From assembly GCF_001942465.1 (NCBI RefSeq), contig NZ_MKJY01000111.1, positions 62,001 to 126,000 on the forward strand: a stretch of DNA of 64,000 nt, read 5' to 3'. This DNA is from Actinomadura sp. CNU-125 (GTDB lineage: Bacteria > Actinomycetota > Actinomycetes > Streptosporangiales > Streptosporangiaceae). A program made the translations under genes and the position numbers. The notes under the pieces were generated by a model. It was not told the origin of the DNA. It saw only the letters and a list, made by a program, of their open reading frames with translations, and ran no database searches. Positions 1-64,000 of the stretch are shown here, in pieces (position 1 is the first letter of the stretch; the number at the start of each line of letters is the position of its first letter).

Positions 1-559
1 GACGAGACGTGCAGCAGTTCGGCGGCCTGGCCGACGCGGAACACCGCCGGGTTCGCGGTGAGCCGCTCGACCATCTCGGCGACCTCGGCGCGACCGGGTC
101 GGGCGCGGGCAGCCTGGGCAGCAGGAACTCCTCGGCCGCCGTCGCCATCAGATCGGTGTCGGACGTGCCGAGGACCTCGCGGCACGCGGCGCGGACCTCG
201 GGGCCGAAGAACTCCGCGGCCGGGAACCTGCCGTCCGCCAGCTCGATGACCGGGCGGCCCGCCAGCGGCCGGAAGCACCCCGGCCGGAACTTCACGCCGA
301 GGACCTGCCCCTCCCCCGTCAACCGCCGGACGAACAGGTCGCGGTCGACGCCGTAGACCAGCGGCTCCGGCTCCTCGAACACCAGATGGACGCTCGGGTG
401 CGCCAGCACCTTCGTGTCGTACGGCTCCCGCACCCGCCACCGGACGTGCCAGTGGTGCTCCACGAACGGCCGCAGGTCCGCGCCGGGCGGGCGCCGCCGC
501 ATGTCGACCCTCAGCGCGTGCTCCTGCGGGTACAGCACGCCTCGTCCGAACTCGCCCAT
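1..559 (-). CDS. AraC-family transcriptional regulator, partial, one frame break
   Basis: Read on the minus strand from the ATG at 559, the protein has an N-terminal sensor-like half (VEHHWHVRW, LVFEEP, GVKFRPGCFRPL), as in AraC regulators with a DUF6597-type N-domain. It then enters the first helix-turn-helix (AEVAEMVERLTANP, then FRVGQAAELLHVS) and runs off the window start, so most of the DNA-binding domain is missing. The N-terminal part and the HTH part are in different frames. One base appears lost near position 95, in a G/C-rich run. It would be a one-component activator or repressor with an unknown ligand. The next gene (624) is divergent and 64 bp away, so it may be the target. Family assignment is fairly sure; the role is not. 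Confidence 0.6.
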   Translation of the reverse strand, partial: MGEFGRGVLYPQEHALRVDMRRRPPGADLRPFVEHHWHVRWRVREPYDTKVLAHPSVHLVFEEPEPLVYGVDRDLFVRRLTGEGQVLGVKFRPGCFRPLAGRPVIELADGRFPAAEFFGPEVRAACREVLGTSDTDLMATAAEEFLLPRLPAPDPVAPRSPRWSSGSPRTRRCSASARPPNCCTSR

Positions 560-623
560 GTGCCCAGCATATTGGCGCTTTTCTCCAAGAGGCGGGCCGC
601 CGCGCGACCCTACGGTCGAACAC

Positions 624-1223
624 ATGAACGACATCGAGCGCCATCACGCACATATGAAGGAATGCGCCGCCGAGGCCGCGCGCATCGCCCGTGCCGTCGC
701 GGCCGCCGGACCGGACCGGCTCGGCGACCCGACCCCGTGCGCGGGCTACGACCTGCGCACGCTCGTCAACCACTGGGTGCTGTACACCTCGCACGGCCTG
801 GAGCACCGGGCGCTGCGCGCGCAGCTCCCGGACGAGCTGACCGAACGCGACTTCACCGTCGGCGCCTCGTGGGCGGAGGAGTACGCGGCCCAGCTCGACC
901 GCGCCGTCGCCGCCTGGGCGGACCCGGCCGTGTGGGAGGGCGACGTGGACTTCGGGGGCGGTTCCGCGCCCGCCGTCGACGTCGCCTCGATGGTGATCAA
1001 GGAGATGGCCGTGCACGGCTGGGACGTCGCCCGGACCGTCGGCGAGGACGTCCGGATCTCGCCGGAGGCGGGCGAGTTCGTCCTCGGCGTCGTCGAGGAG
1101 CACGGCGAGCTGTACCGGCAGTACGACGGTTTCGCCGACCCGGTGCCGGTGGACGCGGCCGCCTCCGCGTTCGAGCGCGCCCTCGGCTCGTCCGGCCGGG
1201 ACCCGCGGTGGAGCGCCGCCTGA
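624..1223 (+). CDS. TIGR03086 family protein (DinB/mycothiol-dependent maleylpyruvate isomerase-like fold)
   Basis: A 199-residue soluble protein. The N-terminus (GDPTPCAGYDLRTLVNHW) is the usual start of actinobacterial TIGR03086/MDMPI-like proteins. These share the DinB four-helix bundle that binds a metal in mycothiol-dependent enzymes. A second conserved block (KEMAVHGWDVART) supplies the His expected in the metal site. The ATG at 624 was preferred over an upstream in-frame ATG because the family begins about here and the upstream stretch is antisense to the AraC gene. The enzymatic reaction is unknown; members are often annotated as putative thiol-dependent transferases or isomerases. 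It is divergent from the AraC-like regulator and followed by a convergent ABC permease gene. Confidence 0.75.
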   Translation: MNDIERHHAHMKECAAEAARIARAVAAAGPDRLGDPTPCAGYDLRTLVNHWVLYTSHGLEHRALRAQLPDELTERDFTVGASWAEEYAAQLDRAVAAWADPAVWEGDVDFGGGSAPAVDVASMVIKEMAVHGWDVARTVGEDVRISPEAGEFVLGVVEEHGELYRQYDGFADPVPVDAAASAFERALGSSGRDPRWSAA

Positions 1224-1306
1224 ACCCGCGCGGCGGCGTCCCGCCCCGCCGGCGGCGGGACGGGACGGGTGCCGGGCGGACGGGCCGCCGGACCGGAGGG
1301 CGCGCG

Positions 1307-2122
1307 TCAGCGGGCCAGGTCGCGGCGGGTGAAGCGCCACGCGCCGACGGCCATGACGAGGAGCGTCGCGGCGGCCAGGACGGCCGCGTCGACCGGCCGC
1401 AGGCCGTTCTTCAGCGGCTCGCCGCCGATGTAGTAGTGGAACGGCGTCAGCTCGCGCAGCCGGTCGGCGCCGATCTGCGGGGCGAACCCGTTGACGGCGT
1501 AGGCCGCGACGCCGATCCCGGCGGTCACGCCGAACACCGTGGCGCGTCCCCTGCCGGTGGCCGCGCCGAGGCCGGTGGCGAGGGCGCCGAACAGCAGCGT
1601 GAGCAGGGCGAGCTGGACGGCCTGCGCCGCGAACTCCCCCGCGCTCACGGTGCCGAGCCCCGCGCTCGTCCGGACCGCGAGCAGCCCGGCGAGGACGGCC
1701 GCCGCGATCACGACCGCGCCCACCGCCAGCGCGGCGAACCGCTGGAGGAGCAGCCGGATCCGGCCGACGGGGTGCGCGAGCAGCAGGTCGAGGTGGCCGC
1801 TCTCCTCGTCGGCGGAGATCATCCGGGCGCCGGTCGCGGCGCCGTAGAACACCGCGAGCAGCGGTACCAGCAGGCCGAACACCGGGCCTTGCAGGTATCC
1901 GGCGGCCGACGACATGTCGTCCAGGCCGAACCCGCTCATCGCGTCCGGCACCGAGGCGGCCGTGTCCGCCGTCATCTGCGGGTAGAACGCCGCGTACATC
2001 GTCGCGAGCGCGCCCGTGGCCAGGGCCCAGACGGCGAACACGCGCCGGTTGTCGTACAGGGTCTTGGAGAACATGTTCGCGGTGAACAGTGAGCGGGTGA
2101 CCCCGCCTGCGATGGTGGCCAT
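1307..2122 (-). CDS. ABC-2 type transporter permease
   Basis: A 271-residue integral membrane protein with about six hydrophobic segments and the ABC-2 permease layout: a cytoplasmic N-terminus (TANMFSKTLYDNRRVF), a large loop after the first helix, then DEESGHLDLLLAHPVGR, a conserved cytoplasmic motif of the actinobacterial exporter permease family. It lies 11 bp after the ATP-binding gene at 2134-3036 on the same strand, so the two form an efflux ABC transporter for lipids, antibiotics or other hydrophobic compounds. The start at 2122 (ATG) was chosen because the long upstream extension of the frame is antisense to and overlaps the ATPase. The substrate cannot be read from the sequence. Confidence 0.82.
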   Translation of the reverse strand: MATIAGGVTRSLFTANMFSKTLYDNRRVFAVWALATGALATMYAAFYPQMTADTAASVPDAMSGFGLDDMSSAAGYLQGPVFGLLVPLLAVFYGAATGARMISADEESGHLDLLLAHPVGRIRLLLQRFAALAVGAVVIAAAVLAGLLAVRTSAGLGTVSAGEFAAQAVQLALLTLLFGALATGLGAATGRGRATVFGVTAGIGVAAYAVNGFAPQIGADRLRELTPFHYYIGGEPLKNGLRPVDAAVLAAATLLVMAVGAWRFTRRDLAR

Positions 2123-2133
2123 CGTGACGCCCT

Positions 2134-3036
2134 TCAGGCGGCGCGGGCGGCTTCGCCCTGCGCGTAGTAGGTGTGGAACAGTTCGTCGAGGTCCTGCGCG
2201 TCGGCGTGCAGGCCGACGACCGTGTGCCGGGCGGCGGCCTTGACGAGCGCGTCCGGCGAGCCCTCGACCGCGCACGTGAGGACCGTCCCGTCCACCCGGA
2301 GGTCGGTGACGCCGGGGAGCGCGAACTCCTCGGCGGGGACCGGGGCGGCGAACGTGACGCGGACCCGCAGGGCCGAGCGGGCGCGCAGCGCGGCGACGGT
2401 GTCGAGGGCGACGAGCCGTCCCGCGCGGACGATCGCGACGCGGTCGGCGACGGCCTCGACCTCGCTCATGATGTGGCTCGACATGAACACCGTCCGGCCG
2501 TCGTCGCGGGCCTCGGCGACCATGTCGAGGAACGTCTGCTGCACGAGCGGGTCGAGGCCCGACGTCGGCTCGTCCAGGATCAGCAGTTCGGGGTCGTGCA
2601 TGAACGCCTGGACCAGGCCGACCTTCTGCCGGTTGCCCTTCGACAGGCTCTTCACCCGGGCGCCGAGGTCGAGGTCGAGGCGGTCGGCGAGCCCGGTGAT
2701 CCGCCGCGCCGGGACGCCGCCGCGCAGGTTGCCGAGGAACGTCAGGCACTCGCCCGCCCGCTGCCGCCCGTCCACGACGAAGTCGCCCGCGAGGTAGCCG
2801 GTGCGGCGGTGCAGCTCGACGGCGTCCGCGCGGGGGTCGAGGCCGAGGACGCGCGCCGTCCCGGACGTCGGGCGGATCAGGTCCAGCAGCAGGCGGATGG
2901 TCGTGGACTTGCCCGCGCCGTTCGGGCCGAGGTAGCCGAGGACCTCGCCCGCCCGCACCCGCAGCGTCAGGTCGTCCAGTCCGCGCCGGGAACCGTAGGT
3001 CTTGGTCAGCCGGTCGATGTCGATCACCGTGTCCAT
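2134..3036 (-). CDS. ABC transporter ATP-binding protein (multidrug/ABC-2 exporter type)
   Basis: A 300-residue ATPase. Walker A is GPNGAGKST (residues 37-45), the signature region reads SLSKGNRQK, and Walker B ends LLILDEPTSGLD, followed by the H-loop in FMSSHIMSEVE. The SKGNRQK variant is typical of DrrA/CcmA-like exporter ATPases. It is the first gene of a two-gene operon with the permease at 1307-2122. It is divergent from a GbsR/MarR-type regulator (3124), with a 6-bp-arm palindrome between them, which suggests that regulator controls it. The ATG at 3036 fits the family N-terminus (VIDIDRLTKTYG); the longer open frame upstream is antisense to the regulator and was rejected. Confidence 0.88.
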   Translation of the reverse strand: MDTVIDIDRLTKTYGSRRGLDDLTLRVRAGEVLGYLGPNGAGKSTTIRLLLDLIRPTSGTARVLGLDPRADAVELHRRTGYLAGDFVVDGRQRAGECLTFLGNLRGGVPARRITGLADRLDLDLGARVKSLSKGNRQKVGLVQAFMHDPELLILDEPTSGLDPLVQQTFLDMVAEARDDGRTVFMSSHIMSEVEAVADRVAIVRAGRLVALDTVAALRARSALRVRVTFAAPVPAEEFALPGVTDLRVDGTVLTCAVEGSPDALVKAAARHTVVGLHADAQDLDELFHTYYAQGEAARAA

Positions 3037-3066
3037 GCCGACGACGTTAGCACTATTTTCAGAAAT

Positions 3067-3082
3067 CTCTGAAGACTCAGAG
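3067..3082. promoter_or_regulatory. Candidate operator between GbsR/MarR regulator and ABC exporter
   Basis: A perfect inverted repeat, CTCTGA-N4-TCAGAG, lies in the 87-bp divergent gap, which is visibly AT-richer than its surroundings. A second short inverted repeat (CAGA-N4-TCTG, 3060-3071) overlaps it. The size and place suit a MarR/GbsR dimer repressing both genes. This is inference from position and symmetry only. Confidence 0.5.
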
Positions 3083-3123
3083 CTGTTAAGATTCCGTATA
3101 CGCCGATGAGAAGGGGGACGACC

Positions 3124-3576
3124 TTGGCGGACACGACCGAGGCGGCGGAACGACTGGCGCTGGTACTGACGCAGGGCGGGCTGCAGAAGTCCACCGCGCG
3201 GGTGCTGGCCGCGTTCATGTTCGCCGACGCCGACAGCGTCACCGCGGGCGAGCTCGCCGAGCGGCTCGGGATCAGCTCCGGCTCGGTGTCCGGCGCGATC
3301 AAGATGCTGTCGACCGTCGGGCTGATCGAACGCGCGCCCGCGCCGGGCAGCCGCCGCGAGCACCACCGGATGCGCGACGGGGCCTGGGCCACCCTCATGT
3401 CGTCCCAGAACGGCATGGTGCAGGCGATGTTCGAGGCCGCCGAGCAGGGCATCGACGCCGCGGGCGAGGACACGCCCGCCGCCCGCCGCCTGCACGAGAT
3501 GCGCGACTTCTACGGATACATGTTCCGCGAACTGCCCGTGCTCATCGACCGCTGGCGCGCCGAACGCGGTACCTGA
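3124..3576 (+). CDS. GbsR/MarR family transcriptional regulator
   Basis: About 150 residues with a winged helix-turn-helix: LQKSTARVLAAFM, then TAGELAERLGISSGSVSGAIKML, then LIERAPAPGSRREHHRM as the wing. This is the arrangement of GbsR-like regulators, which often sit divergent to actinobacterial efflux pumps. The TTG at 3124 was preferred because GAAGGGGG sits 6-7 bases upstream. An in-frame ATG at 3106 has no clear ribosome site but cannot be excluded. It probably represses the divergent ABC exporter (3036-1307) and itself through the palindrome at 3067. The stop codon lies in a 14-bp tandem duplication (3564-3591). Confidence 0.78.
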   Translation: MADTTEAAERLALVLTQGGLQKSTARVLAAFMFADADSVTAGELAERLGISSGSVSGAIKMLSTVGLIERAPAPGSRREHHRMRDGAWATLMSSQNGMVQAMFEAAEQGIDAAGEDTPAARRLHEMRDFYGYMFRELPVLIDRWRAERGT

Positions 3577-3591
3577 AACGCGGTACCTGAA
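3564..3591. repeat. 14-bp tandem duplication across a stop codon
   Basis: ACGCGGTACCTGAA occurs twice head to tail (3564-3577 and 3578-3591). The first copy carries the TGA that ends the GbsR-like gene, so the second copy is untranslated. It looks like a recent slippage duplication with no effect on the protein. Confidence 0.7.
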
Positions 3592-3733
3592 ACCTGGCCG
3601 CGATCACCCGGCGGGACCGGACGGGACGCGCGGTGCCGTCCCCGCGAGGGAGAACCGGGTCGCTACCCCGGCGGGACGCCCGTCCGCACCGGCCGCTCGT
3701 AGCGTGACGATCTCCCGAGCGACAGGAGACACC

Positions 3734-4843
3734 ATGCTGCGCGAAGCGATCGCCGTACTCGGCCTCGTCGGCGTGTCCGCCGCGGGCACCGCGGTGCCCG
3801 CGGCCGCCGCCGGCGGGGACCGGCCGCAACTCCGGCGGCTGCTGGACACGATCACCACCGAGGACGGCGCGCCCGGCGCGTTCGCCGAGGTCGGCGACCG
3901 GCACGGACGCACCGTGCTCACCAGCGGCGTCGGCGACGTGCGGACCCGCGCCCCGATGCCAGAGCGGAGCCACTGGCGGATCGGCAGCATCACCAAGACG
4001 TTCACCGCGACCGTCGTGCTGCAGCTCGTCGACGACGGGCGGATCGACCTGGACGCGCCCGTCGAGCGTTACCTGCCGGGCGTCGTGCGGGGCAACGGCA
4101 ACGACGGGCGGAACATCACCGTCCGGCACCTGCTCCAGCACACCAGCGGGCTGCCCGACTACCTCGACGATCTCGGCATCGACGAAGTCGTCGAACACCC
4201 CTTCACCCACTACGAGCCCCGGGAACTGCTCGACCTCGCGCTCGGCCGCCCGCCGGGCTTCGAGCCCGGCACCGACTGGGCGTACTCCAACACCGGCTAC
4301 GTCGTCGCCGGGCTCATCGTCGAGGAGGTCACCGGCCGCCCGCTCGGCGACGAGGTCGAACGGCGCATCCTCGAACCGCTGCGGCTGAACGGCACCCGCG
4401 CCCCCCGCGACTCGGCCGCACTGCCGTGGCCGCACCCCCACGGCTACGTCCGCACGGACGGGCCCCTGCTCGACCGCACGTGGCTGAACCCGTCCGCCGC
4501 GTTCGCGAACGGGAGCATGGCGTCCGGCGGGACCGACCTCAACCGGTTCTACGCCGCCCTCCTCGACGGGCGGCTGCTGCGCCCCGGAACCCTGCGGGAG
4601 ATGACCACGATCACCGGGGTCAGCGACGACTACGGGCTCGGCCTGATGCGGGTCCCGCTGTCGTGCGGCGGGTACCTGTGGGGGCACGGCGGCGAAACGA
4701 TCGGCTTCACCGGCTTCAGCGGCACGACCGGCGACGGGCGGAGCGCCACCGTCATGGCGAACGTGGGCCCCGAACTGGGCGACTCCGGACGCTCGCACCT
4801 GCAAGAAGCCCTCGACACCGCCCTCTGCGAGGACGCCGCCTAG
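3734..4843 (+). CDS. Secreted serine hydrolase, beta-lactamase class C / D-alanyl-D-alanine carboxypeptidase family
   Basis: A 369-residue protein starting with a signal peptide (MLREAIAVLGLVGVSAAG, then TAVPAAAAGG). The class C serine hydrolase motifs are all present: Ser85-x-x-Lys88 (GSITKTF) as nucleophile and general base, Tyr184-Ser-Asn (WAYSNTGY), and His318-Gly-Gly (WGHGGETIGFTG) in place of the KTG triad. It acts outside the cell, either on D-Ala-D-Ala cell-wall peptides or as an esterase; the family does not allow the two to be separated by eye. The start at 3734 follows AGGAGACACC. It stands alone, in the same direction as the SMI1-like gene 10 bp downstream. Confidence 0.85.
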   Translation: MLREAIAVLGLVGVSAAGTAVPAAAAGGDRPQLRRLLDTITTEDGAPGAFAEVGDRHGRTVLTSGVGDVRTRAPMPERSHWRIGSITKTFTATVVLQLVDDGRIDLDAPVERYLPGVVRGNGNDGRNITVRHLLQHTSGLPDYLDDLGIDEVVEHPFTHYEPRELLDLALGRPPGFEPGTDWAYSNTGYVVAGLIVEEVTGRPLGDEVERRILEPLRLNGTRAPRDSAALPWPHPHGYVRTDGPLLDRTWLNPSAAFANGSMASGGTDLNRFYAALLDGRLLRPGTLREMTTITGVSDDYGLGLMRVPLSCGGYLWGHGGETIGFTGFSGTTGDGRSATVMANVGPELGDSGRSHLQEALDTALCEDAA

Positions 4844-4853
4844 TCTTGCCCGC

Positions 4854-5290
4854 ATGTGGCGAGAGCTGGCCGAGCGGACGTACCCCGGGACCGAATTCCG
4901 TCCCCCGGTAGGCGGGCCCGCGCTGGACGCGGCGGAACGGCGGCTCGGCGCGCCGCTCCCGCCCGTCCTGCGCGACCTGCTCCGGGAAACCGACGGCCTC
5001 CTCGGACCGTACGGCCTCGACGTCGTCTGGCCCCTGGAGCGGATCGTCGAGGACAACCTGGCGTTTCGGACGGACGAGTCGTTCGCCGAGCTGTACGAGC
5101 CGTTCGACCCGCTGCTGTTCTTCGGCGACAACGGCGGCGGCGACCAGTTCGCGTTCGTCCGGACGACGCGCCGCGCGGCGACGTCCTCGTGTGGGACCAC
5201 GAGGACGACGCCCGCTACCCCGTCGCCGCCGACCTGCGAAGCTACGTCGAACGCGCGCTGCCGAGCGAGGGCGACTGGTACCGGGACTGA
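4854..5290 (+). CDS. SMI1/KNR4 family protein (frame break near 5163)
   Basis: The first 100 or so residues from ATG 4854 (WRELAERTYPG, LDAAERRLGAPLPPVLRDLL, LFFGDNGGGDQFAF) and a second part in the next frame (GDVLVWDHEDDARYPVAADL, then RSYVERALPSEGDWYRD) form one SMI1/KNR4 (SUKH) domain. One base, probably a G in CGGGAC, is missing near 5163. SUKH proteins are often immunity proteins to polymorphic or contact-dependent toxins, but many actinobacterial copies stand alone, as here. No toxin gene is nearby. It is convergent with the encapsulin gene, their stops only 4 bp apart, so it is not co-transcribed with that shell protein and is an unlikely cargo. Confidence 0.7.
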
Positions 5291-5294
5291 GGCG

Positions 5295-6677
5295 TCAGCG
5301 GAGCGTCTCGACCTCGTGCAGGACGCCCAGTGCGTCCGGCACGAGGACCGCGGCCGAGAAGTACACCCCGACCAGGTACGAGCTGATCGCCCGGTCGTCG
5401 ACGCCCTTGAACCGGACCGACAGGCCCGGCTCGCGTTCGTCCGGGATGCCGGTCTTGTGCAGGCCGATGACCCCCTGGTCGTCCTCGCCGGTGCGCATCG
5501 CGATGATCGAACTGACGCCGGTGCCGCTCACCGGGATCTTGTCGCACGGCAGCAGCGGCACGTTCCGCCAGGCCGTCACCCGGACACCGTCCACCTCCGC
5601 CCGCCCCGGGTAGACGCCCTGGCGGGTGCACTCGCGCATGAACGCCGCGATCCCCTTCGGGTGCGCGAGCAGCACCCGCGTGCCGCGCCGCCGCGCCAGC
5701 AGTTCGTCCAGGTCGGCCGGTGCGGGCGGGCCGCCCCGCGTCGTGACCCGCTGCCGCGGATCGACGTTGTGCAGGAGCCCGAAGTCGCGGTTGTTGATCA
5801 TCTCGTTTTCCTGGCGCTCCCGCAGCGCCTCGATCGTCAACCGGAGCTGCTGCTCCACCTGGTCCATCGGCTTGTCGTAGAGATCCGCCACGCGGGTGTG
5901 CACGCGCAGCACCGTCTGCGCCAGGCTCAGCTCGTACTCGCGCGGCCCCGCCTCGTACTCGACGAACGTCCCGGGCAGCCGCGGCTCCCCCGAATGCCCG
6001 GCCGCGACCTCGATCGACGCCTCACCGCGCTTGTTCGCCTTCGGCGGCCCCGACTCGGCGAACCGCTCGACCTGCTCCCGCAGCGCCGCCGAACTCCCGG
6101 CGACCTCCGCGAACGCCTCCCGCGTCAGCGACAGCACCGTGCACCCCGTCACCGCCTTCGCCGTCGCGCCCCACACCGCGTCCCCGTCGGTGAGCGCCTC
6201 CGCGCCGAAGTACTCGCCGCCCGCCAGCGTCCCCAGCCGCGCGGGCTCCCCGAACGCGCCGTCCCCCAGCCGGACGACCTTCCCGTGCACGATCAGATGC
6301 ACCCGGTCCGCGGGGCGCCCCGCCTCCGCGATCACGTCACCGGCCGCGTACTCCGCCTGCACGCACCGTCCCGCGAGCACTTCGAGGACGCGCGCGTCCG
6401 CGAATCCCCGCAGCGGCGCCAGCTCCGCGAGCTCCGCGGGGATCACCCGGACCCGCGCGCCCGTGTTGACGAACGTCACCCGTCCGTCCGCCACCTGGTA
6501 CGCGAGCCGCCGGTTCACCCGGTACGTCCCGCCGGGAACCTGCACCCACGGGAGCGCCCGCAGCAGCCACCGCGGCGAGACGCCCTGCATCTGCGGCCGC
6601 GTCTTGGTGGTCGTCGCGAGGTTCCGCGCGGCGTCCGTCCCCAGGCTGAGCCGCGTGCCCGTCGCACCGTTCGTCAT
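5295..6677 (-). CDS. Family 2B encapsulin nanocompartment shell protein (with cyclic-nucleotide-binding-like domain)
   Basis: A 460-residue protein. The N-terminal arm reads [20 protein letters not shown] followed by [20 protein letters not shown], the hallmark of family 2 encapsulin shell proteins (HK97 phage-like fold). Residues of about 90-210 form a cNMP-binding-like jelly roll ([33 protein letters not shown]), the insertion that defines subfamily 2B. The E-loop/A-domain follows ([35 protein letters not shown], then [20 protein letters not shown]). The ATG at 6677 is preceded by GGGAGGCGACCG. Known 2B systems usually neighbour terpene cyclases (for example 2-methylisoborneol synthase) or polyprenyl transferases, and 2A systems a cysteine desulfurase. 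No such cargo is in this window: flanks are SMI1-like (convergent) and DedA. Some pipelines mislabel it as a Crp/Fnr regulator; there is no HTH. Confidence 0.9.
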
Positions 6678-6871
6678 CGGTCGCCTCCCGTCGCATCACC
6701 ACATGCAACGGAGAAGTTACGCTGCGCGTTCCGGCGGCTCTATGGCCGACCGGCCCGCACAGGCACACCCTCGGGACACCCACATGTCACTCCGCAGTGC
6801 CCCCGAGCAGGGGAAACCGGCCGCACGCGACATCCGGCCCCGGCACGGGCCCGGCACGTGCCCGCGCCGCG

Positions 6872-7636
6872 TCAGGCGGGCGCGCGGTCCGGACACGAGA
6901 CGTCGTCGAACTCCCCGCCCGCCGCCTCGACGGGTTCGGCGCTCGGCGTCTCGTCCGCCCCCGGGCTCGGCGCCTCGTCGACCGCGTCGGCCGGTTCGTC
7001 CTCGGCGGCGTCGCGGTTCGCGCGGGCGCGGCGGCGGACGGCGAGAACCACAACGATCAGGGCCGCGACCAGGCCGAACAGGATCCAGGCGCCCCAGCCG
7101 AGGAGTTGTTCCAGCCGGGACGCGGAGGCGCCCGCGAACGCGCCGAGGCTGACGAACACCGCCGACCAGAGGAGCGATCCGGCGAGCGAGGCGAGGAGGA
7201 ACCGCCGGTACGGGACGTTCGCGACCCCGGCCGCGGCGGGCGTCAGCGTCCGCACGACCGGGACGAGCCGCGTGACGAACACGGCGGCCGCGCCGTACCG
7301 GCGGAGCGCCCCCGTGGCGCGGTCCCAGTGCCGGACGCCGAGCCGCCGCACCGCGCGCGTCTCGCGCATCCGCTCGCCGTTCGTCCGGCCCAGCCAGTAC
7401 CCGACATGATCGCCCGCCGTCACGCCCAGCGCGACGATCACGAGCATCGCCGGATAGCGGACGGGATCGGCGGCGGCGGCACCGAGGATCACGACCGCCG
7501 TCTCCCCCGGGACGACCGACCCGACGCCCAGGCCGGACTCGGCGAACGCCAGCACCCCCGCAACCGCCAGCAGCAACGGGAAGGGCAGGTCGCTCAGCCC
7601 CCGGACCCCCTCAGTGACCCACTCCATTCTTCCCAT
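6872..7636 (-). CDS. DedA/SNARE-associated family membrane protein
   Basis: A 254-residue membrane protein with about five hydrophobic segments. The DedA signatures are present: FAESGLGVGSVVPGETAVVI, GDHVGYWLGR, FVTRLVPVVRTLTPAAAGV and a C-terminal AGSLLWSAVFVSLGAFAG. DedA proteins act in the inner membrane in undecaprenyl-phosphate or phospholipid recycling and in membrane-potential homeostasis. After the last helix come basic residues (RRRARANRD) and an unusually long acidic/Pro-rich tail (EDEPADAVDEAPSPGADET). The start is uncertain: ATG 7636 was chosen, but ATG 7627 and a GTG at 7720 are in frame, and none has a strong ribosome site. It is the same strand as the encapsulin, 194 bp upstream of it, so co-transcription is possible but not shown. 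Confidence 0.8.
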   Translation of the reverse strand: MGRMEWVTEGVRGLSDLPFPLLLAVAGVLAFAESGLGVGSVVPGETAVVILGAAAADPVRYPAMLVIVALGVTAGDHVGYWLGRTNGERMRETRAVRRLGVRHWDRATGALRRYGAAAVFVTRLVPVVRTLTPAAAGVANVPYRRFLLASLAGSLLWSAVFVSLGAFAGASASRLEQLLGWGAWILFGLVAALIVVVLAVRRRARANRDAAEDEPADAVDEAPSPGADETPSAEPVEAAGGEFDDVSCPDRAPA

Positions 7637-7843
7637 CGTCTGCGAATTCGGGCCGGTCCGAATCCGCCGAGAAGATGATGTCGGTCCTCCGCCGGAAGGC
7701 TGATTCATCCGCACGAACACCGACCTAAGACGGGTTCGCCCCCCTCCCAGAAGACACCTCCCAAGACCTTCCGCGTACGAGAGCGACCCGTCTTTCCCCT
7801 TGAGGACTTACTCGGGCACGTTATGGAGCATCGGGGGGCGGAG

Positions 7844-8359
7844 TCAGTCTGTAGCTGCCTGTTCGCGTGCCAGGAGGAGGGGGCCCAGGACTCGGGTGGC
7901 GGGGCCGATGCGGCCTCCGGGGCCGGGGCGCTGGTCGGTGTTGTCGACGGTGAGCTGGCCGCCGCAGTGCGCGCAGGCGAGGACGGGCGTGGTCTCGTGG
8001 CCGCAGTCGCGGTGGTGGACGCGCGCGGGCGGGCCCGCCTCTCCCGCGTACCAGCGATCGCCCCAGTTCATGAGCGCGAGCAGGACCGGGTAGAGCTCCT
8101 TGCCCTTGTCCGTCGGCCGGTAGTGCGCGCGCGGCGGATGGTCCTGGTACGGCTCGCGGACGAGGACGTCCTCTTCCACCAGGCGGGCGAGCCGTGCGGC
8201 GAGGACCTTGCGGGAGATGCCGAGGTCGCGGGCGAGGTCGTCGAAGCGGGTGATCCCGGCCAGGACGTCGCGCATGATCAGCGCCGTCCAGGCGTCCCCG
8301 AACAGGTCGGTCGCGCGGGCGATCGAGCAGGCCGCGTCGGACAGCGGGGTGCGGGTCAT
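7844..8359 (-). CDS. HxlR family winged-helix transcriptional regulator
   Basis: A 171-residue protein with a classic HxlR DNA-binding core: CSIARATDLFGDAWTALIMRD, then GITRFDDLARDLGISRKVLA, then the wing YQDHPPRAHYRPTDKG. A C-terminal extension contains HRDCGH and CAHCGG, four Cys/His ligands resembling a small zinc ribbon found in longer HxlR members. It is divergent from the methyltransferase gene at 8421, with an inverted repeat and a direct repeat in the 61-bp gap. It probably represses that gene and itself, responding to electrophile or redox stress as HxlR/YodB proteins do (inference). Confidence 0.82.
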   Translation of the reverse strand: MTRTPLSDAACSIARATDLFGDAWTALIMRDVLAGITRFDDLARDLGISRKVLAARLARLVEEDVLVREPYQDHPPRAHYRPTDKGKELYPVLLALMNWGDRWYAGEAGPPARVHHRDCGHETTPVLACAHCGGQLTVDNTDQRPGPGGRIGPATRVLGPLLLAREQAATD

Positions 8360-8377
8360 ACCCGGCAGGCTACCCGA

Positions 8378-8418
8378 AGTTCCCTCAAGGAACTCAATGG
8401 GTATCCTTAAGGAACTCA
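8378..8418. promoter_or_regulatory. Candidate HxlR operator (inverted plus direct repeats)
   Basis: The gap between hxlR-like and methyltransferase genes contains a perfect inverted repeat AGTTCC-N5-GGAACT (8378-8394) and a second copy of its right half, so that AAGGAACTCA appears twice (8387-8396 and 8409-8418), 22 bp apart, two helical turns. This fits cooperative binding of two regulator dimers over both promoters. Confidence 0.5.
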
Positions 8419-8420
8419 CG

Positions 8421-9503
8421 ATGGAGAGGACGTCCGGCATGGGCACCGCACCGATCATCGAACTCGACTCGACCCGCCCGGAGGCCATCGACGGGCGCCG
8501 CCTGCGCGCCGTCGCCTTCCAGGACGTGCGCATGGCCTACCTCGCGGAACACGGGCCCGCGCGGGGCCGGGCCCTCGTCCTCGGCGGCGGCCACGGCGTA
8601 CTGCCGCGCGGACTGGCACGGGCGGGCCTGGACGTGACGGCGCTCGACCCGTCCGAGGCGGCGACGCGCATGGCCGCGGACATCGCCACGGCGCAGAACC
8701 TCGCGATCGCGCACCGCACCGCGCGGGCCGAGGAGTTCGACGCGCCGCCCGGCTCCTTCGACCTCGTGTACGTCGCCGACACCTTCGAGATCACCGAGGA
8801 CCCGAACCGCGTGGTGGAGCGCGCCGCGCGCGCCCTCAAACCCGGCGGCGCGCTCGTGTACGACACCGTCAACCGGACCGTCCCGGCGAAGCTCGTCTAC
8901 CTGGGCGCCTTCCAGCGCCTCCCGTGGACCCGGATCATGCCGCCCGGCCGCTACGCGAGCGCCCGGCTGCGCCGCCCGTCCGAGGTCGAGGCCCTCTTCC
9001 GGCGTCACGGCCTGCACCCCGAGGGCGTCTGCGGCTTCAAGCCCGCGAGCGTCGCCGGCCTGGTCAAGACCGTGCTCGCCCGCCGCCGCGGCGAGATCGG
9101 CGACGACGGCGTGGCGTCCATGGCCGGGGTCGTCCTGGATCCGGACGGCCCGCCCGTCGTCACCTACCTCGGCCACGCCCGCAAGCGCGGCGCTCCGGAC
9201 CGCGATGACGATGGCGCGGCGACGGGCCGGCGTGCCGGAGCCGGCGGCCTCTCGGGGGCGCCCGGGTCCTTCCCCGGCCGGTCGCGGACGACGTCTGCGC
9301 GCGATGGGCCGTTCGGCGATGATCGGAACCGCCGCGCGGGCGGGCGCGGCCGGGTCATTTGCGTCGGCCGAGGGCCTTGGCCCGGCCGTGCGCCCATCCC
9401 GCGAGGAGCGCGCCGACGACGGTCGCGGCGAGGTAGCCGGTCAGGGCCGCGGGGAACCCGCCGGGGATCCCGCCGAGCAGGCCCGTCTCGTCGTGGTCGA
9501 TGA
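8421..9503 (+). CDS. Class I SAM-dependent methyltransferase (UbiG/COQ3-like); 3' end doubtful
   Basis: The N-terminal 250 residues are a UbiG-like methyltransferase: ALVLGGGHGVLPRGLARAGL (SAM motif I), VTALDPSEAA, FDLVYVADTFEITEDP (motif post-II) and ALKPGGALVYDTVNRT (motif III). The GGGxG replaces the usual GCGxG. It might methylate a phenolic or quinone-like ring; the substrate is unknown. The start at 8421 follows AAGGA; in-frame ATGs at 8397 and 8439 are alternatives. The recognisable protein ends near HARKR (about 9190). Beyond it the frame is Arg/Gly-rich, unlike any protein, and overlaps the antisense gene at 9355. A one-base loss near 9190 would bring a stop at 9208, the more likely true end. 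Confidence 0.65.
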   Translation: MERTSGMGTAPIIELDSTRPEAIDGRRLRAVAFQDVRMAYLAEHGPARGRALVLGGGHGVLPRGLARAGLDVTALDPSEAATRMAADIATAQNLAIAHRTARAEEFDAPPGSFDLVYVADTFEITEDPNRVVERAARALKPGGALVYDTVNRTVPAKLVYLGAFQRLPWTRIMPPGRYASARLRRPSEVEALFRRHGLHPEGVCGFKPASVAGLVKTVLARRRGEIGDDGVASMAGVVLDPDGPPVVTYLGHARKRGAPDRDDDGAATGRRAGAGGLSGAPGSFPGRSRTTSARDGPFGDDRNRRAGGRGRVICVGRGPWPGRAPIPRGARRRRSRRGSRSGPRGTRRGSRRAGPSRRGR

Positions 9504-9576
9504 GCAGCCGGATCGCTCCCTGGGCGCCGAGGACGAGAAGGAGCATCCCGGCGATCTGCAGTGCGTCGAACTTCAT
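9355..9576 (-). CDS. Small two-helix membrane protein, function unknown
   Basis: A 73-residue protein with two clear membrane segments: LQIAGMLLLVLGAQGAIRLL and ALTGYLAATVVGALLAGWAH, joined by a polar loop (DHDETGLLGGIPGG), and a basic C-terminal end (RAKALGRRK). The ATG at 9576 has a good ribosome site (GGGAGG). Similar small proteins next to TetR regulators are common in actinomycetes, but I do not recognise a named family. It is divergent from the TetR gene at 9667, with two related palindromes between them, so it is very likely that regulator's target. Confidence 0.65.
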   Translation of the reverse strand: MKFDALQIAGMLLLVLGAQGAIRLLIDHDETGLLGGIPGGFPAALTGYLAATVVGALLAGWAHGRAKALGRRK

Positions 9577-9593
9577 CGGAACCTCCCGGGCTC

Positions 9594-9617
9594 GTTACAA
9601 TGCATCTGCATGGTAAC
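9594..9617. promoter_or_regulatory. TetR operator, site 1
   Basis: Nearly perfect 24-bp palindrome: GTTAC, one base, ATGCA, two bases, TGCAT, one base, GTAAC. Its core CAATGC-N4-GCATGG matches site 2 at 9635 (CAATGC-N4-GCATTG). Both lie between the TetR gene and the divergent small membrane protein. Confidence 0.6.
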
Positions 9618-9634
9618 CGCCGGGGAGTGCGGTT

Positions 9635-9652
9635 GCAATGCGACCGCATTGC
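9635..9652. promoter_or_regulatory. TetR operator, site 2
   Basis: A perfect 18-bp palindrome GCAATGCG-AC-CGCATTGC sits 14 bp before the GTG start of the TetR gene. It shares the CAATGC-N4-GCAT core with site 1, indicating two sites for one regulator controlling both divergent genes. Confidence 0.6.
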
Positions 9653-9666
9653 GAAAGGGAGGGCGC

Positions 9667-10275
9667 GTGCCGAAGGTCGTCGATCACGAGGAGCGCAAGC
9701 GGCGGCTGGCGGAGGCCGTCTGGTCGCTGACGGTCCGCAGCGGCCTGGAGAGCGTGACGCTCCGGAAGGTCGCGGCCGAGGCGGGCGTGTCGATGGGGCA
9801 GGTCCAGCACTACTACGCGACGCGGTCCGAGCTGGTGTCGGACGCCGTCGCCCGCGCGGTGCGGGCGCTCAACGCCCGGATCGAGACCTCGATCCGGGCG
9901 GCGGGCGCCGAAGGCGACCCGGAGACGATCCTGCGCGAATGCCTGTACGCGATCCTGGCCAGGGACGAGGAGGGCCTGCGGCTGCTCCGGCTCTCCGTCG
10001 CGGTGCTCGGTCAGGCGGTGTCCGACCCGGCCATGGCCGCCGTGCTCGCGCCGGGCGACGACGAGCTGGTGTCGTTCACGGCGGGCCTCATCGCCGCCGC
10101 CCGCCACGACCGCGGGTCGGCCGCGCGCGACGACGACCGGATCGCGGCCGACATCTGCTGGACGCTCGCCACCGGCCTCGGCGTCGACGTCGCACTGGGG
10201 CATCGTTCCCCGGACGTCGCCAAACGGGTCCTCGACCACCACATCGACACCGTCCTCGGCGGAATGGGCGGCTGA
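9667..10275 (+). CDS. TetR/AcrR family transcriptional regulator
   Basis: A 202-residue one-component repressor. The HTH spans about residues 10-55: ERKRRLAEAVWSLTVRSGLE, VTLRKVAAEAGVSMGQVQHY, YATRSELV. The QVQHYYATR variant is typical of the BetI-like/TetR_C_6 group. The remaining all-helical domain would bind an unknown small ligand. The GTG at 9667 was chosen because AAGGGAGG lies just upstream; the long open frame before it is antisense to the small membrane protein gene. Regulation is probably autogenous together with the 73-residue membrane protein, via the two palindromes at 9594 and 9635. Confidence 0.82.
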   Translation: MPKVVDHEERKRRLAEAVWSLTVRSGLESVTLRKVAAEAGVSMGQVQHYYATRSELVSDAVARAVRALNARIETSIRAAGAEGDPETILRECLYAILARDEEGLRLLRLSVAVLGQAVSDPAMAAVLAPGDDELVSFTAGLIAAARHDRGSAARDDDRIAADICWTLATGLGVDVALGHRSPDVAKRVLDHHIDTVLGGMGG

Positions 10276-10419
10276 CGCGGGACGGGGCCGGTCAGAGCGC
10301 CCACCGGCAGTACAGGCGCAGGCCGTTCGCGCGTGCGCGGCGGGCGAGGCCCGCGAGGAGGATCGCCGCCTCGGCCCCCGTTTCGGGCGACACCCCGCCG
10401 GCGCATGTCCGGCGGACGG

Positions 10420-11332
10420 TCAGGTGCGGGCGGCGGGGCGGCGGACGGCGCGGGCGAGGAGGGCCGCGGCCGGGCCGGTGGGGGTGGTGCCGGTCCGCCA
10501 GACGGCGCGCAGGGACCGTTCCAGCGTCATGCCCTCGATGGGGATCTCGAACGAGCGTTCCGGCGGCCAGGTCGGGGCCCACGACTAGTTCGCTGATCAG
10601 GGCGGGTCCGGCGCCCGCGGCCACGGCGTTGCGGACGGCCGTGCCGGAGCCGAGTTCGAGGAGCGGCGGCGCGAGGTCGAGGTCGTGGGCGGCCATCGCC
10701 TGGGCGGCGGCCTGCCGGGTGCCGGATCCGGCTTCGCGGCTGATCAGCGGGGTGGCGGCGACCTCGGCGGGCAGGACGGGACGGCGGCGCCGCGTCCAGC
10801 GGTGCCCCGGCGGGGCGACGAGGACGAGCCGGTCGCCCGCGACGGCCCGGCTGCGCAGACCGGACGGGCGTCCGGGCGACTCGATGAAGCCGATGTCGAC
10901 GTCGCCGTGCCGCGCGAGTTCGCAGACCCGGGACGAGTTCGTCACCTGCATGCCGACGTGCAGGTCGGGGTCGTCGCGGCGGAGTTCGCCGATCCACGCG
11001 GGCAGGAGGTGCTCGGCGACGGTGAGGCTGGCCGCGACCGTGAGCCGTCCGGTGCGTTCGCGGCGGAGCGCCTCGGCGCCGTCGGTGAGGGCGGCGAGGT
11101 CGTCCAGGACGCGCTGCGCCCAGCCCGTCACGACCCGTCCGGCGGGGGTGAGGGCGGAGCCGCGGCGGGTGCGGTCGACGAGCCGCAGGCCGAGCCGCCG
11201 TTCGAGGCGGGACAGCCGCTTGCTCGCGGACGGCTGGCTGATGCGGAGTTCGGCCGCCGCGGCGGTGAGGCTGCCCTGCTCGGCGACCAGGACGAGGAGC
11301 CGCAGCGAGTCGATGTCGGGCGGCGCGGTCAT
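10420..11332 (-). CDS. LysR family transcriptional regulator (frame break near 10550)
   Basis: The N-terminal winged HTH is complete (SLRLLVLVAEQGSLTAAAAE, LRISQPSASKRLSRLERRLG, LRLVDRTRRG), followed by a LysR substrate-binding domain (VGMQVTNSSRVCELARHGDV, IGFIESPG, PLISREAGSGTRQ). Near residue 260 the frame changes: the natural C-terminus (EIPIEGMTLERSLRAVWRTG, then TTPTGPAAALLARAVRRPAA) is read in another frame and stops at 10420. An extra T in CTCGTTCGAG is the simplest cause. It is divergent from the YeiH-type gene (11404), the same arrangement as YeiE/YeiH in Escherichia coli, so it likely controls that transporter. Confidence 0.75.
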
Positions 11333-11403
11333 GCCCTGAGGCTATGACGTGAGGTCGAACCGGCCGGTACCGGGATCCGCCGGACGGCTGAAGGCTCGGA
11401 CGC

Positions 11404-12420
11404 ATGGATCCTGTACACGCCGACGCGGCCCCCGAATCGAACATGACGCGCATGCGGGCGTGGTGGGGGCGGGTCGGGCCGGGTGTTTCGGTCGCGGTGA
11501 CCGGCGCGGGCGCGGCGATGGTGCTCAACCGGTTCGTGCCCGCGGTGAGCGCCCTCACCGTGGCGGTGCTGCTGGGGGTGCTGCTGGGCGGCGTGCTGCC
11601 CGGGCGGGCGTCGGACGGGCTGGAGTGGGCCACGCGGAGGTTCCTCAGGGTCGGGGTGGTGCTCCTCGGGTTGCAGCTCAGCCTCGGTGAGGTGCTGCGG
11701 CTGGGGCCGGGGACGATCGCGGCGGTGGTCGTCACCGTGGCGGCCGGGTTCGCCGGGACGCTCGCGCTCGCGCGGGTCCTCGGGGTGTCGCGGGGGCTCG
11801 GGTTGCTGGTCGCGACGGGGTTCTCGATCTGCGGGGCGTCGGCGATCGTGGCGATGGACGGCGTCGCGCGGAGCGAGCGGGAGGACGTCGCGAGCGGTGT
11901 CACGCTCGTGACGATCTACGGGAGCGCGGCGATCGTGCTGGTACCGTTCCTCGGCACCCGGGTGTTCGGCCTGGACGGCGAGGCGCTCGGGATGTGGGCG
12001 GGGCTGAGCGTGCACGAGGTCGCGCAGGTCGTCGCGGCGGCGTCCCCGGCCGGTGCGGCGGCGGTGGGGACGGCGGTGATCGTGAAGCTCACCCGGGTGG
12101 TGCTGCTGGCGCCGATGGTCGCGGGGGTGGGCGTCCTGCGGCGGCGGGACGGGGAGGTGTCGCGGCCGCCGATCGTGCCCCTGTTCGTCGTCGGGTTCCT
12201 GGCCGCGATGCTCCTGCGCAGCGCGGACGTCGTGCCCGGGGCCGTCCTCGCGGGGGCGCGGGACCTGTCGACGGTGCTGCTGGCGACCGCGATGTTCGGG
12301 CTGGGGTCGTCCGTGCGGATCGGGCGGCTGCTGCGGACGGGACGGCGGGGGCTCGCGCTCGGCGGGCTCTCGACGCTCCTCGTGGGGGCGGTCTCGCTCG
12401 GGGCGCTGGCTCTGGTCTAG
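11404..12420 (+). CDS. YeiH/UPF0324 family putative sulfate exporter
   Basis: A 338-residue integral membrane protein with about ten hydrophobic segments. It carries the UPF0324 family blocks ALTVAVLLGVLLGGVLP, FLRVGVVLLGLQLSLGEV, GFSICGASAIVAMDGVARS and SVHEVAQVVAAASPAGAAA. The central GASAIVA and the HEVAQVVAA motifs are diagnostic. The family is annotated as putative sulfate exporter, but experimental support is thin. It is divergent from a LysR regulator and its stop overlaps that of the GntR gene (CTAG, 12417-12420), so it is convergent with the nic operon. The start at 11404 is the first ATG; 11443 is an alternative. Confidence 0.8.
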   Translation: MDPVHADAAPESNMTRMRAWWGRVGPGVSVAVTGAGAAMVLNRFVPAVSALTVAVLLGVLLGGVLPGRASDGLEWATRRFLRVGVVLLGLQLSLGEVLRLGPGTIAAVVVTVAAGFAGTLALARVLGVSRGLGLLVATGFSICGASAIVAMDGVARSEREDVASGVTLVTIYGSAAIVLVPFLGTRVFGLDGEALGMWAGLSVHEVAQVVAAASPAGAAAVGTAVIVKLTRVVLLAPMVAGVGVLRRRDGEVSRPPIVPLFVVGFLAAMLLRSADVVPGAVLAGARDLSTVLLATAMFGLGSSVRIGRLLRTGRRGLALGGLSTLLVGAVSLGALALV

Positions 12421-13100
12421 TCGAAGCCGAGGCCGCGGAGGGCGGCCTGGCAGCCGTGGGCGACGTGCATGCGGGTCATCGCGACGGCGCCGACGGTGTC
12501 GCCGGTCTCGAAGAACCGGACGAGTTCGGCGTGCTCCCGGTAGGCCTGCTGCAGGCGGTCGCCGCGGGCGGACGCGTTGATGTAGCGCTCGCAGGCGTGC
12601 CACAGCATCTGCGAGGTGCGGCGGAGCATGCCGGGGCCGAGGGCGGCGAACACCTCGAAGTGGAACGCGCGATGCGCGAGGAGGTGTTCGAGGGGGTCGG
12701 GGTCGGTGGCGAGCTCCTTGAGCCGGAGCAGGTGGGGGCGCATGCGTTCGGCGGTGTCGGCGGAGGCCGTGGCGGCGACGCGTTCGGCCGCCATGACCTC
12801 CACCTCCTCCAGCATGCGGTAGCCGTCCTCGACGTCGTGGCGGCGGATGTCGGACACGACGGCGCCGCGCCGGGGGTAGACCTCGGCGAGGCCCTCGGCG
12901 AGGAGTTCGCGGAACGCCTCCCGGACGGGGACGCGGCTGACGTCGAGTTCGGCGGCGAGCGGGTCGACGCGCAGCTTGGTGCCGGGCGGCAGCCAGCCGA
13001 GCACGATGCGCTTGCGGATCTCGTCCGCGGCGAAGTCGGTCAGCGTCGCGTCGCGGCCCGGCCCGGTCGGCCCCACGGGTCCCCCTCTCGCCCCCGGCAT
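12417..13100 (-). CDS. GntR family regulator (FadR/FCD subfamily), last gene of the nic operon
   Basis: A 227-residue protein. The winged HTH occupies about residues 18-85 (DFAADEIRKRIVLGWLPPG, LAAELDVSRVPVREAFRELL, YPRRGAVVSD). The all-helical FCD ligand domain follows, with metal-type ligands visible in HRAFHFEVF and REHAELVRFFETGD. FCD regulators commonly bind a dicarboxylate, so maleate, fumarate or a pathway intermediate is a reasonable guess for the inducer. It begins only 4 bp after the stop of the FAD hydroxylase gene, and its stop overlaps that of the YeiH gene. It likely represses the nicF promoter region, where a 16-bp AT palindrome lies (17584). Target and ligand are inference. 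Confidence 0.8.
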   Translation of the reverse strand: MPGARGGPVGPTGPGRDATLTDFAADEIRKRIVLGWLPPGTKLRVDPLAAELDVSRVPVREAFRELLAEGLAEVYPRRGAVVSDIRRHDVEDGYRMLEEVEVMAAERVAATASADTAERMRPHLLRLKELATDPDPLEHLLAHRAFHFEVFAALGPGMLRRTSQMLWHACERYINASARGDRLQQAYREHAELVRFFETGDTVGAVAMTRMHVAHGCQAALRGLGFD

Positions 13101-13104
13101 GATC

Positions 13105-14295
13105 TCACGCGAACGGCCAGCCGAGCGGTGGGCCGATGTAGCTCTCGGCGAAGTTGCGGGCGTAGGCGGTGGAGTGTTCGAGCTGCCACAGCCGGGAGCG
13201 CTGCAGCTTCTGCCGGAACGCGGCGTCGGGCGAATCGCTCTCGTAGGTGTGCATCATGTGGATGAGCGCGTGGCTGAACTCCTGCGCCTTCCAGATGTCG
13301 GGGAGGCGCGCGCGGAGTAGACGTCGAGGTCCGTTTCGTCCCCGGATTCGGCGAAGCGGGCGAGGACGGCGTCGAGTTCGGCGGCGTCCGCCATCGCCAG
13401 GTTCATCCCCTTTCCGCCGGACGGTGTGATGATGTGCGCGGCGTCGCCGAGCAGGAACACGCGTCCGTGCCGCATCGGCTCGCACACCTTGCTCTGCATC
13501 TCCAGCATGTTCTTGCTGAAGACGGGCCCCTCGTTGAGGGTCCAGCCGGGCTGCGCCAGGCGGATCCGGAGCTCGTGCCAGATGCGGTCGTCGGGCCAGT
13601 CGTCGACGGTGTCGGCGAAGGGGACCTGCAGGTGGAAGCGGGTGACGGTGTCGGAGCGCAGCAGGTGCCCGGCGAACCCGGCGGGGTGGACTGCGTAGAT
13701 CGTCGAGTCGGAGGACGGCGGGGCCTCGGCGAGCAGCGTCAGCCAGCGGAACTCGTGCTGCATGCGGTATTCCGTGAACAGCTCCCACGGCGCGGACGCG
13801 CGGGCGGCGCCGTGCTGGCCGTCGGCGCCCGCGACAAACTCGGCGTGCACGACCGTTCCGTCCGCGCACTCCACGCGGGGCGACCCCTCCCATTGCAGGA
13901 CTTTCGTGGCGGTCGTCTCGTACAGGGCGGTCCCGCCGCCGCTTCGAAGCCGTCCAGGAGGTCCGACACGACTTCCTGCTGGGGGAAGACGTAGTGCGGT
14001 TTGTTGTCGTACATGGCGGAGTAGTCGGCGAAGAAGCTTTCGCCCTCGACGCGGAACTCGCAGCCGTGGTGGACGGCGCCTTCCTTGTGCAGCCGGTCGG
14101 ACAGCCCCATCTGGTCCATCAGTTCGACGGTCCGGTGCTCCAGCAGTCCGCGCGCGCGCGGCCGCGGATGGATTCGGGGTTGAACTTGTCGAGGACGACG
14201 CAGGAGACCCCACGGCGTTGCAGCAGGTTCGCCAGGGTGAGACCGGCGGGGCCGGCGCCCACGATGGCGACCGTGGTGTGCAGTTCACGAGCCAC
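13105..14295 (-). CDS. FAD-dependent aromatic hydroxylase, 4-hydroxybenzoate 3-monooxygenase-like (three frame breaks)
   Basis: From the GTG at 14295 (preceded by AAGGAAG) a PobA-like flavoprotein can be followed through three frames. These hold TTVAIVGAGPAGLTLANLLQ (FAD-binding GxGxxG), RGRARAGLLEHRTVELMDQM, PHYVFPQQEVVSDLLDGF, AEFVAGADGQHGAAR, GRVFLLGDAAHIITPSGGKG (the GD motif) and the C-terminus ending GPPLGWPFA. Single bases seem lost near 14160, 13940 and 13312. It sits 19 bp after nicX in the operon. By context it should make 2,5-dihydroxypyridine from 6-hydroxynicotinate, a close analogue of 4-hydroxybenzoate. It resembles PobA more than the Pseudomonas NicC, so the substrate assignment is inference; plain 4-hydroxybenzoate hydroxylase activity is the alternative. 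Confidence 0.65.
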
Positions 14296-14314
14296 GTACG
14301 GCTTCCTTTCGTGT

Positions 14315-15355
14315 TCAGCGGCGGGACGCCGGCTGCATTTCGGGGACGACGACGTCGCCGTCCAGGACGATCGGGTCGTCGTCCAGGAAGAGGCTGCAAT
14401 CGCGCATGGGAATGTCGAAGTGGCAGGCCGTGTCGTTGGGTCCGCCCAGTTCGTTGTTGGGTCCGATGGAGAACATGACGTTCCCGTAGACCGCGCGGGG
14501 TTCCATGCCCATGCCGCCTGGGAAGGCCGGGGGCAGCAGCCCGTGCCAATGCGCGTTCTCGTTGAGGCCCCAGCCGACGTGCGACATGCCGTAGCCGCGG
14601 GGGTCGTCGAACGACTCGATGTAGGAGCGGAGCATGTGCGCGTCCAAGTCGCCCCGGATGTCGGTGATGAACCCCTTCTCGACGGTGATCTCGACGGGGT
14701 TCCGCACGTAGGTGTTGAACGGGAGGAGGACGTCGCCGGGCGCGAGCACGATGCGTCCGTCCACTCCGTCGTCGTCGCCGCCGGTGAACACGAAACCGGA
14801 CGGCCAGTGGTCCCAGCGGCCGGGCTCGTCGGTGTACCCGTACTCGGTGATCGCCGGGTAGCGGCCGAGACGGTACGTGACGTCGGTGCCGAGCGCGTTC
14901 GTGAACCGGAGCGAGCGCGCCCCGCGCATCAGCTCCTGCCCGACTTCGACGCGTTCGCGCAGTTCCTCCGTCGGGAACAGGCGGGCGAGCAGCTCCGGCG
15001 GCTCGACGGCCGACAGCACGCGCGTCCCGGCGTCCTGGATCGCCGTCTGCTCCTTGGAGAACAGCAGGAAAATCAGGTCGACGAGCATGTCGGAGCGCTT
15101 CAGCGCCTCGACGGCCTCCGGGTTGGACGCGAGCCCGGAGGCGCCGACCGCCCACGCGCCCCCGGCGGCGCCCGGGGCGGGCAGCCGCAGGTGGTAGGCC
15201 TTCGCGCCGAGCGACCGCGCCGCGTTCAGGAACGCGTCGGCGTAGTTCATCCGCTCGTCGCCCTGCGACAGAACGGTCACCGACTCGCCCTCGTGGACGC
15301 CGCTCAGTGCGAGCTGCCTGCGGCAGAGTTCGGTGAACGCGACCTGGTCGATCAT
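14315..15355 (-). CDS. nicX: 2,5-dihydroxypyridine 5,6-dioxygenase
   Basis: A 346-residue protein of the NicX family (M29 aminopeptidase-like fold with mononuclear Fe(II)). It opens the ring of 2,5-dihydroxypyridine to N-formylmaleamate. The candidate metal ligands are His259 (GMSHVGWGLN), His312 and Asp314 (ACHFDIPMRD). Their spacing, 53 and 2 residues, equals that of His265/His318/Asp320 recalled for the Pseudomonas putida enzyme. Other family blocks are SQGDERMNYADAFLNAARSL and AHWHGLLPPAFPGGMGM. The ATG at 15355 overlaps the nicD stop by 4 bp and has GGGAGG upstream. It is the fourth gene of the operon. Confidence 0.88.
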   Translation of the reverse strand: MIDQVAFTELCRRQLALSGVHEGESVTVLSQGDERMNYADAFLNAARSLGAKAYHLRLPAPGAAGGAWAVGASGLASNPEAVEALKRSDMLVDLIFLLFSKEQTAIQDAGTRVLSAVEPPELLARLFPTEELRERVEVGQELMRGARSLRFTNALGTDVTYRLGRYPAITEYGYTDEPGRWDHWPSGFVFTGGDDDGVDGRIVLAPGDVLLPFNTYVRNPVEITVEKGFITDIRGDLDAHMLRSYIESFDDPRGYGMSHVGWGLNENAHWHGLLPPAFPGGMGMEPRAVYGNVMFSIGPNNELGGPNDTACHFDIPMRDCSLFLDDDPIVLDGDVVVPEMQPASRR

Positions 15356-16173
15356 CGTGGGCCTCCCATCGCCCGGGTTTCCTGCAGAAATGCGCGGACG
15401 GCCGTGACGAACCCGTCGAACTCGTCCCACGGGATCATGTGGCCCGCGCCCGGCACGTCCACGACCGGGACGCCGCCGTTCGTCCGGCGGAGCTCGGCGG
15501 CGCCCGCATCGGTCACGACGGGGCTCGCACCGCCCCGGATCAGCACCGCCGGACGTCCGAGCCGCTCCCAGTACGGGAAGAAGTCCTCGGTCTCGAACCC
15601 CTCGTGCGTCTCGCGGACCGCCGTCTCGTCGCACGACGGGAGCTCCTGCGCGCGGATCAGCAGCTCCCGTTCCGGCCATTTCGGGTAGAAGCGCCGCATC
15701 TCGTCGGGGGTGGTGCCGCGCCGCGCCTCGTCGAGCTGCGTCCGGAACGCCTCCCAGCCCGTCGGGTACGGGCCGCGCCCCGGCCCGGACAGCGGCGGGT
15801 CCGCCAGGACGAGCGGGCCCCGCGCCCCGTGCAGGACGTGCCGCGCCGCGGCGATCCGCGCGCCCATCGAGTGCCCGAGGACGATCGGGTCGCCGAGGCC
15901 GAGCGCGTCGATGACGCCCGCGAGGTCGTCCGCGTAGTGGCGGAGCGTGTAGTTCCCGGCGGGCGGTGCGTCCGATTTGCCCCGGCCGCGCACGTCCAGC
16001 ACGTACACGCGGTGGTCGCGGGCCAGTTCGAGGGCGACGAACTCCGCCGTCAGTGCCGGGCTCGTGATGCCGGGGACGATCACGAGCGGGTCGCCCGCGT
16101 CGCCGTAGCGCAGCAGGTGGTGCCGCAGGCCACCGGCGGTGACGAACTCGCTGGTCCCCTCCGGTTCGATCAT
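15352..16173 (-). CDS. nicD: N-formylmaleamate deformylase, alpha/beta hydrolase
   Basis: A 273-residue alpha/beta hydrolase. The nucleophile elbow is GHSMGA with Ser102. Further family features are VYVLDVRGRGKSDAPPAGNY, VLADPPLSGPGRGPYP, and the catalytic His in GAGHMIPWDE. The Pseudomonas NicD nucleophile is at almost the same position (Ser101, from memory). NicD hydrolyses N-formylmaleamate to maleamate and formate. The gene overlaps nicE upstream and nicX downstream by 4 bp each (ATGA), which implies translational coupling. Without the neighbours it would only be a generic hydrolase; the order nicF-nicE-nicD-nicX makes this function likely. Confidence 0.82.
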   Translation of the reverse strand: MIEPEGTSEFVTAGGLRHHLLRYGDAGDPLVIVPGITSPALTAEFVALELARDHRVYVLDVRGRGKSDAPPAGNYTLRHYADDLAGVIDALGLGDPIVLGHSMGARIAAARHVLHGARGPLVLADPPLSGPGRGPYPTGWEAFRTQLDEARRGTTPDEMRRFYPKWPERELLIRAQELPSCDETAVRETHEGFETEDFFPYWERLGRPAVLIRGGASPVVTDAGAAELRRTNGGVPVVDVPGAGHMIPWDEFDGFVTAVRAFLQETRAMGGPR

Positions 16174-16921
16174 GCCGGCACCAGGGGTCCGTCGAGGAGG
16201 GCGCCGCCGCCGGGGACGCGCGGGTCGAGGGCGAGCGCGTCCAGCAGCTCGCGCGTCGTCGCGGTCGCCGCCGAGAAGACCGGCAGGCCGAGGGAGTCCT
16301 GCGCCGCGGTGACGGCGGCGAGCGACGGCATCTGCACGCACGCCGACAGCACCACGCCCTGCGCGTCCCCGAGGTCCAGGTCGCGGGCGTGCCGCAGCGG
16401 CGCGAGCGGGTCGAGCCGCCCGACCTCCCGGTTGTCGGTGACCGACAGGCTCCGGACGGCCGTCACCTCGATGTCGTACGCGGCGAAGTACCGGACGACC
16501 ATGTCGGTCAGCTCCGGCGCGTACGGGGCGACGATCGCGATCTTCGACAGGCCGAGCCGCCGCACCCCGCGCACCAGCGCCCCCGCGCTGCTGGTCACCG
16601 GCGCCTCGCAGCCGCCGCCGACGCCGCGTCGCGCAGCCGCCGCTCGGCGTCCTCGTGGGCCCTCGGGCCCTGCGCCATGACCGCGATCAGGCACGCGTAC
16701 GCGATCGCGTCGACGCCCGCGTCCGCGACCTCCGCCGCGCACCGGTCGGCCTGCCCCGCCATCGCGCGCAGCGAGTCCGCGTCGACCGTGTGCAGCACGG
16801 CGCGGCTCGAATGGAACGTGAACCGCTCGTCCCCCGGCCGCCGGGCGAGCAGTTCGGGGACCTCGGTCTCCATCGTCGTGTTGGAACTCGGCACGATCAG
16901 GCCGATCCGGCGATAGTTCAC
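16170..16921 (-). CDS. nicE: Maleate cis-trans isomerase, Asp/Glu racemase superfamily (frame break near 16613)
   Basis: The N-terminal half from GTG 16921 (NYRRIGLIVPSSNTTMETEV, DAIAYACLIAVMAQG) and the C-terminal half in the adjacent frame (APVTSSAGALVRGVRRLGL, VLSACVQMPSLAAV) form one maleate isomerase. Both catalytic cysteines are visible: Cys77 in AYACLIA and the one in LSACVQMPS. One G looks lost in a GGC run near 16613. The enzyme converts maleate to fumarate, which enters the TCA cycle. It starts within the nicF stop (GTGA) and ends within the nicD start (ATGA). Arylmalonate decarboxylase belongs to the same superfamily, but the operon favours maleate isomerase. Confidence 0.82.
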
Positions 16922-17538
16922 TGCACCTCCACATAGTCGAGCGCCTGCTCCAGCGACACCACGTCGGCGTACTTGGCCTGGACGTCGACGAGGGTCGCGT
17001 CGTGCGCGGACCGGACCCGGTCGGCGACGGCGTCGGCGACCACCAGCGTCGGGAACCCGTACTGGACCGCGTCGACGGCCGTCGCCCGCACGCACCCGCT
17101 GGTCGTGGCGCCGCAGACCACGACGGTGTCGGCGCCGTAGGCGCGCAGCAGCCCGGCGAGGCCGGTGCCGAAGAACGCGCTCGCGCCCGTCTTGGTCACC
17201 ACGGGATCCGCCTCGCGGCGCGGCAGCCGCTCGTCGATCTCGACCAGCCGGGTGCCCTCCCGCAGGACGCCCAGCCCGGGCGCCTTGTCCAGCCACGCGC
17301 TCGGCGCGTGCCCGGCGAAGGCGATGGTCGTGAAGACGACGGGCGCCGCGGCCTCGTGGAAGGCCCGCACGAGCCGTCCGGCCGCCGCGATCTCGTCCGG
17401 CATGTCGGCGCCGACGGGGACGGACGGGTCGGTGAAGCCCTTCTGCAGGTCCACGACCACGAGCGCCGGGCGGCGCCCGCGCCGGACCGTCCCGCCGAAC
17501 CCGGCACGGACGTACCGGTCATGCACGTCGTCGGTCAT
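16918..17538 (-). CDS. nicF: Maleamate amidohydrolase, isochorismatase-like hydrolase
   Basis: A 206-residue cysteine hydrolase with the Asp-Lys-Cys triad of the isochorismatase family: VVDLQKGFTDP (Asp), VTKTGASAFFGTGL (Lys), and VVVCGATTSGCVRATA with Cys149. NicF hydrolyses maleamate to maleate and ammonia. It is the first gene of the operon. The ATG at 17538 follows GGAGAGGAGCG, and a 16-bp AT-rich palindrome lies 46 bp upstream. Nicotinamidase or ureidoacrylate hydrolase would be alternatives from the sequence alone, but the adjoining nicE, nicD and nicX genes support this role. Confidence 0.82.
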   Translation of the reverse strand: MTDDVHDRYVRAGFGGTVRRGRRPALVVVDLQKGFTDPSVPVGADMPDEIAAAGRLVRAFHEAAAPVVFTTIAFAGHAPSAWLDKAPGLGVLREGTRLVEIDERLPRREADPVVTKTGASAFFGTGLAGLLRAYGADTVVVCGATTSGCVRATAVDAVQYGFPTLVVADAVADRVRSAHDATLVDVQAKYADVVSLEQALDYVEVQ

Positions 17539-17583
17539 CAACGCTCCTCTCCGAAGCCTTCGGCCGCGGTCGAGCGTCACCAT

Positions 17584-17599
17584 AGATTTAATTAAATCT
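17584..17599. promoter_or_regulatory. Candidate GntR operator of the nic operon
   Basis: A perfect 16-bp palindrome, AGATTTAATTAAATCT, pure AT in its core within a very GC-rich genome, lies 46 bp before the nicF start. Its position in the nicF/MFS divergent gap fits an operator for the GntR-type regulator encoded at the end of the operon. Confidence 0.6.
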
Positions 17600-17732
17600 T
17601 GCCGTCAAGAGCAGCGACAGCCACCCTCGACAACCCCACAACATCGGATGTACTTGCAGTTCAAAACATGTCTTCCAGGAAGATTCGCCCCCGCTCGCAC
17701 CGGAAGCACGGATCGACCCTTGACAGGATTGC

Positions 17733-17761
17733 ATTAAACATACGAGCATCCTCGGAACCAA
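17733..17761 (-). promoter_or_regulatory. Possible promoter reading into nicF
   Basis: On the minus strand TTGGTT (17761-17756) is followed after 17 bp by TTTAAT (17738-17733), a fair match to a vegetative -35/-10 pair. Transcription from it would cross the palindrome at 17584, as expected for a repressed promoter. On the plus strand a TTGACA (17720-17725) may serve the MFS gene but lacks a clear -10. Confidence 0.3.
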
Positions 17762-17818
17762 CGGCCGGTGCTGCCCCGCACGGCGACCCACCGGCGAGCG
17801 TCTAGAGCGAGGTTCGAC

Positions 17819-19300
17819 ATGGTGAACGCTCAAGACCGTCCACCCACCCCCACCCCGTCCGTCCCCCACTACCGGACCCTGTGGCTGGTCCTGTTCGCCG
17901 GCTGGCTGTTCGCCTACGCCGACCGGGCGATCACCGGCCCCGTGGTCACCTGGATGATCGACAACGACGTCGACTTCCTGCAGGCGGCGGAGAATCCGCA
18001 CGCCCTCGGCGGCCTGATCGGCAGCCTCTTCTTCGCGGGCTACATGCTCACCCAGCTGCCGAGCGGCCACCTCGGCGACCGCTACGGCCACGCGGCCGTC
18101 CTCACCGTCTCGTTCGTGTGGGCCGGCGTCGCGACGATCGTCAGCGGGCTCTTCGCGGGCCTGTTCACGTTCGTGGCGCTACGCGTGATCACCGGGCTCG
18201 GCGAGGGCGCGTTCTACTCCAACGACCGTTCCCTCGTCGTCACCCACACCCCCGAGCACAAGCGCAGCCTCGGCCTCGGCGTCGCCATCACCGGCCTCGC
18301 CTTCGGGCTGACCGTGGCGAACATCGCCGCTCCCCCGCTGCTGAACCTCGGCGAGGACGTCCTCGGCCGCAACGACGCGTGGAAGCTCCCGTTCCTGGTG
18401 TTCGGCGGCCTGACGCTGATCCTCTCCGGGTTCATGTGGCGCTTCATGCGGCGGCTCGTGCAGCGCCCGCTGCGGCTGCGCGCCCCGTTCGGCCGCCTCG
18501 CCGCCATGGCCGTCGTGTTCTGCGCGCTGATCATGGCGCTGTTCTGGGCGAGCGACCGGCTCGGCATCCCCGAGTGGCTCGCGGCCGTCGCGCAGATCGT
18601 CCTCGCGCTCGCCATCGTCGCGGTCATGCAGCGCCGCCGCGGCGTCCAGATGGCGTCCGCGCTGCGCGACCGCGACACCATGCTGATCTACGTCGCGGCG
18701 ATCTCGATCCTGTGGAGCATCTGGCTGTTCGGCTACTGGTCGGTCGCGATCGTGTCGTCGGCCGCCGACAGCTCGCTCGTCGAGGCCGGGCTCACCGCCG
18801 CGTTCAACGCGGGCGCGGGCATCATCGGTTTCCCGGTCGGCGGCTGGCTGTCGGACGTCGCGCAGCGCCGCGGCCTCGGCCGCCGCAACCTGCTCATCGC
18901 GGCGACGGTCGGGCAGGGCGTCCTCGTCCTCCTCTTCGGCCTCTACCTGCAGTTCGTCGGAGAGCCGTCGCTGTGGGTGATGGGCGTCCTGATGTTCGGC
19001 ACCGGCCTGTTCCTCAACGCCGTCCAGCCGATGTCGCAGGCCCTGACCGCCGACCTGGTGCGGCCGGAGAACCACGGCTCGGCGTTCGGCATGTGGAACC
19101 TCATCGCGGAGATCGGCGCCGTCGCCAGCCCGGTCGTCAGCGGCGCCCTCCGCGACGCGACCGGAAGCTGGACGACCGCGATCTACCTCGACGCGGCGCT
19201 CGTCCTCGGCAGCGCGTTCCTCTACCTGGGCGTCCGCCGCACCGGACCGCTGCGGGAGGACGCGTCCGTCCCGTCCATGGCGGGCGGCGCGACCGCGTGA
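17819..19300 (+). CDS. MFS transporter, likely substrate uptake for the nic pathway
   Basis: A 493-residue transporter with about 12 membrane segments. The loop 2-3 motif is SGHLGDRYGHAAVL, helix 1 carries AYADRAITGPVV, and helix 4-5 has VITGLGEGAFYSNDRSLV. This pattern belongs to the aromatic/organic acid uptake branch (ACS/NicT-like) rather than drug efflux. It is divergent from nicF with the AT palindrome between them, so I infer uptake of nicotinate or another pyridine acid under the same regulator. The ATG at 17819 follows GAGCGAGG. The last 30 residues are a hydrophilic tail. Confidence 0.78.
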   Translation: MVNAQDRPPTPTPSVPHYRTLWLVLFAGWLFAYADRAITGPVVTWMIDNDVDFLQAAENPHALGGLIGSLFFAGYMLTQLPSGHLGDRYGHAAVLTVSFVWAGVATIVSGLFAGLFTFVALRVITGLGEGAFYSNDRSLVVTHTPEHKRSLGLGVAITGLAFGLTVANIAAPPLLNLGEDVLGRNDAWKLPFLVFGGLTLILSGFMWRFMRRLVQRPLRLRAPFGRLAAMAVVFCALIMALFWASDRLGIPEWLAAVAQIVLALAIVAVMQRRRGVQMASALRDRDTMLIYVAAISILWSIWLFGYWSVAIVSSAADSSLVEAGLTAAFNAGAGIIGFPVGGWLSDVAQRRGLGRRNLLIAATVGQGVLVLLFGLYLQFVGEPSLWVMGVLMFGTGLFLNAVQPMSQALTADLVRPENHGSAFGMWNLIAEIGAVASPVVSGALRDATGSWTTAIYLDAALVLGSAFLYLGVRRTGPLREDASVPSMAGGATA

Positions 19301-19405
19301 CCGTGCCGGGCGGGGCCGCCCGCCCCGCCCGGCACGGCGTCACCGCGGCCCGGCCCACCAGTCGCGCTGCCGAGTGTGGCGCATGGCACCGACAGTTCCG
19401 GACGG

Positions 19406-20778
19406 CTAGGCGGGCGCGGGCGCGCGGCCGGGGGTCAGGACGAGCGCGGCCCGCGCGCCCGCGGCGGCGGCGATCGCCGCGAGGGCGTACGCCTCGGTGA
19501 AGCCGTCGAGCGTGGTGCCGACCAGGCTCGCGGCGGCGACGCTCGACACGACGGCGGCGCCGAAGGACGCGCCGAACTCGTGGAACGTGCTCACGATGCC
19601 CGAGGCGACCCCGGCCTCGTGCGGCGCGACCCGTCCGAGGGCGTCGCCGAGGCGACGACGAACAGGGCGCCGGTGCCCGCCGCCGCGAACGCCACCCCGG
19701 AGGCGACGGCGACGGGGTTCAGCGAGATCGCCGGGACCGCCATGCCGAGCGCCGCGATCACCAGTCCCGCGACGGCCGGTGCGCGCCCGCCCCACCGGCC
19801 GAGCACGCGTCCGGTCAGGTCGGCGCCGAGCATCGTGGCCAGCGCGACCGGGAGGAACAGCAGGCCGGTCCGGAGGGCGCCGTAGTCGCGAGCGTGCTGG
19901 AAGTAGAAGGTGCCGAGGAAGAACACCGCGATCATCAGTGCCGTCGCCATGAAGATGAGGAACGCGCCCGTCGCGACGGGACGCCGGGCCAGGAGCCGGA
20001 CGTCCATCAGCGGCGACGGGGCGCGCCGCTGCCAGAACCCGAACAGGGCGTACCCCGCGGCGGCGGCGAGGACGAGCCCGCCGGTGCGGGCGGTGAGCCA
20101 GCCGTCCTCGCCCGCGCCGATCAGCGCGTAGATCAACGCCGCCGTGGAGGCCGTCACGAGGACGGCGCCGGGGACGTCGACGCGGCCGCGTGCGGCGGCC
20201 GGGGGCGCGGCGGGGAGCATGACGGCGAGGGCCACGGCGATCACGGCGCCGATGGGCACGTTGACGTAGAAGACCCATTCCCAGCCGGGACCGGCGGTGA
20301 GCAGGCCTCCGAGCAGGACGCCGAGGGCCGCGCCGCCGCCGCCGAGCGCGGACCACACGCCGAGTGCCTTGTTGCGCTCGTCCCCGTCGAACAGCGCCAC
20401 GACCAGGGACAGCGCGGCCGGGGACAGCAGCGCCGCGCCGACGCCCTGCGCGACGCGCCCGCCGAGCAGCATTTCGGCGGACCCCGCCAGGCCCGTGACC
20501 AGCGAGGCCACGGTGAACAGCACGAGGCCGGCGAGCACGATCCGGTTGGCGCCCGCGAGGTCGGCGAGGCGGCCGCCGAGCAGCATCAGTCCGCCGAAGG
20601 TGAGGGTGTAGGCGCTGACCGTCCAGGTCAGGGTCTCGCGGCCGACGCCGAGGTCGGCCTCGATGTGGGGCAGCGCGATCGCCACGACCGTGACGTCGAG
20701 GATCAGCATCAGCTGCGCCACCCCGAGGAAGCCCAGCACGCGCCACCGTGCCGGGTGCGGTCCGTCGAGGGATTTCAT
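19406..20778 (-). CDS. MFS exporter, DHA2 (EmrB/QacA) family (frame break near 19648)
   Basis: A transporter of about 455 residues with 13-14 membrane segments. DHA2 signatures are LMLILDVTVVAIALPHIEAD (motif D1), LLGGRLADLAGANRIVLAGL (motif A) and GRVAQGVGAALLSPAALSLV. The C-terminal part (DALGRVAPHEAGVASGIVST, then FHEFGASFGAAVVSSVAAAS) is in the adjacent frame. One G seems lost in TCGGGCGAC near 19648. It is a proton-driven multidrug exporter. The divergent TetR gene (20911) and the two identical-architecture palindromes between them make it a typical TetR-controlled pump. The start at 20778 follows GGGAGGACC. Confidence 0.8.
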
Positions 20779-20797
20779 CGGGTCCTCCCGTAGCCGT

Positions 20798-20821
20798 AAC
20801 TCGTACGTCTGGATACGAGTT
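20798..20821. promoter_or_regulatory. TetR operator, site 1
   Basis: Perfect inverted repeat AACTCGTA-N8-TACGAGTT, 20 bp before the DHA2 exporter start. It matches site 2 (20835) in arm sequence and 8-bp spacer. Confidence 0.7.
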
Positions 20822-20834
20822 CTTCGGCCAATCT

Positions 20835-20858
20835 AATTCGTACTCCTGCATACGAATT
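20835..20858. promoter_or_regulatory. TetR operator, site 2
   Basis: Perfect inverted repeat AATTCGTA-N8-TACGAATT. Together with site 1 it gives the consensus AAnTCGTA-N8-TACGAnTT with a centre-to-centre distance of 37 bp. Both sites are between the exporter and its TetR regulator. Confidence 0.7.
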
Positions 20859-20910
20859 CCCCGAGGGCCGCAATAACTCGAACATGGCCGTACGGGTTAG
20901 GGTGGTTCGC

Positions 20911-21489
20911 GTGACCGCACCGTCCGCCCGTCCCCGGCGCCGCGCCGACGCGGAGCGCAACATCGCCCGCATCGTGTCCGCCGCGCGCACCTTGCTGAGC
21001 TCCGACCCGAACGCGAGCACGGACGACATCGCCCGTGCGGCGGGCGTCGGGCGGATGACCCTCTACGGGCACTTCCGCACCCGCGCCGACCTGGTCGAAG
21101 CCGCTCTGACGGACGCGCTGCGCGACGGCGACGAGGTCCTGGCGGCCGTCGATCTCACCGGGGACGCCCGCGCGGCGATGGGCCGCCTGCTCGCGTCGAG
21201 CTGGCGGCTCGCGGCCGAGTCCGGGTCCCTGCTGGCCGCCGCCGAGGGGGTCCTCCCGGCGGGCCGGATGCGCGAGCTGCACGACCCGCCCGCACGGCGG
21301 ATGGCGGACCTCGTCCGGCGCGGCCGGGAGGAGGGCGTCATGCGCACCGACCTGAGCGAAGCCTGGCTGGTGAGCGTCGTCCACTACATCGTGCACGGCG
21401 CGGCGAACGAGGTCCGGGCGGGCCGCCTCGCCGCCGAGGACGCCGCCGACACGGTGACGAAGTCGGTTCTGTCCGTTCTTACGGCTTAG
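20911..21489 (+). CDS. TetR/AcrR family regulator of the DHA2 exporter
   Basis: About 192 residues. The HTH reads AERNIARIVSAARTLLSSDP, STDDIARAAGVGRMTLYGHF, RTRADLVEAAL. The ligand-binding half is helical and ends SVVHYIVHGAANEVRAGRL. The GTG at 20911 follows AGGGTGG and gives the usual short N-terminus (VTAPSARPRRRADAERN); an ATG at 20884 is in frame. It is divergent from the exporter, and the pair of palindromes in the gap (20798, 20835) almost certainly are its operators. Confidence 0.82.
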   Translation: MTAPSARPRRRADAERNIARIVSAARTLLSSDPNASTDDIARAAGVGRMTLYGHFRTRADLVEAALTDALRDGDEVLAAVDLTGDARAAMGRLLASSWRLAAESGSLLAAAEGVLPAGRMRELHDPPARRMADLVRRGREEGVMRTDLSEAWLVSVVHYIVHGAANEVRAGRLAAEDAADTVTKSVLSVLTA

Positions 21490-21576
21490 CGGTCGAGGGG
21501 GAAGCTCATACCGGGACGGTGCCGCGTCCCGTTCTCCTGCTCGACGGCGTGCCGAACCCTACGGCGCGTCCGGCCG

Positions 21577-22155
21577 TTACAGGTCGCGGATCACCTTGGC
21601 CGGGGTGCCCACGGCGACGACGTCGCGGGGAACGTCCTTGGTGACGACCGCCCCGGCCCCGATGACGCTGTTCGCGCCGATCGTGACCCCGGCGAGGACG
21701 ATCGCGCCGCCGCCGATCCACACGTTGTCCTCGATGACGATCGGGGCGGCGCCCTCGATCTTCGCGCGGCGCTGCTCGGGGTCGAGGGGGTGGGTGGGGG
21801 TGAGCAGCTGGACGTTCGGGCCGATCTGCACGTCGTCGCCGATCGTGATGCGCGCGACGTCCAGAGCGGTCAGCCCATAGTTCGCGAACGTGCCCGAACC
21901 GACCGTGATGTGGGAGCCGTAGTCGACGTACAGCGGCGGCCGGATGTGCGCGTCGGGGGCGATCGACCCGAGCAGTTCCTCCAGGACGGGACGGGCGGCG
22001 CCCTGGTCGGCCGGGTACACCTCGCCGTACCGGTGGGCCAGCGCGATCGCGCGTTTCGACGCGGCCTCCAGTTCGGGGTCGTCCGCGATGTACGGATCCC
22101 CGGCCAGCATTCGCTCACGGTTGGTGCGGGTGTCCCCGGCGAAGAAGTCGGTCAC
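21577..22155 (-). CDS. Sugar O-acetyltransferase (maltose/galactoside acetyltransferase, LbH family)
   Basis: A 192-residue left-handed beta-helix transferase. The N-terminal maltose-acetyltransferase domain has NRERMLAGDPYIADDPELEA. Hexapeptide repeats follow: HITVGSGTFANYGLTALDVA, IGDDVQIGPNVQLLTPTHPL, IVIEDNVWIGGGAIVLAGVT. The catalytic His is in TPTHPLDPEQRR. It transfers an acetyl group from acetyl-CoA to a sugar hydroxyl. The start is GTG at 22155, 10 bp after the stop of the TetR gene upstream on the same strand, so the two are probably one transcript. Confidence 0.85.
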   Translation of the reverse strand: MTDFFAGDTRTNRERMLAGDPYIADDPELEAASKRAIALAHRYGEVYPADQGAARPVLEELLGSIAPDAHIRPPLYVDYGSHITVGSGTFANYGLTALDVARITIGDDVQIGPNVQLLTPTHPLDPEQRRAKIEGAAPIVIEDNVWIGGGAIVLAGVTIGANSVIGAGAVVTKDVPRDVVAVGTPAKVIRDL

Positions 22156-22165
22156 GGGGACGAGC

Positions 22166-22753
22166 CTACGAGCCGTCCGCGCCGAGCAGGCGCAGCAGCG
22201 TGGTGCGGAGCGCCTCGTCCGCCTCGGCGGCCGACAGCCGCCCGGCGTCCCGCTCCTCGCTCGCGGTGTGGCCGAGCGTGATGATCACCGTGACGAGCCA
22301 GTCGACGGGGAGCCGGTCGTCGAATTCCCCGGTCCGCCTGCCGCGCCGGACGATGCGGCGGAGCCGGTCGGCGATCGCGGTGTGGCGCTGCGCGTCCTCC
22401 CCGGAGTCGGCGGGCAGCGCGGCGAGCGCCCGCATGAGGACGGGGTGCCGGCCGGCCGTCCGCGCCCGCGTCGAGCAGCCGCAGCAGCGCCTCGGCGGCC
22501 GGTCCGGTGTCGAGGTCGGCGGCGTCCATCTCCGCGACGGTCGCCGCGGTGAGGTGGTCGAGGACCCCCGACAGCAACCGGTCCCGGGTGGGGAAGTGGG
22601 CGTAGACGGTCTGGCGGGTGACGCCCGCGGCGGTGGCGACGGCCGCGACGCCCGCGTCGGGCCGGGCGTCAGGACCCGGACGGCCGCGTCCAGGATGGCC
22701 GCCCTGCTGCGCAGGGCGTCGGCACGGCGGTTGCGGGCCGGGGACGAGGTCAT
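22166..22753 (-). CDS. TetR family regulator (two compensating frame breaks)
   Basis: Start MTSSPARNRRADALRSRAAI and the C-terminal half (RHPVLMRALAALPADSGEDA, DWLVTVIITLGHTASEERD) lie in one frame. The HTH core (ATAAGVTRQTVYAHFPTRDR, LLSGVLDHLTAATVAEMDAA) lies in another, between about 22665 and 22455. A one-base loss followed by a one-base gain explains this, so the frame stays open throughout but the middle 70 residues are scrambled. Taken at face value the annotated protein would lack its recognition helix. A large inverted pair CTCTTACA/TGTAAGAG flanks its promoter. Likely targets are the acetyltransferase downstream and the divergent SnoaL-like gene. Confidence 0.68.
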   Translation of the reverse strand: MTSSPARNRRADALRSRAAILDAAVRVLTPGPTRASRPSPPPRASPARPSTPTSPPGTGCCRGSSTTSPRRPSRRWTPPTSTPDRPPRRCCGCSTRARTAGRHPVLMRALAALPADSGEDAQRHTAIADRLRRIVRRGRRTGEFDDRLPVDWLVTVIITLGHTASEERDAGRLSAAEADEALRTTLLRLLGADGS

Positions 22754-22807
22754 CTCTTACACCTTGCCAAAGTTGTCGACTGCTGCATATTTTACACACT
22801 GTAAGAG
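22754..22807. promoter_or_regulatory. Candidate TetR operator region
   Basis: The TetR/SnoaL divergent gap holds CTCTTACA (22754-22761) and its exact reverse complement TGTAAGAG (22800-22807). The second arm is part of a tight palindrome TTACA-CAC-TGTAA (22792-22804). The gap is AT-richer than its surroundings. Confidence 0.5.
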
Positions 22808-22837
22808 TTAAAGCCGATTCCTACCGGCGGGAGTGCC

Positions 22838-23269
22838 GTGCGTCCCTTCGACGACATCGACCCCGGGAAGTTCATCGCGGACTTCTTCACCGACTACACC
22901 GCGGACCTCCTGCGCGAGGAGGAGGATCCGGCGGTGGTCATCGACCGCTACCACACGCCGGACATCGTCGAGGTGGCCGACGGTCACCGCATGGACCGGG
23001 ACAAGCTCATCGCGCACGCCCGCCCCGTGCGCAAGAACCGTCCCAGCCAGCGCATCGACGTGCACGAAGCGGCCGCGAACGGCGACCGGCTCGCCGCCCG
23101 GTACACGCTGCACGTGCTGCAACGCGGAAAGAAGCTCGACATCGAGGTCTACTTCTTCGGGCGGTTCGCCCCCGACGGGCGGATGCGCGAGGCGCACATG
23201 CTCACCCGCACCGTTCCCGCCGGCGGACCCGAGTCGGCACCGGCGGGAACGGGCGCGGCCACCGCGTGA
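22838..23269 (+). CDS. SnoaL-like/NTF2-fold protein
   Basis: A 143-residue protein with the small alpha+beta barrel pattern of SnoaL-like domains: FTDYTADLLREEEDPAVVID, RYHTPDIVEVADGHRMDRDK, then strands RLAARYTLHVLQ and LDIEVYFFGRFAPDGRMREA. Members are polyketide cyclases, isomerases or ligand-binding proteins; no catalytic pair can be assigned here. The GTG at 22838 has GCGGGAG upstream. It is divergent from the TetR gene at 22166-22753 and likely under its control. Confidence 0.72.
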   Translation: MRPFDDIDPGKFIADFFTDYTADLLREEEDPAVVIDRYHTPDIVEVADGHRMDRDKLIAHARPVRKNRPSQRIDVHEAAANGDRLAARYTLHVLQRGKKLDIEVYFFGRFAPDGRMREAHMLTRTVPAGGPESAPAGTGAATA

Positions 23270-23276
23270 CCCGCGG

Positions 23277-25470
23277 CTAGGCGTCCGTCCGGGCCGGGAC
23301 GGACGCGGGCGGCGCGGCGGGCGGTTCGGCGGGCGCTTCGATCGACAGGTGCGGCAGGCGCGCGTCCAGCCATCGCGGCAGCCACCAGTTCGCGCGGCCG
23401 AGGAGGTGCATCACCGCCGGGACGAGCACGGTGCGCAGGACGAACGCGTCCAGTGCGACCGCGGCGGCGAGGCCGGTGCCGAACATCGCGATCACCCGCT
23501 GGCCGCCCAGGACGAACGCCGCGAACACCGCGATCATGATGGTGGCGGCGGCGGTGATGACCCGCCCGGTGGACGCCTGCCCGACGATCACCGCGCGCCC
23601 GTTGTCGCGGTGGTGCGTCCACTCCTCGTGCATGCGGCTGACCAGGAACACCTGGTAGTCCATGGAGAGGCCGAACAGCACGGGCAGCATCAGCACCGGC
23701 AGGAACGTCTCCACCGGCCCGGTGCCCAGCCCGAACGGTTCGGAGATCCAGCCCCACTGGAAGAACGCGACGACCACGCCGATCGACGCGCCGGCGGCGA
23801 ACAGGTTCATCACCGCGGCCGTCGCCGGGACGACGAGGCTGCGGAACGCCACGAACAGCAGGAGGAAGCCGAGGCCGACGATCACGCCGACGAACAGCGG
23901 CATCCGGCCCGCGAGGACGTCGGCGAAGTCGTCGTTGACGGCCGTCTCGCCGCCCACGTGGACGCGGAGGCCGGTGCCGCGCTCGGCGTCCGGGATCTCC
24001 TCCGCGCGCAGCCGCTCGATCAGCTCGGACGTGCGGGGCGACTGCGGCGAACTCGTGGGGATCACCTCGACGACGCCGACGGACGCGCCGTCGCGCATCG
24101 GCATCGCGGTCGCGCTCGCCACGCCCGCGGCGCCGCGCACGTCCCCGACGAGCGCGTCGAGCGCCGCCCGTCCGCGCTCGTCCGGCACCTCGGCGACCAG
24201 GTACAGCGGGCCGTTGAACCCGGGGCCGAACCCGGCGGCGAGCATGTCGTAGGCGGCGCGGGTCGTCGTGCCCTGCGGGTCGTTGCCCTGGTCGGACGAG
24301 CCGAGCCGCATCCCGAAGACCGGCACGGTGAGCACCGTCATGACGACCAGCGCCACGGCGGACAGCGCCCGGGGGCGCCGCCGCACCGTGCCCGCCCAGC
24401 GCGCCCAGAAGCCGGTGGCCTCGGTCTCGGCGACGGGACCGTGCGCGGCGAGGGCGGCGGCGCTCGCGGCGGGCGAGGGTGCGGGTGCCGAGGAAGCCGA
24501 GCATCGCCGGGAGCAGCGTGACGGCGGCGACGGCGGTGAGCGCGACCGTCAGCGCGGCGCCGATCGCCACGCCGTTCAGGAAGGACAGCCCGAGGACGAG
24601 CATGCCGAGCAGCGACACGACGACGGTTCCGGCGGCGAACAGCACGGCCCGTCCGGACGTCGCCACGGCCGCGGCCACCGATTCCTGCACGCCGCGTCCG
24701 GCGCGCAGCCCGGCGCGGTGGCGGGTGACGATGAACAGGGCGTAGTCGATGCCGACGCCGAGCCCGATCAGCGTGCCGAGCGTGGGGGTGAGGTCGGCGA
24801 GCGTGAACGCGTTGCTGAGCAGGCCCATCGTCAGGATCGCGGTGCCGAGCCCGGCGATGGCGGTGACGAGCGGGAGGACCATCGCGAACAGCGACCCGAA
24901 CGCCAGGAACAGCACGATGGCGGCCGCGACGACGCCGACGAGTTCGGCGGTGCCGGTGCTCGGTTCGCTGATCCGGGTGAGGGCCGGGCCGCCGAGCTCG
25001 ACGCGGACGCCGTCGGCGGCGCCCCGCGCGGCGGTGTCGGCGACGCGCTCGACGTCGTCCGGCGCGAGCGCCTCGGTCTGCGCGCCGAACGCGACGTGGG
25101 CGTAGGCGGTGCGGCCGTCCCGGCTGATCTGCCCCTCCGCGCCCGGCACGTACGGTCCGCGCACGTCCCCGACCCCGGGGAGGCCGGAGATCTCGTCGAG
25201 CGCGGCGGACATCTTCTCCCGGACGGCCGCGTCGCGGACCGTCCCGCGCTCCGCGCGCCACACGACGGTGGCGGTGGATCCGGATTGTTCGGGCGATGTT
25301 CGCTGGAGCAGTTCGAGAGCCGTCTTGGACTCGGTTCCGGGTAGTACGAGGTCGGTGCTGTAGGAGGTGCCGATCGACTGGGACGCGACGCCCAGCCCGA
25401 CCAGCGCCCCGAGCCAGAGCAGCACGACGACGAGACGCCGCCGGTAGCACCAGCGTGCGAGAGCGGACAT
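23277..25470 (-). CDS. MMPL family RND transporter (frame break near 24463)
   Basis: About 730 residues: two repeats of one helix, a large outer loop and five helices. The first half has MSALARWCYRRRLVVVLLWL and GLGVGIDYALFIVTRHRAGL. The second half, in the adjacent frame, has LFGLSMDYQVFLVSRMHEEW and AAATIMIAVFAAFVLGG. The paired GxxxDY motifs carry the proton-relay Asp and Tyr of MMPL transporters. One C appears lost in GAGCGCCGCC near 24463. MMPL proteins export lipids or siderophores or give drug resistance in actinobacteria. The ATG at 25470 follows AGGGGAA. It is in the same direction as the SDR gene upstream, 67 bp away, with an 8-bp-arm palindrome in the gap. Confidence 0.82.
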
Positions 25471-25492
25471 GGTTCCCCTAAAAGAAGGCATG

Positions 25493-25516
25493 CGAAAGCA
25501 GACGTACGTGCTTTCG
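25493..25516. promoter_or_regulatory. Inverted repeat between SDR and MMPL genes
   Basis: Perfect repeat CGAAAGCA-N8-TGCTTTCG. There is no T-run after it, so an operator for the MMPL gene seems more likely than a terminator of the SDR gene. Confidence 0.4.
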
Positions 25517-25537
25517 GAGTGGAAAAAGGGACGGGTG

Positions 25538-26478
25538 TCAGCGGGGGCGGGCCGCGGCGAGTTCGGCGGGCTCCTCCTGGCCGATCATCTCCAGCGACAG
25601 GTCCCACAGCCGCGCGGCCGATTCGGGGTCGCGGGCCCGGGCGCCCGGCGTCTGGCGCGCCGGTTCCCCGCCGAACCCGCGCCGGGGGCCGTACAGGTCC
25701 CCGTTGCGGGCCAGCGGATCGGTCGCCGCGCGCAGGGTGGGCCGGGCGCGCCCGCGGGCGGTTGCGACGGGATCAGCACCGAGAGCCGGGCCAGCACGCG
25801 CATCACGCCGCCGTTCTGCTTCGTGCCCAGCTCGGTGCGGGCGCCGCCGGGATCGGCCGACAGCGCGAGCGTGCCGTGCCCCGCTCCGTCGAGCCGCCGC
25901 GCCAGTTCGGCGGTGAACAGGACGTTGGCCAGCTTGGACTGGGTGTAGCCGCGGGTGCGGCTGTAGCCGCCCGCGGCGAAGCACGGGTCGGTGTGCCGGA
26001 TGCGGCCCATCCGGTGCCCGACGCTGGTGACGGTGACGACGCGGGAGTGCTGCGTCGCGACGAGCGCGGGCAGCAGGCGCAGGGTGAGCGCCATGTGCCC
26101 GAGGTGGTTCACGCCGAAGTGGGTTTCGAAGCCGTCCGCGGTGCGGCCCCGGTCGACGAACGCCAGTCCCGCGTTGTTGATGAGCAGGTCGAGCCGGTCC
26201 GCTTCGTCGAGGAACTCCTCGGCGAACCTGGCGATTCCGTACAGATCTCCCAGTTCGAGCCGCCGCACGATCAGCCGGTCCGCGCCGACGCCCGTGCCGT
26301 CCAGCATCTCGCGGCGCGCGGCCTCGGCCTTCGCGCGGTCGCGGCAGGCCATCACGACGCGGGCGCCGCGCAGCGCCAGCGCCTCGGCCGTCGCCCGGCC
26401 GATTCCCGTGTTGGCGCCGGTGACGATCGCCGTGCGGCCGTCGAGGCCGGGCAGGCCGGCCGCGCTGTGTTCGGGCAC
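25538..26478 (-). CDS. Short-chain dehydrogenase, retinol dehydrogenase-like (frame break near 25748)
   Basis: About 313 residues. The cofactor motif is IVTGANTGIGRATAEALALR (TGxxxGxG), followed by LINNAGLAF (NNAG), a catalytic Ser in VTVTSVGHRMG and YTQSKLAN for the Tyr-x-x-x-Lys pair. This is the oxidoreductase/RDH11-like SDR group common in actinobacteria. The C-terminus (PTLRAATDPLARNGDLYGPR, then LWDLSLEMIGQEEPAELAAA) is one frame over, with a base lost near 25748. The GTG at 26478 follows GGAGG. It is divergent from a TetR gene with a palindrome between them. Confidence 0.78.
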
Positions 26479-26501
26479 GGATCCTCCATAACCTGAACGT
26501 A

Positions 26502-26523
26502 GGTTCACGATATATGGTGAACC
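26502..26523. promoter_or_regulatory. TetR operator between SDR and TetR genes
   Basis: Perfect inverted repeat GGTTCAC-N8-GTGAACC with an AT-rich spacer (GATATATG). A second, smaller one (AACCT-N6-AGGTT) overlaps its left side. Confidence 0.6.
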
Positions 26524-26564
26524 ATAGCTCATCTTGTGGAGTTCGCGGAAGGGACGGTGATTCC

Positions 26565-27119
26565 ATGGGGCTGCGCGCCGACGCCGCGCGGAACCGGGCC
26601 AACATCCTGCGCGCCGCGCGCACGCTGATCGCTGCGCGCGGCGAGAGCGCCGGAATGGACGACATCGCCCGCGAGGCGGGCGTGGCCGTGGGCACCCTCT
26701 ACCGGCACTTCCCGACCAAGGCCGACCTCGTGAACGCGATCGTGGACGAGATGTCCGCCCGCATGTTCGAGACCCTCGACGCCGCCGTCGCGCGCGTCGA
26801 CGCGGGCGGCAGCGCCGTCGCCGCGCTGACCACCCTGTTCGAATGGGCCAGCGAAGCCGTCGGCCACGACCGCGGCGTGAAGGCCGCCCTGCGCAACCTC
26901 GGCGTCGGCGACCGTCCCGACCTGGCGGAACGCGCCCTCGGCGGGCTCTCGCGCATCGTCGAGGCCGCGTCCCGCGAGGGCACCCTGCGCCCCGACGTCA
27001 CCGTCGGGGACCTGGTGCTGCTGATGAGCACCCTGCCGGACGACGACGTCCCCGAACCCGCCCGCCGCCGCTGGGTCGAGCTGGCGCTGCGCAGCCTGAC
27101 GAGAGGAACCGCGCCATGA
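26565..27119 (+). CDS. TetR/AcrR family transcriptional regulator
   Basis: A 184-residue regulator: AARNRANILRAARTLIAARG, MDDIAREAGVAVGTLYRHFP, TKADLVNAIVDEM. The C-terminal part resembles the SCO1712-like group that often controls SDR genes. The ATG at 26565 gives the normal short N-terminus; a GTG-led extension to 26514 is less likely and would run into the operator. It is divergent from the SDR gene and overlaps the VOC gene by 4 bp (ATGA), so it heads a regulator-VOC transcript. Confidence 0.82.
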   Translation: MGLRADAARNRANILRAARTLIAARGESAGMDDIAREAGVAVGTLYRHFPTKADLVNAIVDEMSARMFETLDAAVARVDAGGSAVAALTTLFEWASEAVGHDRGVKAALRNLGVGDRPDLAERALGGLSRIVEAASREGTLRPDVTVGDLVLLMSTLPDDDVPEPARRRWVELALRSLTRGTAP

Positions 27120-27719
27120 CCGCCCTCGACCACCTCGTGTACGCGGCGCCGGACCTCGCGGCCGCGGTGGAGCGGGTCGCCGAACGGACGGGCGTGCGTC
27201 CGGTCGAGGGCGGGCCGCACGTCGGCCTCGGCACCCGCAACCACCTGCTCGGGGTCGGCGGCCGCGCCTACCTGGAGATCGTCGGACCGGACCCCGACCA
27301 GCCCGAACCCGCCGCGCCCCGCCCGTTCGGCGTCGACGACCTGGCCGCGCCCGCTCTCGTCGGCTGGGCCGTCGCGACCGCCGACATCGACGCGGCCGTC
27401 GCCCGGGCCCGCGCCGCGGGCGTCGGGCTGGACGACGCGCGCGAGATGTCGCCGGCGGCGCCCCGACGGCACGCTCCTGACCTGGCGGCTCACCCCGCCG
27501 CTGCCCGGCGTCCGGCCGTTCCTCATCGACTGGGGAACGGCCGACCATCCGGCGGACGCGCTGCCGGTCGTCCCGCTCCGCTCGTTCGTCGTCGCCCACC
27601 CGTCCCCCGCCGCGCTGCGCACCGAACTGGCCGCGCTCGGCGTCGCACCGGACGTCCGGCGGGGCGAACGCGCGGGCCTGACCGCGCGCCTGGACGGGCT
27701 CGAACTCGGCCCGCCTTGA
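27116..27719 (+). CDS. VOC/glyoxalase-like domain protein (frame break near 27455)
   Basis: About 200 residues with a glyoxalase-like (PF13468-type) domain: TALDHLVYAAPDLAAAVERV, GTRNHLLGVGGRAYLEIVGP, and in the next frame DGTLLTWRLTPPLPGVRPFL, FLIDWGTADHPADALPV. The His of LDHLVY, the Glu of YLEIVGP and the second-half DW pair resemble the family's metal site. An extra base in TCGCCGGCGG near 27455 explains the frame change. The reaction is unknown. It is translationally coupled to the TetR gene and followed by an LLM flavoprotein. Confidence 0.68.
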
Positions 27720-27751
27720 CGGTCCGCGCGAGCGAGAGATCTGATGGCCGT

Positions 27752-28663
27752 ATGAAGATCCGCATCGGTGTGGGGGACGTGCCCGAACGCGGCGCGGCGG
27801 ACGATCCCGGGCTCGGCGGGCTCGCGGCCGACCTGGAGGCGCGCGGGATCGACTCGCTGTGGCTGTCGGACCTGGTGTCCGCGCCCGGCTCGGTCGACCC
27901 CCTGGTCGGCATGGCCTACGCGGCGGGCCGCACCGAACGGCTGAAGCTCGGAACCGGCGTGCTGGTGCTCCCCGGACGCAACCCGGCGGTCGTCGCCGCA
28001 CAGCTCGCCGGGCTCGCGGCGCTCGCACCCCGGCGCGTCCTGCCCGTCTTCGGCGTCCGTCCCGCCCGGCGCGGCGACCGTCCCGTCTTCCCCGTGGACG
28101 GCGGCCGCGCGGAGGTGTTCGAGGAGGCGCTGCAGGTCGTCCGGGCGCTGCTCACCCGCCCGTCCGTCACCCATCGCGGCCGGTTCTTCACCTTCGAGGA
28201 CGCGTCGGTCGCGCCGCTGCCCGCCAAGCCCCTCGACCTGTGGCTGGGCGGCCGCGTCCCCGCCGCGATGGACCGGATCGGACGGCTCGGCGACGGCTGG
28301 CTCGCCGGCACGATCACCCCCGCCGACGCCGAGACCGGCCGCGAGCGGATCCTGGCCGCCGCCGACCGAGCGGGCCGGACGATCGACGCGGACCACTACG
28401 GCACCTACCTCACGATCGTCCCGGACGACGCCCCCGAACGCACCGTGGACGCCCTGCTCACCCGGCTCCGCGCGGACCGTCCCGACGTGGCCGACCCGCG
28501 CGACCTCGTGTGCTGGAGCTGGGACGACGCCCGCGAACACCTCCGCCGCTTCATCGACGCGGGGCTGTCGAAGTTCGTCGTCCGCCCGGCGGGCCGCGTG
28601 ACGTCCCGTCCGGCCTGGCTCGACGCATTCGCCGCCGAACTGCTCCCGGTCGAGAACCACTGA
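27752..28663 (+). CDS. LLM class flavin-dependent oxidoreductase
   Basis: A 303-residue luciferase-like monooxygenase/F420 enzyme: GGLAADLEARGIDSLWLSDL, TERLKLGTGVLVLPGRNPAV, LPAKPLDLWLGGRVPAAMDR, IGRLGDGWLAGTITPADAET. The LWLGGR and GDGW motifs are typical of the actinobacterial TIGR03854 (F420-dependent) branch. It would use reduced FMN or F420 on an unknown substrate. It follows the VOC gene by 32 bp in the same direction. The ATG at 27752 has only a weak ribosome site. Confidence 0.8.
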   Translation: MKIRIGVGDVPERGAADDPGLGGLAADLEARGIDSLWLSDLVSAPGSVDPLVGMAYAAGRTERLKLGTGVLVLPGRNPAVVAAQLAGLAALAPRRVLPVFGVRPARRGDRPVFPVDGGRAEVFEEALQVVRALLTRPSVTHRGRFFTFEDASVAPLPAKPLDLWLGGRVPAAMDRIGRLGDGWLAGTITPADAETGRERILAAADRAGRTIDADHYGTYLTIVPDDAPERTVDALLTRLRADRPDVADPRDLVCWSWDDAREHLRRFIDAGLSKFVVRPAGRVTSRPAWLDAFAAELLPVENH

Positions 28664-28706
28664 AAAACCGATCGCCGGACGAACGTCCGCCTGCCACGAT
28701 GACCGG

Positions 28707-29186
28707 ATGCGACTGGCGATCCGGCCCCTGGCCCCCCGCGACCACGACGCGGTGGTCGATCTTTCCCTGCGCGCGTGGGAGCCGGTCTTCGCCTCGCTGG
28801 CGAACGTCCTGCGACCGTCCGGCCTGTTCGAGCTGATGCACCCGGACTGGCGTGCCGACCAGCGCGCGGCCGTCCTGTCCGTGTGCGCGGGCGGGGACGT
28901 GTGGGTCGCCGAACTCGACGGCCGCGTGATCGGCTTCGTCGCCGTCCGGCTGCACCCGGAGGACGAGATGGGCGAGATCTACATGATCGCCGTCGACCCC
29001 GACCACCAGCGCGGCGGTGTCGGGTCGCGGTTGACGTCGTTCGCGCTGGACCGGATCAAGGACGCGGGCCTGCCGCTCGCGATGGTGGAGACCGGCGGCG
29101 ACCCCGGCCACGCCCCCGCCCGCCTCACCTACGAGCGCGCCGGGTTCGTCGAACTCCCGATCTCCCGCTACTTCAAGCGGCTCTGA
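28707..29186 (+). CDS. GNAT family N-acetyltransferase
   Basis: A 159-residue GNAT protein. Motif A, the acetyl-CoA pyrophosphate loop, is DPDHQRGGVGSRLTSFALD, preceded by strand beta4 MGEIYMIAVDP. The C-terminal ARLTYERAGFVELPISRYFK is motif B. The acceptor is unknown. It starts 43 bp after the LLM gene and runs convergent to the carotenoid oxygenase gene. Confidence 0.85.
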   Translation: MRLAIRPLAPRDHDAVVDLSLRAWEPVFASLANVLRPSGLFELMHPDWRADQRAAVLSVCAGGDVWVAELDGRVIGFVAVRLHPEDEMGEIYMIAVDPDHQRGGVGSRLTSFALDRIKDAGLPLAMVETGGDPGHAPARLTYERAGFVELPISRYFKRL

Positions 29187-29320
29187 CGTCCCGCGCGGCC
29201 GGAGGTCACGCCGGGCCGTCGCGGGCCGGGACGACGCGACGACCGCGTCCGGCCCGCCTTCCGGCTCCGATCGTTCGGAAGTGTGCCCCCTCCCTCGCGG
29301 GACCGGTCCCGGGCCGCCGG

Positions 29321-30658
29321 TCAGCCGTCGTCGGGGAGCCAGTTGCCGTGGAAGCCGGGCGGTACGCGGACGGGCAGGTGGACGACGGCCACCGGGTCGC
29401 CGGTGAAGTCCTGCGCGGAGACGACGACCAGGTCGGTGGCGCCGCGTTCGGCGTCGTAGGCGAGGGTCATCAGGTAGCCGTCGTCCTCGCCGGAGCCGGG
29501 CGCGGCCGGGACGAAGACGGCCTCGCCGACCGCCGAACCGGCCGGGAAGAGCCGGGTGTCGCCGCGTCCCGTCCGGTAGTCGTACTTGAGGAGCGCCTCC
29601 CCGCCGAGATCGTCGCCGACCGCCTGCGACGCGACGGTGTAGCCGTAGCGGTGCGGCAGGGACGTCAGTCGCTCGTCGACGCGGGGGAACTCCTGGGGAC
29701 GGTCGTCGAGGGTCTGCCGCGCGACCGTGCCCGCGGCGGGATCGATCGTCCAGCGGTCGAGCACCGGCGGCGGGTTGCCCTCCAGGCGGCCGTCCCGCAG
29801 GAAGCTGGGGAACTTCACGAGGTCCAGGACGATCCGGTCGCCGTCGTCGTAGGCGTTCATCGTGTGGAAGACCCAGCACGGCTCGATGTCGATCCACCGC
29901 ACGTCCGTCGCGTCGCCGGTGCGGGGAAGCAGGCCGATCCTCGCCGGGTGCGCGTCGTTCCACGCGTACGGGAGGGCGGCGCCGGACATCGCCATGTCCA
30001 TCGAGAACGTGACGGGCAGGTCGTACACGATGACGTACTTCTGCGTCAGCGCGAGGTCGTGCACCATCGGGCCGTCCTCGACCGGGATCTCCAACGAGCG
30101 GGTGACGAGCCCGGACGCGCTCAGCACCGTGTACTCCAGGTGCTCCCACCCGAAGTAGTACCCGACGGCGTGCAGTTCGCCGGTCGCCGGGTCCTTCTTC
30201 GCGTGCGCGGTGTAGCCGCCCTTGAGCGTGCCGCCGAAGTCGCACGGCCCGAGCGTCCCGAGGTCACGGCTCAGCTCGTACGGCCTGGACCCGGCCTCCA
30301 TCAGCGCGAACGTCCGGCCGCCGTGGCCGATCACGTTGGTGTTCGGGGCGAAGTCGAAGTCGTCGAAGACCGGCCCCGCGGGCCATTCCTCGCCGAGCTT
30401 CGCCGCGACCCGCCGCGACCGCACCCAGCGGTTGCGGTACCACTCGGCGCGTCCGTCGCGCAGCCGCACGCCGTGCACCATGCCGTCCCCGGTGAACAGG
30501 TGGTACGACTCCGGGTCCTCCAGCCCGAGGGGGTTGGGGCCGACCCTCAGGTAGCGGCCGTTCAGCTCGGACGGGACGCGCCCGGTGACGGGCACGTCGT
30601 GCGCGGTGACCTCTTCGGTGACGGGGGCGAGAAGACCTTCCAGGTACGGATTGGACAT
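29321..30658 (-). CDS. Carotenoid oxygenase (RPE65/CCD family)
   Basis: A 445-residue seven-bladed propeller dioxygenase. The four iron-binding histidines are in place: His152 (YTAHAKKDP), His200 (GPMVHDLALT), His265 (WVFHTMNAYD) and His437 (GFHGNWLPDD). The start SNPYLEGLLAPV, and the block LNGRYLRVGPNPLG followed by YHLFTGDGMVHGVRL, match bacterial carotenoid or lignostilbene-cleaving enzymes. It cleaves a conjugated double bond with O2, on a carotenoid/apocarotenoid or a stilbene; which cannot be told here. No carotenoid biosynthesis genes are nearby. It lies 15 bp after the TetR gene and shares its palindromic operator. Confidence 0.88.
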   Translation of the reverse strand: MSNPYLEGLLAPVTEEVTAHDVPVTGRVPSELNGRYLRVGPNPLGLEDPESYHLFTGDGMVHGVRLRDGRAEWYRNRWVRSRRVAAKLGEEWPAGPVFDDFDFAPNTNVIGHGGRTFALMEAGSRPYELSRDLGTLGPCDFGGTLKGGYTAHAKKDPATGELHAVGYYFGWEHLEYTVLSASGLVTRSLEIPVEDGPMVHDLALTQKYVIVYDLPVTFSMDMAMSGAALPYAWNDAHPARIGLLPRTGDATDVRWIDIEPCWVFHTMNAYDDGDRIVLDLVKFPSFLRDGRLEGNPPPVLDRWTIDPAAGTVARQTLDDRPQEFPRVDERLTSLPHRYGYTVASQAVGDDLGGEALLKYDYRTGRGDTRLFPAGSAVGEAVFVPAAPGSGEDDGYLMTLAYDAERGATDLVVVSAQDFTGDPVAVVHLPVRVPPGFHGNWLPDDG

Positions 30659-30673
30659 CGGGGCCTCGCTTCT

Positions 30674-31279
30674 CTATTTGCGGAACAGTCCGATTCCCAT
30701 GGCGATGAGGGTGGCGTCGAAGATCTCGTCGGCGTCGTCCGGCAGGTGGCCCGCCAGTTCGAGGCTCACCACCCCGTGGATGGCGGCCCAGAGCGACGCG
30801 GCGAAATGGCGCGGGTCGCCGTCGACGAGGAGCCCGGCGGCGGCGCAGTCGGCCAGGGCGTCCTCCAGGATCGCGAAGGTCGCCGCGGCCCGCACCAGCG
30901 CGTCGTCGCTCGCCCGGAACCCCGGGACGGGCTCGCCGAACATCAGCCGGTAGTAGTTGCGCTCGTCCAGTGCGTTGGCGCGGTAGGCGCGCCCAAGGTC
31001 GGTGAGGTAGGCCAACGGGTCGTCCCGTTTCGGCACCGCGGCCAGCCGCCGCCGGAACCGCTCGAACGCCTCGACGTACAGGGCCTCCACCAGCCCGGCC
31101 TTCCCGGCGAACATCCGGTACAGGACGGTCGTGGAGCAGCCGACCTCGGCGGCGATCCGCCGCAGCGCCAGCGCCCCCGGCCCCTCGACGGCCAGCAACC
31201 GGCTCGCGGCGTCCAGCACCGACGTGCGCACCGCCTCGTCCCCCAGCCGCTGCGCCAGCTCGTACGCGCTCGAAGCCAT
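30674..31279 (-). CDS. TetR/AcrR family regulator of the carotenoid oxygenase operon
   Basis: A 201-residue regulator: VRTSVLDAASRLLAVEGPGA, LALRRIAAEVGCSTTVLYRM, FAGKAGLVEALYVEAFERF, and a TetR_C_13-like C-domain (GVVSLELAGHLPDDADEIFD). The ATG at 31279 follows GAGGA. It is the first gene of a two-gene operon with the oxygenase, directly behind a perfect 14-bp-arm inverted repeat, so the operon is almost surely autorepressed. Confidence 0.85.
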   Translation of the reverse strand: MASSAYELAQRLGDEAVRTSVLDAASRLLAVEGPGALALRRIAAEVGCSTTVLYRMFAGKAGLVEALYVEAFERFRRRLAAVPKRDDPLAYLTDLGRAYRANALDERNYYRLMFGEPVPGFRASDDALVRAAATFAILEDALADCAAAGLLVDGDPRHFAASLWAAIHGVVSLELAGHLPDDADEIFDATLIAMGIGLFRK

Positions 31280-31287
31280 ACCGTCCT

Positions 31288-31323
31288 CAATAACAGCGTT
31301 ATTTACCAGTAACGCTGTTATTG
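31288..31323. promoter_or_regulatory. TetR operator of the carotenoid oxygenase operon
   Basis: A perfect inverted repeat with 14-bp arms: CAATAACAGCGTTA, 8-bp spacer, TAACGCTGTTATTG. Each arm is itself nearly symmetric (TAACAGCGTTA), so two overlapping or side-by-side dimer sites are possible. It starts 9 bp before the TetR start codon. Confidence 0.75.
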
Positions 31324-31437
31324 CACACCCCGGAGGCCGCGTCAATGACCTCGCCCAAAGTCGGCGCGGCCCATCCCCCGAGGGCGTTTTCCCCCGGTAG
31401 ATCACCGAAGCCACTACTTTCTGAGGCGGGAGGGGCG

Positions 31438-32241
31438 ATGGGCGAGATGGCACGGCGGGGCTTCTTGATCGCCGCGGGCGTGTTCGCGGCCGGCGGAGGC
31501 GTCGCGGCGCTGGTGGAAGCGGGCGTGCTGCCGGGCAAGGAACGCGCCGCGCGGGCCCTCGGACGCTGCGGCGACATGCCCGCTCCCCCGCCGACCCCAG
31601 CCGGCCCGGTGCAAGAGCACACCCTGCGCGCGGGCGGCGAGTCCGTCCGCGTCGTGATCGGCCGCCCGCCCGGTACACGTTCGCCGCTGCCGGTCGCCGT
31701 CCTGCTGCACGGCGGCGGTGGGAACGCGCGCACCCCGTTCGACGTGTACGCGATCCAGAACTACCTGGCCGACGCGGTGGGCAAGGGGACGCCGCCGTTC
31801 GCCGTGGCGTCCGTGGACCGCTGGTACACCGGTGGCCTCGTCATGAACCACCTGCTCCCATTCCTGGCCGAACAAGGTTTGGAGACCGGACGGTTCGGCC
31901 TGCTCGGCTGGTCGATGGGCGGCGACGGCGCGCTGCGCCTGGCGTCCGAGCAGGGCGCCTCGAAGGTGGCCGCGCTGGTGGCGACGTCACCGGCGATCAA
32001 CGACGCGGACGCGCGGCACTACGGCCGACGACTGACCGGGATCCCGACGTGGGCCGGATGCGGCGACCACGACTCCTTCGCCGACCCGACCAAGGAACTT
32101 CTGGCGACCCTGCGCGACGCGGGCGAGCAGCCGGAAGGCGGAATCTACTCCGGCTGCCACGACGCGGCGTTCCGCCGCAAAATGCTCCCCCGCCAACTAG
32201 CGTTCCTGGGCCCCCACCTGACCACCCCGCCCGGCAGTTGA
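31438..32241 (+). CDS. Secreted alpha/beta hydrolase (esterase-D-like)
   Basis: A 267-residue protein. The N-terminus MARRGFLIAAGVFAAGGGVA has a twin-arginine-like signal or anchor. The hydrolase core reads LPVAVLLHGGGGNARTPFD (oxyanion hole), FGLLGWSMGGDGALRLA (nucleophile Ser159), WAGCGDHDSFADP (acid) and SGCHDAAFRRKMLP (His). This is the S-formylglutathione hydrolase/mycolyltransferase-like esterase family. The substrate is unknown. The start follows GGGAGGGG. It is transcribed alone, from just beside the TetR operator, and ends at a conserved terminator hairpin. Confidence 0.8.
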   Translation: MGEMARRGFLIAAGVFAAGGGVAALVEAGVLPGKERAARALGRCGDMPAPPPTPAGPVQEHTLRAGGESVRVVIGRPPGTRSPLPVAVLLHGGGGNARTPFDVYAIQNYLADAVGKGTPPFAVASVDRWYTGGLVMNHLLPFLAEQGLETGRFGLLGWSMGGDGALRLASEQGASKVAALVATSPAINDADARHYGRRLTGIPTWAGCGDHDSFADPTKELLATLRDAGEQPEGGIYSGCHDAAFRRKMLPRQLAFLGPHLTTPPGS

Positions 32242-32274
32242 GCGCCCCCAGTCGTCAGGCCGACGGCCTCCTAA

Positions 32275-32338
32275 CGTTGATCTGCGGCGTGTTGCCCTAA
32301 CTCGGGCGCCCATAAGGGCAACACGCCGCAGATCAACG
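32275..32338. terminator. Bidirectional terminator hairpin, conserved repeat copy 1
   Basis: A perfect 24-bp stem (left arm 32275-32298, right arm 32315-32338) with a 16-nt loop. The core is TGCGGCGTGTTGCCCT. It lies between convergent genes (esterase and DUF397). The same stem sequence recurs at 46520 and 56710, which is more conservation than a terminator alone needs. Confidence 0.8.
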
Positions 32339-32349
32339 AACCCCGATGA

Positions 32350-32544
32350 CTAGCACGTGAACTCGTCCCGCTTCGCACGGGCGAGGAGATCGGCGAACGC
32401 CGAGGAGGCAAGGGATAGGTGGCCGGCCTCGGGTGCCTTGCTGTCGCGGATGCCCAAGCGTCCATGCAACTGAGCGACTTCGACGCATTCTTGCCCACCT
32501 GAGCCGCCGCCGCCGCTGTAACTGGACTTACGCCAAATGATCAT
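32350..32544 (-). CDS. DUF397 domain-containing protein
   Basis: A 64-residue protein with the DUF397 signature: MIIWRKSSYSGGGGSGGQEC then VEVAQLHGRLGIRDSKAP and SLASSAFADLLARAKRDEF. DUF397 proteins pair with XRE/DUF5753 regulators in actinomycetes and appear to act as their partners or inhibitors (WhiJ-like systems). The ATG overlaps the stop of the XRE gene by 4 bp (ATGA), indicating coupled translation. Base composition is visibly lower in GC than the rest of the window. Confidence 0.85.
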   Translation of the reverse strand: MIIWRKSSYSGGGGSGGQECVEVAQLHGRLGIRDSKAPEAGHLSLASSAFADLLARAKRDEFTC

Positions 32545-33359
32545 GAAACCCTCTCCATCGCTCGCTCGATGAGGTCTCGTGACGAGTCCCACGGCAGGGC
32601 ACTCGCACCGATCATGTCCCAACGTATCGCGAAATCGCGGACCTCTGTGCTGCCCTGAATCAGCCTCCCCCCGCCGGGAGCCTCAACGAACACCGACTCC
32701 CCTGCCGCCATGGCCAGCATGTTGAACGAGCCATCGAGCCCGAGATAAAAGCCACCGTGTTGAGGGATGACTCGTATCGTTACGTTTGACAGCCCAACCG
32801 CCTCGCGCAGGCGAGCAAGTTGGCCGCGCATCACCTCTGGGCCTCCCACGGGACGATAGAGAACGTTCTCGTCCAACAAGACCCAAAACAGTGGCGGCTT
32901 GCTTCTGGCCAGGACTTCCTGCCGCCCCATCCGGCTCTCAACCGCCGCCTCAATGTCGTCAACCAGGCGAGCGGAGGTAAGCAAAGCCCGGGCGTACTCG
33001 GGGGTTTGAAGGAGTCCAGGCATCAGAGACAGTCGGTATGTCCTAATTATAACGGCCTTGGCCTCATATTTTGCATACTCCGCAAACCAGTCAGGGTCAT
33101 GGGCGGTTCGAGCATACCGAACCAATCGACCAAAATGCCCGTTAAGGTGCAGATGCGCATCCAGCTTGGACGCCTGATCCTCATTCATGTTCCAGCCATC
33201 GCGGGCGTGCTCGATGTTCGACACAGTGTGGCGACTGCATCCCATCACCCTTCCCATCTGAGCCAGGGAAAACTGCAAGCCTTCACGATAAAACCGCAGG
33301 TCAGAGGCGATCCAATGCTTAAAAGACGAGTCTGGATCCAGCCGCTCGATGGCGGACAT
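32541..33359 (-). CDS. XRE family regulator with DUF5753 domain
   Basis: A 272-residue protein. The HTH is in the N-terminal 80 residues (LRFYREGLQFSLAQMGRVMG, CSRHTVSNIEHARDGWNMNE). The DUF5753 domain follows (YRLSLMPGLLQTPEYARALL, ALPWDSSRDLIERAMERVS at the end). It belongs to the large WhiJ/AbaA family that influences development and antibiotic production in Streptomyces. It is coupled to the DUF397 gene and divergent from a HATPase gene, the classic triad. GC content here is around 55-60%, suggesting transfer or relaxed selection. Confidence 0.85.
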   Translation of the reverse strand: MSAIERLDPDSSFKHWIASDLRFYREGLQFSLAQMGRVMGCSRHTVSNIEHARDGWNMNEDQASKLDAHLHLNGHFGRLVRYARTAHDPDWFAEYAKYEAKAVIIRTYRLSLMPGLLQTPEYARALLTSARLVDDIEAAVESRMGRQEVLARSKPPLFWVLLDENVLYRPVGGPEVMRGQLARLREAVGLSNVTIRVIPQHGGFYLGLDGSFNMLAMAAGESVFVEAPGGGRLIQGSTEVRDFAIRWDMIGASALPWDSSRDLIERAMERVS

Positions 33360-33464
33360 CGCTTCACCTCCGGTGTATCGGATGTGTTATCGACACGCGA
33401 CAACCTAACTCGGCACGGCCACTCTTGTCTCGAGAAAAACGAGAAGAGAGGCAGGTGACATGGC

Positions 33465-33893
33465 ATGAAATCGACCCAATCAAACAATCTGGACATATCG
33501 TGTCTCGCGGCTCAGAGTACGCCGGGGATGGTTCGGACGCTCGTGGGGTTTCGGGTGGACGAGTGGGGGCTGCGGACGATCTCCGACGAGGTTTCGCTGA
33601 TCGTCGCGGAATTGGTCACGAACGCGGTTCGCAGTGTGCCGGATTCGATGATTCGGGTTCGGTTCACGCGGGAGGTCGGGTGCGTTCTCGTCGCCGTTTG
33701 GGACGCGTCGGACGCGATGCCGGTCGCGCGGCCGCTCGTCCCGGACGTCCCGCCCGACCCCATGGCGCTGGAGCCCGGGCACGAGGACGGCGGACGCGGG
33801 CTGCATCTGGTGCGGGCGCTCGCCTCGGAGTGCGGGGCTTGCAAGACCGAGCCGTCCGGCAAGTGGGTCTGGGCGAAGGTCGCCGCCGGATGA
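33465..33893 (+). CDS. RsbW-like ATP-binding protein (HATPase_c_2, anti-sigma factor type)
   Basis: A 142-residue GHKL ATPase. The N-box is EVSLIVAELVTNAVRSV and the G1/G2-like box is HEDGGRGLHLVRALASECGA. It lacks an attached sensor or PAS domain, so it is a stand-alone anti-sigma-type kinase, as found beside XRE/DUF397 pairs. The ATG at 33465 was preferred; ATG 33460 is out of frame. It overlaps the next gene by 4 bp (ATGA). Confidence 0.8.
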   Translation: MKSTQSNNLDISCLAAQSTPGMVRTLVGFRVDEWGLRTISDEVSLIVAELVTNAVRSVPDSMIRVRFTREVGCVLVAVWDASDAMPVARPLVPDVPPDPMALEPGHEDGGRGLHLVRALASECGACKTEPSGKWVWAKVAAG

Positions 33894-34144
33894 GCCGACG
33901 GCTCGTGCGGCGGCGGCTCGACGCGCTCGCCGAGGGCGTGAAGGCGCGCGGCGGACGGTGCGTCAAGTTCTACGACGTCCGTCCGCCGGTGCTGTGGGTG
34001 TTCGGGCGGGACCCGGCGGACGGCGTGCAGGTGAGCGGACGGGTGATGCCGGACGGTACGTGGGCGTATGTCGAGGAGCGTCCGATCCTCGCGTGGGGCG
34101 ACGCGGCGGCGGAGGCGGTCGTGGCCCGGGTTCCGACGCGTTGA
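33890..34144 (+). CDS. Small hypothetical protein coupled to the HATPase gene
   Basis: An 84-residue basic protein (SRRLVRRRLDALAEGVKARG, VKFYDVRPPVLWVFGRDPAD, YVEERPILAWGDAAAEAVVA). The pattern alternates strands like a small alpha/beta domain; I do not recognise a family. It begins inside the stop codon of the HATPase gene, so a role with that protein (partner or regulator) is plausible. No membrane segment or signal peptide. Confidence 0.6.
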   Translation: MSRRLVRRRLDALAEGVKARGGRCVKFYDVRPPVLWVFGRDPADGVQVSGRVMPDGTWAYVEERPILAWGDAAAEAVVARVPTR

Positions 34145-34196
34145 CGGGGGCATTACTTAACCGCTATCTATTGGGGGTCGTCGAGGAGGGTGGTCC

Positions 34197-34730
34197 GTGC
34201 AGGACGTGGTGCTGGCGCTGCTGACCAAGGAGCCGTCGCACGGGTACGACCTGCGCAGACGGCTGGTGGCGGCGCTCGGGCCGGTGGGCGAGTCGCTCAA
34301 CGCGGGCCAGGTCTACGTGACGCTCACCCGTCTGGAGAAGGCGGGCCTCGTCGTGTTCGAGCGTGAGGACGTGCCGGTGCGCGGGCCGCGGCGCAAGGTG
34401 TACGCGCTGACGCCGGACGGGCGGGAGCGGGTGGCCGCGTGGCTCGCCGAGGGGCTCGGGCCCAGGGCGGACGTGACGGAGTTCCACCTGAAGCTGGTCG
34501 CCGCCGCCGAGTCGGGGCTCGCCGATCCGCTCACGCTCGTGGACGCGCGGCGGCGGGAGCTGATGCGCGATCTGGCCGAGGCCCAGCAGGCGGTCCTCGC
34601 GCACGAAGAGAACTCGGAGGCCGGGCTGCTGCTGGAGGGGATCGCCCTCCGGGTGCAGGCCGATCTGCGCTGGCTGGAGGCGTGCGAGCGGGCCTGGTCC
34701 GCGCGTGGGAAAGGTGGAGCGAGGCGTTGA
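34197..34730 (+). CDS. PadR family transcriptional regulator
   Basis: A 177-residue PadR/PadR_C protein: [56 protein letters not shown], then a coiled C-terminal domain. The start is GTG 34197 with GAGGAGGG upstream. It is the first gene of a three-gene operon with an ABC ATPase and permease, overlapping the ATPase start (TTGA). It probably represses the operon until the exported compound is sensed. Confidence 0.85.
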
Positions 34731-35473
34731 ACGGAGATCCGGTGCTGCGGGCGTCCGGCCTGTCGCGGGCGTACGGGCGGGACGAGAGCATGGTGTGGGC
34801 CGTCGACGGCGTCGACCTGGACGTGCCGGCCGGGCAGACGCTCGCGGTGACCGGCCCCAGCGGCTGCGGCAAGTCGACGCTGCTGCAGCTCCTCGGCGGG
34901 CTCGACCGGCCCAGCGAGGGCGAGGTGTGGCTCGGGGGAAGGCGCATCGACCGGCTGGGCGAACGGGCGCTGGCCAGGTTGCGGCGGCGTGCCGTCGGCT
35001 TCGTGTTCCAGTCGTTCCACCTGATGGACGAGCTGACGGCGGCGGAGAACGTCGAGCTGCCCGCGCTGCTCGCCGGTGCGGCGCCGCGCACCGCGCGGCG
35101 GCGGGCCGCCGGGCTGCTCGACCGGGTGGGGCTCGCCGAGCGGACCCGGCACCGGCCCGGGCAGCTGTCCGGCGGGCAGCGGCAGCGGGTGGCGATCGCC
35201 CGCGCGCTGGTCAACGAGCCGCTGGTGGTCTTCGCGGACGAGCCCACCGGGAACCTCGACAGCGCCGCGACGCACGATGTGCTGCGGCTGTTCGGCGAGC
35301 TGCGCTCGGCGGGCCAGACGCTGGTGATGGTCACCCACGACGAGCGCGTCGCCGCCACCGCGGACCGCGTCGTCTCCCTGCGGGACGGGCGGGCCGCCGG
35401 CGACGACCGTCCGCACGAGCGTCCGGACGGTCGCCGCACCGGGCTCGGCGCGCTGCTGAACTGGGAGGAGTGA
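34727..35473 (+). CDS. ABC transporter ATP-binding protein (MacB/LolD type)
   Basis: A 248-residue ATPase. Walker A is GPSGCGKST (residues 43-51), the Q-loop [20 protein letters not shown], the signature [15 protein letters not shown], and Walker [14 protein letters not shown] with the H-loop in MVTHDERVA. This is the MacB/LolD/FtsE branch that works with FtsX-like permeases. The TTG at 34727 overlaps the padR stop; the GTG at 34742 with GGAG is an alternative start. It powers export of an antimicrobial peptide or lipid by the permease gene that follows 2 bp later. Confidence 0.87.
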
Positions 35474-35475
35474 CG

Positions 35476-37259
35476 ATGGGACGCCTACTGCTGATGTGGC
35501 GGCTGATCGCTTCCGACCTGCGCCGCCGTCCCGGCGAGGCGGTCATGTTCGTCGTCGCCGTCACCGCCTGCACGGCCTTCCTGACGCTCGGGCTCACGGC
35601 CAACAACGCCATCGTCAACGGCTACCTGAAGACGCGGGCGGCGACCGCCGGGCCCGACATCACCGCCATCACGCCGTCCACGGACCCCGCTCCCCTGGCC
35701 GAAGCGATCGCGGACGCGCCCGGTGTGGACGCGCAGTCCGGCCCGATCTTCGCGTTCGACACCGAGGTCCGGGCGAACGGCCGTACGGCGTCGACGTCGG
35801 TCGAGGGGCGCGACGCCGCGCCGTCCGCCGTGGACCGGCCGCTGGTGACGTCCGGGACGTGGGTGCGGCCGGGCGGCGCGGTCGTCGAGCGCGGCTTCGC
35901 AAAGGCGCTCGGCGTGGACGCCGGCGACCGCGTCACCATCGGCGGGCGCGCCTATCCGGTGGTCGGGACCGCGATCAGCGCGGCCACGCCGGTGCATCCG
36001 TGGAGCAACTGGGCCCAGATCGGGCCGAGCGACCGGGGCGGCCGGATCTGGTTCACCACCGCGGACGCGCGCGCGGCGCGGGCGACGCGCCCGCCGTGTA
36101 CCTGGTGCACGTGAACCTGACCGAATCCGACGCCGCCTCGATCGTCCGGTGGCGCGAGACGGTGTTCACGCCCGACCGCCGGGACGTCTACGGGGCCACC
36201 ACCCGCAACTGGCAGACCGTCCTCCGCACGGACCTGAACATGATCCACGGCAGCCAGCCCTCCCTGGTCGTGGGCGGCTGGCTGCTCGCCGTGGCGGCGA
36301 CCGTCACGCTGGCCGCGCTCGCCGCGGTGCGCGCCGCCCGCGACAACCGGCGGGCCGGGCTGCTCAAGGCCGTGGGCGCGGGTCCCGGCACGGTCGCGGC
36401 CGTCCTGCTGGCGCAGTACCTGCTGCTGACGGCCGTGGCGACCGCGCTCGGGCTGGCCGCCGGGTCGCTCGCGGCGCCCGGACTCGCCGATCCGAGCGCC
36501 GGGCTGCTCGACACCGCCGGGCCGCCGAGCACCGCGATCGTCGTCGCGGCGGCCGTCCTCGGGGTTCTGGTCGCGGTGGCCGGGACGCTCGGCCCCGTCC
36601 TGCGGGCCGCCCGCACCAGCACCGTGGCCGCCCTCGCCGCCCCGGCGCACCCGCACGCGCACCATCCGTGGGTGACCGCCGTGACGGCGTACCTGCCCAC
36701 GTCGCTGCTGGTCGGCGTGCGACTGCTCGTGCGCCGGCCCGGACGCGCCGTCCTGACCTTCGTCGGGACGGCCGCGACCGCCGTCACGGTCACCGCGATG
36801 CTCGGCTACCGCACCGCCGTCGCGACCGACCCGGGCACCGGGCTGACCGCCGCCGCCATGGAGGCGGTGAACGACCGGAACGCCCAGGTGATCCTCGGCA
36901 TCACGCTCGCGCTGGCGGCGCTGTCGGCGGTCAACACCGTGTTCCTCGGCTGGAGCGCCGCGGTGCAGGCCCGGCGCTCCCTGGCGGTCACCCGTACGCT
37001 CGGCGCCACGCCCGGCCAGGTGGTCGCGGCGATCTGCACCGCGCAGCTCCTGCCCGCCGTGCCCGCGCTGCTGGTGGGCGCGCCGAGCGGGAGCGTCCTG
37101 CTCTGGCTGGTCGGCGGCAGGCTGGTCACGCCCCCGGGGTCGTGGCTGCTCGCGGCCGCGGCCGTCATCCTGCTGGCGGCCGCGGCGCTGACCGCTCTGC
37201 CCGCGTGGCTGCAGGCCCGCGGCCCGGCCGGGCGCGCCCTCGACGCCGGTCCCGCCTGA
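35476..37259 (+). CDS. FtsX-like ABC transporter permease (frame break near 36080)
   Basis: About 595 residues. Start [20 protein letters not shown], a first helix, then a long extracytoplasmic MacB-like domain ([40 protein letters not shown]). In the adjacent frame come the FtsX helices ([60 protein letters not shown]). The two halves join near 36080, where one G seems lost in GCGGGCGAC. Together with the ATPase it forms a mechanotransmission-type exporter. The substrate is unknown. Confidence 0.8.
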
Positions 37260-37433
37260 CGGATCAGGCGCCGGAGGGGTCCCCGCCCAAGGACGCATCC
37301 GGCCACCTGAGCGCACGCCCGGCCCCGTGGGTTTCCCGGCGGGGCGCCCGGATCGGCGATGTCGGACCCTGCTGGCACGATCCGTGCGGAGCCGCAGCGT
37401 TCGCTGTCGGACCGGCTTAGAGAGCAGTGGAAG

Positions 37434-37796
37434 ATGAGCAGTACCGGATCACACGAGCGGGCCACACGGCCGGAGGACCTGAATCGATTGGTGGTCGAGC
37501 GGCTCAACGAGGGCGATGTCGACGGACTGGTGGCACTCTATGAGCCGGACGCGGTACTGGCTCTGCCCGGTGACCGGGTCGCCACCGGTAGCCAGGAGAT
37601 CCGTCGGGCGTACGAGCAGATCGTGGCCGACCGTCCGGTGTTCACTCCCGGCGAGCAGCAGCCGACGCTCCACAACGGCGATCTCGCCCTGACCTCGGTG
37701 CGCCTGCCCGATGGCGGGGCGACCGTCGAGGTGGCCCGCAGGCAACCCGACGGCACCTGGCTGTGGGCGATCGACCAGCCCAGCATCCTCGGATAG
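37434..37796 (+). CDS. SnoaL-like/NTF2-fold protein (DUF4440-type)
   Basis: A 120-residue protein: LNRLVVERLNEGDVDGLVAL, YEPDAVLALPGDRVATGSQE, RPDGTWLWAIDQPSILG. This is the ketosteroid-isomerase-like fold common in actinobacteria, with no confident catalytic assignment. The ATG at 37434 begins just after the shared family start. The 174 bp before it show no obvious gene. It is convergent with the remains of a TetR gene. Confidence 0.75.
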   Translation: MSSTGSHERATRPEDLNRLVVERLNEGDVDGLVALYEPDAVLALPGDRVATGSQEIRRAYEQIVADRPVFTPGEQQPTLHNGDLALTSVRLPDGGATVEVARRQPDGTWLWAIDQPSILG

Positions 37797-38177
37797 CACC
37801 CCGGCGCGGCGTCCCGCCCCGCGTCCCGGCCCGCCACCGCGGCGCCGACGGTAGCGAGAGGGCAGCCGTCGCGGTAGCCGGACTCCTCCAGCGTCGCGCC
37901 TAGCAGGCCCGCGATGCCGTGGGCGGCCGCCGCGATGTCCGCGCTGTCCGCGAGGACGGCTTCGATCGCCGCGGCCCACGCGTCGGCGGCCCGTTTGACC
38001 GTCTCGGCGGCGAACTGTTCCTTGCCGCCGGGAAAGTGGAAGTACAGCGACCCCTTGGGCGCCTGGGCTTCGGCCAGGATCTGGTTCAGCCCCATGGCGT
38101 GGTGGCCTGGCGCTGGAACAGGTTCTGGGCCGTGTCGAGGATGCGGTTCCTCGTCTCTTCCCGGGCCGCCGTCAGGC
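37797..38177 (-). pseudogene. LmrA/YxaF-type TetR regulator, frame-broken and C-terminally truncated
   Basis: The N-terminus (AAREETRNRILDTAQNLFQR) is in one frame and the HTH continues in another (GLNQILAEAQAPKGSLYFHF, PGGKEQFAAETVKRAADAW). One G appears lost near 38108. The APKGSLYFHFPGGKEQ block marks the LmrA/YxaF subfamily. After GCPLATV, about 110 residues in, the protein loses resemblance, and the frame runs antisense into the SnoaL gene, so roughly 70 residues of ligand domain are missing. No normal start codon is visible before LTAAREE. It follows the MBL gene directly. Whether a working regulator remains is doubtful, although its presumed operator (38997) is well kept. Confidence 0.6.
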
Positions 38178-38987
38178 GGCCGGGGTCCGGTCGAACTCCA
38201 CCGGGTCGTGCGCGCAGACGACGTCCGCTTTCCCGGTGAGCGCCAGCTCGTTGAGGCGGCGCAGGTTGCGGCGGCGGGCGTCCCGGTCGGTCTGCACGAA
38301 GGACTGGAAGGCCCGGATCGCGGGAGGGCAGGACGGGTCGGGCTCCATCTGGCCGCGGTTGAAGTAGGCGTCGCCCGCGTGCAGCAGCCAGCGGCCGTCG
38401 CGGTCGACGGCGACGCCGGTGTGCCCGCGCGTGTGCCCGGCGAGGGGGACGAGCAGGATCGTGGGCGGCAGCCCCGGCAGGTCCCGGACGGCCGAGAAGC
38501 CGAACCAGTCGTCCCCGCCCGCCGTGTGCTCGACCCAGTCGGGGCCGTGCGCCCACTGGGCGGGGTGGTAGCGGAAGCGGTCGAGGGCGGTGGCCGGACG
38601 CCGCGCGGCTTCGAGTTCGGCGGCGTGGACGTGGACCTTCGCGTGCGGGAAGTCGCCCAGGCCGCCCGCGTGGTCGACGTCCAAGTGGGTCAGCACGATG
38701 TGCCGGACGTCGGATGGTTCGTAACCGAGCTCGACGACCTGGCGGGCGGCGGTCTCGGCGGCGTCCAGGACCGGCCTGGAGTACAGCCGGAAGCTTCTTC
38801 GCAGCCGTTCCGGACGGGCCACGTCGTCGAGGCCGTACCCGGTGTCGACCAGGACCAGCCCGTCGTCGGTCTCGATGAGGAGGCAGTGGCAGATCAGCCG
38901 CGCCAGGGAGAACGGGCTGCCGATGCCGGTGACCAGGCTCCCACCGGCCGGGCGGGAGGTCCCGCAGTTCAAATGGTGAACGCGCAT
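38172..38987 (-). CDS. Metallo-beta-lactamase fold hydrolase
   Basis: A 271-residue MBL-fold enzyme. The metal motif is THLDVDHAGG (His101, Asp105, His106, with Asp103 replacing the usual second His), followed by VPLAGHTRGHTGVAV, LLHAGDAYFNRGQ and the late His in VVCAHDPVEF. This HxDxDH subgroup includes lactonase-like hydrolases. The substrate is unknown. The ATG at 38987 lies 9 bp from a long LmrA-type palindrome, and the LmrA-like regulator is encoded just downstream, so the gene is probably induced by a flavonoid- or antibiotic-like ligand (inference from the regulator family). Confidence 0.82.
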   Translation of the reverse strand: MRVHHLNCGTSRPAGGSLVTGIGSPFSLARLICHCLLIETDDGLVLVDTGYGLDDVARPERLRRSFRLYSRPVLDAAETAARQVVELGYEPSDVRHIVLTHLDVDHAGGLGDFPHAKVHVHAAELEAARRPATALDRFRYHPAQWAHGPDWVEHTAGGDDWFGFSAVRDLPGLPPTILLVPLAGHTRGHTGVAVDRDGRWLLHAGDAYFNRGQMEPDPSCPPAIRAFQSFVQTDRDARRRNLRRLNELALTGKADVVCAHDPVEFDRTPAA

Positions 38988-38996
38988 GGATTGGAC

Positions 38997-39037
38997 TATA
39001 GAGACCGGTCTAGTTAATTACTAGACCAGTCTCTATA
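38997..39037. promoter_or_regulatory. LmrA/YxaF-type tandem operator
   Basis: An 18-bp-arm inverted repeat with one mismatch: TATAGAGACCGGTCTAGT, TAATT, then its complement. Each half, read inward as ATAGAGACTGGTCTA, resembles the Bacillus subtilis LmrA/QdoR box (AWTATAtagaNYGgTCTA, from memory). It lies between the MBL gene and the divergent methyltransferase. Confidence 0.65.
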
Positions 39038-39062
39038 TTTTCGGATGGGAGATGATGGACGG

Positions 39063-39821
39063 GTGCGTACGTTCGAGGAACTGGTCGCGGAGGCCGAGGC
39101 GGAGCCCGTCGAAGGGTGGGACTTCTCGTGGTTCGAGGGACGGGCCACCGAGGCGCGGCCTTCGTGGGGGTATCAGCGGTCGATGAGCGCCCGGCTGGGC
39201 ACGGTCGATGCGGCGCTGGACGTCCAGACGGGCGGCGGCGAGGTGCTCGCGGGGGCCGCGTCGTTCCCCCGGACGATGGTGGCCACCGAGGGGTGGCCGC
39301 CGAACGTCGCGAAGGCGACGCGGACGCTGCATCCGCGCGGGGTCGTCGTGGTGGCGGATCCGGACGAGCCGCCGCTGCCGTTCGGCGACGCGGCGTTCGA
39401 CCTCGTGACGAGCCGGCATCCCGTGACGGTGTGGTGGGACGAGATCGCGCGGGTGCTGCGTCCGGGCGGAACCTACTTCGCGCAGCACGTGGGGCCCGGG
39501 AGCGTGTGGGAGGTCGTGGAGTTCTTCCTCGGCCCCCAACCGGACGCCGAGCAGGCGCGGCACCCGGACGCGGAGCGGGCCGGTGCGGAGGCCGCGGGGC
39601 TGGAGGTCGCCGACCTGCGGATGGAGCGGCTCCGGATGGAGTTCTTCGACGTGGGGGCCGTCGTGCACTTCCTGCGGAAGGTCGTGTGGACGGTCCCGGG
39701 GTTCACGGTCGAGGGACATCGGGAGCGGTTGCGGGAACTGGACGAGCGGATCCGGGCGGACGGCCCGTTCGTCGCCCATTCGACGCGGGTGCTCTTCGAG
39801 GCGCGCAAGCCCGCGGGGTGA
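39063..39821 (+). CDS. Class I SAM-dependent methyltransferase
   Basis: About 252 residues. The visible features are ALDVQTGGGEVLAGA (motif I), VVVADPDEPPLPFGDAAFDL, VTSRHPVTVWWDEIARVLRP then GGTYFAQHVGPGSVWEVVEF. The SRHPVxxWWDEIARVL block is typical of an uncharacterised actinobacterial methyltransferase family. The GTG at 39063 was chosen because GGGAG precedes it; the ATG at 39045 is in frame and would start right behind the LmrA-type palindrome. It is divergent from the MBL gene and may share its regulation. Confidence 0.78.
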   Translation: MRTFEELVAEAEAEPVEGWDFSWFEGRATEARPSWGYQRSMSARLGTVDAALDVQTGGGEVLAGAASFPRTMVATEGWPPNVAKATRTLHPRGVVVVADPDEPPLPFGDAAFDLVTSRHPVTVWWDEIARVLRPGGTYFAQHVGPGSVWEVVEFFLGPQPDAEQARHPDAERAGAEAAGLEVADLRMERLRMEFFDVGAVVHFLRKVVWTVPGFTVEGHRERLRELDERIRADGPFVAHSTRVLFEARKPAG

Positions 39822-39857
39822 GTCCCCGGGCCGCGCGGGCGGCCCGGGGACGTCCCG

Positions 39858-40469
39858 TCAGCGGGGGCGGGGCGGGTACTTCGCGATGAACAGGCCCTCG
39901 GCGGTGACGCAGTCGCGGCCGTTGTGCCGGATGGCGCCGACCGTCCGGATCTTGCGGCCGTCCACCGACACCTGGCGGGCCGAGACGGTCAGCGGCTCGA
40001 ACAGCGGCGTGAGGCGGTGGTAGCGGAGGGTCAGTTCGGCCGTCATGCCCGAAACGCCCGCCCAGCCGTTCGCGACGCCGAGGGTGTGGTCGAGCATCAG
40101 GGCGGAGATTCCGCCGTGCACGCTCGACGGCGGCCCCTGGTAGGGGAGGTCGAGGGTGACGTCCGCCGAGATGCCGCCGTCGGCCGTGCCCTCGTATTCG
40201 AGGGGCGGGGCGATGGGGTTCTCGGGGCCGGTGGCCGGGTCGTGGCGGGTGTTGCCGTCGCCCTGCCACATGTCGACCAGCCGGTCGCCGAGGGGCGGCG
40301 CCGTCGCTTCGAGGTCGTCGGCGACGGCGTTCAACCGGTCGGCGATGTCCGACATGTCGGCCGTGGAGATGTCTCCGGCGCGGACGAGCGCGGCGATGAC
40401 GCGGCGGGCGGCGGCGGACGCGCCGTCGACGCCGCAACCGCGCGCGGACGCCTGCAGGTCGATCGTCAT
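39858..40469 (-). CDS. PaaI-like hotdog-fold thioesterase
   Basis: A 203-residue protein with the hotdog core PLEYEGTADGGISADVTLDL, GPPSSVHGGISALMLDHTLG (active-site HGG and Asp), AELTLRYHRLTPLFEPLTVS. The N-terminal 80 residues are helical and unusual for PaaI proteins (ADMSDIADRLNAVADDLEAT). It likely releases acyl groups from CoA in the steroid side-chain pathway. The start overlaps the stop of the acyl-CoA dehydrogenase gene by 4 bp (ATGA), making it the last gene of a four-gene operon (fadD19-fadA5-fadE34-thioesterase). Confidence 0.8.
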   Translation of the reverse strand: MTIDLQASARGCGVDGASAAARRVIAALVRAGDISTADMSDIADRLNAVADDLEATAPPLGDRLVDMWQGDGNTRHDPATGPENPIAPPLEYEGTADGGISADVTLDLPYQGPPSSVHGGISALMLDHTLGVANGWAGVSGMTAELTLRYHRLTPLFEPLTVSARQVSVDGRKIRTVGAIRHNGRDCVTAEGLFIAKYPPRPR

Positions 40470-42628
40470 GCGGGCCTCCCCGTCGGCTGCGGATCGCGCG
40501 GCAGCCCGAGGATCCGCTCGCCGATGATGTTGAGCTGGACGTCGGTGGTGCCACCGGCGATCGACATGTTGCGGGAGTTCAGGAACATCCACGTGGGGTC
40601 CTGCATGCCGCCGGGGCCTTCGCCGGTGAGGGCGTCCGGGCCGATCCAGTCGACGGCGGTCTCCCACACCTGCTGGAGGTGCTCGACGCCGATGAGCTTG
40701 CCGATGGACGACTCGGCGCCCGGCTGCCCACCGGCGAGGGAACGCAGCGTGGTGCGGAGCCCGAACAGGCTGCTGGACTGCGCGTCGCAGAGCACCCCGC
40801 CGAGGGTGGTGAGGCGCTCGTCGTCGTCCTGCTGGACGAGTTCGAGGAGGGCCTCGCCGCCGCTGCCGAGGGACGAGTCGTTCGACAGCGACACGCGCTC
40901 GTTCGCGAGGGTGGTGCGGGCGAGTTTCCAGCCGTCGCCGGGGCTCGCGACGAGGAGGTCGTCGGGGATGAAGACGCCGTCGAGGAACACCTCGTTGAAC
41001 AGGGTGTCGCCGGTCAGCTCCCGCAGGGGGCGGATGTCGATCCCGGGCGACTTCATGTCGAGGAGGAAGTACGACAGCCCCTTGTGCTTGGGGACGGACG
41101 CGTCGGTGCGCGCGAGGAGGATGCCCCAGTCGGCCTCGCGGGCCATGGACGTCCAGACCTTCTGCCCGCTGATCTTCCAGCCGCCGTCGACCTTCTCCGC
41201 GCGGGTGGTGAGGGCGGCGAGGTCGGAGCCCGCGCCGGGCTCGCTGAACAGCTGGCACCAGCGGATGTCGCCGCGCAGGGACTTCGGCAGGAACCGCTCG
41301 TGCTGGCCGGACGAGCCGTGCGCGATGAGCGTAGGCACCACCCAGTTACCGATGATCATGTCGTGGGCGCGCAGGTCCGCGGCCCGCATCTCCTCGGCGA
41401 TGACGAGCTGGGTGACGGCGTCCGCGCCCTTGCCCCAGGGGGCGGGGAGGTGCGGCGACGTGTAGCCGCGGTCGGCGAGGTAGTCGATCCGCTCCTTGCC
41501 GTCGAGGGCCTTGGCCGGTTCGAGCTCGGCGGGGATCCCGGCGCGGATCGTCTCGGCTTCCGGGGGCAGCTCGACCGACAGCTCGCGGCGGACGCCGTCG
41601 AGGGTGAGGCGCGCGACGCGGCGGCGCCAGGCGCCGGTGGAGCCGAGGACGACGCGCAGCGTCTGCGTCCGGCGCAGGTAGAGGCTCGCGTCGTGTTCCC
41701 AGGTGAAGCCGATGCCGCCGAGCGTGTTGATGCAGTCCTTCGCGGTGGTGAAGGCGGCCTGGACCGACGTCGCGCCGGCGACGGCGGCGGCGAGGGACGC
41801 CTCGCGGGGGTCGCCGTCCTGGGCGCGGGCGGCGTCCCACGCGCAGGCGCGGGCCTGCTCGGCGTGGGCGAGCATGCGGGCGCAGCGGTGCTTGACGCCC
41901 TGGAACTGCCCGATCGGACGGCCGAACTGCTCGCGGACCTTCGCGTAGTCGGCGGCGGTCGCGGTCGCCCAGTCGGCGAGGCCGGAGGACTCGGCCGCGA
42001 ACAGGACGGCGGCCAGGTCGAGGACGGCCTGGTCGTCGAGGTCGAGGATCGCGTCCGGGACGATGCCGTCGGCGCGCAGGCGGCCGAGGCGGCGGGTCAG
42101 GTCGTGGCTCGGCAGTTCCTCGGCGGACGCACCGGTGACGACGGCCCACGCGGTGCGCTCGCCGTCGCGTGCGGGCACGACGAGGACGTCCGCGAGGTGC
42201 GCGCCGATGATCGGCTCGGACGTCCCTTGGAGCGTTCCGTTCGCGGTGAGTTCGAGCCCGCCGGGGCGCAGCGCGACGGCGCCGAGCGTCGTCCCGGCCG
42301 CGAGCCCTTCGAGGTGCCCGCGGTGACCGGCGCGGTGCAGGACGGCGCTGGCCAGCACGGTCGGCAGGAACGGGCCGGGGGTCATCGCGCGGCCGAGTTC
42401 CTCCAGGACGACCGCGAGTTCGAGCAGCCCGTAACCGGCGCCGCCGAGGTCCTCGGGGAGGTGCAGGCCGAGCAGGCCCTGGCCCGCGAGGTCGTCCCAG
42501 AACGGCGGGACCTTCTCCCGGTCGGCGTCCACGGCGGTGCGCACGGCGGCCTGCGTCACCTGGCGGTCGGTGAGGGCGCGCACGGCGTCGCGGAGGTCGC
42601 GGTGCTCCTCGGTCAGTCCGATGGTCAT
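40466..42628 (-). CDS. Fused two-domain acyl-CoA dehydrogenase, FadE34-like
   Basis: A 720-residue protein made of two acyl-CoA dehydrogenase units. The first (residues 1-340) has EEHRDLRDAVRALTDRQVTQ and VREQFGRPIGQFQGVKHRCA with INTLGGIGFTWEHDASLYLR. The second has RWCQLFSEPGAGSDLAALTT, GWKISGQKVWTSMAREADWG, LANERVSLSNDSS and MSIAGGTTDVQLNIIGERIL. Mycobacterial FadE34 has the same fused form and oxidises steroid-CoA side chains with five carbons, such as cholenoyl-CoA. FAD and substrate sites may be shared between the halves, as in the alpha2beta2 ChsE enzymes. It follows the thiolase gene by 2 bp. Confidence 0.85.
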   Translation of the reverse strand: MTIGLTEEHRDLRDAVRALTDRQVTQAAVRTAVDADREKVPPFWDDLAGQGLLGLHLPEDLGGAGYGLLELAVVLEELGRAMTPGPFLPTVLASAVLHRAGHRGHLEGLAAGTTLGAVALRPGGLELTANGTLQGTSEPIIGAHLADVLVVPARDGERTAWAVVTGASAEELPSHDLTRRLGRLRADGIVPDAILDLDDQAVLDLAAVLFAAESSGLADWATATAADYAKVREQFGRPIGQFQGVKHRCARMLAHAEQARACAWDAARAQDGDPREASLAAAVAGATSVQAAFTTAKDCINTLGGIGFTWEHDASLYLRRTQTLRVVLGSTGAWRRRVARLTLDGVRRELSVELPPEAETIRAGIPAELEPAKALDGKERIDYLADRGYTSPHLPAPWGKGADAVTQLVIAEEMRAADLRAHDMIIGNWVVPTLIAHGSSGQHERFLPKSLRGDIRWCQLFSEPGAGSDLAALTTRAEKVDGGWKISGQKVWTSMAREADWGILLARTDASVPKHKGLSYFLLDMKSPGIDIRPLRELTGDTLFNEVFLDGVFIPDDLLVASPGDGWKLARTTLANERVSLSNDSSLGSGGEALLELVQQDDDERLTTLGGVLCDAQSSSLFGLRTTLRSLAGGQPGAESSIGKLIGVEHLQQVWETAVDWIGPDALTGEGPGGMQDPTWMFLNSRNMSIAGGTTDVQLNIIGERILGLPRDPQPTGRPA

Positions 42629-42630
42629 GC

Positions 42631-45414
<2,784 letters not shown>

Positions 45415-45425
45415 GGTGGCGAAGT

Positions 45426-45438
45426 TAGAATTCGTTCT
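45426..45438. promoter_or_regulatory. KstR-box-like site, copy 1
   Basis: TAGAATTCGTTCT contains the inverted repeat AGAA-N4-TTCT and matches six of the eight fixed bases of the mycobacterial KstR box (TnnAACnnGTTnnA). It lies 12 bp before the fadD19-like start. The first ten bases recur at 45531. Confidence 0.45.
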
Positions 45439-45456
45439 CGTCCCGGGCAAGGACAG

Positions 45457-45471
45457 TCTCACTGAGTGGTT
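45457..45471. promoter_or_regulatory. CACTGAG regulon motif, site A
   Basis: TCTCACTGAGTGGTT, one of three near-identical 15-bp sites (others at 48889 and 58463). Core palindrome CACT-G-AGTG. It lies in the fadD19/SDR divergent gap. Confidence 0.55.
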
Positions 45472-45530
45472 AGGACGGGCGTCAGCCGGGGCTTCCGGTC
45501 CGCTGAGCGGGATCGGCGCGCCGCGGAAAA

Positions 45531-45545
45531 TAGAATTCGTACTAG
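45531..45545. promoter_or_regulatory. KstR-box-like site, copy 2
   Basis: TAGAATTCGTACTAG shares its first ten bases with copy 1 and ends in CTAG, giving the symmetric ends TAG/CTA. It lies 40 bp before the SDR start, on the opposite side of the divergent gap from copy 1. Confidence 0.4.
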
Positions 45546-45585
45546 CCTCCGGGGCGCCACGTGAACCACCCGACGGGAGCACCCG

Positions 45586-46509
45586 ATGAACGCTGACCTC
45601 ACCCTGGCGGACCGGACCGCCATCGTCACCGGCGCGGGCGCCGGTCTGGGCCGCAGCGAGGCCCTCGCGCTGGCCGGGCAGGGCGCCGCGGTCGTCGTCA
45701 ACGACATCGGCGCGGCCGCCGAGGACGTCGCGGCGGAGATCCGCGCCGCGGGCGGCAAGGCCGTCGCCGTGGCCGGGGACGTCGGCGACTGGTCCCTCGG
45801 CGAGAAGCTCGTGCGGACGGCCGTCGAGACGTTCGGCGGACTCGACGTGCTGGTCAACAACGCGGGCGTGCTCCGCGACAAGATGCTGTTCAACCTGGCC
45901 GAGTCCGACTGGGACGACGTGATCCGCGTCCACCTGAAGGGCCACGCGTCGGTGTCGCGCGCCGCCGCCGTGCACTGGCGGGCGGCGAGCAAGGCCGCGG
46001 GCGGGCCGGTGTACGGACGGGTGATCAACACGGCGTCCGAGGCGTTCCTGTTCGGCTCCGCCGGGCAGCCGAACTACTCGGCGGCGAAGGCCGGGATCGT
46101 CGCGCTGACCCTGTCCACGGCGCAGGGCCTCGCCCGGTACGGCGTCCGCGCGAACGCGATCTGCCCGCGCGCGCGCACGTCCATGACCGAGGCGTCGTTC
46201 GGCGAGGGCACCTCCCCCGGCGGCCTGGACGTCATGGCGCCCGAGCGCGTCGGGACGTTCGTCGGCTACCTCGCGTCCCCGGCCGCCGCGAAGATCAGCG
46301 GGCAGGTGTTCGTCGTGTACGGCGACATGGTCGCGCTGATGGCCGCGCCGACCGTCGAGCAGAAGTTCACCGCCGCGAGCGGCGTGTTCTCCCCCGAGGA
46401 GTTCGCCGCGCAGGTCACCCCGTACTTCGAGGACCGCGAGCCGCACCGCACGTACGCCGCGTGGGACGTCGCCGCCCTCGACACGACCGGCACCGGCCCC
46501 CAGGGCTGA
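45586..46509 (+). CDS. SDR family oxidoreductase (3-oxoacyl/hydroxysteroid dehydrogenase-like)
   Basis: A 307-residue SDR with AIVTGAGAGLGRSEALALAG (TGxxxGxG), VLVNNAGVLRDKM (NNAG), Ser in INTASEAFLFGSA, and YSAAKAGIVALTLS (Tyr-x-x-x-Lys). The longer C-terminal region (KISGQVFVVYGDMVALMAAP, FSPEEFAAQVTPYFEDREPH) resembles the peroxisomal multifunctional HSD17B4-like dehydrogenases of side-chain beta-oxidation. In this cluster a 3-hydroxyacyl-CoA-steroid dehydrogenase role fits. It is divergent from the FadD19-like ligase and ends at the second copy of the conserved hairpin. Confidence 0.82.
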   Translation: MNADLTLADRTAIVTGAGAGLGRSEALALAGQGAAVVVNDIGAAAEDVAAEIRAAGGKAVAVAGDVGDWSLGEKLVRTAVETFGGLDVLVNNAGVLRDKMLFNLAESDWDDVIRVHLKGHASVSRAAAVHWRAASKAAGGPVYGRVINTASEAFLFGSAGQPNYSAAKAGIVALTLSTAQGLARYGVRANAICPRARTSMTEASFGEGTSPGGLDVMAPERVGTFVGYLASPAAAKISGQVFVVYGDMVALMAAPTVEQKFTAASGVFSPEEFAAQVTPYFEDREPHRTYAAWDVAALDTTGTGPQG

Positions 46510-46519
46510 CCGCCCGCTC

Positions 46520-46583
46520 CGTTGACCTGCGGCGTGTTGCCCTTATCCGGCCGCGGATAAGGGCAACACGCCGCAGGTCAACG
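46520..46583. terminator. Bidirectional terminator hairpin, conserved repeat copy 2
   Basis: A perfect 29-bp stem (46520-46548 with 46555-46583) and 6-nt loop. The core TGCGGCGTGTTGCCCTTAT is identical to copy 3. It separates two convergent SDR genes. Confidence 0.82.
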
Positions 46584-46597
46584 AAAAGCGCGGGACG

Positions 46598-47373
46598 TCA
46601 GTAGGTGGCCGGGCCGCGCAGGGTGGCTTCGGCGCCGCCGTCCACGTAGACGACCTGCCCCGCCATGTGGGAGTTCGCCGGGGAGATCAGCCAGGCCAGC
46701 GCCTCGGCGATGACCTCCGGCTCGGCGTAGCCGTTGAGCGGCATCGGCACGGCCCGGTCCATCACCGCGCGCATCTTCTCGTCGGCGAACAGCGGGTCGC
46801 TCATCGGCGTGCGGACGACGCCCGGCGCGACCGCGTTCAGCGGGATGCCCGCGCCCGCCCACTCCGGCGAGACGGACGCGGCGCGCAGCCACCGGGCCAG
46901 CGCCGACTTCGACGACGGGTACAGCCGGTTGCCCTCGCCGCGCTCGATCACCTTCGCGGCCGCCGCGAGCGCCGCGGGCTCGTCGCCGTCCAGGCAGGCC
47001 CGCAGGACGTCGTCGTCCACCGGCTGCGTCCCGGAGATCGACCCGACGGCGGCGGCGCGCGGCGAGCGGCGCGGGCGAGCGCGGGGCGCAGCCCCTCCAG
47101 CAGGGCGAGCACGCCGAAGTGGTTCACGGTCACGGTGAGGGGCGTCGGGCCGGACACGCCCGCGCACGCCACGACGCCGTCGAGCGTCCCGCCCGACCGG
47201 TCGAGGACGGCGGCGACGGCGGCGTCGCGCCCCTCCGGCGTGCCGAGGTCGGCGCACACGTCGGCGTCCCGCAGGTCGACGCCGATGACGTCGTCGCCGC
47301 GGTCGCGCAGGATCCCGGCGAGCGTCCGGCCGATGCCGGAGGCGGTGCCGCTGATCGCGATCGTTCGTCCCAT
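46598..47373 (-). CDS. SDR family oxidoreductase, 3-alpha-hydroxysteroid dehydrogenase-like (frame break near 47070)
   Basis: About 257 residues. The start IAISGTASGIGRTLAGILRD (SGxxxGIG) and LDGVVACAGVSGPTPLTVTV are in one frame. VGSISGTQPVDDDVLRACLD, GNRLYPSSKSALARWLRAAS (Tyr-x-x-x-Lys) and LNAVAPGVVRTPMSDPLFAD are in the adjacent frame; one base is lost near 47070. The long insert between the Ser and Tyr motifs is typical of bacterial 3-alpha-hydroxysteroid/carveol-type SDRs. It lies 14 bp after the SDR at 47388 and likely shares its transcript. Confidence 0.75.
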
Positions 47374-47387
47374 GCTGCGGGTCTCCT

Positions 47388-48137
47388 TCACATGTTGGAG
47401 CCGCCGTCGACCCGCAGGTCGACACCGGTCTGGTAGGCGGCGTCGGACGAGCCCGCGTACGCGATCACGGCCGCGATCTGGTCGGGCCGGGCCGCCCCGA
47501 AGGGCGCGGCGAGCCGTCCGAAGTACGTCGGGTCCACGCCCTCGGGGAACATGTCGGGCGACCTGGTCAGCGGGGTGTCGGTGCTGCCGGGCGAGACCGA
47601 CAGGACGCGGACGCGGCGCTGGCTCAGCTCGGCGGCCAGGCTCAGCGAGAACGAGAGCACCGCGCCCTTGGACGCCGAGTACGCCGACATGTACGGGTTG
47701 CCCTGCACCGCCGACAGGGACGCGACGTTGACGATCGCGCCCGTCCCGTCCGGGAGGTGCGGGGCCGCCTCGCGGCAGAACAGGGCGGTTCCGACCAGGT
47801 TGACCTGGAACAGGCGCATGAGGTCGTCGACGGTGAGGGCGCCGAGCGGCGTGGTCTTGTGGATGCCGGCGACGTTCACCAGGACGTCGATGCCGCCGAG
47901 CGCCGCCGCCGCGTCCCGGACGGCGGCGATCACGGCGGGCTCGTCGGTGACGTCGGCGACGTGCGACGCGAACGTCCCGGGGCCGCCGATCGCGGCGGCC
48001 GTCTCGGCGAGTCCGGCGGCCGACAGGTCCACCCCGTACACGGCGGCGCCCTCGCCGGTGAGGCGGCTCGCGGTGGCCCGCCCGATGCCCGACGCGGCAC
48101 CGGTGAGCAGCACTTTCACACCGTCATAGCGATTCAT
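47388..48137 (-). CDS. SDR family oxidoreductase
   Basis: A 249-residue classical SDR: KVLLTGAASGIGRATASRLT, IDVLVNVAGIHKTTPLGALT, IVNVASLSAVQGNPYMSAYS then ASKGAVLSFSLSLAAELSQR (Ser, Tyr, Lys), LSVSPGSTDTPLTRSPDMF. The NVAG variant replaces NNAG. Substrate unknown; a hydroxysteroid is likely from the context. The ATG at 48137 is 63 bp downstream of the KstR-like gene stop, in the same direction, so the three genes may be one transcript. Confidence 0.83.
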   Translation of the reverse strand: MNRYDGVKVLLTGAASGIGRATASRLTGEGAAVYGVDLSAAGLAETAAAIGGPGTFASHVADVTDEPAVIAAVRDAAAALGGIDVLVNVAGIHKTTPLGALTVDDLMRLFQVNLVGTALFCREAAPHLPDGTGAIVNVASLSAVQGNPYMSAYSASKGAVLSFSLSLAAELSQRRVRVLSVSPGSTDTPLTRSPDMFPEGVDPTYFGRLAAPFGAARPDQIAAVIAYAGSSDAAYQTGVDLRVDGGSNM

Positions 48138-48200
48138 GACCGAAAGCTAGCGCCGTTCGGGCGGGCGTCGCCGGGGCCGTCCCGGCCACCGGAAGACCGA

Positions 48201-48818
48201 TCAGTTCCCGGGCGCGTTGGAGCGGGGCGCGAGGAGCAGGCGGCACGCCATCCGGATGTCGCTGTCGACGTCCGCGAGGGACGCGCGCCCGTTCAGGCTC
48301 ATCTGCAGCACCCCGTACCAGCACTGCATGAGCAGCCGCACCAGCCGGACGTCCTGCGCCGTCGGCACCTCGATGCCGATGGCCAGCAGCACGATCTCCT
48401 GGAACGTGGTGTCTATCTTGGCGGTGTCCACGACGGTCGCGACGTTGGCGCTGTTGGCCGCCTGCAGCATCGACGCCGACAGCAGCGGCTGCGCCATCAG
48501 CGTCCGGCTGGCGGCGACGAGCAGGTCGGCGACCGCGTCCTCCGGGTCGATGCCGGGGCCGGGCGGGCCGACGCCCTCCCCGAACCGGTCCACCTGCGCG
48601 GCCATCACCGCCGTGAACAGGTGCACCTTCGAGGGGAAGTACCGGTACAGGGTGCCGATGGCCACCCCGGCGGCCTTGGCGACCTCGTGCATCTGCACGC
48701 GTTCGAGGGGCTTCTCGCCGCCGATGCGCATGGCGGCGCGCAGGATGCGCTGCCGCCTGTCGTGCTGCTCCGGCGAGCTGGGCTCGGCCGACAGCCTGGC
48801 CGACGCGATCCGCGCCAC
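48201..48818 (-). CDS. KstR-like TetR family regulator of steroid catabolism
   Basis: A 205-residue regulator. The HTH (RRQRILRAAMRIGGEKPLER, VQMHEVAKAAGVAIGTLYRY, FPSKVHLFTAVMAAQVDRFG) is close to Mycobacterium KstR, which has the same VQMxxVA and GTLYRYFPSKVHL blocks. The C-domain (LMAQPLLSASMLQAANSANV, LVRLLMQCWYGVLQMSLNGR) fits too. KstR binds steroid-CoA intermediates and derepresses the catabolic genes. The GTG at 48818 follows AAGGGGGACA. It is divergent from the KstD-like gene, with motif site B (48889) between them. Whether it binds that motif or the TAGAATTCGT-type boxes is untested. Confidence 0.8.
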   Translation of the reverse strand: MARIASARLSAEPSSPEQHDRRQRILRAAMRIGGEKPLERVQMHEVAKAAGVAIGTLYRYFPSKVHLFTAVMAAQVDRFGEGVGPPGPGIDPEDAVADLLVAASRTLMAQPLLSASMLQAANSANVATVVDTAKIDTTFQEIVLLAIGIEVPTAQDVRLVRLLMQCWYGVLQMSLNGRASLADVDSDIRMACRLLLAPRSNAPGN

Positions 48819-48888
48819 GATGTCCCCCTTCCGGCTCCTGTACCGCCACGACCTTACCCAGCGACCGGCCCGGACCCGCGTTCGGCGA

Positions 48889-48903
48889 TACCGCTCAGTG
48901 GGA
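48889..48903. promoter_or_regulatory. CACTGAG regulon motif, site B
   Basis: On the minus strand TCCCACTGAGCGGTA; 12-13 of 15 bases agree with sites A and C. It is 70 bp before the KstR-like start and 60 bp before the KstD-like start, centred in the divergent gap. Confidence 0.55.
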
Positions 48904-48963
48904 CGCGCCGGGCCGGGCGGCCGCGCCGCGCTTACGTTCGTCGCGCCGAGAGAGGGGACGTCA

Positions 48964-50491
48964 GTGGGCGAATGGTCGGACGAATACGACGTGGTGGTCG
49001 CCGGTTCGGGCGCCGGGCGGGGCGCTGGCCGGCGCGCTCGCCGCGGCGGCGGGCGGGCGGCGCACGGCCGTCCTGGAGAAGACGGCGCTGCTGGGCGGGA
49101 CGAGCGCCTACTCGGGCGCGTCGATCTACCTGCCGGGCAGCCGAGTGCAGCGGCGCGCCGAGATCGACGACTCCACCGAGTCGGCGCGCACCTACCTGAA
49201 GGCGCTGCTCGGCGACGACACCGCCGCCGAGCTGCGGGAGGCGTTCCTGGACGCCGCGCCCCGGGTCGTCGAGTTCCTGGAGAACGACCCGGACATCGAG
49301 TTCGAGTGGCAGGCGTTCCCCGAGTACTACGAGGCGCCCGGACGGACGGCGCGCGGCCGCTCGTTCGTGCCGCTGCCCATCGCGGCCGAACGGCTCGGCG
49401 CGCTCGCCGCGCTCGTCCGTCCGCCCGTGGACCGCGACCGGGCCGGGCTGTCGCACGACCCGTCCGCCCCGCTGGCGCAGGGCCGGGCGCTGATCGGGCG
49501 GCTGGCGCTGGCGTTCACGAACACCGGGCGCGGCGACGTCCGTACCGGCACGGCGCTGACGTCGCTGATCGTTGAGGACGGGCGGGTCGTCGGCGTCGAG
49601 GCGCAGGGCCCGGACGGGCCGGTGCGGCTGCGGGCGCGGCACGGGGTGCTGCTCGCGGCGGGCGGGTTCGAGTCGTCGGCCGCGCTGCGGGCCGAGCGGT
49701 CGGTGCCGGGGTCGGCGGAGCGCACGATGGCGCCGGACGGCGCCGCCACCGGCGACGCGATCACGGCGGCCGTCGCGGTCGGCGCGGCCACCGGCAACCT
49801 GGACCAGGCGTGGTTCTGCCCCGGCCTCGCCACCCCGGACGGGCGCGCCGCGTTCACGCTCGGGTTCCGCGGCGGCCTCATCGTGGACGGGACGGGCGGC
49901 CGGTTCGCCAACGAGTCGCTGCCCTACGACCGGATGGGCCGCGAGATGGTCGCCGTGGACGACCGCGGCCCCATGCACCTGATCTTCGACTCGAAGTCGA
50001 AGGGGCTGCCCGCGATCGCCGTCCCCCCGGCCGTCCCCGAGGAGCACCTCGCGGCCGGAACGTGGGTGAAGGCCGACACGCTGGACGAGCTGGCGGCGAA
50101 GATCGGCGTCCCGGCCGACGCGCTCGCCGCGTCCGTCGAACGGTTCAACGGGTTCGCGGCCAAGGGCGTCGACGAGGACTTCCACCGGGGCGAGGACCCC
50201 TACGACCGGTACTTCACCGGCGGCGGGCACGGCCTGGTCGCGGTCGACGAGGGCCCGTTCTACGCGGCCCGCATGGTCGTCAGCGACCTCGGCACCAAGG
50301 GCGGGCTCCGCATCGACCCCGACGCGCGGGTGCTCGACGCGTCGGACCGTCCGATCCCCGGCCTGTACGCGGCGGGCAACACCACCGCGTCGTTCACCGG
50401 CCCGGTCTACCCGGGGCCGGGCGTCCCCATCGGCACCGGCATGGCGTTCGCGTACCGGGCCGTCCAGGCCATGGCTTCCGAGGAGAAGTGA
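48964..50491 (+). CDS. FAD-dependent 3-ketosteroid Delta1-dehydrogenase-like oxidoreductase (frame break near 49015)
   Basis: About 508 residues. The start YDVVVAGSGAG (GSGAGG for FAD) is in one frame and the rest in the next: AVLEKTALLGGTSAYSGASI, GVLLAAGGFESSAALRAERS, GGLIVDGTGGRFANESLPYD, LYAAGNTTASFTGPVYPGPG, IGTGMAFAYRAVQAMASEE. An extra G in CCGGGCGGGG near 49015 breaks the frame. It matches the KstD/fumarate-reductase flavoprotein family, with the C-terminal GNTTAS...YPGPGVPIGTGM block of 3-ketosteroid Delta1-dehydrogenases. It introduces the 1,2 double bond in ring A. Delta4-dehydrogenase or a related steroid oxidoreductase is the alternative. The GTG at 48964 follows AGGGGAC. Confidence 0.78.
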
Positions 50492-50493
50492 CC

Positions 50494-51666
50494 GTGACAT
50501 CGTTCAGGACGCGGGCCGCCGGGCTCGCCGCCGCAGTGGTGTGCGCCGCGACGTTCGGGGCGGCCGTCCCCGCCCAGGCGGACGTCGCCCCGGGCCAGCG
50601 CGGCCGTCTGCTGGCCGCCGGGCCCGTCGCCGGGACGGCGGCGCTGCCGAGCGCGGCCGTCAACCGGAAGATCGGCTACACGTCGGAGGGCGCGAACGGC
50701 CGGAAGATCACCGTGACCGGCACCGTGGCGGTCCCGAAGGGGACGCCGCCGCGCGGGGGCTGGCCGGTGCTGAGCTGGGCGCACGGGACGACCGGTACCG
50801 CCGACGTCTGCGCGCCCTCCGCCGACACCGCGGACGGCCCCGCGCACGACTACCTGTCGGTCACCGAACGGTACCTCGACCGGTGGGTCGCGAACGGATA
50901 CGCGGTGGTGCAGACCGACTACGAGGGACTCGGCACCCCCGGCGGCCACCCGTACATGCACGGGACGAGCGAGGCGAACGCCGTCGTCGACATCGTCCGC
51001 GCCGCCCGCGACCTCGACCGCGGCATCGGCCGGAACTGGTACGTCGCCGGGCACAGCCAGGGCGGGCACGCGGCGCTGTTCACCGCCGCCGCCCGGCAGA
51101 CGCCCCGCGACGTGCGGCTCCAGGGCGCGCTGGCGCTGGCCCCCGGCTCGCAGACCAGCGCGACGCCCGAGTACGTCAAGGCCGGGTACCCGGGCGCCGA
51201 GGCGGCGATGCCGTTCCTGTTCGTGCTGCTCACCGGCGCCGAGGCCGCCGAACCGTCGATCGTCCCCGAGGACCTGCTGACCGACGAGGCCCTCCCGATG
51301 CTGGAGGCCGCGCGCACGTCCGCCTGCACCTTCGGGCTGCGGCGGATGGCGGAGGGCTTCGACCCGACGAAGGTGTTCAAGCCGGACGCGGACCTGGGGC
51401 CGTTCACCGAGTACCTGCGCTCGCAGGAGCCGACGGGCCTGAACCTGCGCGTGCCGACGCTCGTGCTGCAGGGCACCGCCGACACGATGGTCACCCCGGA
51501 CGCGACGAAGCTGCTTCTCGGCGATCTCTGCGAGCGGCAGGACACGATCGCGTACCGCGAGTACGAGGGCGCCGACCACCGCGAACTGCTCGACGCGTCG
51601 TTCGCCGACGGCCTGCGGTACACCGAGAGCCTGCGCCGGGGCGAGACGCCGCCGTCCGACTGCTGA
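50494..51666 (+). CDS. Secreted lipase (LIP family alpha/beta hydrolase)
   Basis: A 390-residue protein with a Sec signal peptide (MTSFRTRAAGLAAAVVCAAT, then FGAAVPAQA as cleavage region). The hydrolase features are WPVLSWAHGTTGTADVCAPS, VVQTDYEGLGTPGGHPYMHG, WYVAGHSQGGHAALF (nucleophile Ser in GHSQG), TLVLQGTADTMVTPD (Asp) and YEGADHRELLDASF (His). This is the secretory lipase family of actinobacteria and fungi. Within the steroid cluster it could hydrolyse steryl esters outside the cell (inference). The GTG at 50494, with GAGGAGA upstream, starts 2 bp after the KstD-like stop, so the two are one operon. Confidence 0.83.
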   Translation: MTSFRTRAAGLAAAVVCAATFGAAVPAQADVAPGQRGRLLAAGPVAGTAALPSAAVNRKIGYTSEGANGRKITVTGTVAVPKGTPPRGGWPVLSWAHGTTGTADVCAPSADTADGPAHDYLSVTERYLDRWVANGYAVVQTDYEGLGTPGGHPYMHGTSEANAVVDIVRAARDLDRGIGRNWYVAGHSQGGHAALFTAAARQTPRDVRLQGALALAPGSQTSATPEYVKAGYPGAEAAMPFLFVLLTGAEAAEPSIVPEDLLTDEALPMLEAARTSACTFGLRRMAEGFDPTKVFKPDADLGPFTEYLRSQEPTGLNLRVPTLVLQGTADTMVTPDATKLLLGDLCERQDTIAYREYEGADHRELLDASFADGLRYTESLRRGETPPSDC

Positions 51667-51756
51667 TCGGGACGCGCGATCGGCGCGCCGCCCGCCCGTC
51701 CAGCCGCCCGCCCGCCCGTTCACATCGGGCGGCGGGCGGTGCGCCGGCCGGGGTCC

Positions 51757-52923
51757 TCAGACGAGGTTGTCCTCGACGGCGAGGCCGAACTGGCCGCGGC
51801 CGTACATGGACAGGGCGCGCTCGACGTCGTTGGCGACGTGGACGCTGCCCGCGTGGGCGTCGCGCCAGGCGCGCTCGATCACGTGGCCGCGGCGCAGCGA
51901 GTTCCCGCCCGCGGTCTTGAACAGGATGTCGATGGCCTCGATGGCGCGTTCGGTGCCGCGCACCTGGTCGCGGCGGGCGCGCAGGCGCGACTCCATCGGA
52001 ATCTCCTCGCCGCGCACCGCGTGGCCGTAGATGTCGCGGACGTTGCGTTCGGTCTGCAGGACGGCCGCGTCGATCTCGGACGCGGCGCGGGCGACGGCGA
52101 CCTGCGCGAACTCGTCCTCCACGAAACGGCCGCCGCCGAGGCTCAGCCGGATCCGGTCGCGCATCTGCGCCACGTACGAGCGGTAGCACCCGGCGGCCAT
52201 CCCGATCACGCTGGACGAGACCGTCGTGGTGAAGATCGTCCCGAAGGGGAGCCGGTACAGGGGGCCGGTGTTGACCTTGTGGCCGGGGGCGCGGAGCCGC
52301 GCCTGGTCGTAGTTGCGCATCGCGCGGTGCGCCGGGACGAACGCGCGGTCGACGACGATGTCGTCGCTGGCGGTGCCGCGCAGGCCCATCGAGTCCCAGA
52401 CCTCGCGGACCTCGTAGTCGGCGCGGGGCAGCAGGACGGTCATGAAGTCGACGGGCCGGCCCTCGGCGCCGACGACCAGGCCGCCGAGCAGGACCCAGGA
52501 CGCGAACTCGCAGCCGGAGGAGAACGCCCACCGGCCGGAGATCTCGAAACCGCCCTCGACCGGGACGAGCCGCCCGATCGGGGCGTAGGAGGAGGCGATG
52601 AGCGTGTCCGGGTCGTTCTCCCACACCTCGCGCTGTACCGCGTCGGGGAACAGGCCGAGGTGCCAGGAGTGGACGCCGAGGACGGCTGTCACCCAGCCGG
52701 TGGATCCGCAGGCTCCGGAAACGTCGCGGACGACGGCGTAGAAGTCGGACGGATCGCCCTCCGCGCCGCCGTACCGGGCGGGCTGCAGCATGCGGAACAC
52801 GCCCGCGTCGGTCAGCCCGCGGACGGTCTCGGCGGGAATGCGGCCCTTGTCGTCCACGGCCCGGGATTTCTCGGCGATGCCCGGCAGCAGTTCGCGCACG
52901 CTGTCCAGGACTTCACTGCTCAT
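51757..52923 (-). CDS. hsaA: Flavin-dependent monooxygenase, oxygenase subunit, HsaA-like
   Basis: A 388-residue member of the acyl-CoA-dehydrogenase-like monooxygenases: AEKSRAVDDKGRIPAETVRG, SGACGSTGWVTAVLGVHSWH, GGFEISGRWAFSSGCEFASW, VWDSMGLRGTASDDIVVDRA, and ETGN-type C-terminus FKTAGGNSLRRGHVIERAWR. The close likeness is to HsaA, which with the reductase HsaB 4-hydroxylates 3-HSA, the ring-A-aromatised secosteroid made by KstD and KshA. HsaB, HsaC and HsaD are not in the window. The ATG at 52923 follows AAGGAGGG. It is divergent from the KshA gene. Confidence 0.83.
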   Translation of the reverse strand: MSSEVLDSVRELLPGIAEKSRAVDDKGRIPAETVRGLTDAGVFRMLQPARYGGAEGDPSDFYAVVRDVSGACGSTGWVTAVLGVHSWHLGLFPDAVQREVWENDPDTLIASSYAPIGRLVPVEGGFEISGRWAFSSGCEFASWVLLGGLVVGAEGRPVDFMTVLLPRADYEVREVWDSMGLRGTASDDIVVDRAFVPAHRAMRNYDQARLRAPGHKVNTGPLYRLPFGTIFTTTVSSSVIGMAAGCYRSYVAQMRDRIRLSLGGGRFVEDEFAQVAVARAASEIDAAVLQTERNVRDIYGHAVRGEEIPMESRLRARRDQVRGTERAIEAIDILFKTAGGNSLRRGHVIERAWRDAHAGSVHVANDVERALSMYGRGQFGLAVEDNLV

Positions 52924-53070
52924 CTGCCCTCCTTGTCCGTTCGTGCAGCAGACCACGCGCCGCCGGACGGGCGTGCGGAAACGTCCCGGCCAGCGGGACC
53001 GGCCCCCGTAGGTCGTGACCTGCGACATAGCGTTCGGACATCTCGTCCATAGCCGAAGGGATGATCCACC

Positions 53071-54230
53071 GTGACCGCTGCCGAGTCGGACGCGATCCGC
53101 CGCATCGAGGCCGAGGCGATTTCCAGCCGGTTCGCCCGAGGATGGCATTGCCTGGGCCTCGCCGAGAAGTTCAAGGACGGCAAGCCGCACACGATCAACG
53201 GGTTCGGCCAGAAGCTCGTCGTGTTCATGGGCGAGGACGGCAAGATCAACGTGCTGGACGGCTACTGCCGGCACATGGGCGGCGACCTGTCCGCGGGCAC
53301 CGTCAAGGGCAACACGATCGCGTGCCCGTTCCACGACTGGCGCTGGGGCGGCGACGGCCGCTGTAAGGGCATCCCGTACTCGCGTCGGGTGCCGCTGCGC
53401 GCGCGCACCGCCGCCTGGCCGACCATGGAGCAGGACAAGCTCCTGTTCGTCTGGAACGACCCGGAGGGCAAGCAGCCCCCGGCGGACGTGACGATCCCCG
53501 TCATGGAGGGCGCCACCCGCGACGACTGGACCGACTGGCGCTGGACGGAGCAGGTCGTCCACACCAACGCGCGCGAGGTCATCGACAACGTCGTCGACAT
53601 GGCGCACTTCTTCTACATCCACCAGTCGTTCCCGACGTTCTTCAAGAACGTGTTCGAGGGCACGAGGCGACGCAGATCATGAAGGGCGTGACCCGGGAGG
53701 ACTCCCGGCGGCAGCGCGAGGGAAGCAGCGGCGGCGGCGGGCCCCGGATGCTCGGCAACACCTCGATCGCGACGTACCACGGCCCGTCCTTCATGATCGA
53801 CGAGCTCACGTACCACTACGAGGGCTACGACCTGAAGTCCGTCCTGATCAACTGCCACTACCCGATCGACGAGAACTCGTTCTCGCTGCACTCGGGCATC
53901 ATGGTCCAGCACAGCGAGGCGCTGCCGCCCGCCGCCGCCGAGGCGACCGCGGAGAAGCTGTCGACGTTCATCCTCGCGGGCTTCCAGCAGGACGTGGAGA
54001 TCTGGAAGAACAAGACCCGCATCGACAACCCGCTGCTGTGCGAGGAGGACGGCCCCGTCTACCAGCTCCGCCGCTGGTACGAGCAGTTCTACACCGACGT
54101 CGCCGACGTCACGCCGGAGATGACCGACCGGTTCGAGTACGAGATCGACACGACCCGTCCGGTCGAGTCGTGGCAGAAGGAAGTCGACGCGAACATGGCC
54201 CGGATGGACGCCGAGGAGGCCACGGCGTGA
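53071..54230 (+). CDS. kshA: 3-ketosteroid 9-alpha-hydroxylase oxygenase subunit, KshA-like (frame break near 53662)
   Basis: About 387 residues, a Rieske non-heme iron oxygenase. The 2Fe-2S ligands are Cys66/His68 (GYCRHMGGDL) and Cys85/His88 (IACPFHDWRWGGDGRC). The mononuclear iron motif is IDNVVDMAHFFYIH. Near 53662 one C of GGCCAC is lost; the protein continues one frame over (EATQIMKGVTRED, LGNTSIATYHGPSFMIDELT, WKNKTRIDNPLLCEEDGPVY). The likeness to KshA is strong, including RGWHCLGLAEKF. It 9-alpha-hydroxylates 3-ketosteroids; with KstD this opens ring B. It needs a reductase (KshB), not present here. The GTG at 53071 is the first gene of a four-gene operon. Confidence 0.83.
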
Positions 54231-54469
54231 CGGTCCGCTCCGACGAGCGGCTGGACGGGGCGCCGCTGCGCCCCGTCCGGTGCCGCCGCTGCGCCGGGGA
54301 GGTGCTGGCGCGCAAGGCGAGCTGGGAGCAGACCAGCATCCAGTGGACGGCCGAGGCGCGCGCCGCGTGCACCGGCCTGGACGAGGACGAGCACGGCACG
54401 TGCCCGGCGCTGCGTTCGGCGATCCAGGAGGCGGCGCTCAACGGGAAGATCGAGGTCCTCGATGACTGA
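54227..54469 (+). CDS. Small four-cysteine protein coupled to KshA, function unknown
   Basis: An 80-residue protein. It has Cys19-x-x-Cys22 (VRCRRCAGEVLARKASWEQT), Cys48 (AEARAACTGL) and Cys59 (DEHGTCPALR), a spacing that could hold a metal or iron-sulphur site. The C-terminus is AIQEAALNGKIEVLDD. It starts within the kshA stop codon (GTGA) and its end overlaps the next SDR gene by 8 bp, so translation is coupled on both sides. Such tight placement behind a Rieske oxygenase suggests an accessory or electron-carrier role, but it is not a recognised ferredoxin. Confidence 0.7.
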   Translation: MTVRSDERLDGAPLRPVRCRRCAGEVLARKASWEQTSIQWTAEARAACTGLDEDEHGTCPALRSAIQEAALNGKIEVLDD

Positions 54470-55286
54470 CGCTCCGGGGCGGCGGCCCCGGGGGCGGCTC
54501 GCCGGGCGCGTCGCGGTCGTCACCGGCGCCGGGGACGGCATCGGGCGGGGCGTCGCGCGCCGGTTCGCCGCCGAGGGCGCGCGCGTCCTGGTCGCCGAGC
54601 TGAACGCCGACGCCGGTGCGAAGGCCGCCGCGGAGCTGACCGCGGAATTCGGCGCCGACGCCCGGTTCGTCCACACCGACGTGACCGTGAAGGCGCAGGT
54701 CGAGGCGATGGTCGCGACCGCCGTCGACACGTGGGGTTCGGTGGACGTCCTGGTCAACAACGCGTGGGGCGCGGGCACGACGAGCCGCGTCGAGACCAAG
54801 ACCGACGAGCAGCTCGCGCGGGGCTTCGCGATGGGCTACTACGGGCCGCTGTGGGCGATGCAGGCCGCGTTCCCGCACATGAAGGCGCGCGGCTGGGGCC
54901 GTGTCATCAACATGTGCTCGCTCAACGGCGTCAACGCGCACGTCGGCACACTGGAGTACAACTCCGCGAAGGAGGCGCTCCGGACGCTGACCCGGACGGC
55001 CGCGCGCGAGTGGGCGCCGACCGGCGTCGTCGTCAACGCGCTCTGCCCTGGCGCCAAGAGCGCGGCGTTCCGCCGCACGGTGGCCGAGCATCCCGAGATC
55101 GAGGCCGCCGCCGACGCCGCCAACCCGATGGGCCGGCTCGGCGACCCCGAGGACGACATCGCGCCCGTCGCGCTGTTCCTCGCGAGCGAGGACGCCCGCT
55201 ACCTGACCGGCAACACGCTGTTCGCGGACGGCGGTTCGCACATCAACGGAGTCGCGTGGACTCCCGACCTGGACGGAGAAGGATGA
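54462..55286 (+). CDS. SDR family oxidoreductase
   Basis: A 274-residue SDR: VAVVTGAGDGIGRGVARRFA, VDVLVNNAWGAGTTSRVETK (NNAW instead of NNAG), INMCSLNGVNAHVGTLEYNS then AKEALRTLTRTAAREWAPTG. Ser, Tyr and Lys (SLNG, EYNSAK) are present. The C-terminus LASEDARYLTGNTLFADGGS is standard. It probably oxidises or reduces a hydroxyl of a steroid intermediate. It is third in the kshA operon and its stop overlaps the next SDR start (ATGA). Confidence 0.82.
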   Translation: MTDAPGRRPRGRLAGRVAVVTGAGDGIGRGVARRFAAEGARVLVAELNADAGAKAAAELTAEFGADARFVHTDVTVKAQVEAMVATAVDTWGSVDVLVNNAWGAGTTSRVETKTDEQLARGFAMGYYGPLWAMQAAFPHMKARGWGRVINMCSLNGVNAHVGTLEYNSAKEALRTLTRTAAREWAPTGVVVNALCPGAKSAAFRRTVAEHPEIEAAADAANPMGRLGDPEDDIAPVALFLASEDARYLTGNTLFADGGSHINGVAWTPDLDGEG

Positions 55287-56076
55287 TCGACAAGTACGGG
55301 CCGTGGGCCGTCGTCGCCGGAGGTTCGGAGGGCGTCGGTTCCGCGTTCGCGCACCGGCTGGCGGACGCGGGCGTCAACCTCGTGCTGATCGCCCGCAAGC
55401 CCGGCCCGCTCGCCGAAACCGCCGAGTCCGTCCGGAAGAAGGGCGTGCAGGTCCGGACGCTGGAACTCGACCTGGTCGCCGCGGACCCGGTGAAGGCCGT
55501 CCGGGAGGTCACCGACGACATCGAGGTCGGGCTGCTGATCTTCAACGCGGGCGCCAACAGCTACGGGCACGAGTTCGTCACCGGCGACCTCGACCGCTTC
55601 CAGGGCGTCATCGACCTCAACATCACCGCGCAGCTCGCGCTGACGCAGCACTTCGCCGCGCCGATGAAGGAGCGCGGACGCGGCGGCATCCTGCTGGTGG
55701 CTCGCTCGCCGGATACATGGGCCAGGCGCAGATCAGCGTGTACTCGGCGGTCAAGGCGTTCGGGCGCGTGTTCGCCGAGGGCCTGTGGCTCGAACTGCGC
55801 GAGCACGGCGTGGACGTCCTGGAGCTGGTGCTCGGCGTCACCCGCACGCCCGCGATGGAACGTGCCGGCCTCAACATGGACATCCCGGGCATGAACGTCG
55901 CCGACCCGGACGACGTCGCCCGCGAGGGCCTCGAACACCTCGGCGACGGACCCGTCTGGGTCGCCGGCGGCAACTACCAGGCCGCGCAGAAGCGCAGCGG
56001 CTTCCCGCGCGCGGACAAGGTCGCGGGCGCGCACGAGGCGATGAAGCGGATGCTCCCGCCCGAATCCGGCAAATAG
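55283..56076 (+). CDS. SDR family oxidoreductase (frame break near 55702)
   Basis: About 264 residues. First frame: GPWAVVAGGSEGVGSAFAHR (GGxxxGxG), NLVLIARKPGPLAETAESVR, VGLLIFNAGANSYGHEFVTG. After loss of one G near 55702 the second frame gives SLAGYMGQAQISVYSAVKAF (Ser, Tyr, Lys), ELVLGVTRTPAMERAGLNMD, VWVAGGNYQAAQKRSGFPRA. This resembles the 17-beta-HSD12/3-ketoacyl reductase branch of SDRs. It ends the kshA operon. Substrate inferred as steroid or acyl-CoA only from context. Confidence 0.76.
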
Positions 56077-56145
56077 CCGGGACGGCGGGCGTAGGGCGGC
56101 TCGCATGGACGCATACGTAGTGCAATCGGTTGACCACGTCGAGTA

Positions 56146-56174
56146 TTGACTTCAAGGTCGCTCCGGGATGTGAT
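56146..56174 (+). promoter_or_regulatory. Possible promoter of the secreted protein gene
   Basis: TTGACT (56146-56151), 17 bp, TGTGAT (56169-56174). The -35 is good and the -10 weak. It is the only promoter-like pair in the 135-bp gap before the gene at 56212. Confidence 0.25.
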
Positions 56175-56211
56175 TCATGGTGATCAGCCGTTCGAATCCG
56201 GAGGTGTCACC

Positions 56212-56709
56212 ATGCGTTTTCGCCTGCCCGCCGTCCTTTCCGCCGCCGTTTCCACGGGTCTCGGGGCCGCCGTCGCGGTCGTCCTGACAGGACCCGCCGC
56301 GTACGCCGAGCCCTACCCGCCGGGCGACTACCTGATCGGGACGGGCGACGGCGAACAGTGCCTCAACAGCGCCGCCGAAGCCGACGCGCTCGCCACGGTC
56401 GGCTCCTGCGACACCGTCTGGCGCTTCCGCCTCATGTCGGACGGCATCCAGATCATCCGCGCGGAACCCGACGACTGCCTGGGCGTCGACCCGGCCGAAG
56501 TGTGGCCGCGCAACCTCGCGATCCGCTCGTGCGAGGAGGAGCCGACCCTCTGGTACGCGACGCACGCGGGCGACGACCGCTACGTGATCTCGCTCGCCAC
56601 CGACGGTCAGCTCCTCACCTGGCAGGACGACGAGGAGAACGCCTTCCTCGTCCCCGAGCGCGCCGACCACGACCACCAGCTCTGGGTGTTCGAGCCCGTG
56701 GAGAACTGA
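56212..56709 (+). CDS. Secreted beta-trefoil-like (ricin B-type) protein, function unknown
   Basis: A 165-residue protein with a clear signal peptide (RFRLPAVLSAAVSTGLGAAV, then VLTGPAAYA before the cut). The mature part shows three loose repeats ending in W-type motifs: GEQCLNSAAEADALATVGSC then DTVWRFRL, DDCLGVDPAEVWPRNLAIRS then CEEEPTLWYA, and LATDGQLLTWQDDE then HQLWVFEP. This is the ricin-B beta-trefoil pattern, with paired cysteines. It is probably an extracellular carbohydrate-binding or inhibitor-like protein. The ATG follows GGAGGTGTCACC. Its stop abuts copy 3 of the conserved hairpin. Confidence 0.7.
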   Translation: MRFRLPAVLSAAVSTGLGAAVAVVLTGPAAYAEPYPPGDYLIGTGDGEQCLNSAAEADALATVGSCDTVWRFRLMSDGIQIIRAEPDDCLGVDPAEVWPRNLAIRSCEEEPTLWYATHAGDDRYVISLATDGQLLTWQDDEENAFLVPERADHDHQLWVFEPVEN

Positions 56710-56773
56710 CGTTGACTTGCGGCGTGTTGCCCTTATCCGGTCGCTCATAAGGGCAACACGCCGCAGGTCAACG
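56710..56773. terminator. Bidirectional terminator hairpin, conserved repeat copy 3
   Basis: A 27-bp stem (56710-56736 with 56747-56773) with a single T-G wobble and a 10-nt loop. The core is the same as copies 1 and 2. It starts right after the TGA of the secreted protein gene, and the stop codon of the convergent ligase gene (56768-56770) lies inside it. Confidence 0.82.
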
Positions 56774-58399
56774 AACCGGCTCCAGCGGGACGAACTCGTC
56801 CGATCGGCGCACGTAGACCGGATCGCCGGTCGTCCAGGCCGCGTCCCGCAGGGTCCGCTTGACGACCTTGTTCGTCGGGGTGCGGGGCAGTTCCGCCATC
56901 ACGCGCACGTACCTGGGCGCCTGCTTGGTGCCCAGGTCGGGCTGCCCCGCCAGGAACGCGGCGAACCCGGCCGGGTCGAACGGGCGCCCGGGCGCGAGCG
57001 TCACCGCCGCCATCACCTGGTCGCCGACGCGCTCGTCCGGGACCGCGTACACCGCAACGTCGACGAACCCGTCGAACCGGGCGAGCAGCCGCTCCAGCGG
57101 CGCGGCGGCGAAGTTCTCGCCGTCCACGCGCAGCCAGTCGTCGCCGCGCCCCGCGAAGTACCAGTAGCCGTCCGCGTCGCGGTAGGCCAGGTCGCCCGAC
57201 CACACCCACCCGTTCCGGACGCGCTTCGCCGTCGCCTCCGGGTTTCGGTAGTACCCCTCGAAGCGCGCGCCGCCCCGCGTGTCGACGATCTCGCCCACGG
57301 CGTCGCCGGAGTTGGTGAGGCGACCGTGCTCGTCGAACTCGGCGGGCGGGCACTCGCGCAGGGTCTCCGGGTCGGCGACGATCACGCCCTCCTCCGCGAC
57401 GCCCAGCGAGCCCGGCGGCGTCCCGGGGACGCGCCCGATGCGGATCTCGCCCTCGCTCGACCCGTACGAATCGATGACCGTGCACCCGAACCGCTCGGTG
57501 AACGCGTCGATGTCGCGCTGCGCCGCCTCGTTGCCGAACGCGATACGGAGGGGATTGTCCGCGTCGTCCGGCTTCTCCGGCGTCGCGAGGATGTAGCTGA
57601 GCGGCTTGCCGACGTAGTTGAAGAACGTGACGCCGTACCGCCGCACGTCCGGCAGGAACCCCGACGCCGAGAAGCGGCGCCGCAGCACCAGCCGCCCGCC
57701 GGTCGCGACGGCCGGGGCGATGCCCGCCATCAGCGCGTTCGAGTGGAACATCGGCATCGCCACGTAGAACACGTCGTCGCGGCCGAGGCCGCGCCGCGCC
57801 GCCTGCTGGACGGCGATGCGGCCGAGCCGTCCCTGGCTGCAGACCACCGCCTTCGGCGCCGACGTCGTCCCGGACGTGAAGATCAGGCAGAACACGGTGG
57901 CCGGATCGGCACCCGGCACCCCGTCGAGCGGCTCCGTGCGCGCGAGCCGTCCGGTGTGCTCGCCGGTGTCGATGACCAGCGGGGGCACGCCGGTCAGGCC
58001 GTCGAGCAGCGACGCCCGCGCCGTCTCGGTCACGACCGCGCCGCAGTCGGTGTGCGCGATGTCGCGCGCCAGCTCGGCGCCGCGCCGCGTCGGGTTCAGC
58101 TCCACCACCGCGACCCCGGCGAGCGCCGCCCCCAGCAGCCAGAACAGGTGATCGGGCCCGTTGTCGAGGAACAACCCGACATGCCAAGCCCCCGGCTCCC
58201 CGGCGGACGGGGCGCCGGTGCGCAGGTCGCGGACGAGCCCTGCCCGCAGCCGGGCCTCCGCGACGACCTCGCGCCACGTCCACGAGCGGTCCTCGAACGA
58301 CAGGCCCGTCCGGTCGTCGCCGCCGCGCGCCGCGACCAGCTCGGCGAACGTCGGATCGTCCGCCGGGCGGTCGTCGCCCAGCACCCTGTCCTCGGCCAT
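56768..58399 (-). CDS. Acyl-CoA synthetase, AMP-forming (FadD17-like)
   Basis: A 543-residue ligase: TVFCLIFTSGTTSAPKAVVC (P-loop), VFYVAMPMFHSNALMAGIAP, VIDSYGSSEGEIRIGRVPGT, GYWYFAGRGDDWLRVDGENF, RYVRVMAELPRTPTNKVVKR (catalytic Lys). It belongs to the FadD/FATP very-long-chain branch that includes mycobacterial FadD17, found in cholesterol gene clusters; specificity is a guess. The ATG at 58399 follows GAAGGAGGAG. It is divergent from the ABC importer, with motif site C (58463) between, and ends in hairpin copy 3. Confidence 0.83.
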   Translation of the reverse strand: MAEDRVLGDDRPADDPTFAELVAARGGDDRTGLSFEDRSWTWREVVAEARLRAGLVRDLRTGAPSAGEPGAWHVGLFLDNGPDHLFWLLGAALAGVAVVELNPTRRGAELARDIAHTDCGAVVTETARASLLDGLTGVPPLVIDTGEHTGRLARTEPLDGVPGADPATVFCLIFTSGTTSAPKAVVCSQGRLGRIAVQQAARRGLGRDDVFYVAMPMFHSNALMAGIAPAVATGGRLVLRRRFSASGFLPDVRRYGVTFFNYVGKPLSYILATPEKPDDADNPLRIAFGNEAAQRDIDAFTERFGCTVIDSYGSSEGEIRIGRVPGTPPGSLGVAEEGVIVADPETLRECPPAEFDEHGRLTNSGDAVGEIVDTRGGARFEGYYRNPEATAKRVRNGWVWSGDLAYRDADGYWYFAGRGDDWLRVDGENFAAAPLERLLARFDGFVDVAVYAVPDERVGDQVMAAVTLAPGRPFDPAGFAAFLAGQPDLGTKQAPRYVRVMAELPRTPTNKVVKRTLRDAAWTTGDPVYVRRSDEFVPLEPVR

Positions 58400-58462
58400 G
58401 CTCCTCCTTCGCCGACGCGTCCAGGCAGCGTCCGGCAGGAGGCCGGGGGCGGCGGAAGGTGA

Positions 58463-58477
58463 TCCCACTGAGTGGGA
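58463..58477. promoter_or_regulatory. CACTGAG regulon motif, site C
   Basis: TCCCACTGAGTGGGA, a perfect palindrome around one central G and the best of the three sites. It lies 63 bp before the FadD17-like start and 102 bp before the ABC binding-protein start. Confidence 0.6.
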
Positions 58478-58579
58478 CCCGCTCCGTCCGGCGCCGGATG
58501 TGCTGTTTGTCTCGGTCCCGCCTTTGAAGGCGTTTCGGACCGCAGGAAACGCGGCCCGACGGCCACCACCTGGAGGGAC

Positions 58580-60189
58580 GTGCAGACTTCCGCGAGCAGA
58601 CGCTTCCGGCACGCCGCCGGGCTCATCGCCGTCGCGACGGCGGCGACGGCGTGCGCCTGGCAGTCCGGCGGCGGAACCGTCCGCGAGGACGTCCGGCCCG
58701 CCGAGTACCGCGTCGGCATGATCGGGAAGCAGCCGGGCGGGACGCCCGTGGACGGCGGCACCCTCACGGTCGCCGCCTACGCCGAAGCCGGGCTCCTCGA
58801 CCCCGCCGAGACGATCGTCGCCGGGACCACCGGCGGCATCGAGATGGCCGCCGTCTACGACGTCCTCATGCGCTGGGACCCCGAGAGCGGCGAAGTCGTC
58901 CCGCAACTCGCCGAAAGCCTCGAATCCGCCGACGACGGCACCACCTGGACCCTCAAGCTCCGCGACGGCGTGAAGTTCAGCGACGGCACCGAACTGGACG
59001 CGGCCGCCGTGAAATGGAGCCTGGACCGGTACGTGCGCAAGGGCGCCGACGAGGCCGCGCTGTGGAAGGAGAACGTGCGGGCCGTCAAGACGCCCGACGA
59101 CCGGACCGTGGTGTTCGAACTCGCGCACTCCTGGCCGTCCTTCTCGTTCATGCTGACGAGCGGACCCGGGATGATCGTCGCGAAGTCGTCCGACAAGGGC
59201 GAGAAGTTCGAGCCGGTCGGCGCCGGTCCGTTCACGTTCGAACGGTACGCGCCGGACGAGGAGATGGTCCTCAAGGCCAACGACCGGTATCGGGACGGCC
59301 GCCCGCACCTCGACCGCGTCCGGCTCGTCTACGTCGACGACCCCGACGCGCCCTCGCCACCCTCGACAGCGGGCGGATCCAGGCCGCGGTCCTGCGCGAC
59401 CCCGTCATCGTCCAGGACGCGCTGAAGGCCGGCTACTCCGGATACCTCAACATGGTCTCGCTCGGGAACACCGCCGTCATCAACGCCACCCCCGGCCACC
59501 CCGGCGCCGACCCGCGCGTCCGCAAGGCCATGCACCTCGCCATGCAGCCCGAGGTGATCTACCGGCGCGCCTACCCGGGGACGGGCCTGGCGAGCAACGC
59601 GCTGTTCCCCGAGTTCTCCCGCTGGCACACCGACGCCGAGCCGCTCCCCTACGACCCCGGCAAGGCGCGCGAACTGCTCGCGGCGGCGAAGGCCGACGGC
59701 TACGACGGCAAGGTCACCTGGCTGGACGCACAGGACCCCGCGTCCCGCACCACCGCGCTCGCCGCGAAGGCGATGCTGGAGAACGTCGGCTTCGACGTCG
59801 AACTCGACCTCGTCCGGTCCATCGCCGACCAGATCACCAAGGTGTCGGTGAAGAAGACCTACGACGTGTCCGGCTGGGGCATCAGCTGGCGCGAGGCCGG
59901 GCCGTTCGCCCGGATGTACGCCACGCTGCACGCCAAGGGCAACCTCACCGTCGGCATGGCCACCACACCGAAAATGTCCGCGCTAATCGAGGAACTGCGC
60001 GGCGCCGAAGGCGAGGAGGAGCAGCGCGCCGTGATGGGCCGCATCCAGGAGCAGTGGAACGAGGACGTCCCCGCGCTCGCGCTCGGGCCGCAGCCCGAGC
60101 TGATCGCCTGGCCCGAACGCGTCCGGGGCGTCACCGGAACCGTGAACAGCATGGTCCTGCTGGACGACGCGTGGCTCGCGCGAGACTGA
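58580..60189 (+). CDS. ABC transporter substrate-binding protein, peptide/nickel family 5 (frame break near 59352)
   Basis: About 536 residues. Signal/lipoprotein-type start (RRFRHAAGLIAVATAATACA, Cys about residue 25), then family blocks GTLTVAAYAEAGLLDPAETI, LAESLESADDGTTWTLKLRD, VKFSDGTELDAAAVKWSLDR, PVGAGPFTFERYAPDEEMVL. Past 59352 the frame shifts by loss of one base: LATLDSGRIQAAVLRDPVIV, RVRKAMHLAMQPEVIYRRAY, ALGPQPELIAWPERVRGVTG. It binds a small peptide or other hydrophobic solute outside the membrane and delivers it to the permeases that follow. The GTG at 58580 sits 3 bp after GGAGG-GA. It shares a promoter region with the FadD17-like ligase. Confidence 0.82.
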
Positions 60190-60202
60190 ACCGGAGGTGA
60201 GC

Positions 60203-61153
60203 GTGCGCGACGCGGTGAGACGGCTGGTCGAGCTGGTGCTCGTCCTGCTCGTCGTCAGCATGGGCGCCTTCGCGCTCGTCGATCTGATGCCCGGCGACCC
60301 CGCCGTGGCCGTCCTCGGCGAGGGCCACACGCCCGCCGAATACCAGGCGCAGCGGGCGGAGATGGGGCTGACCGACCCGCTGCCCGCCCGGTACGCGCGA
60401 TGGGTCGGGGACGCCGTCACCGGCGACCTCGGCACCTCGTTCGTCCCGCCCTACAACGACGTCGCCGGACGGATCGGCGCCGCACTCCCGGTGAGCATCG
60501 AACTCGCCGTCCTGGCGCTGCTCATCGCGCTGGCCGTCGCCGTGCCGCTGGCCATGTGGTCGGCGTACCGCGCGGGCGGACGCGTCGACCGGCTCGTCAG
60601 CGCGGGCACGTTCGCGATCCTGTCGGTGCCGAGCTTCCTCGCCGGGATGCTGCTCATCGCGCTGTTCGCCGAACGGCTCGGCTGGTTCCCGCGGCTCGAA
60701 TGGGCGCGGCTCTCCGACGGGCTCGGCGACAACCTCTACCACGCGATCCTGCCCGCGCTGACGATCGCGCTCGTCGAGGTCGCCACGTTCACGCGCGTCC
60801 TGCGCGGCGACCTCATCACCACCCTGCGGGAGGACTTCATCCTCGCGTCCCGCGCCAAGGGCATGCCGCCCGTCCACGTGCTGCTGCGGGACGCGCTGCG
60901 CCCGTCCTCGTTCTCGCTCGTCACCCTGCTCGGCGTCAGCCTCGGCCGGCTCATCGGCAGCACGGTGATCGTCGAGCACCTGTTCGCGCTGCCCGGGATG
61001 GGCACGCTGATCATCGGCGCGGCCGACGCCGGGGACGTCCCCACGGTGCAGGGCGCGGTGCTGGTCATCGCCCTCATCTACGTGCTGGTGAACGCGCTGA
61101 TCGACGTGTCCTACGGACGTCTCGACCCACGAATCAGGCGGGCCCATGTCTGA
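60203..61153 (+). CDS. ABC transporter permease, DppB/OppB type
   Basis: A 316-residue permease with six membrane segments. The N-terminal FALVDLMPGDPAVAVLGEGH, YARWVGDAVTGDLGTSFVPP and the EAA-like loop RTVLRGDLITTLREDFILAS-type sequence (FTRVLRGDLITTLREDFILA, SRAKGMPP) are diagnostic. The end has EHLFALPGMGTLIIGAADAG. The GTG at 60203 is 5 bp after GGAGG; GTG 60197 would overlap that site. It follows the binding protein by 13 bp and its stop overlaps the next permease start. Confidence 0.87.
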   Translation: MRDAVRRLVELVLVLLVVSMGAFALVDLMPGDPAVAVLGEGHTPAEYQAQRAEMGLTDPLPARYARWVGDAVTGDLGTSFVPPYNDVAGRIGAALPVSIELAVLALLIALAVAVPLAMWSAYRAGGRVDRLVSAGTFAILSVPSFLAGMLLIALFAERLGWFPRLEWARLSDGLGDNLYHAILPALTIALVEVATFTRVLRGDLITTLREDFILASRAKGMPPVHVLLRDALRPSSFSLVTLLGVSLGRLIGSTVIVEHLFALPGMGTLIIGAADAGDVPTVQGAVLVIALIYVLVNALIDVSYGRLDPRIRRAHV

Positions 61154-62180
61154 CGCCTCCATCCTCTCGGCACCCGGGACCGGCCCGGCACGCTGGATCG
61201 GCCCGGCCGTCGCCGTCCCCGGGCTCGCCGTGCTCGGCGCGTCGGTGACGGTGCTCGCCGGCACCGGATGGCCGCAGCTCGCCGCCGTCCTCGTCGGCCT
61301 CGCCGCGTCCTACGCCGGCCTCGACCGCACCGGCCGGGCCCTGTTCGGCCCCGGCTTCGACCTGCTGTTCTGGCTGTGCGGCGCGTGGCTGATCGCCCTC
61401 GTCGGCGCCGCACTCCTCGCCCCGGTGCTGCCGCTCGGCGAGCACCAGGACATCGTCGCGACCCTCGACTCCCCCGGCATGGCCGTCCCCGACCTGTCCA
61501 CCGCGCACCCGCTCGGCACGAACAACTTCGGGCTCGACCTGCTCGGCCGCCTCGTCTACGGGGCGCGCTCGTCGCTCGTGGTGTCGCTCGGCGCCGTCCT
61601 CATCGGGATGATCGTCGGCGGCGCCGTCGGGATCGCCGCAGGATACCTGCGGCGCGCCGACGCGCCCGTCGGCGTCCTCACCAACTCGCTGCTGGCGGTG
61701 CCGCCGCTCATCCTGCTGATCGCGCTCGGCACCGTGCTCGAACCGACGCTGACCAACATCGCGATCGCCCTGTCCCTGCTCGCGATCCCCAGCATGATCC
61801 GGATGGCGCGGGCGAACACCCTCGCGTTCGCGCAGCGCGAGTTCGTCCTCGCGGCGGAGATGCAGGGCGCGTCCCGGTGGCGCATCGCGACCCGCGAACT
61901 GCTCCCGAACGTCGTGCCGCCCCTCGCGTCCTACGGGATGGTCATGGTGTCGGTGCTGATCGTCGCCGAGGCGTCGCTCAGCTTCCTCGGGCTCGGCGTC
62001 CAGCCGCCCGCACCGTCCTGGGGCAACATGATCGCCGAGGGGGAGCAGAACAACGCGTTCACCGACCACCCGCACATCGTGCTCGTCCCCGGCATCACCC
62101 TCTTCCTGACCGTCTTCGCGTTCAACCTCGTCGGCGAGAAGGCCCGCAAGCGGTGGGACCCCCGGCAGGCGAAGCTCTAG
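61146..62180 (+). CDS. ABC transporter permease, DppC/OppC type
   Basis: A 344-residue permease. The family blocks are [60 protein letters not shown] (EAA loop), [20 protein letters not shown] and [14 protein letters not shown]. The N-terminal 110 residues are longer than usual and carry extra hydrophobic segments ([40 protein letters not shown]), giving about eight helices. It pairs with the DppB-type permease; the ATG overlaps that stop by 8 bp. Confidence 0.87.
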
Positions 62181-62188
62181 GAGCGACG

Positions 62189-63160
62189 ATGAATCCCCTC
62201 CTCACGGTCGACGACCTGCGCACCGAGATCGCCACCCCGCGCGGCCCCCTCAAGGCCGTCGACGGCGTCTCCTTCACCGTCGCCCCGGGCGAGATGTTCG
62301 GCATCGTCGGGGAATCCGGGTCGGGCAAATCCGTCCTCGGCCGCACCGTCATGGGCCTCTACACCACGGGGCCCGACATGACCGTCACCGGACGGGTCGT
62401 GCTGGACGGCACGGACGTGCACGCGCTCGCGCCCGCCGACCGCCGCCGCCTCTGGGGCACCCGCGTCGGCATGGTGTTCCAGGACCCGGGCACCGCACTG
62501 AACCCCGTCAAGAAGATCGGCCGGCACCTCACCGAGAGCCTGCGGCGGCACGGCCGCTCCCGCGCCGACGCGCGCGCCCGCGCCGAGGAACTCCTGCGCC
62601 TCGTCGGCATCCCCGAGCCCCGCCGCCGCCTCGGCCAGTACCCGCACGAACTGTCCGGCGGCATGCGGCAGCGCGTCGTCATCGCGATGGCCCTCGCCGG
62701 GGAACCCGACCTCCTCATCGCCGACGAGCCCACCACCGCCCTCGACGTCACCGTGCAGAAGCAGATCCTCGACCTGCTGGGGAAGCTGCAGTCCGAACTC
62801 GGCACCGCGATCGTCCTGATCAGCCACAACCTCGCGGTCGTCGCGGGCCGCGCCGACCGAGTCGCCGTCATGTACGCGGGACGGCTCGCCGAACTCGCCC
62901 CCGCCCGCACCCTCTTCGACGACCCGCGCCACCCCTACACCGAAGCCCTCCTCGCCTCGATCCCCCAGCTGCACGACCCGCCCCACACGATCCTGCGGGC
63001 CATCGACGGCGCCCCGCCGAACATGGCCGCCCCGCCGCCCGGCTGCCGCTTCGCGCCCCGCTGCGGGTACGCGACCGACGCCTGCCGCGCGGACGCACCA
63101 CCGCTCGTCCCGTCCGGCGACCGCGCGTTCGCCTGCCACCACCCACGAGGAGGCGCCTGA
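62189..63160 (+). CDS. ABC transporter ATP-binding protein, DppD/OppD type
   Basis: A 323-residue ATPase. Walker A is GESGSGKSV, the Q-loop [20 protein letters not shown], the signature [20 protein letters not shown], Walker [21 protein letters not shown], and the H-loop [20 protein letters not shown]. The C-terminal oligopeptide/dipeptide extension ([20 protein letters not shown]) holds the cysteines that bind an iron-sulphur or structural metal in this group. The ATG follows TAGGAGCGACG. It partners the ATPase that starts at its stop. Confidence 0.88.
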
Positions 63161-64000
63161 TGGCCGGAACCGGCACCGCGCACCTGCGCCCCGACGCCGC
63201 ACCCGTCCTCGCCGTCCGCGACCTCACCGTCGAGTTCTCCGCGGGACGCGGCACCGTGCACGCCGTCTCCGGCGTCAGCTTCGACCTCCTCGACGGCGAG
63301 ACCCTCGGCATCCTCGGCGAGTCCGGCTGCGGGAAGTCCAGCGCCGGACGCGCGTCCTGCAGCTGCCGCCGCCGACGTCCGGTTCGGTCCGCCTCGGCGA
63401 CACCGAACTGACCGGGCTGCCCCGCGCCCGGCTGCGCGAACAGCGCGAACGCATGCAGATGATCCTGCAGAACCCGGTCGCCGCGCTGAACCCGCGCCGC
63501 CGCGTCCGCGACCTCGTCGCCGAGGGCCCGACGATCCGCGGCGCGCGCCCGTCCGCCGAACGCGTCGACGAGATCCTGCGCGCGGTCGGGCTCGACCCCG
63601 CGACCGTCCGCGACCGGCGGCCGCACGAACTGTCGGGCGGCCAGTGCCAGCGCGTCTGCATCGCCCGCGCGCTGATGACGGACCCGGACGTCCTCATCTG
63701 CGACGAACCCGTCTCGTCCCTCGACGTCTCCGTGCAGGCCCAGATCCTCAACCTGCTCGAACGCACCCGGGCCGAACGACGGCTGAGCATGATCTTCATC
63801 GCGCACGATCTGGCCGTGGTGAAGAACATCAGCGACCGCGTCCTCGTGATGTACCTCGGGAAGATCTGCGAGGTCGTGCCCTCGTCGTCGCTCGCGGGCG
63901 CCGCCCTGCACCCGTACACGCGGCTCCTCCTCGACTCCGTCCCCGAGGCGTCCGGCACGACCGCCGCCGTGGCGAGCACCGACCCGCCGTCCCCCCTCGA
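63160..64000 (+). CDS. ABC transporter ATP-binding protein, DppF/OppF type, partial (frame break near 63351)
   Basis: The fifth gene of the importer operon, cut by the window end. Residues up to about 64 ([37 protein letters not shown], Walker A) are in one frame. After loss of one G near 63351 the other frame carries the rest: [105 protein letters not shown] replaces the common GQRQR. It hydrolyses ATP together with the DppD-type subunit. The start overlaps the previous stop (TGATG). Confidence 0.82.

Follow-up and report, generated by a model that had tools for sequence, protein, structure and literature searches.

In this study, we examined a family 2B encapsulin shell gene of Actinomadura sp. 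CNU-125 (genome G000 in our sample) which lies in the window, the whole stretch of 64,000 nucleotides analysed, and which by position is an orphan. By its class motif the encoded protein belongs to the Enc2 class, and we consider it probable that it is the unlinked member of a two-component shell whose other subunit and likely cargo are encoded on a different contig, C399. The observations behind this reading are the Enc2-class motif itself, the absence of Enc2 together with the presence of Enc1 and an adjacent prenyltransferase gene (PT) in all four genomes that carry a window-type shell, and low dN/dS for both shells. As a protein family the window shell is ordinary; it is informative as an arrangement, the system being known and its unlinked layout new.

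The shell gene is as follows.

5295..6677, minus strand: family 2B encapsulin shell, Enc2 class, 460 aa with the stop codon within the coordinates, assigned from Pfam, motif 1 and matches to solved structures.

Residues 213-458 match the SrpI-like type 2 encapsulin family (PF19307, 2e-128) and residues 109-193 match cNMP_binding (PF00027, 3.7e-13), so that the protein has both an HK97-fold type 2 domain and the inserted cNMP-binding-like domain by which family 2B is recognised; its family 2 N-arm contains LGTxAAR. An initial sequence-only reading had described an intact 2B shell with N-arm, cNMP-binding-like insertion and HK97-type remainder, and these matches bear it out. Among solved proteins the best score is that of Sl-Enc2 (9BIX, 633.5 bits), ahead of the S. 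griseus shell (9BHU, 585 bits) and Sl-Enc1 (9BJE, 560 bits). In the structure prediction, which that reading had named as a check on the fold, the AlphaFold model is weak (pLDDT 56.7, pTM 0.39, from a 31-row alignment), and a Foldseek search with this weak model ranks the solved 2B shells 9BHU, 9BIX and 9BJE as its top three. By analogy with S. lydicus, the product would be expected to self-assemble into an icosahedral shell.

Two neighbouring genes flank the shell directly.

6872..7720, minus strand: DedA/VTT membrane protein gene, upstream of the shell on the same strand (Pfam).
4854..5290, plus strand: SMI1/KNR4 (SUKH) gene, convergent with the shell and split into two frames in the draft (Pfam).

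Both had been named in the sequence-only reading, which also held that cargo is missing locally and that DedA is an unlikely one, and on each point our results agree. One flank continues from DedA with HxlR, methyltransferase, TetR, LysR and YeiH-like genes, the other from SMI1 with a beta-lactamase-family protein, MarR and an ABC transporter. With queries for PT, cyclase and 2-MIB methyltransferase, the 20 kb surrounding the shell gave no match at E 1e-3. Pfam searches of the neighbouring frames (sets of 7 and 10, some overlapping) were equally negative for prenyltransferases, cyclases, desulfurases and kinases; a single short frame matched no Pfam family. Across the contig as a whole there is no prenyltransferase match (PF00348), and terpene-cyclase matches (PF19086) occur only at 191-193 kb. 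Nor does a contig end conceal the cargo, since the contig is 194.9 kb long and the shell ORF, at 67.3-68.7 kb, is distant from both of its ends; the arrangement recurs in three relatives, two of which are single-contig genomes. DedA adjoins the window-type shell in 4/4 orthologous loci. Of the 61 other genomes of the genus, 60 lack a match at E 1e-35, and the one match (58%, in G045) is at a different location. We do not favour DedA as cargo, as it is a membrane protein whose tail varies in length and sequence among the four orthologues. Some DedA proteins have been described as flippases of undecaprenyl phosphate, a prenyl lipid, and adjacency is the sole support for a link between the shell and this lipid carrier, which we set aside. 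SMI1 was likewise dismissed as a partner, being found beside the shell in just two of the four orthologous loci.

To place the shell within family 2B, we relied on the division described in S. lydicus, where Enc1 and Enc2 are defined by gene order, motif 1 reads TVWK in Sl-Enc1 and RRRK in Sl-Enc2, and Sl-Enc2 forms shells alone while Sl-Enc1 does not, mixed shells also being formed (PMC12407261). Reading motif classes from an alignment of shells from the loci we fetched, we found motif 1 to divide upstream (VWK/VYK) from downstream (R-type) shells in all 76 complete pairs, that is 53/53 from the genus (48 plus 5 later) and 23/23 from other genera, with 7 further pairs omitted from the latter as second copies of genus loci. 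In the window shell motif 1 is LARRRGT, of the R type; its three orthologues are also R-type, and the Enc1 proteins of the same four genomes carry VWK or VYK. One exception is a partly decayed second pair with a cyclase (G023:C1, L221), in which VWK stands upstream and LICKQTSP, of neither class, downstream. Motif 2 (GAELHGTDVR in Sl-Enc2) appears too variable across the aligned shells for classifying. The R type is also found in 48/48 one-component shells of other genera, a sample biased by having been collected through its similarity to the window protein, and the R motif is thus no proof that a partner is required.

The draft of G000 (9.96 Mb, 603 contigs, 88% complete) has three 2B shells, all full-length: that of the window and two others.

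C399:5089-6456, minus strand: Enc1-class shell, 61% identical to the window shell, motif 1 LTLVWKEP.
C355:27066-28409, minus strand: third 2B shell, 2-MIB type, R class, 55% identical to the window shell.

A prenyltransferase (PF00348) lies directly downstream of the C399 shell, which in G000 is on a different contig from the window shell. The C355 shell sits with a terpene cyclase (PF19086), whose N-terminus contains GPIGLGT, and a methyltransferase, an arrangement of the 2-MIB type. Being encoded in the same genome, the C355 shell could itself be the partner of the window shell in place of Enc1, as two 2B shell proteins of one genome are known to mix in S. lydicus (PMC12407261); we hold this to be very improbable, given that both subunits would be R class and that the relative G022 has a window-type shell and no third shell. 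In G022 the window-type shell is consequently the sole possible partner of Enc1, whereas the other three window-type genomes also carry a 2-MIB shell, which might mix with either subunit.

In our sample of 65 genomes, shell loci were fetched from every genome with a full-length shell, plus a remnant locus from G048, and the gene order is LPD, IMP, (MFS), Enc1, (two-domain cyclase), Enc2, PT, in many cases followed by a binding protein and a sensor kinase (LPD, IMP, MFS, SBP and HK being our labels for the query proteins). The pair Enc1-(cyclase)-Enc2 is present in 55/65 genomes (cut by contig ends in G026 and G051), and PT follows it in 54 of these 55, the contig ending first in G035; in 14/48 pairs a geosmin-synthase-like cyclase stands between the shells. 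Four genomes (G000, G006, G022 and G057, among them A. rifamycini) are split, with Enc1 followed directly by PT and a window-type shell elsewhere. Two more (G037 and G052) are without an intact linked Enc2 and have their R-class shell at another locus, next to a 2-MIB-type methyltransferase, one (G044) has a contig end 2.2 kb past Enc1, and three (G014, G042 and G048) have no shell. Comparing homologous neighbourhoods, as the sequence-only reading had advised, therefore uncovered a conserved Enc1-Enc2-PT order from which Enc2 is gone in the four genomes with a window-type shell. In these split genomes Enc1 and PT are 109-243 bp apart, and the matches listed for an Enc2 remnant in the gaps are short and low-scoring.

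Remnants and extra copies were seen elsewhere in the sample. In G052, whose only other shell is of the 2-MIB type, an Enc2-like remnant lies between Enc1 and PT (L213:1-468), reading PKTIAAFGREC and then GIEGRRVQAWRGVP in another frame. G048 retains shell-gene remnants between MFS and the binding protein (L220, around 9900-10200), with no full Enc1, Enc2 or PT, and in G034 a PT-like gene adjoins an additional Enc1-type shell (G034:C10, L222).

A published survey counted as two-component those systems whose two shell genes lie no more than 10 kb apart (PMC12407261). Here, Enc1 and the window-type shell share a contig in three relatives and are separated by 171 kb (G006), 136 kb (G057) and 127 kb (G022); nor does a cargo gene stand beside the window gene, PT adjoining Enc1 at C399. 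The geosmin synthase serves as a landmark for which of the two loci moved: a match of at least 75% identity was found in 49 genomes, on the Enc1 contig in 33, within 60 kb of Enc1 in 32 of these (3.6 Mb away in G045) and 23-25 kb from it in the three window-type relatives. Gene order and these distances suggest that Enc1 and PT have stayed at their ancestral location and that the change concerns Enc2.

The sample also bears on whether Enc1 depends on an R-class subunit. An R-class shell is present in all 61 genomes with Enc1, G044 aside, and an unlinked R-class shell occurs in 6/6 genomes without an intact linked Enc2 as against 2/55 with the pair (G038 and G049; Fisher 5e-7). When the four sisters are entered as one case, a crude correction for relatedness, the figures are 3/3 against 2/55 (Fisher 3e-4). 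The extra Enc1-type shell of G034 and the decayed pair of G023, neither of them R class, were left out of this count. In addition, dN/dS for the window-type shell is 0.17-0.27 among the four orthologues, which points to a maintained gene; it is lower, at 0.14-0.17, for Enc1 in the same four genomes.

These distributions bear on whether the window shell could stand alone, as a one-component shell whose own cargo, still to be found, is encoded elsewhere and unrelated to the Enc1-PT locus. Sl-Enc2 can do without Enc1 in self-assembly (PMC12407261), R-class one-component shells are common, no cargo adjoins the window gene, and the frame of the C399-type PT is interrupted in two of the four assemblies, all of which a solitary shell would accommodate. 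Yet the gene is present in exactly the four genomes that have parted with their linked Enc2 in this manner and retained Enc1 with PT. Moreover, a PT, cyclase or 2-MIB methyltransferase was found in the fetched stretch (9.5-21.4 kb) of 44/48 one-component shells of other genera, compared with 0/4 window-type loci. We thus regard a solitary shell as unlikely, and return to the window gene as the probable separated partner of Enc1.

Where this partner came from can be approached through trees. In FastTree on 203 shells the genus Enc2 clade (support 97) excludes the four rows of the window clade (stem 0.40), which are otherwise unplaced. A maximum-likelihood search on 53 of the 203 rows recovered the two clades as sisters. 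In approximately unbiased (AU) tests on the 53 rows, p was 0.69 for a sister relationship to genus Enc2, 0.48 for Amycolatopsis Enc2, 0.175 for Streptomyces singles, 0.062 for Actinomadura Enc1 and 0.052 for the nested placement following the Enc1 tree. Without the cNMP domain the order was the same (0.74, 0.43, 0.22, 0.19 and 0.13, the nested value being 0.125), and an earlier 75-row test gave 0.83 (sister), 0.31 (nested) and 0.39 (Enc1). Duplication of Enc1 is disfavoured as the origin, its placement being 54 lnL worse (p-AU 0.06). Descent from Enc2 is accordingly the placement best supported by these alignments, although the tests reject none of the alternatives, and the trees would fit either relocation of a native gene that evolved faster or replacement by a related Enc2.

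Replacement would mean that the native Enc2 was deleted and that a related foreign Enc2, arriving in a clade-specific block with DedA, took over its role, the function of the shell being the same under both histories; we put its chance a little short of even. The nested placement expected of vertical descent is 49 lnL worse, FastTree sets the window clade outside genus Enc2 and maximum likelihood makes it no closer than sister. Identity outside the cNMP domain is 71% between the window shell and genus Enc2s, and 79% among the latter. DedA stands beside a shell in just these 4/65 genomes, whereas the nearby YeiH gene is found in 15/65 and, in the 8 stretches read of the 11 YeiH genomes without a window-type shell, YeiH and LysR occur with neither shell nor DedA. 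Against replacement, a relocated gene evolving faster would yield an identical tree, and a closer donor did not emerge: the best relative outside the four is at 67%, among 250 family genomes and the best 80 loci of a wider contig search. The dS among the four window-type shells is also similar to that of Enc1, so any acquisition would predate the split of the four. The DedA and YeiH distributions are, in the end, compatible with relocation as well as with replacement.

With regard to cargo, the sequence-only reading had left two alternatives, a cargo encoded elsewhere or an undescribed one. The former gains support; the latter may still apply but is unneeded, the shell being of the Enc2 class and Enc1 and PT standing at C399 in the order that the genus has kept, Enc2 apart. 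By position, the PT beside Enc1 is the probable first candidate. In G000 this gene (L008:4103-5024) is broken into several frames; it is a single frame in G006 and G022 and has one frame change in G057, a single-contig genome. The breaks in G000 and G057 are either errors of sequencing or signs that the proposed cargo is decaying, and a broken frame in two of four assemblies counts against PT. Within the G000 draft, frame breaks affect SMI1, PT and the geosmin synthase alike, through sequencing error or decay. LGTxAAR was absent from those ORFs in the fetched loci that our rough classes assign to PT, which would hence need another loading route.

The second candidate, on the strength of its terminal peptide, lies on the contig of the window.

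C111:191069-193220 (L199:11070-13221): geosmin synthase (PF19086), on the same contig as the window shell and about 122 kb from it.

In G000 this protein ends PTGLGTSAARMFHPHPTRT, with the tail PTGLGTSAAR, and GPTGLGTSAAR has been proposed as the targeting sequence of geosmin-synthase-like cyclases (PMC8346489, Andreas and Giessen). The gene is in two frames in the G000 draft and in a single frame in G006, G022 and G057, its tail being LGTSAAR in the first two of these and LGTSAVR in the third. A codon-degenerate genome search for GLGTxAAR gave two sites, the geosmin synthase and an antisense-looking frame at C184; with stricter codons, LGTxAAR was found in the N-arm of the window shell and at two other sites of no evident relation. 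A looser form of the motif occurs in 114 shell, 30 cyclase-query, 36 other and 0 PT ORFs of the loci (again in rough classes), many of the 36 having GPTGLGTSAAR context downstream of shells. The N-arm of the shell and the targeting motif PTGLGTSAAR of the cyclases share LGTxAAR, and cargo peptides may copy the shell N-arm, a suggestion of our own that does not appear in the available part of PMC8346489.

It is improbable, in our view, that the window shell serves mainly this unlinked geosmin synthase, despite a terminus that matches the published motif (PMC8346489), a genome search that otherwise gave one antisense-looking site, and the similar cyclases, several with the motif, that stand between Enc1 and Enc2 in 14/48 pairs. 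The enzyme is some 122 kb away and, in the three relatives, nearer to Enc1 (23-25 kb); two genomes whose shell pairs are ordinary (L152 and L157) have the motif on a stand-alone geosmin synthase as well, and the G057 tail departs from it.

Taken together, we favour a two-component shell with separated genes. In an ancestor of this Actinomadura subgroup, Enc2 would have been lost from between Enc1 and PT, its function now being provided from the window locus, more than 100 kb away, by a moved native gene or a related Enc2 acquired later. As suggested by S. lydicus, the window product would self-assemble and take up Enc1 subunits into a mixed shell, with cNMP-binding-like domains predicted to lie over the two-fold pores; co-assembly with Enc1 is expected by the same analogy. 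The cargo would be the PT beside Enc1, perhaps also the geosmin synthase with its C-terminal PTGLGTSAAR, and the shell might segregate prenyl or terpene chemistry behind pores gated by these domains. Points against this explanation are the R motif in one-component shells, the broken PT in G000 and G057, the poor nested placement and the higher dN/dS than that of Enc1. A broader and more doubtful idea is that of an exchangeable carrier, in which any R-class subunit, whether native Enc2, acquired Enc2 or the 2-MIB shell in G037 and G052, would complete Enc1 and PT, and LGTxAAR peptides mimicking the shell N-arm would load cyclases.

A survey rule of 10 kb (PMC12407261) would miss an unlinked second subunit and leave an apparently orphan shell. 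If our reading is correct, some seemingly cargo-less 2B shells are subunits with a distant partner, and the number of two-component systems in that survey is a lower bound. The four split genomes, like G037 and G052, offer a natural test of whether Enc1 requires a partner of the Enc2 class and whether one such partner can replace another. Our literature search, which covered few subscription papers, found no publication on encapsulins in Actinomadura, and the word "unlinked" is absent from the available text of PMC12407261.

Among known systems, Sl-Enc1 and Sl-Enc2 of S. lydicus (9BJE and 9BIX; PMC12407261) share with ours the class motif, the cNMP-binding-like insertion and the HK97 domain, as well as the occurrence in one genome of an Enc1-class and an Enc2-class subunit. 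They differ in that our genes are apart, by 127-171 kb in the three relatives where a single contig carries both, and in that theirs is a xylulose-kinase system (PMC12407261) whereas the probable cargo here is a prenyltransferase. The Enc1-(cyclase)-Enc2-PT locus of other Actinomadura (55/65) has Enc1, PT and the flanks in the same order; there Enc2 is linked, while here it is gone and an Enc2-class shell is found elsewhere. The one-component 2B shell of S. griseus (9BHU) resembles the window shell in its R-type motif 1 and cNMP-binding-like domain, at 53% identity in the Foldseek alignment. Its cargo is 2-MIB synthase. A difference is that in G000 a shell of the 2-MIB type is present separately, at C355, where a cyclase and a methyltransferase adjoin it.
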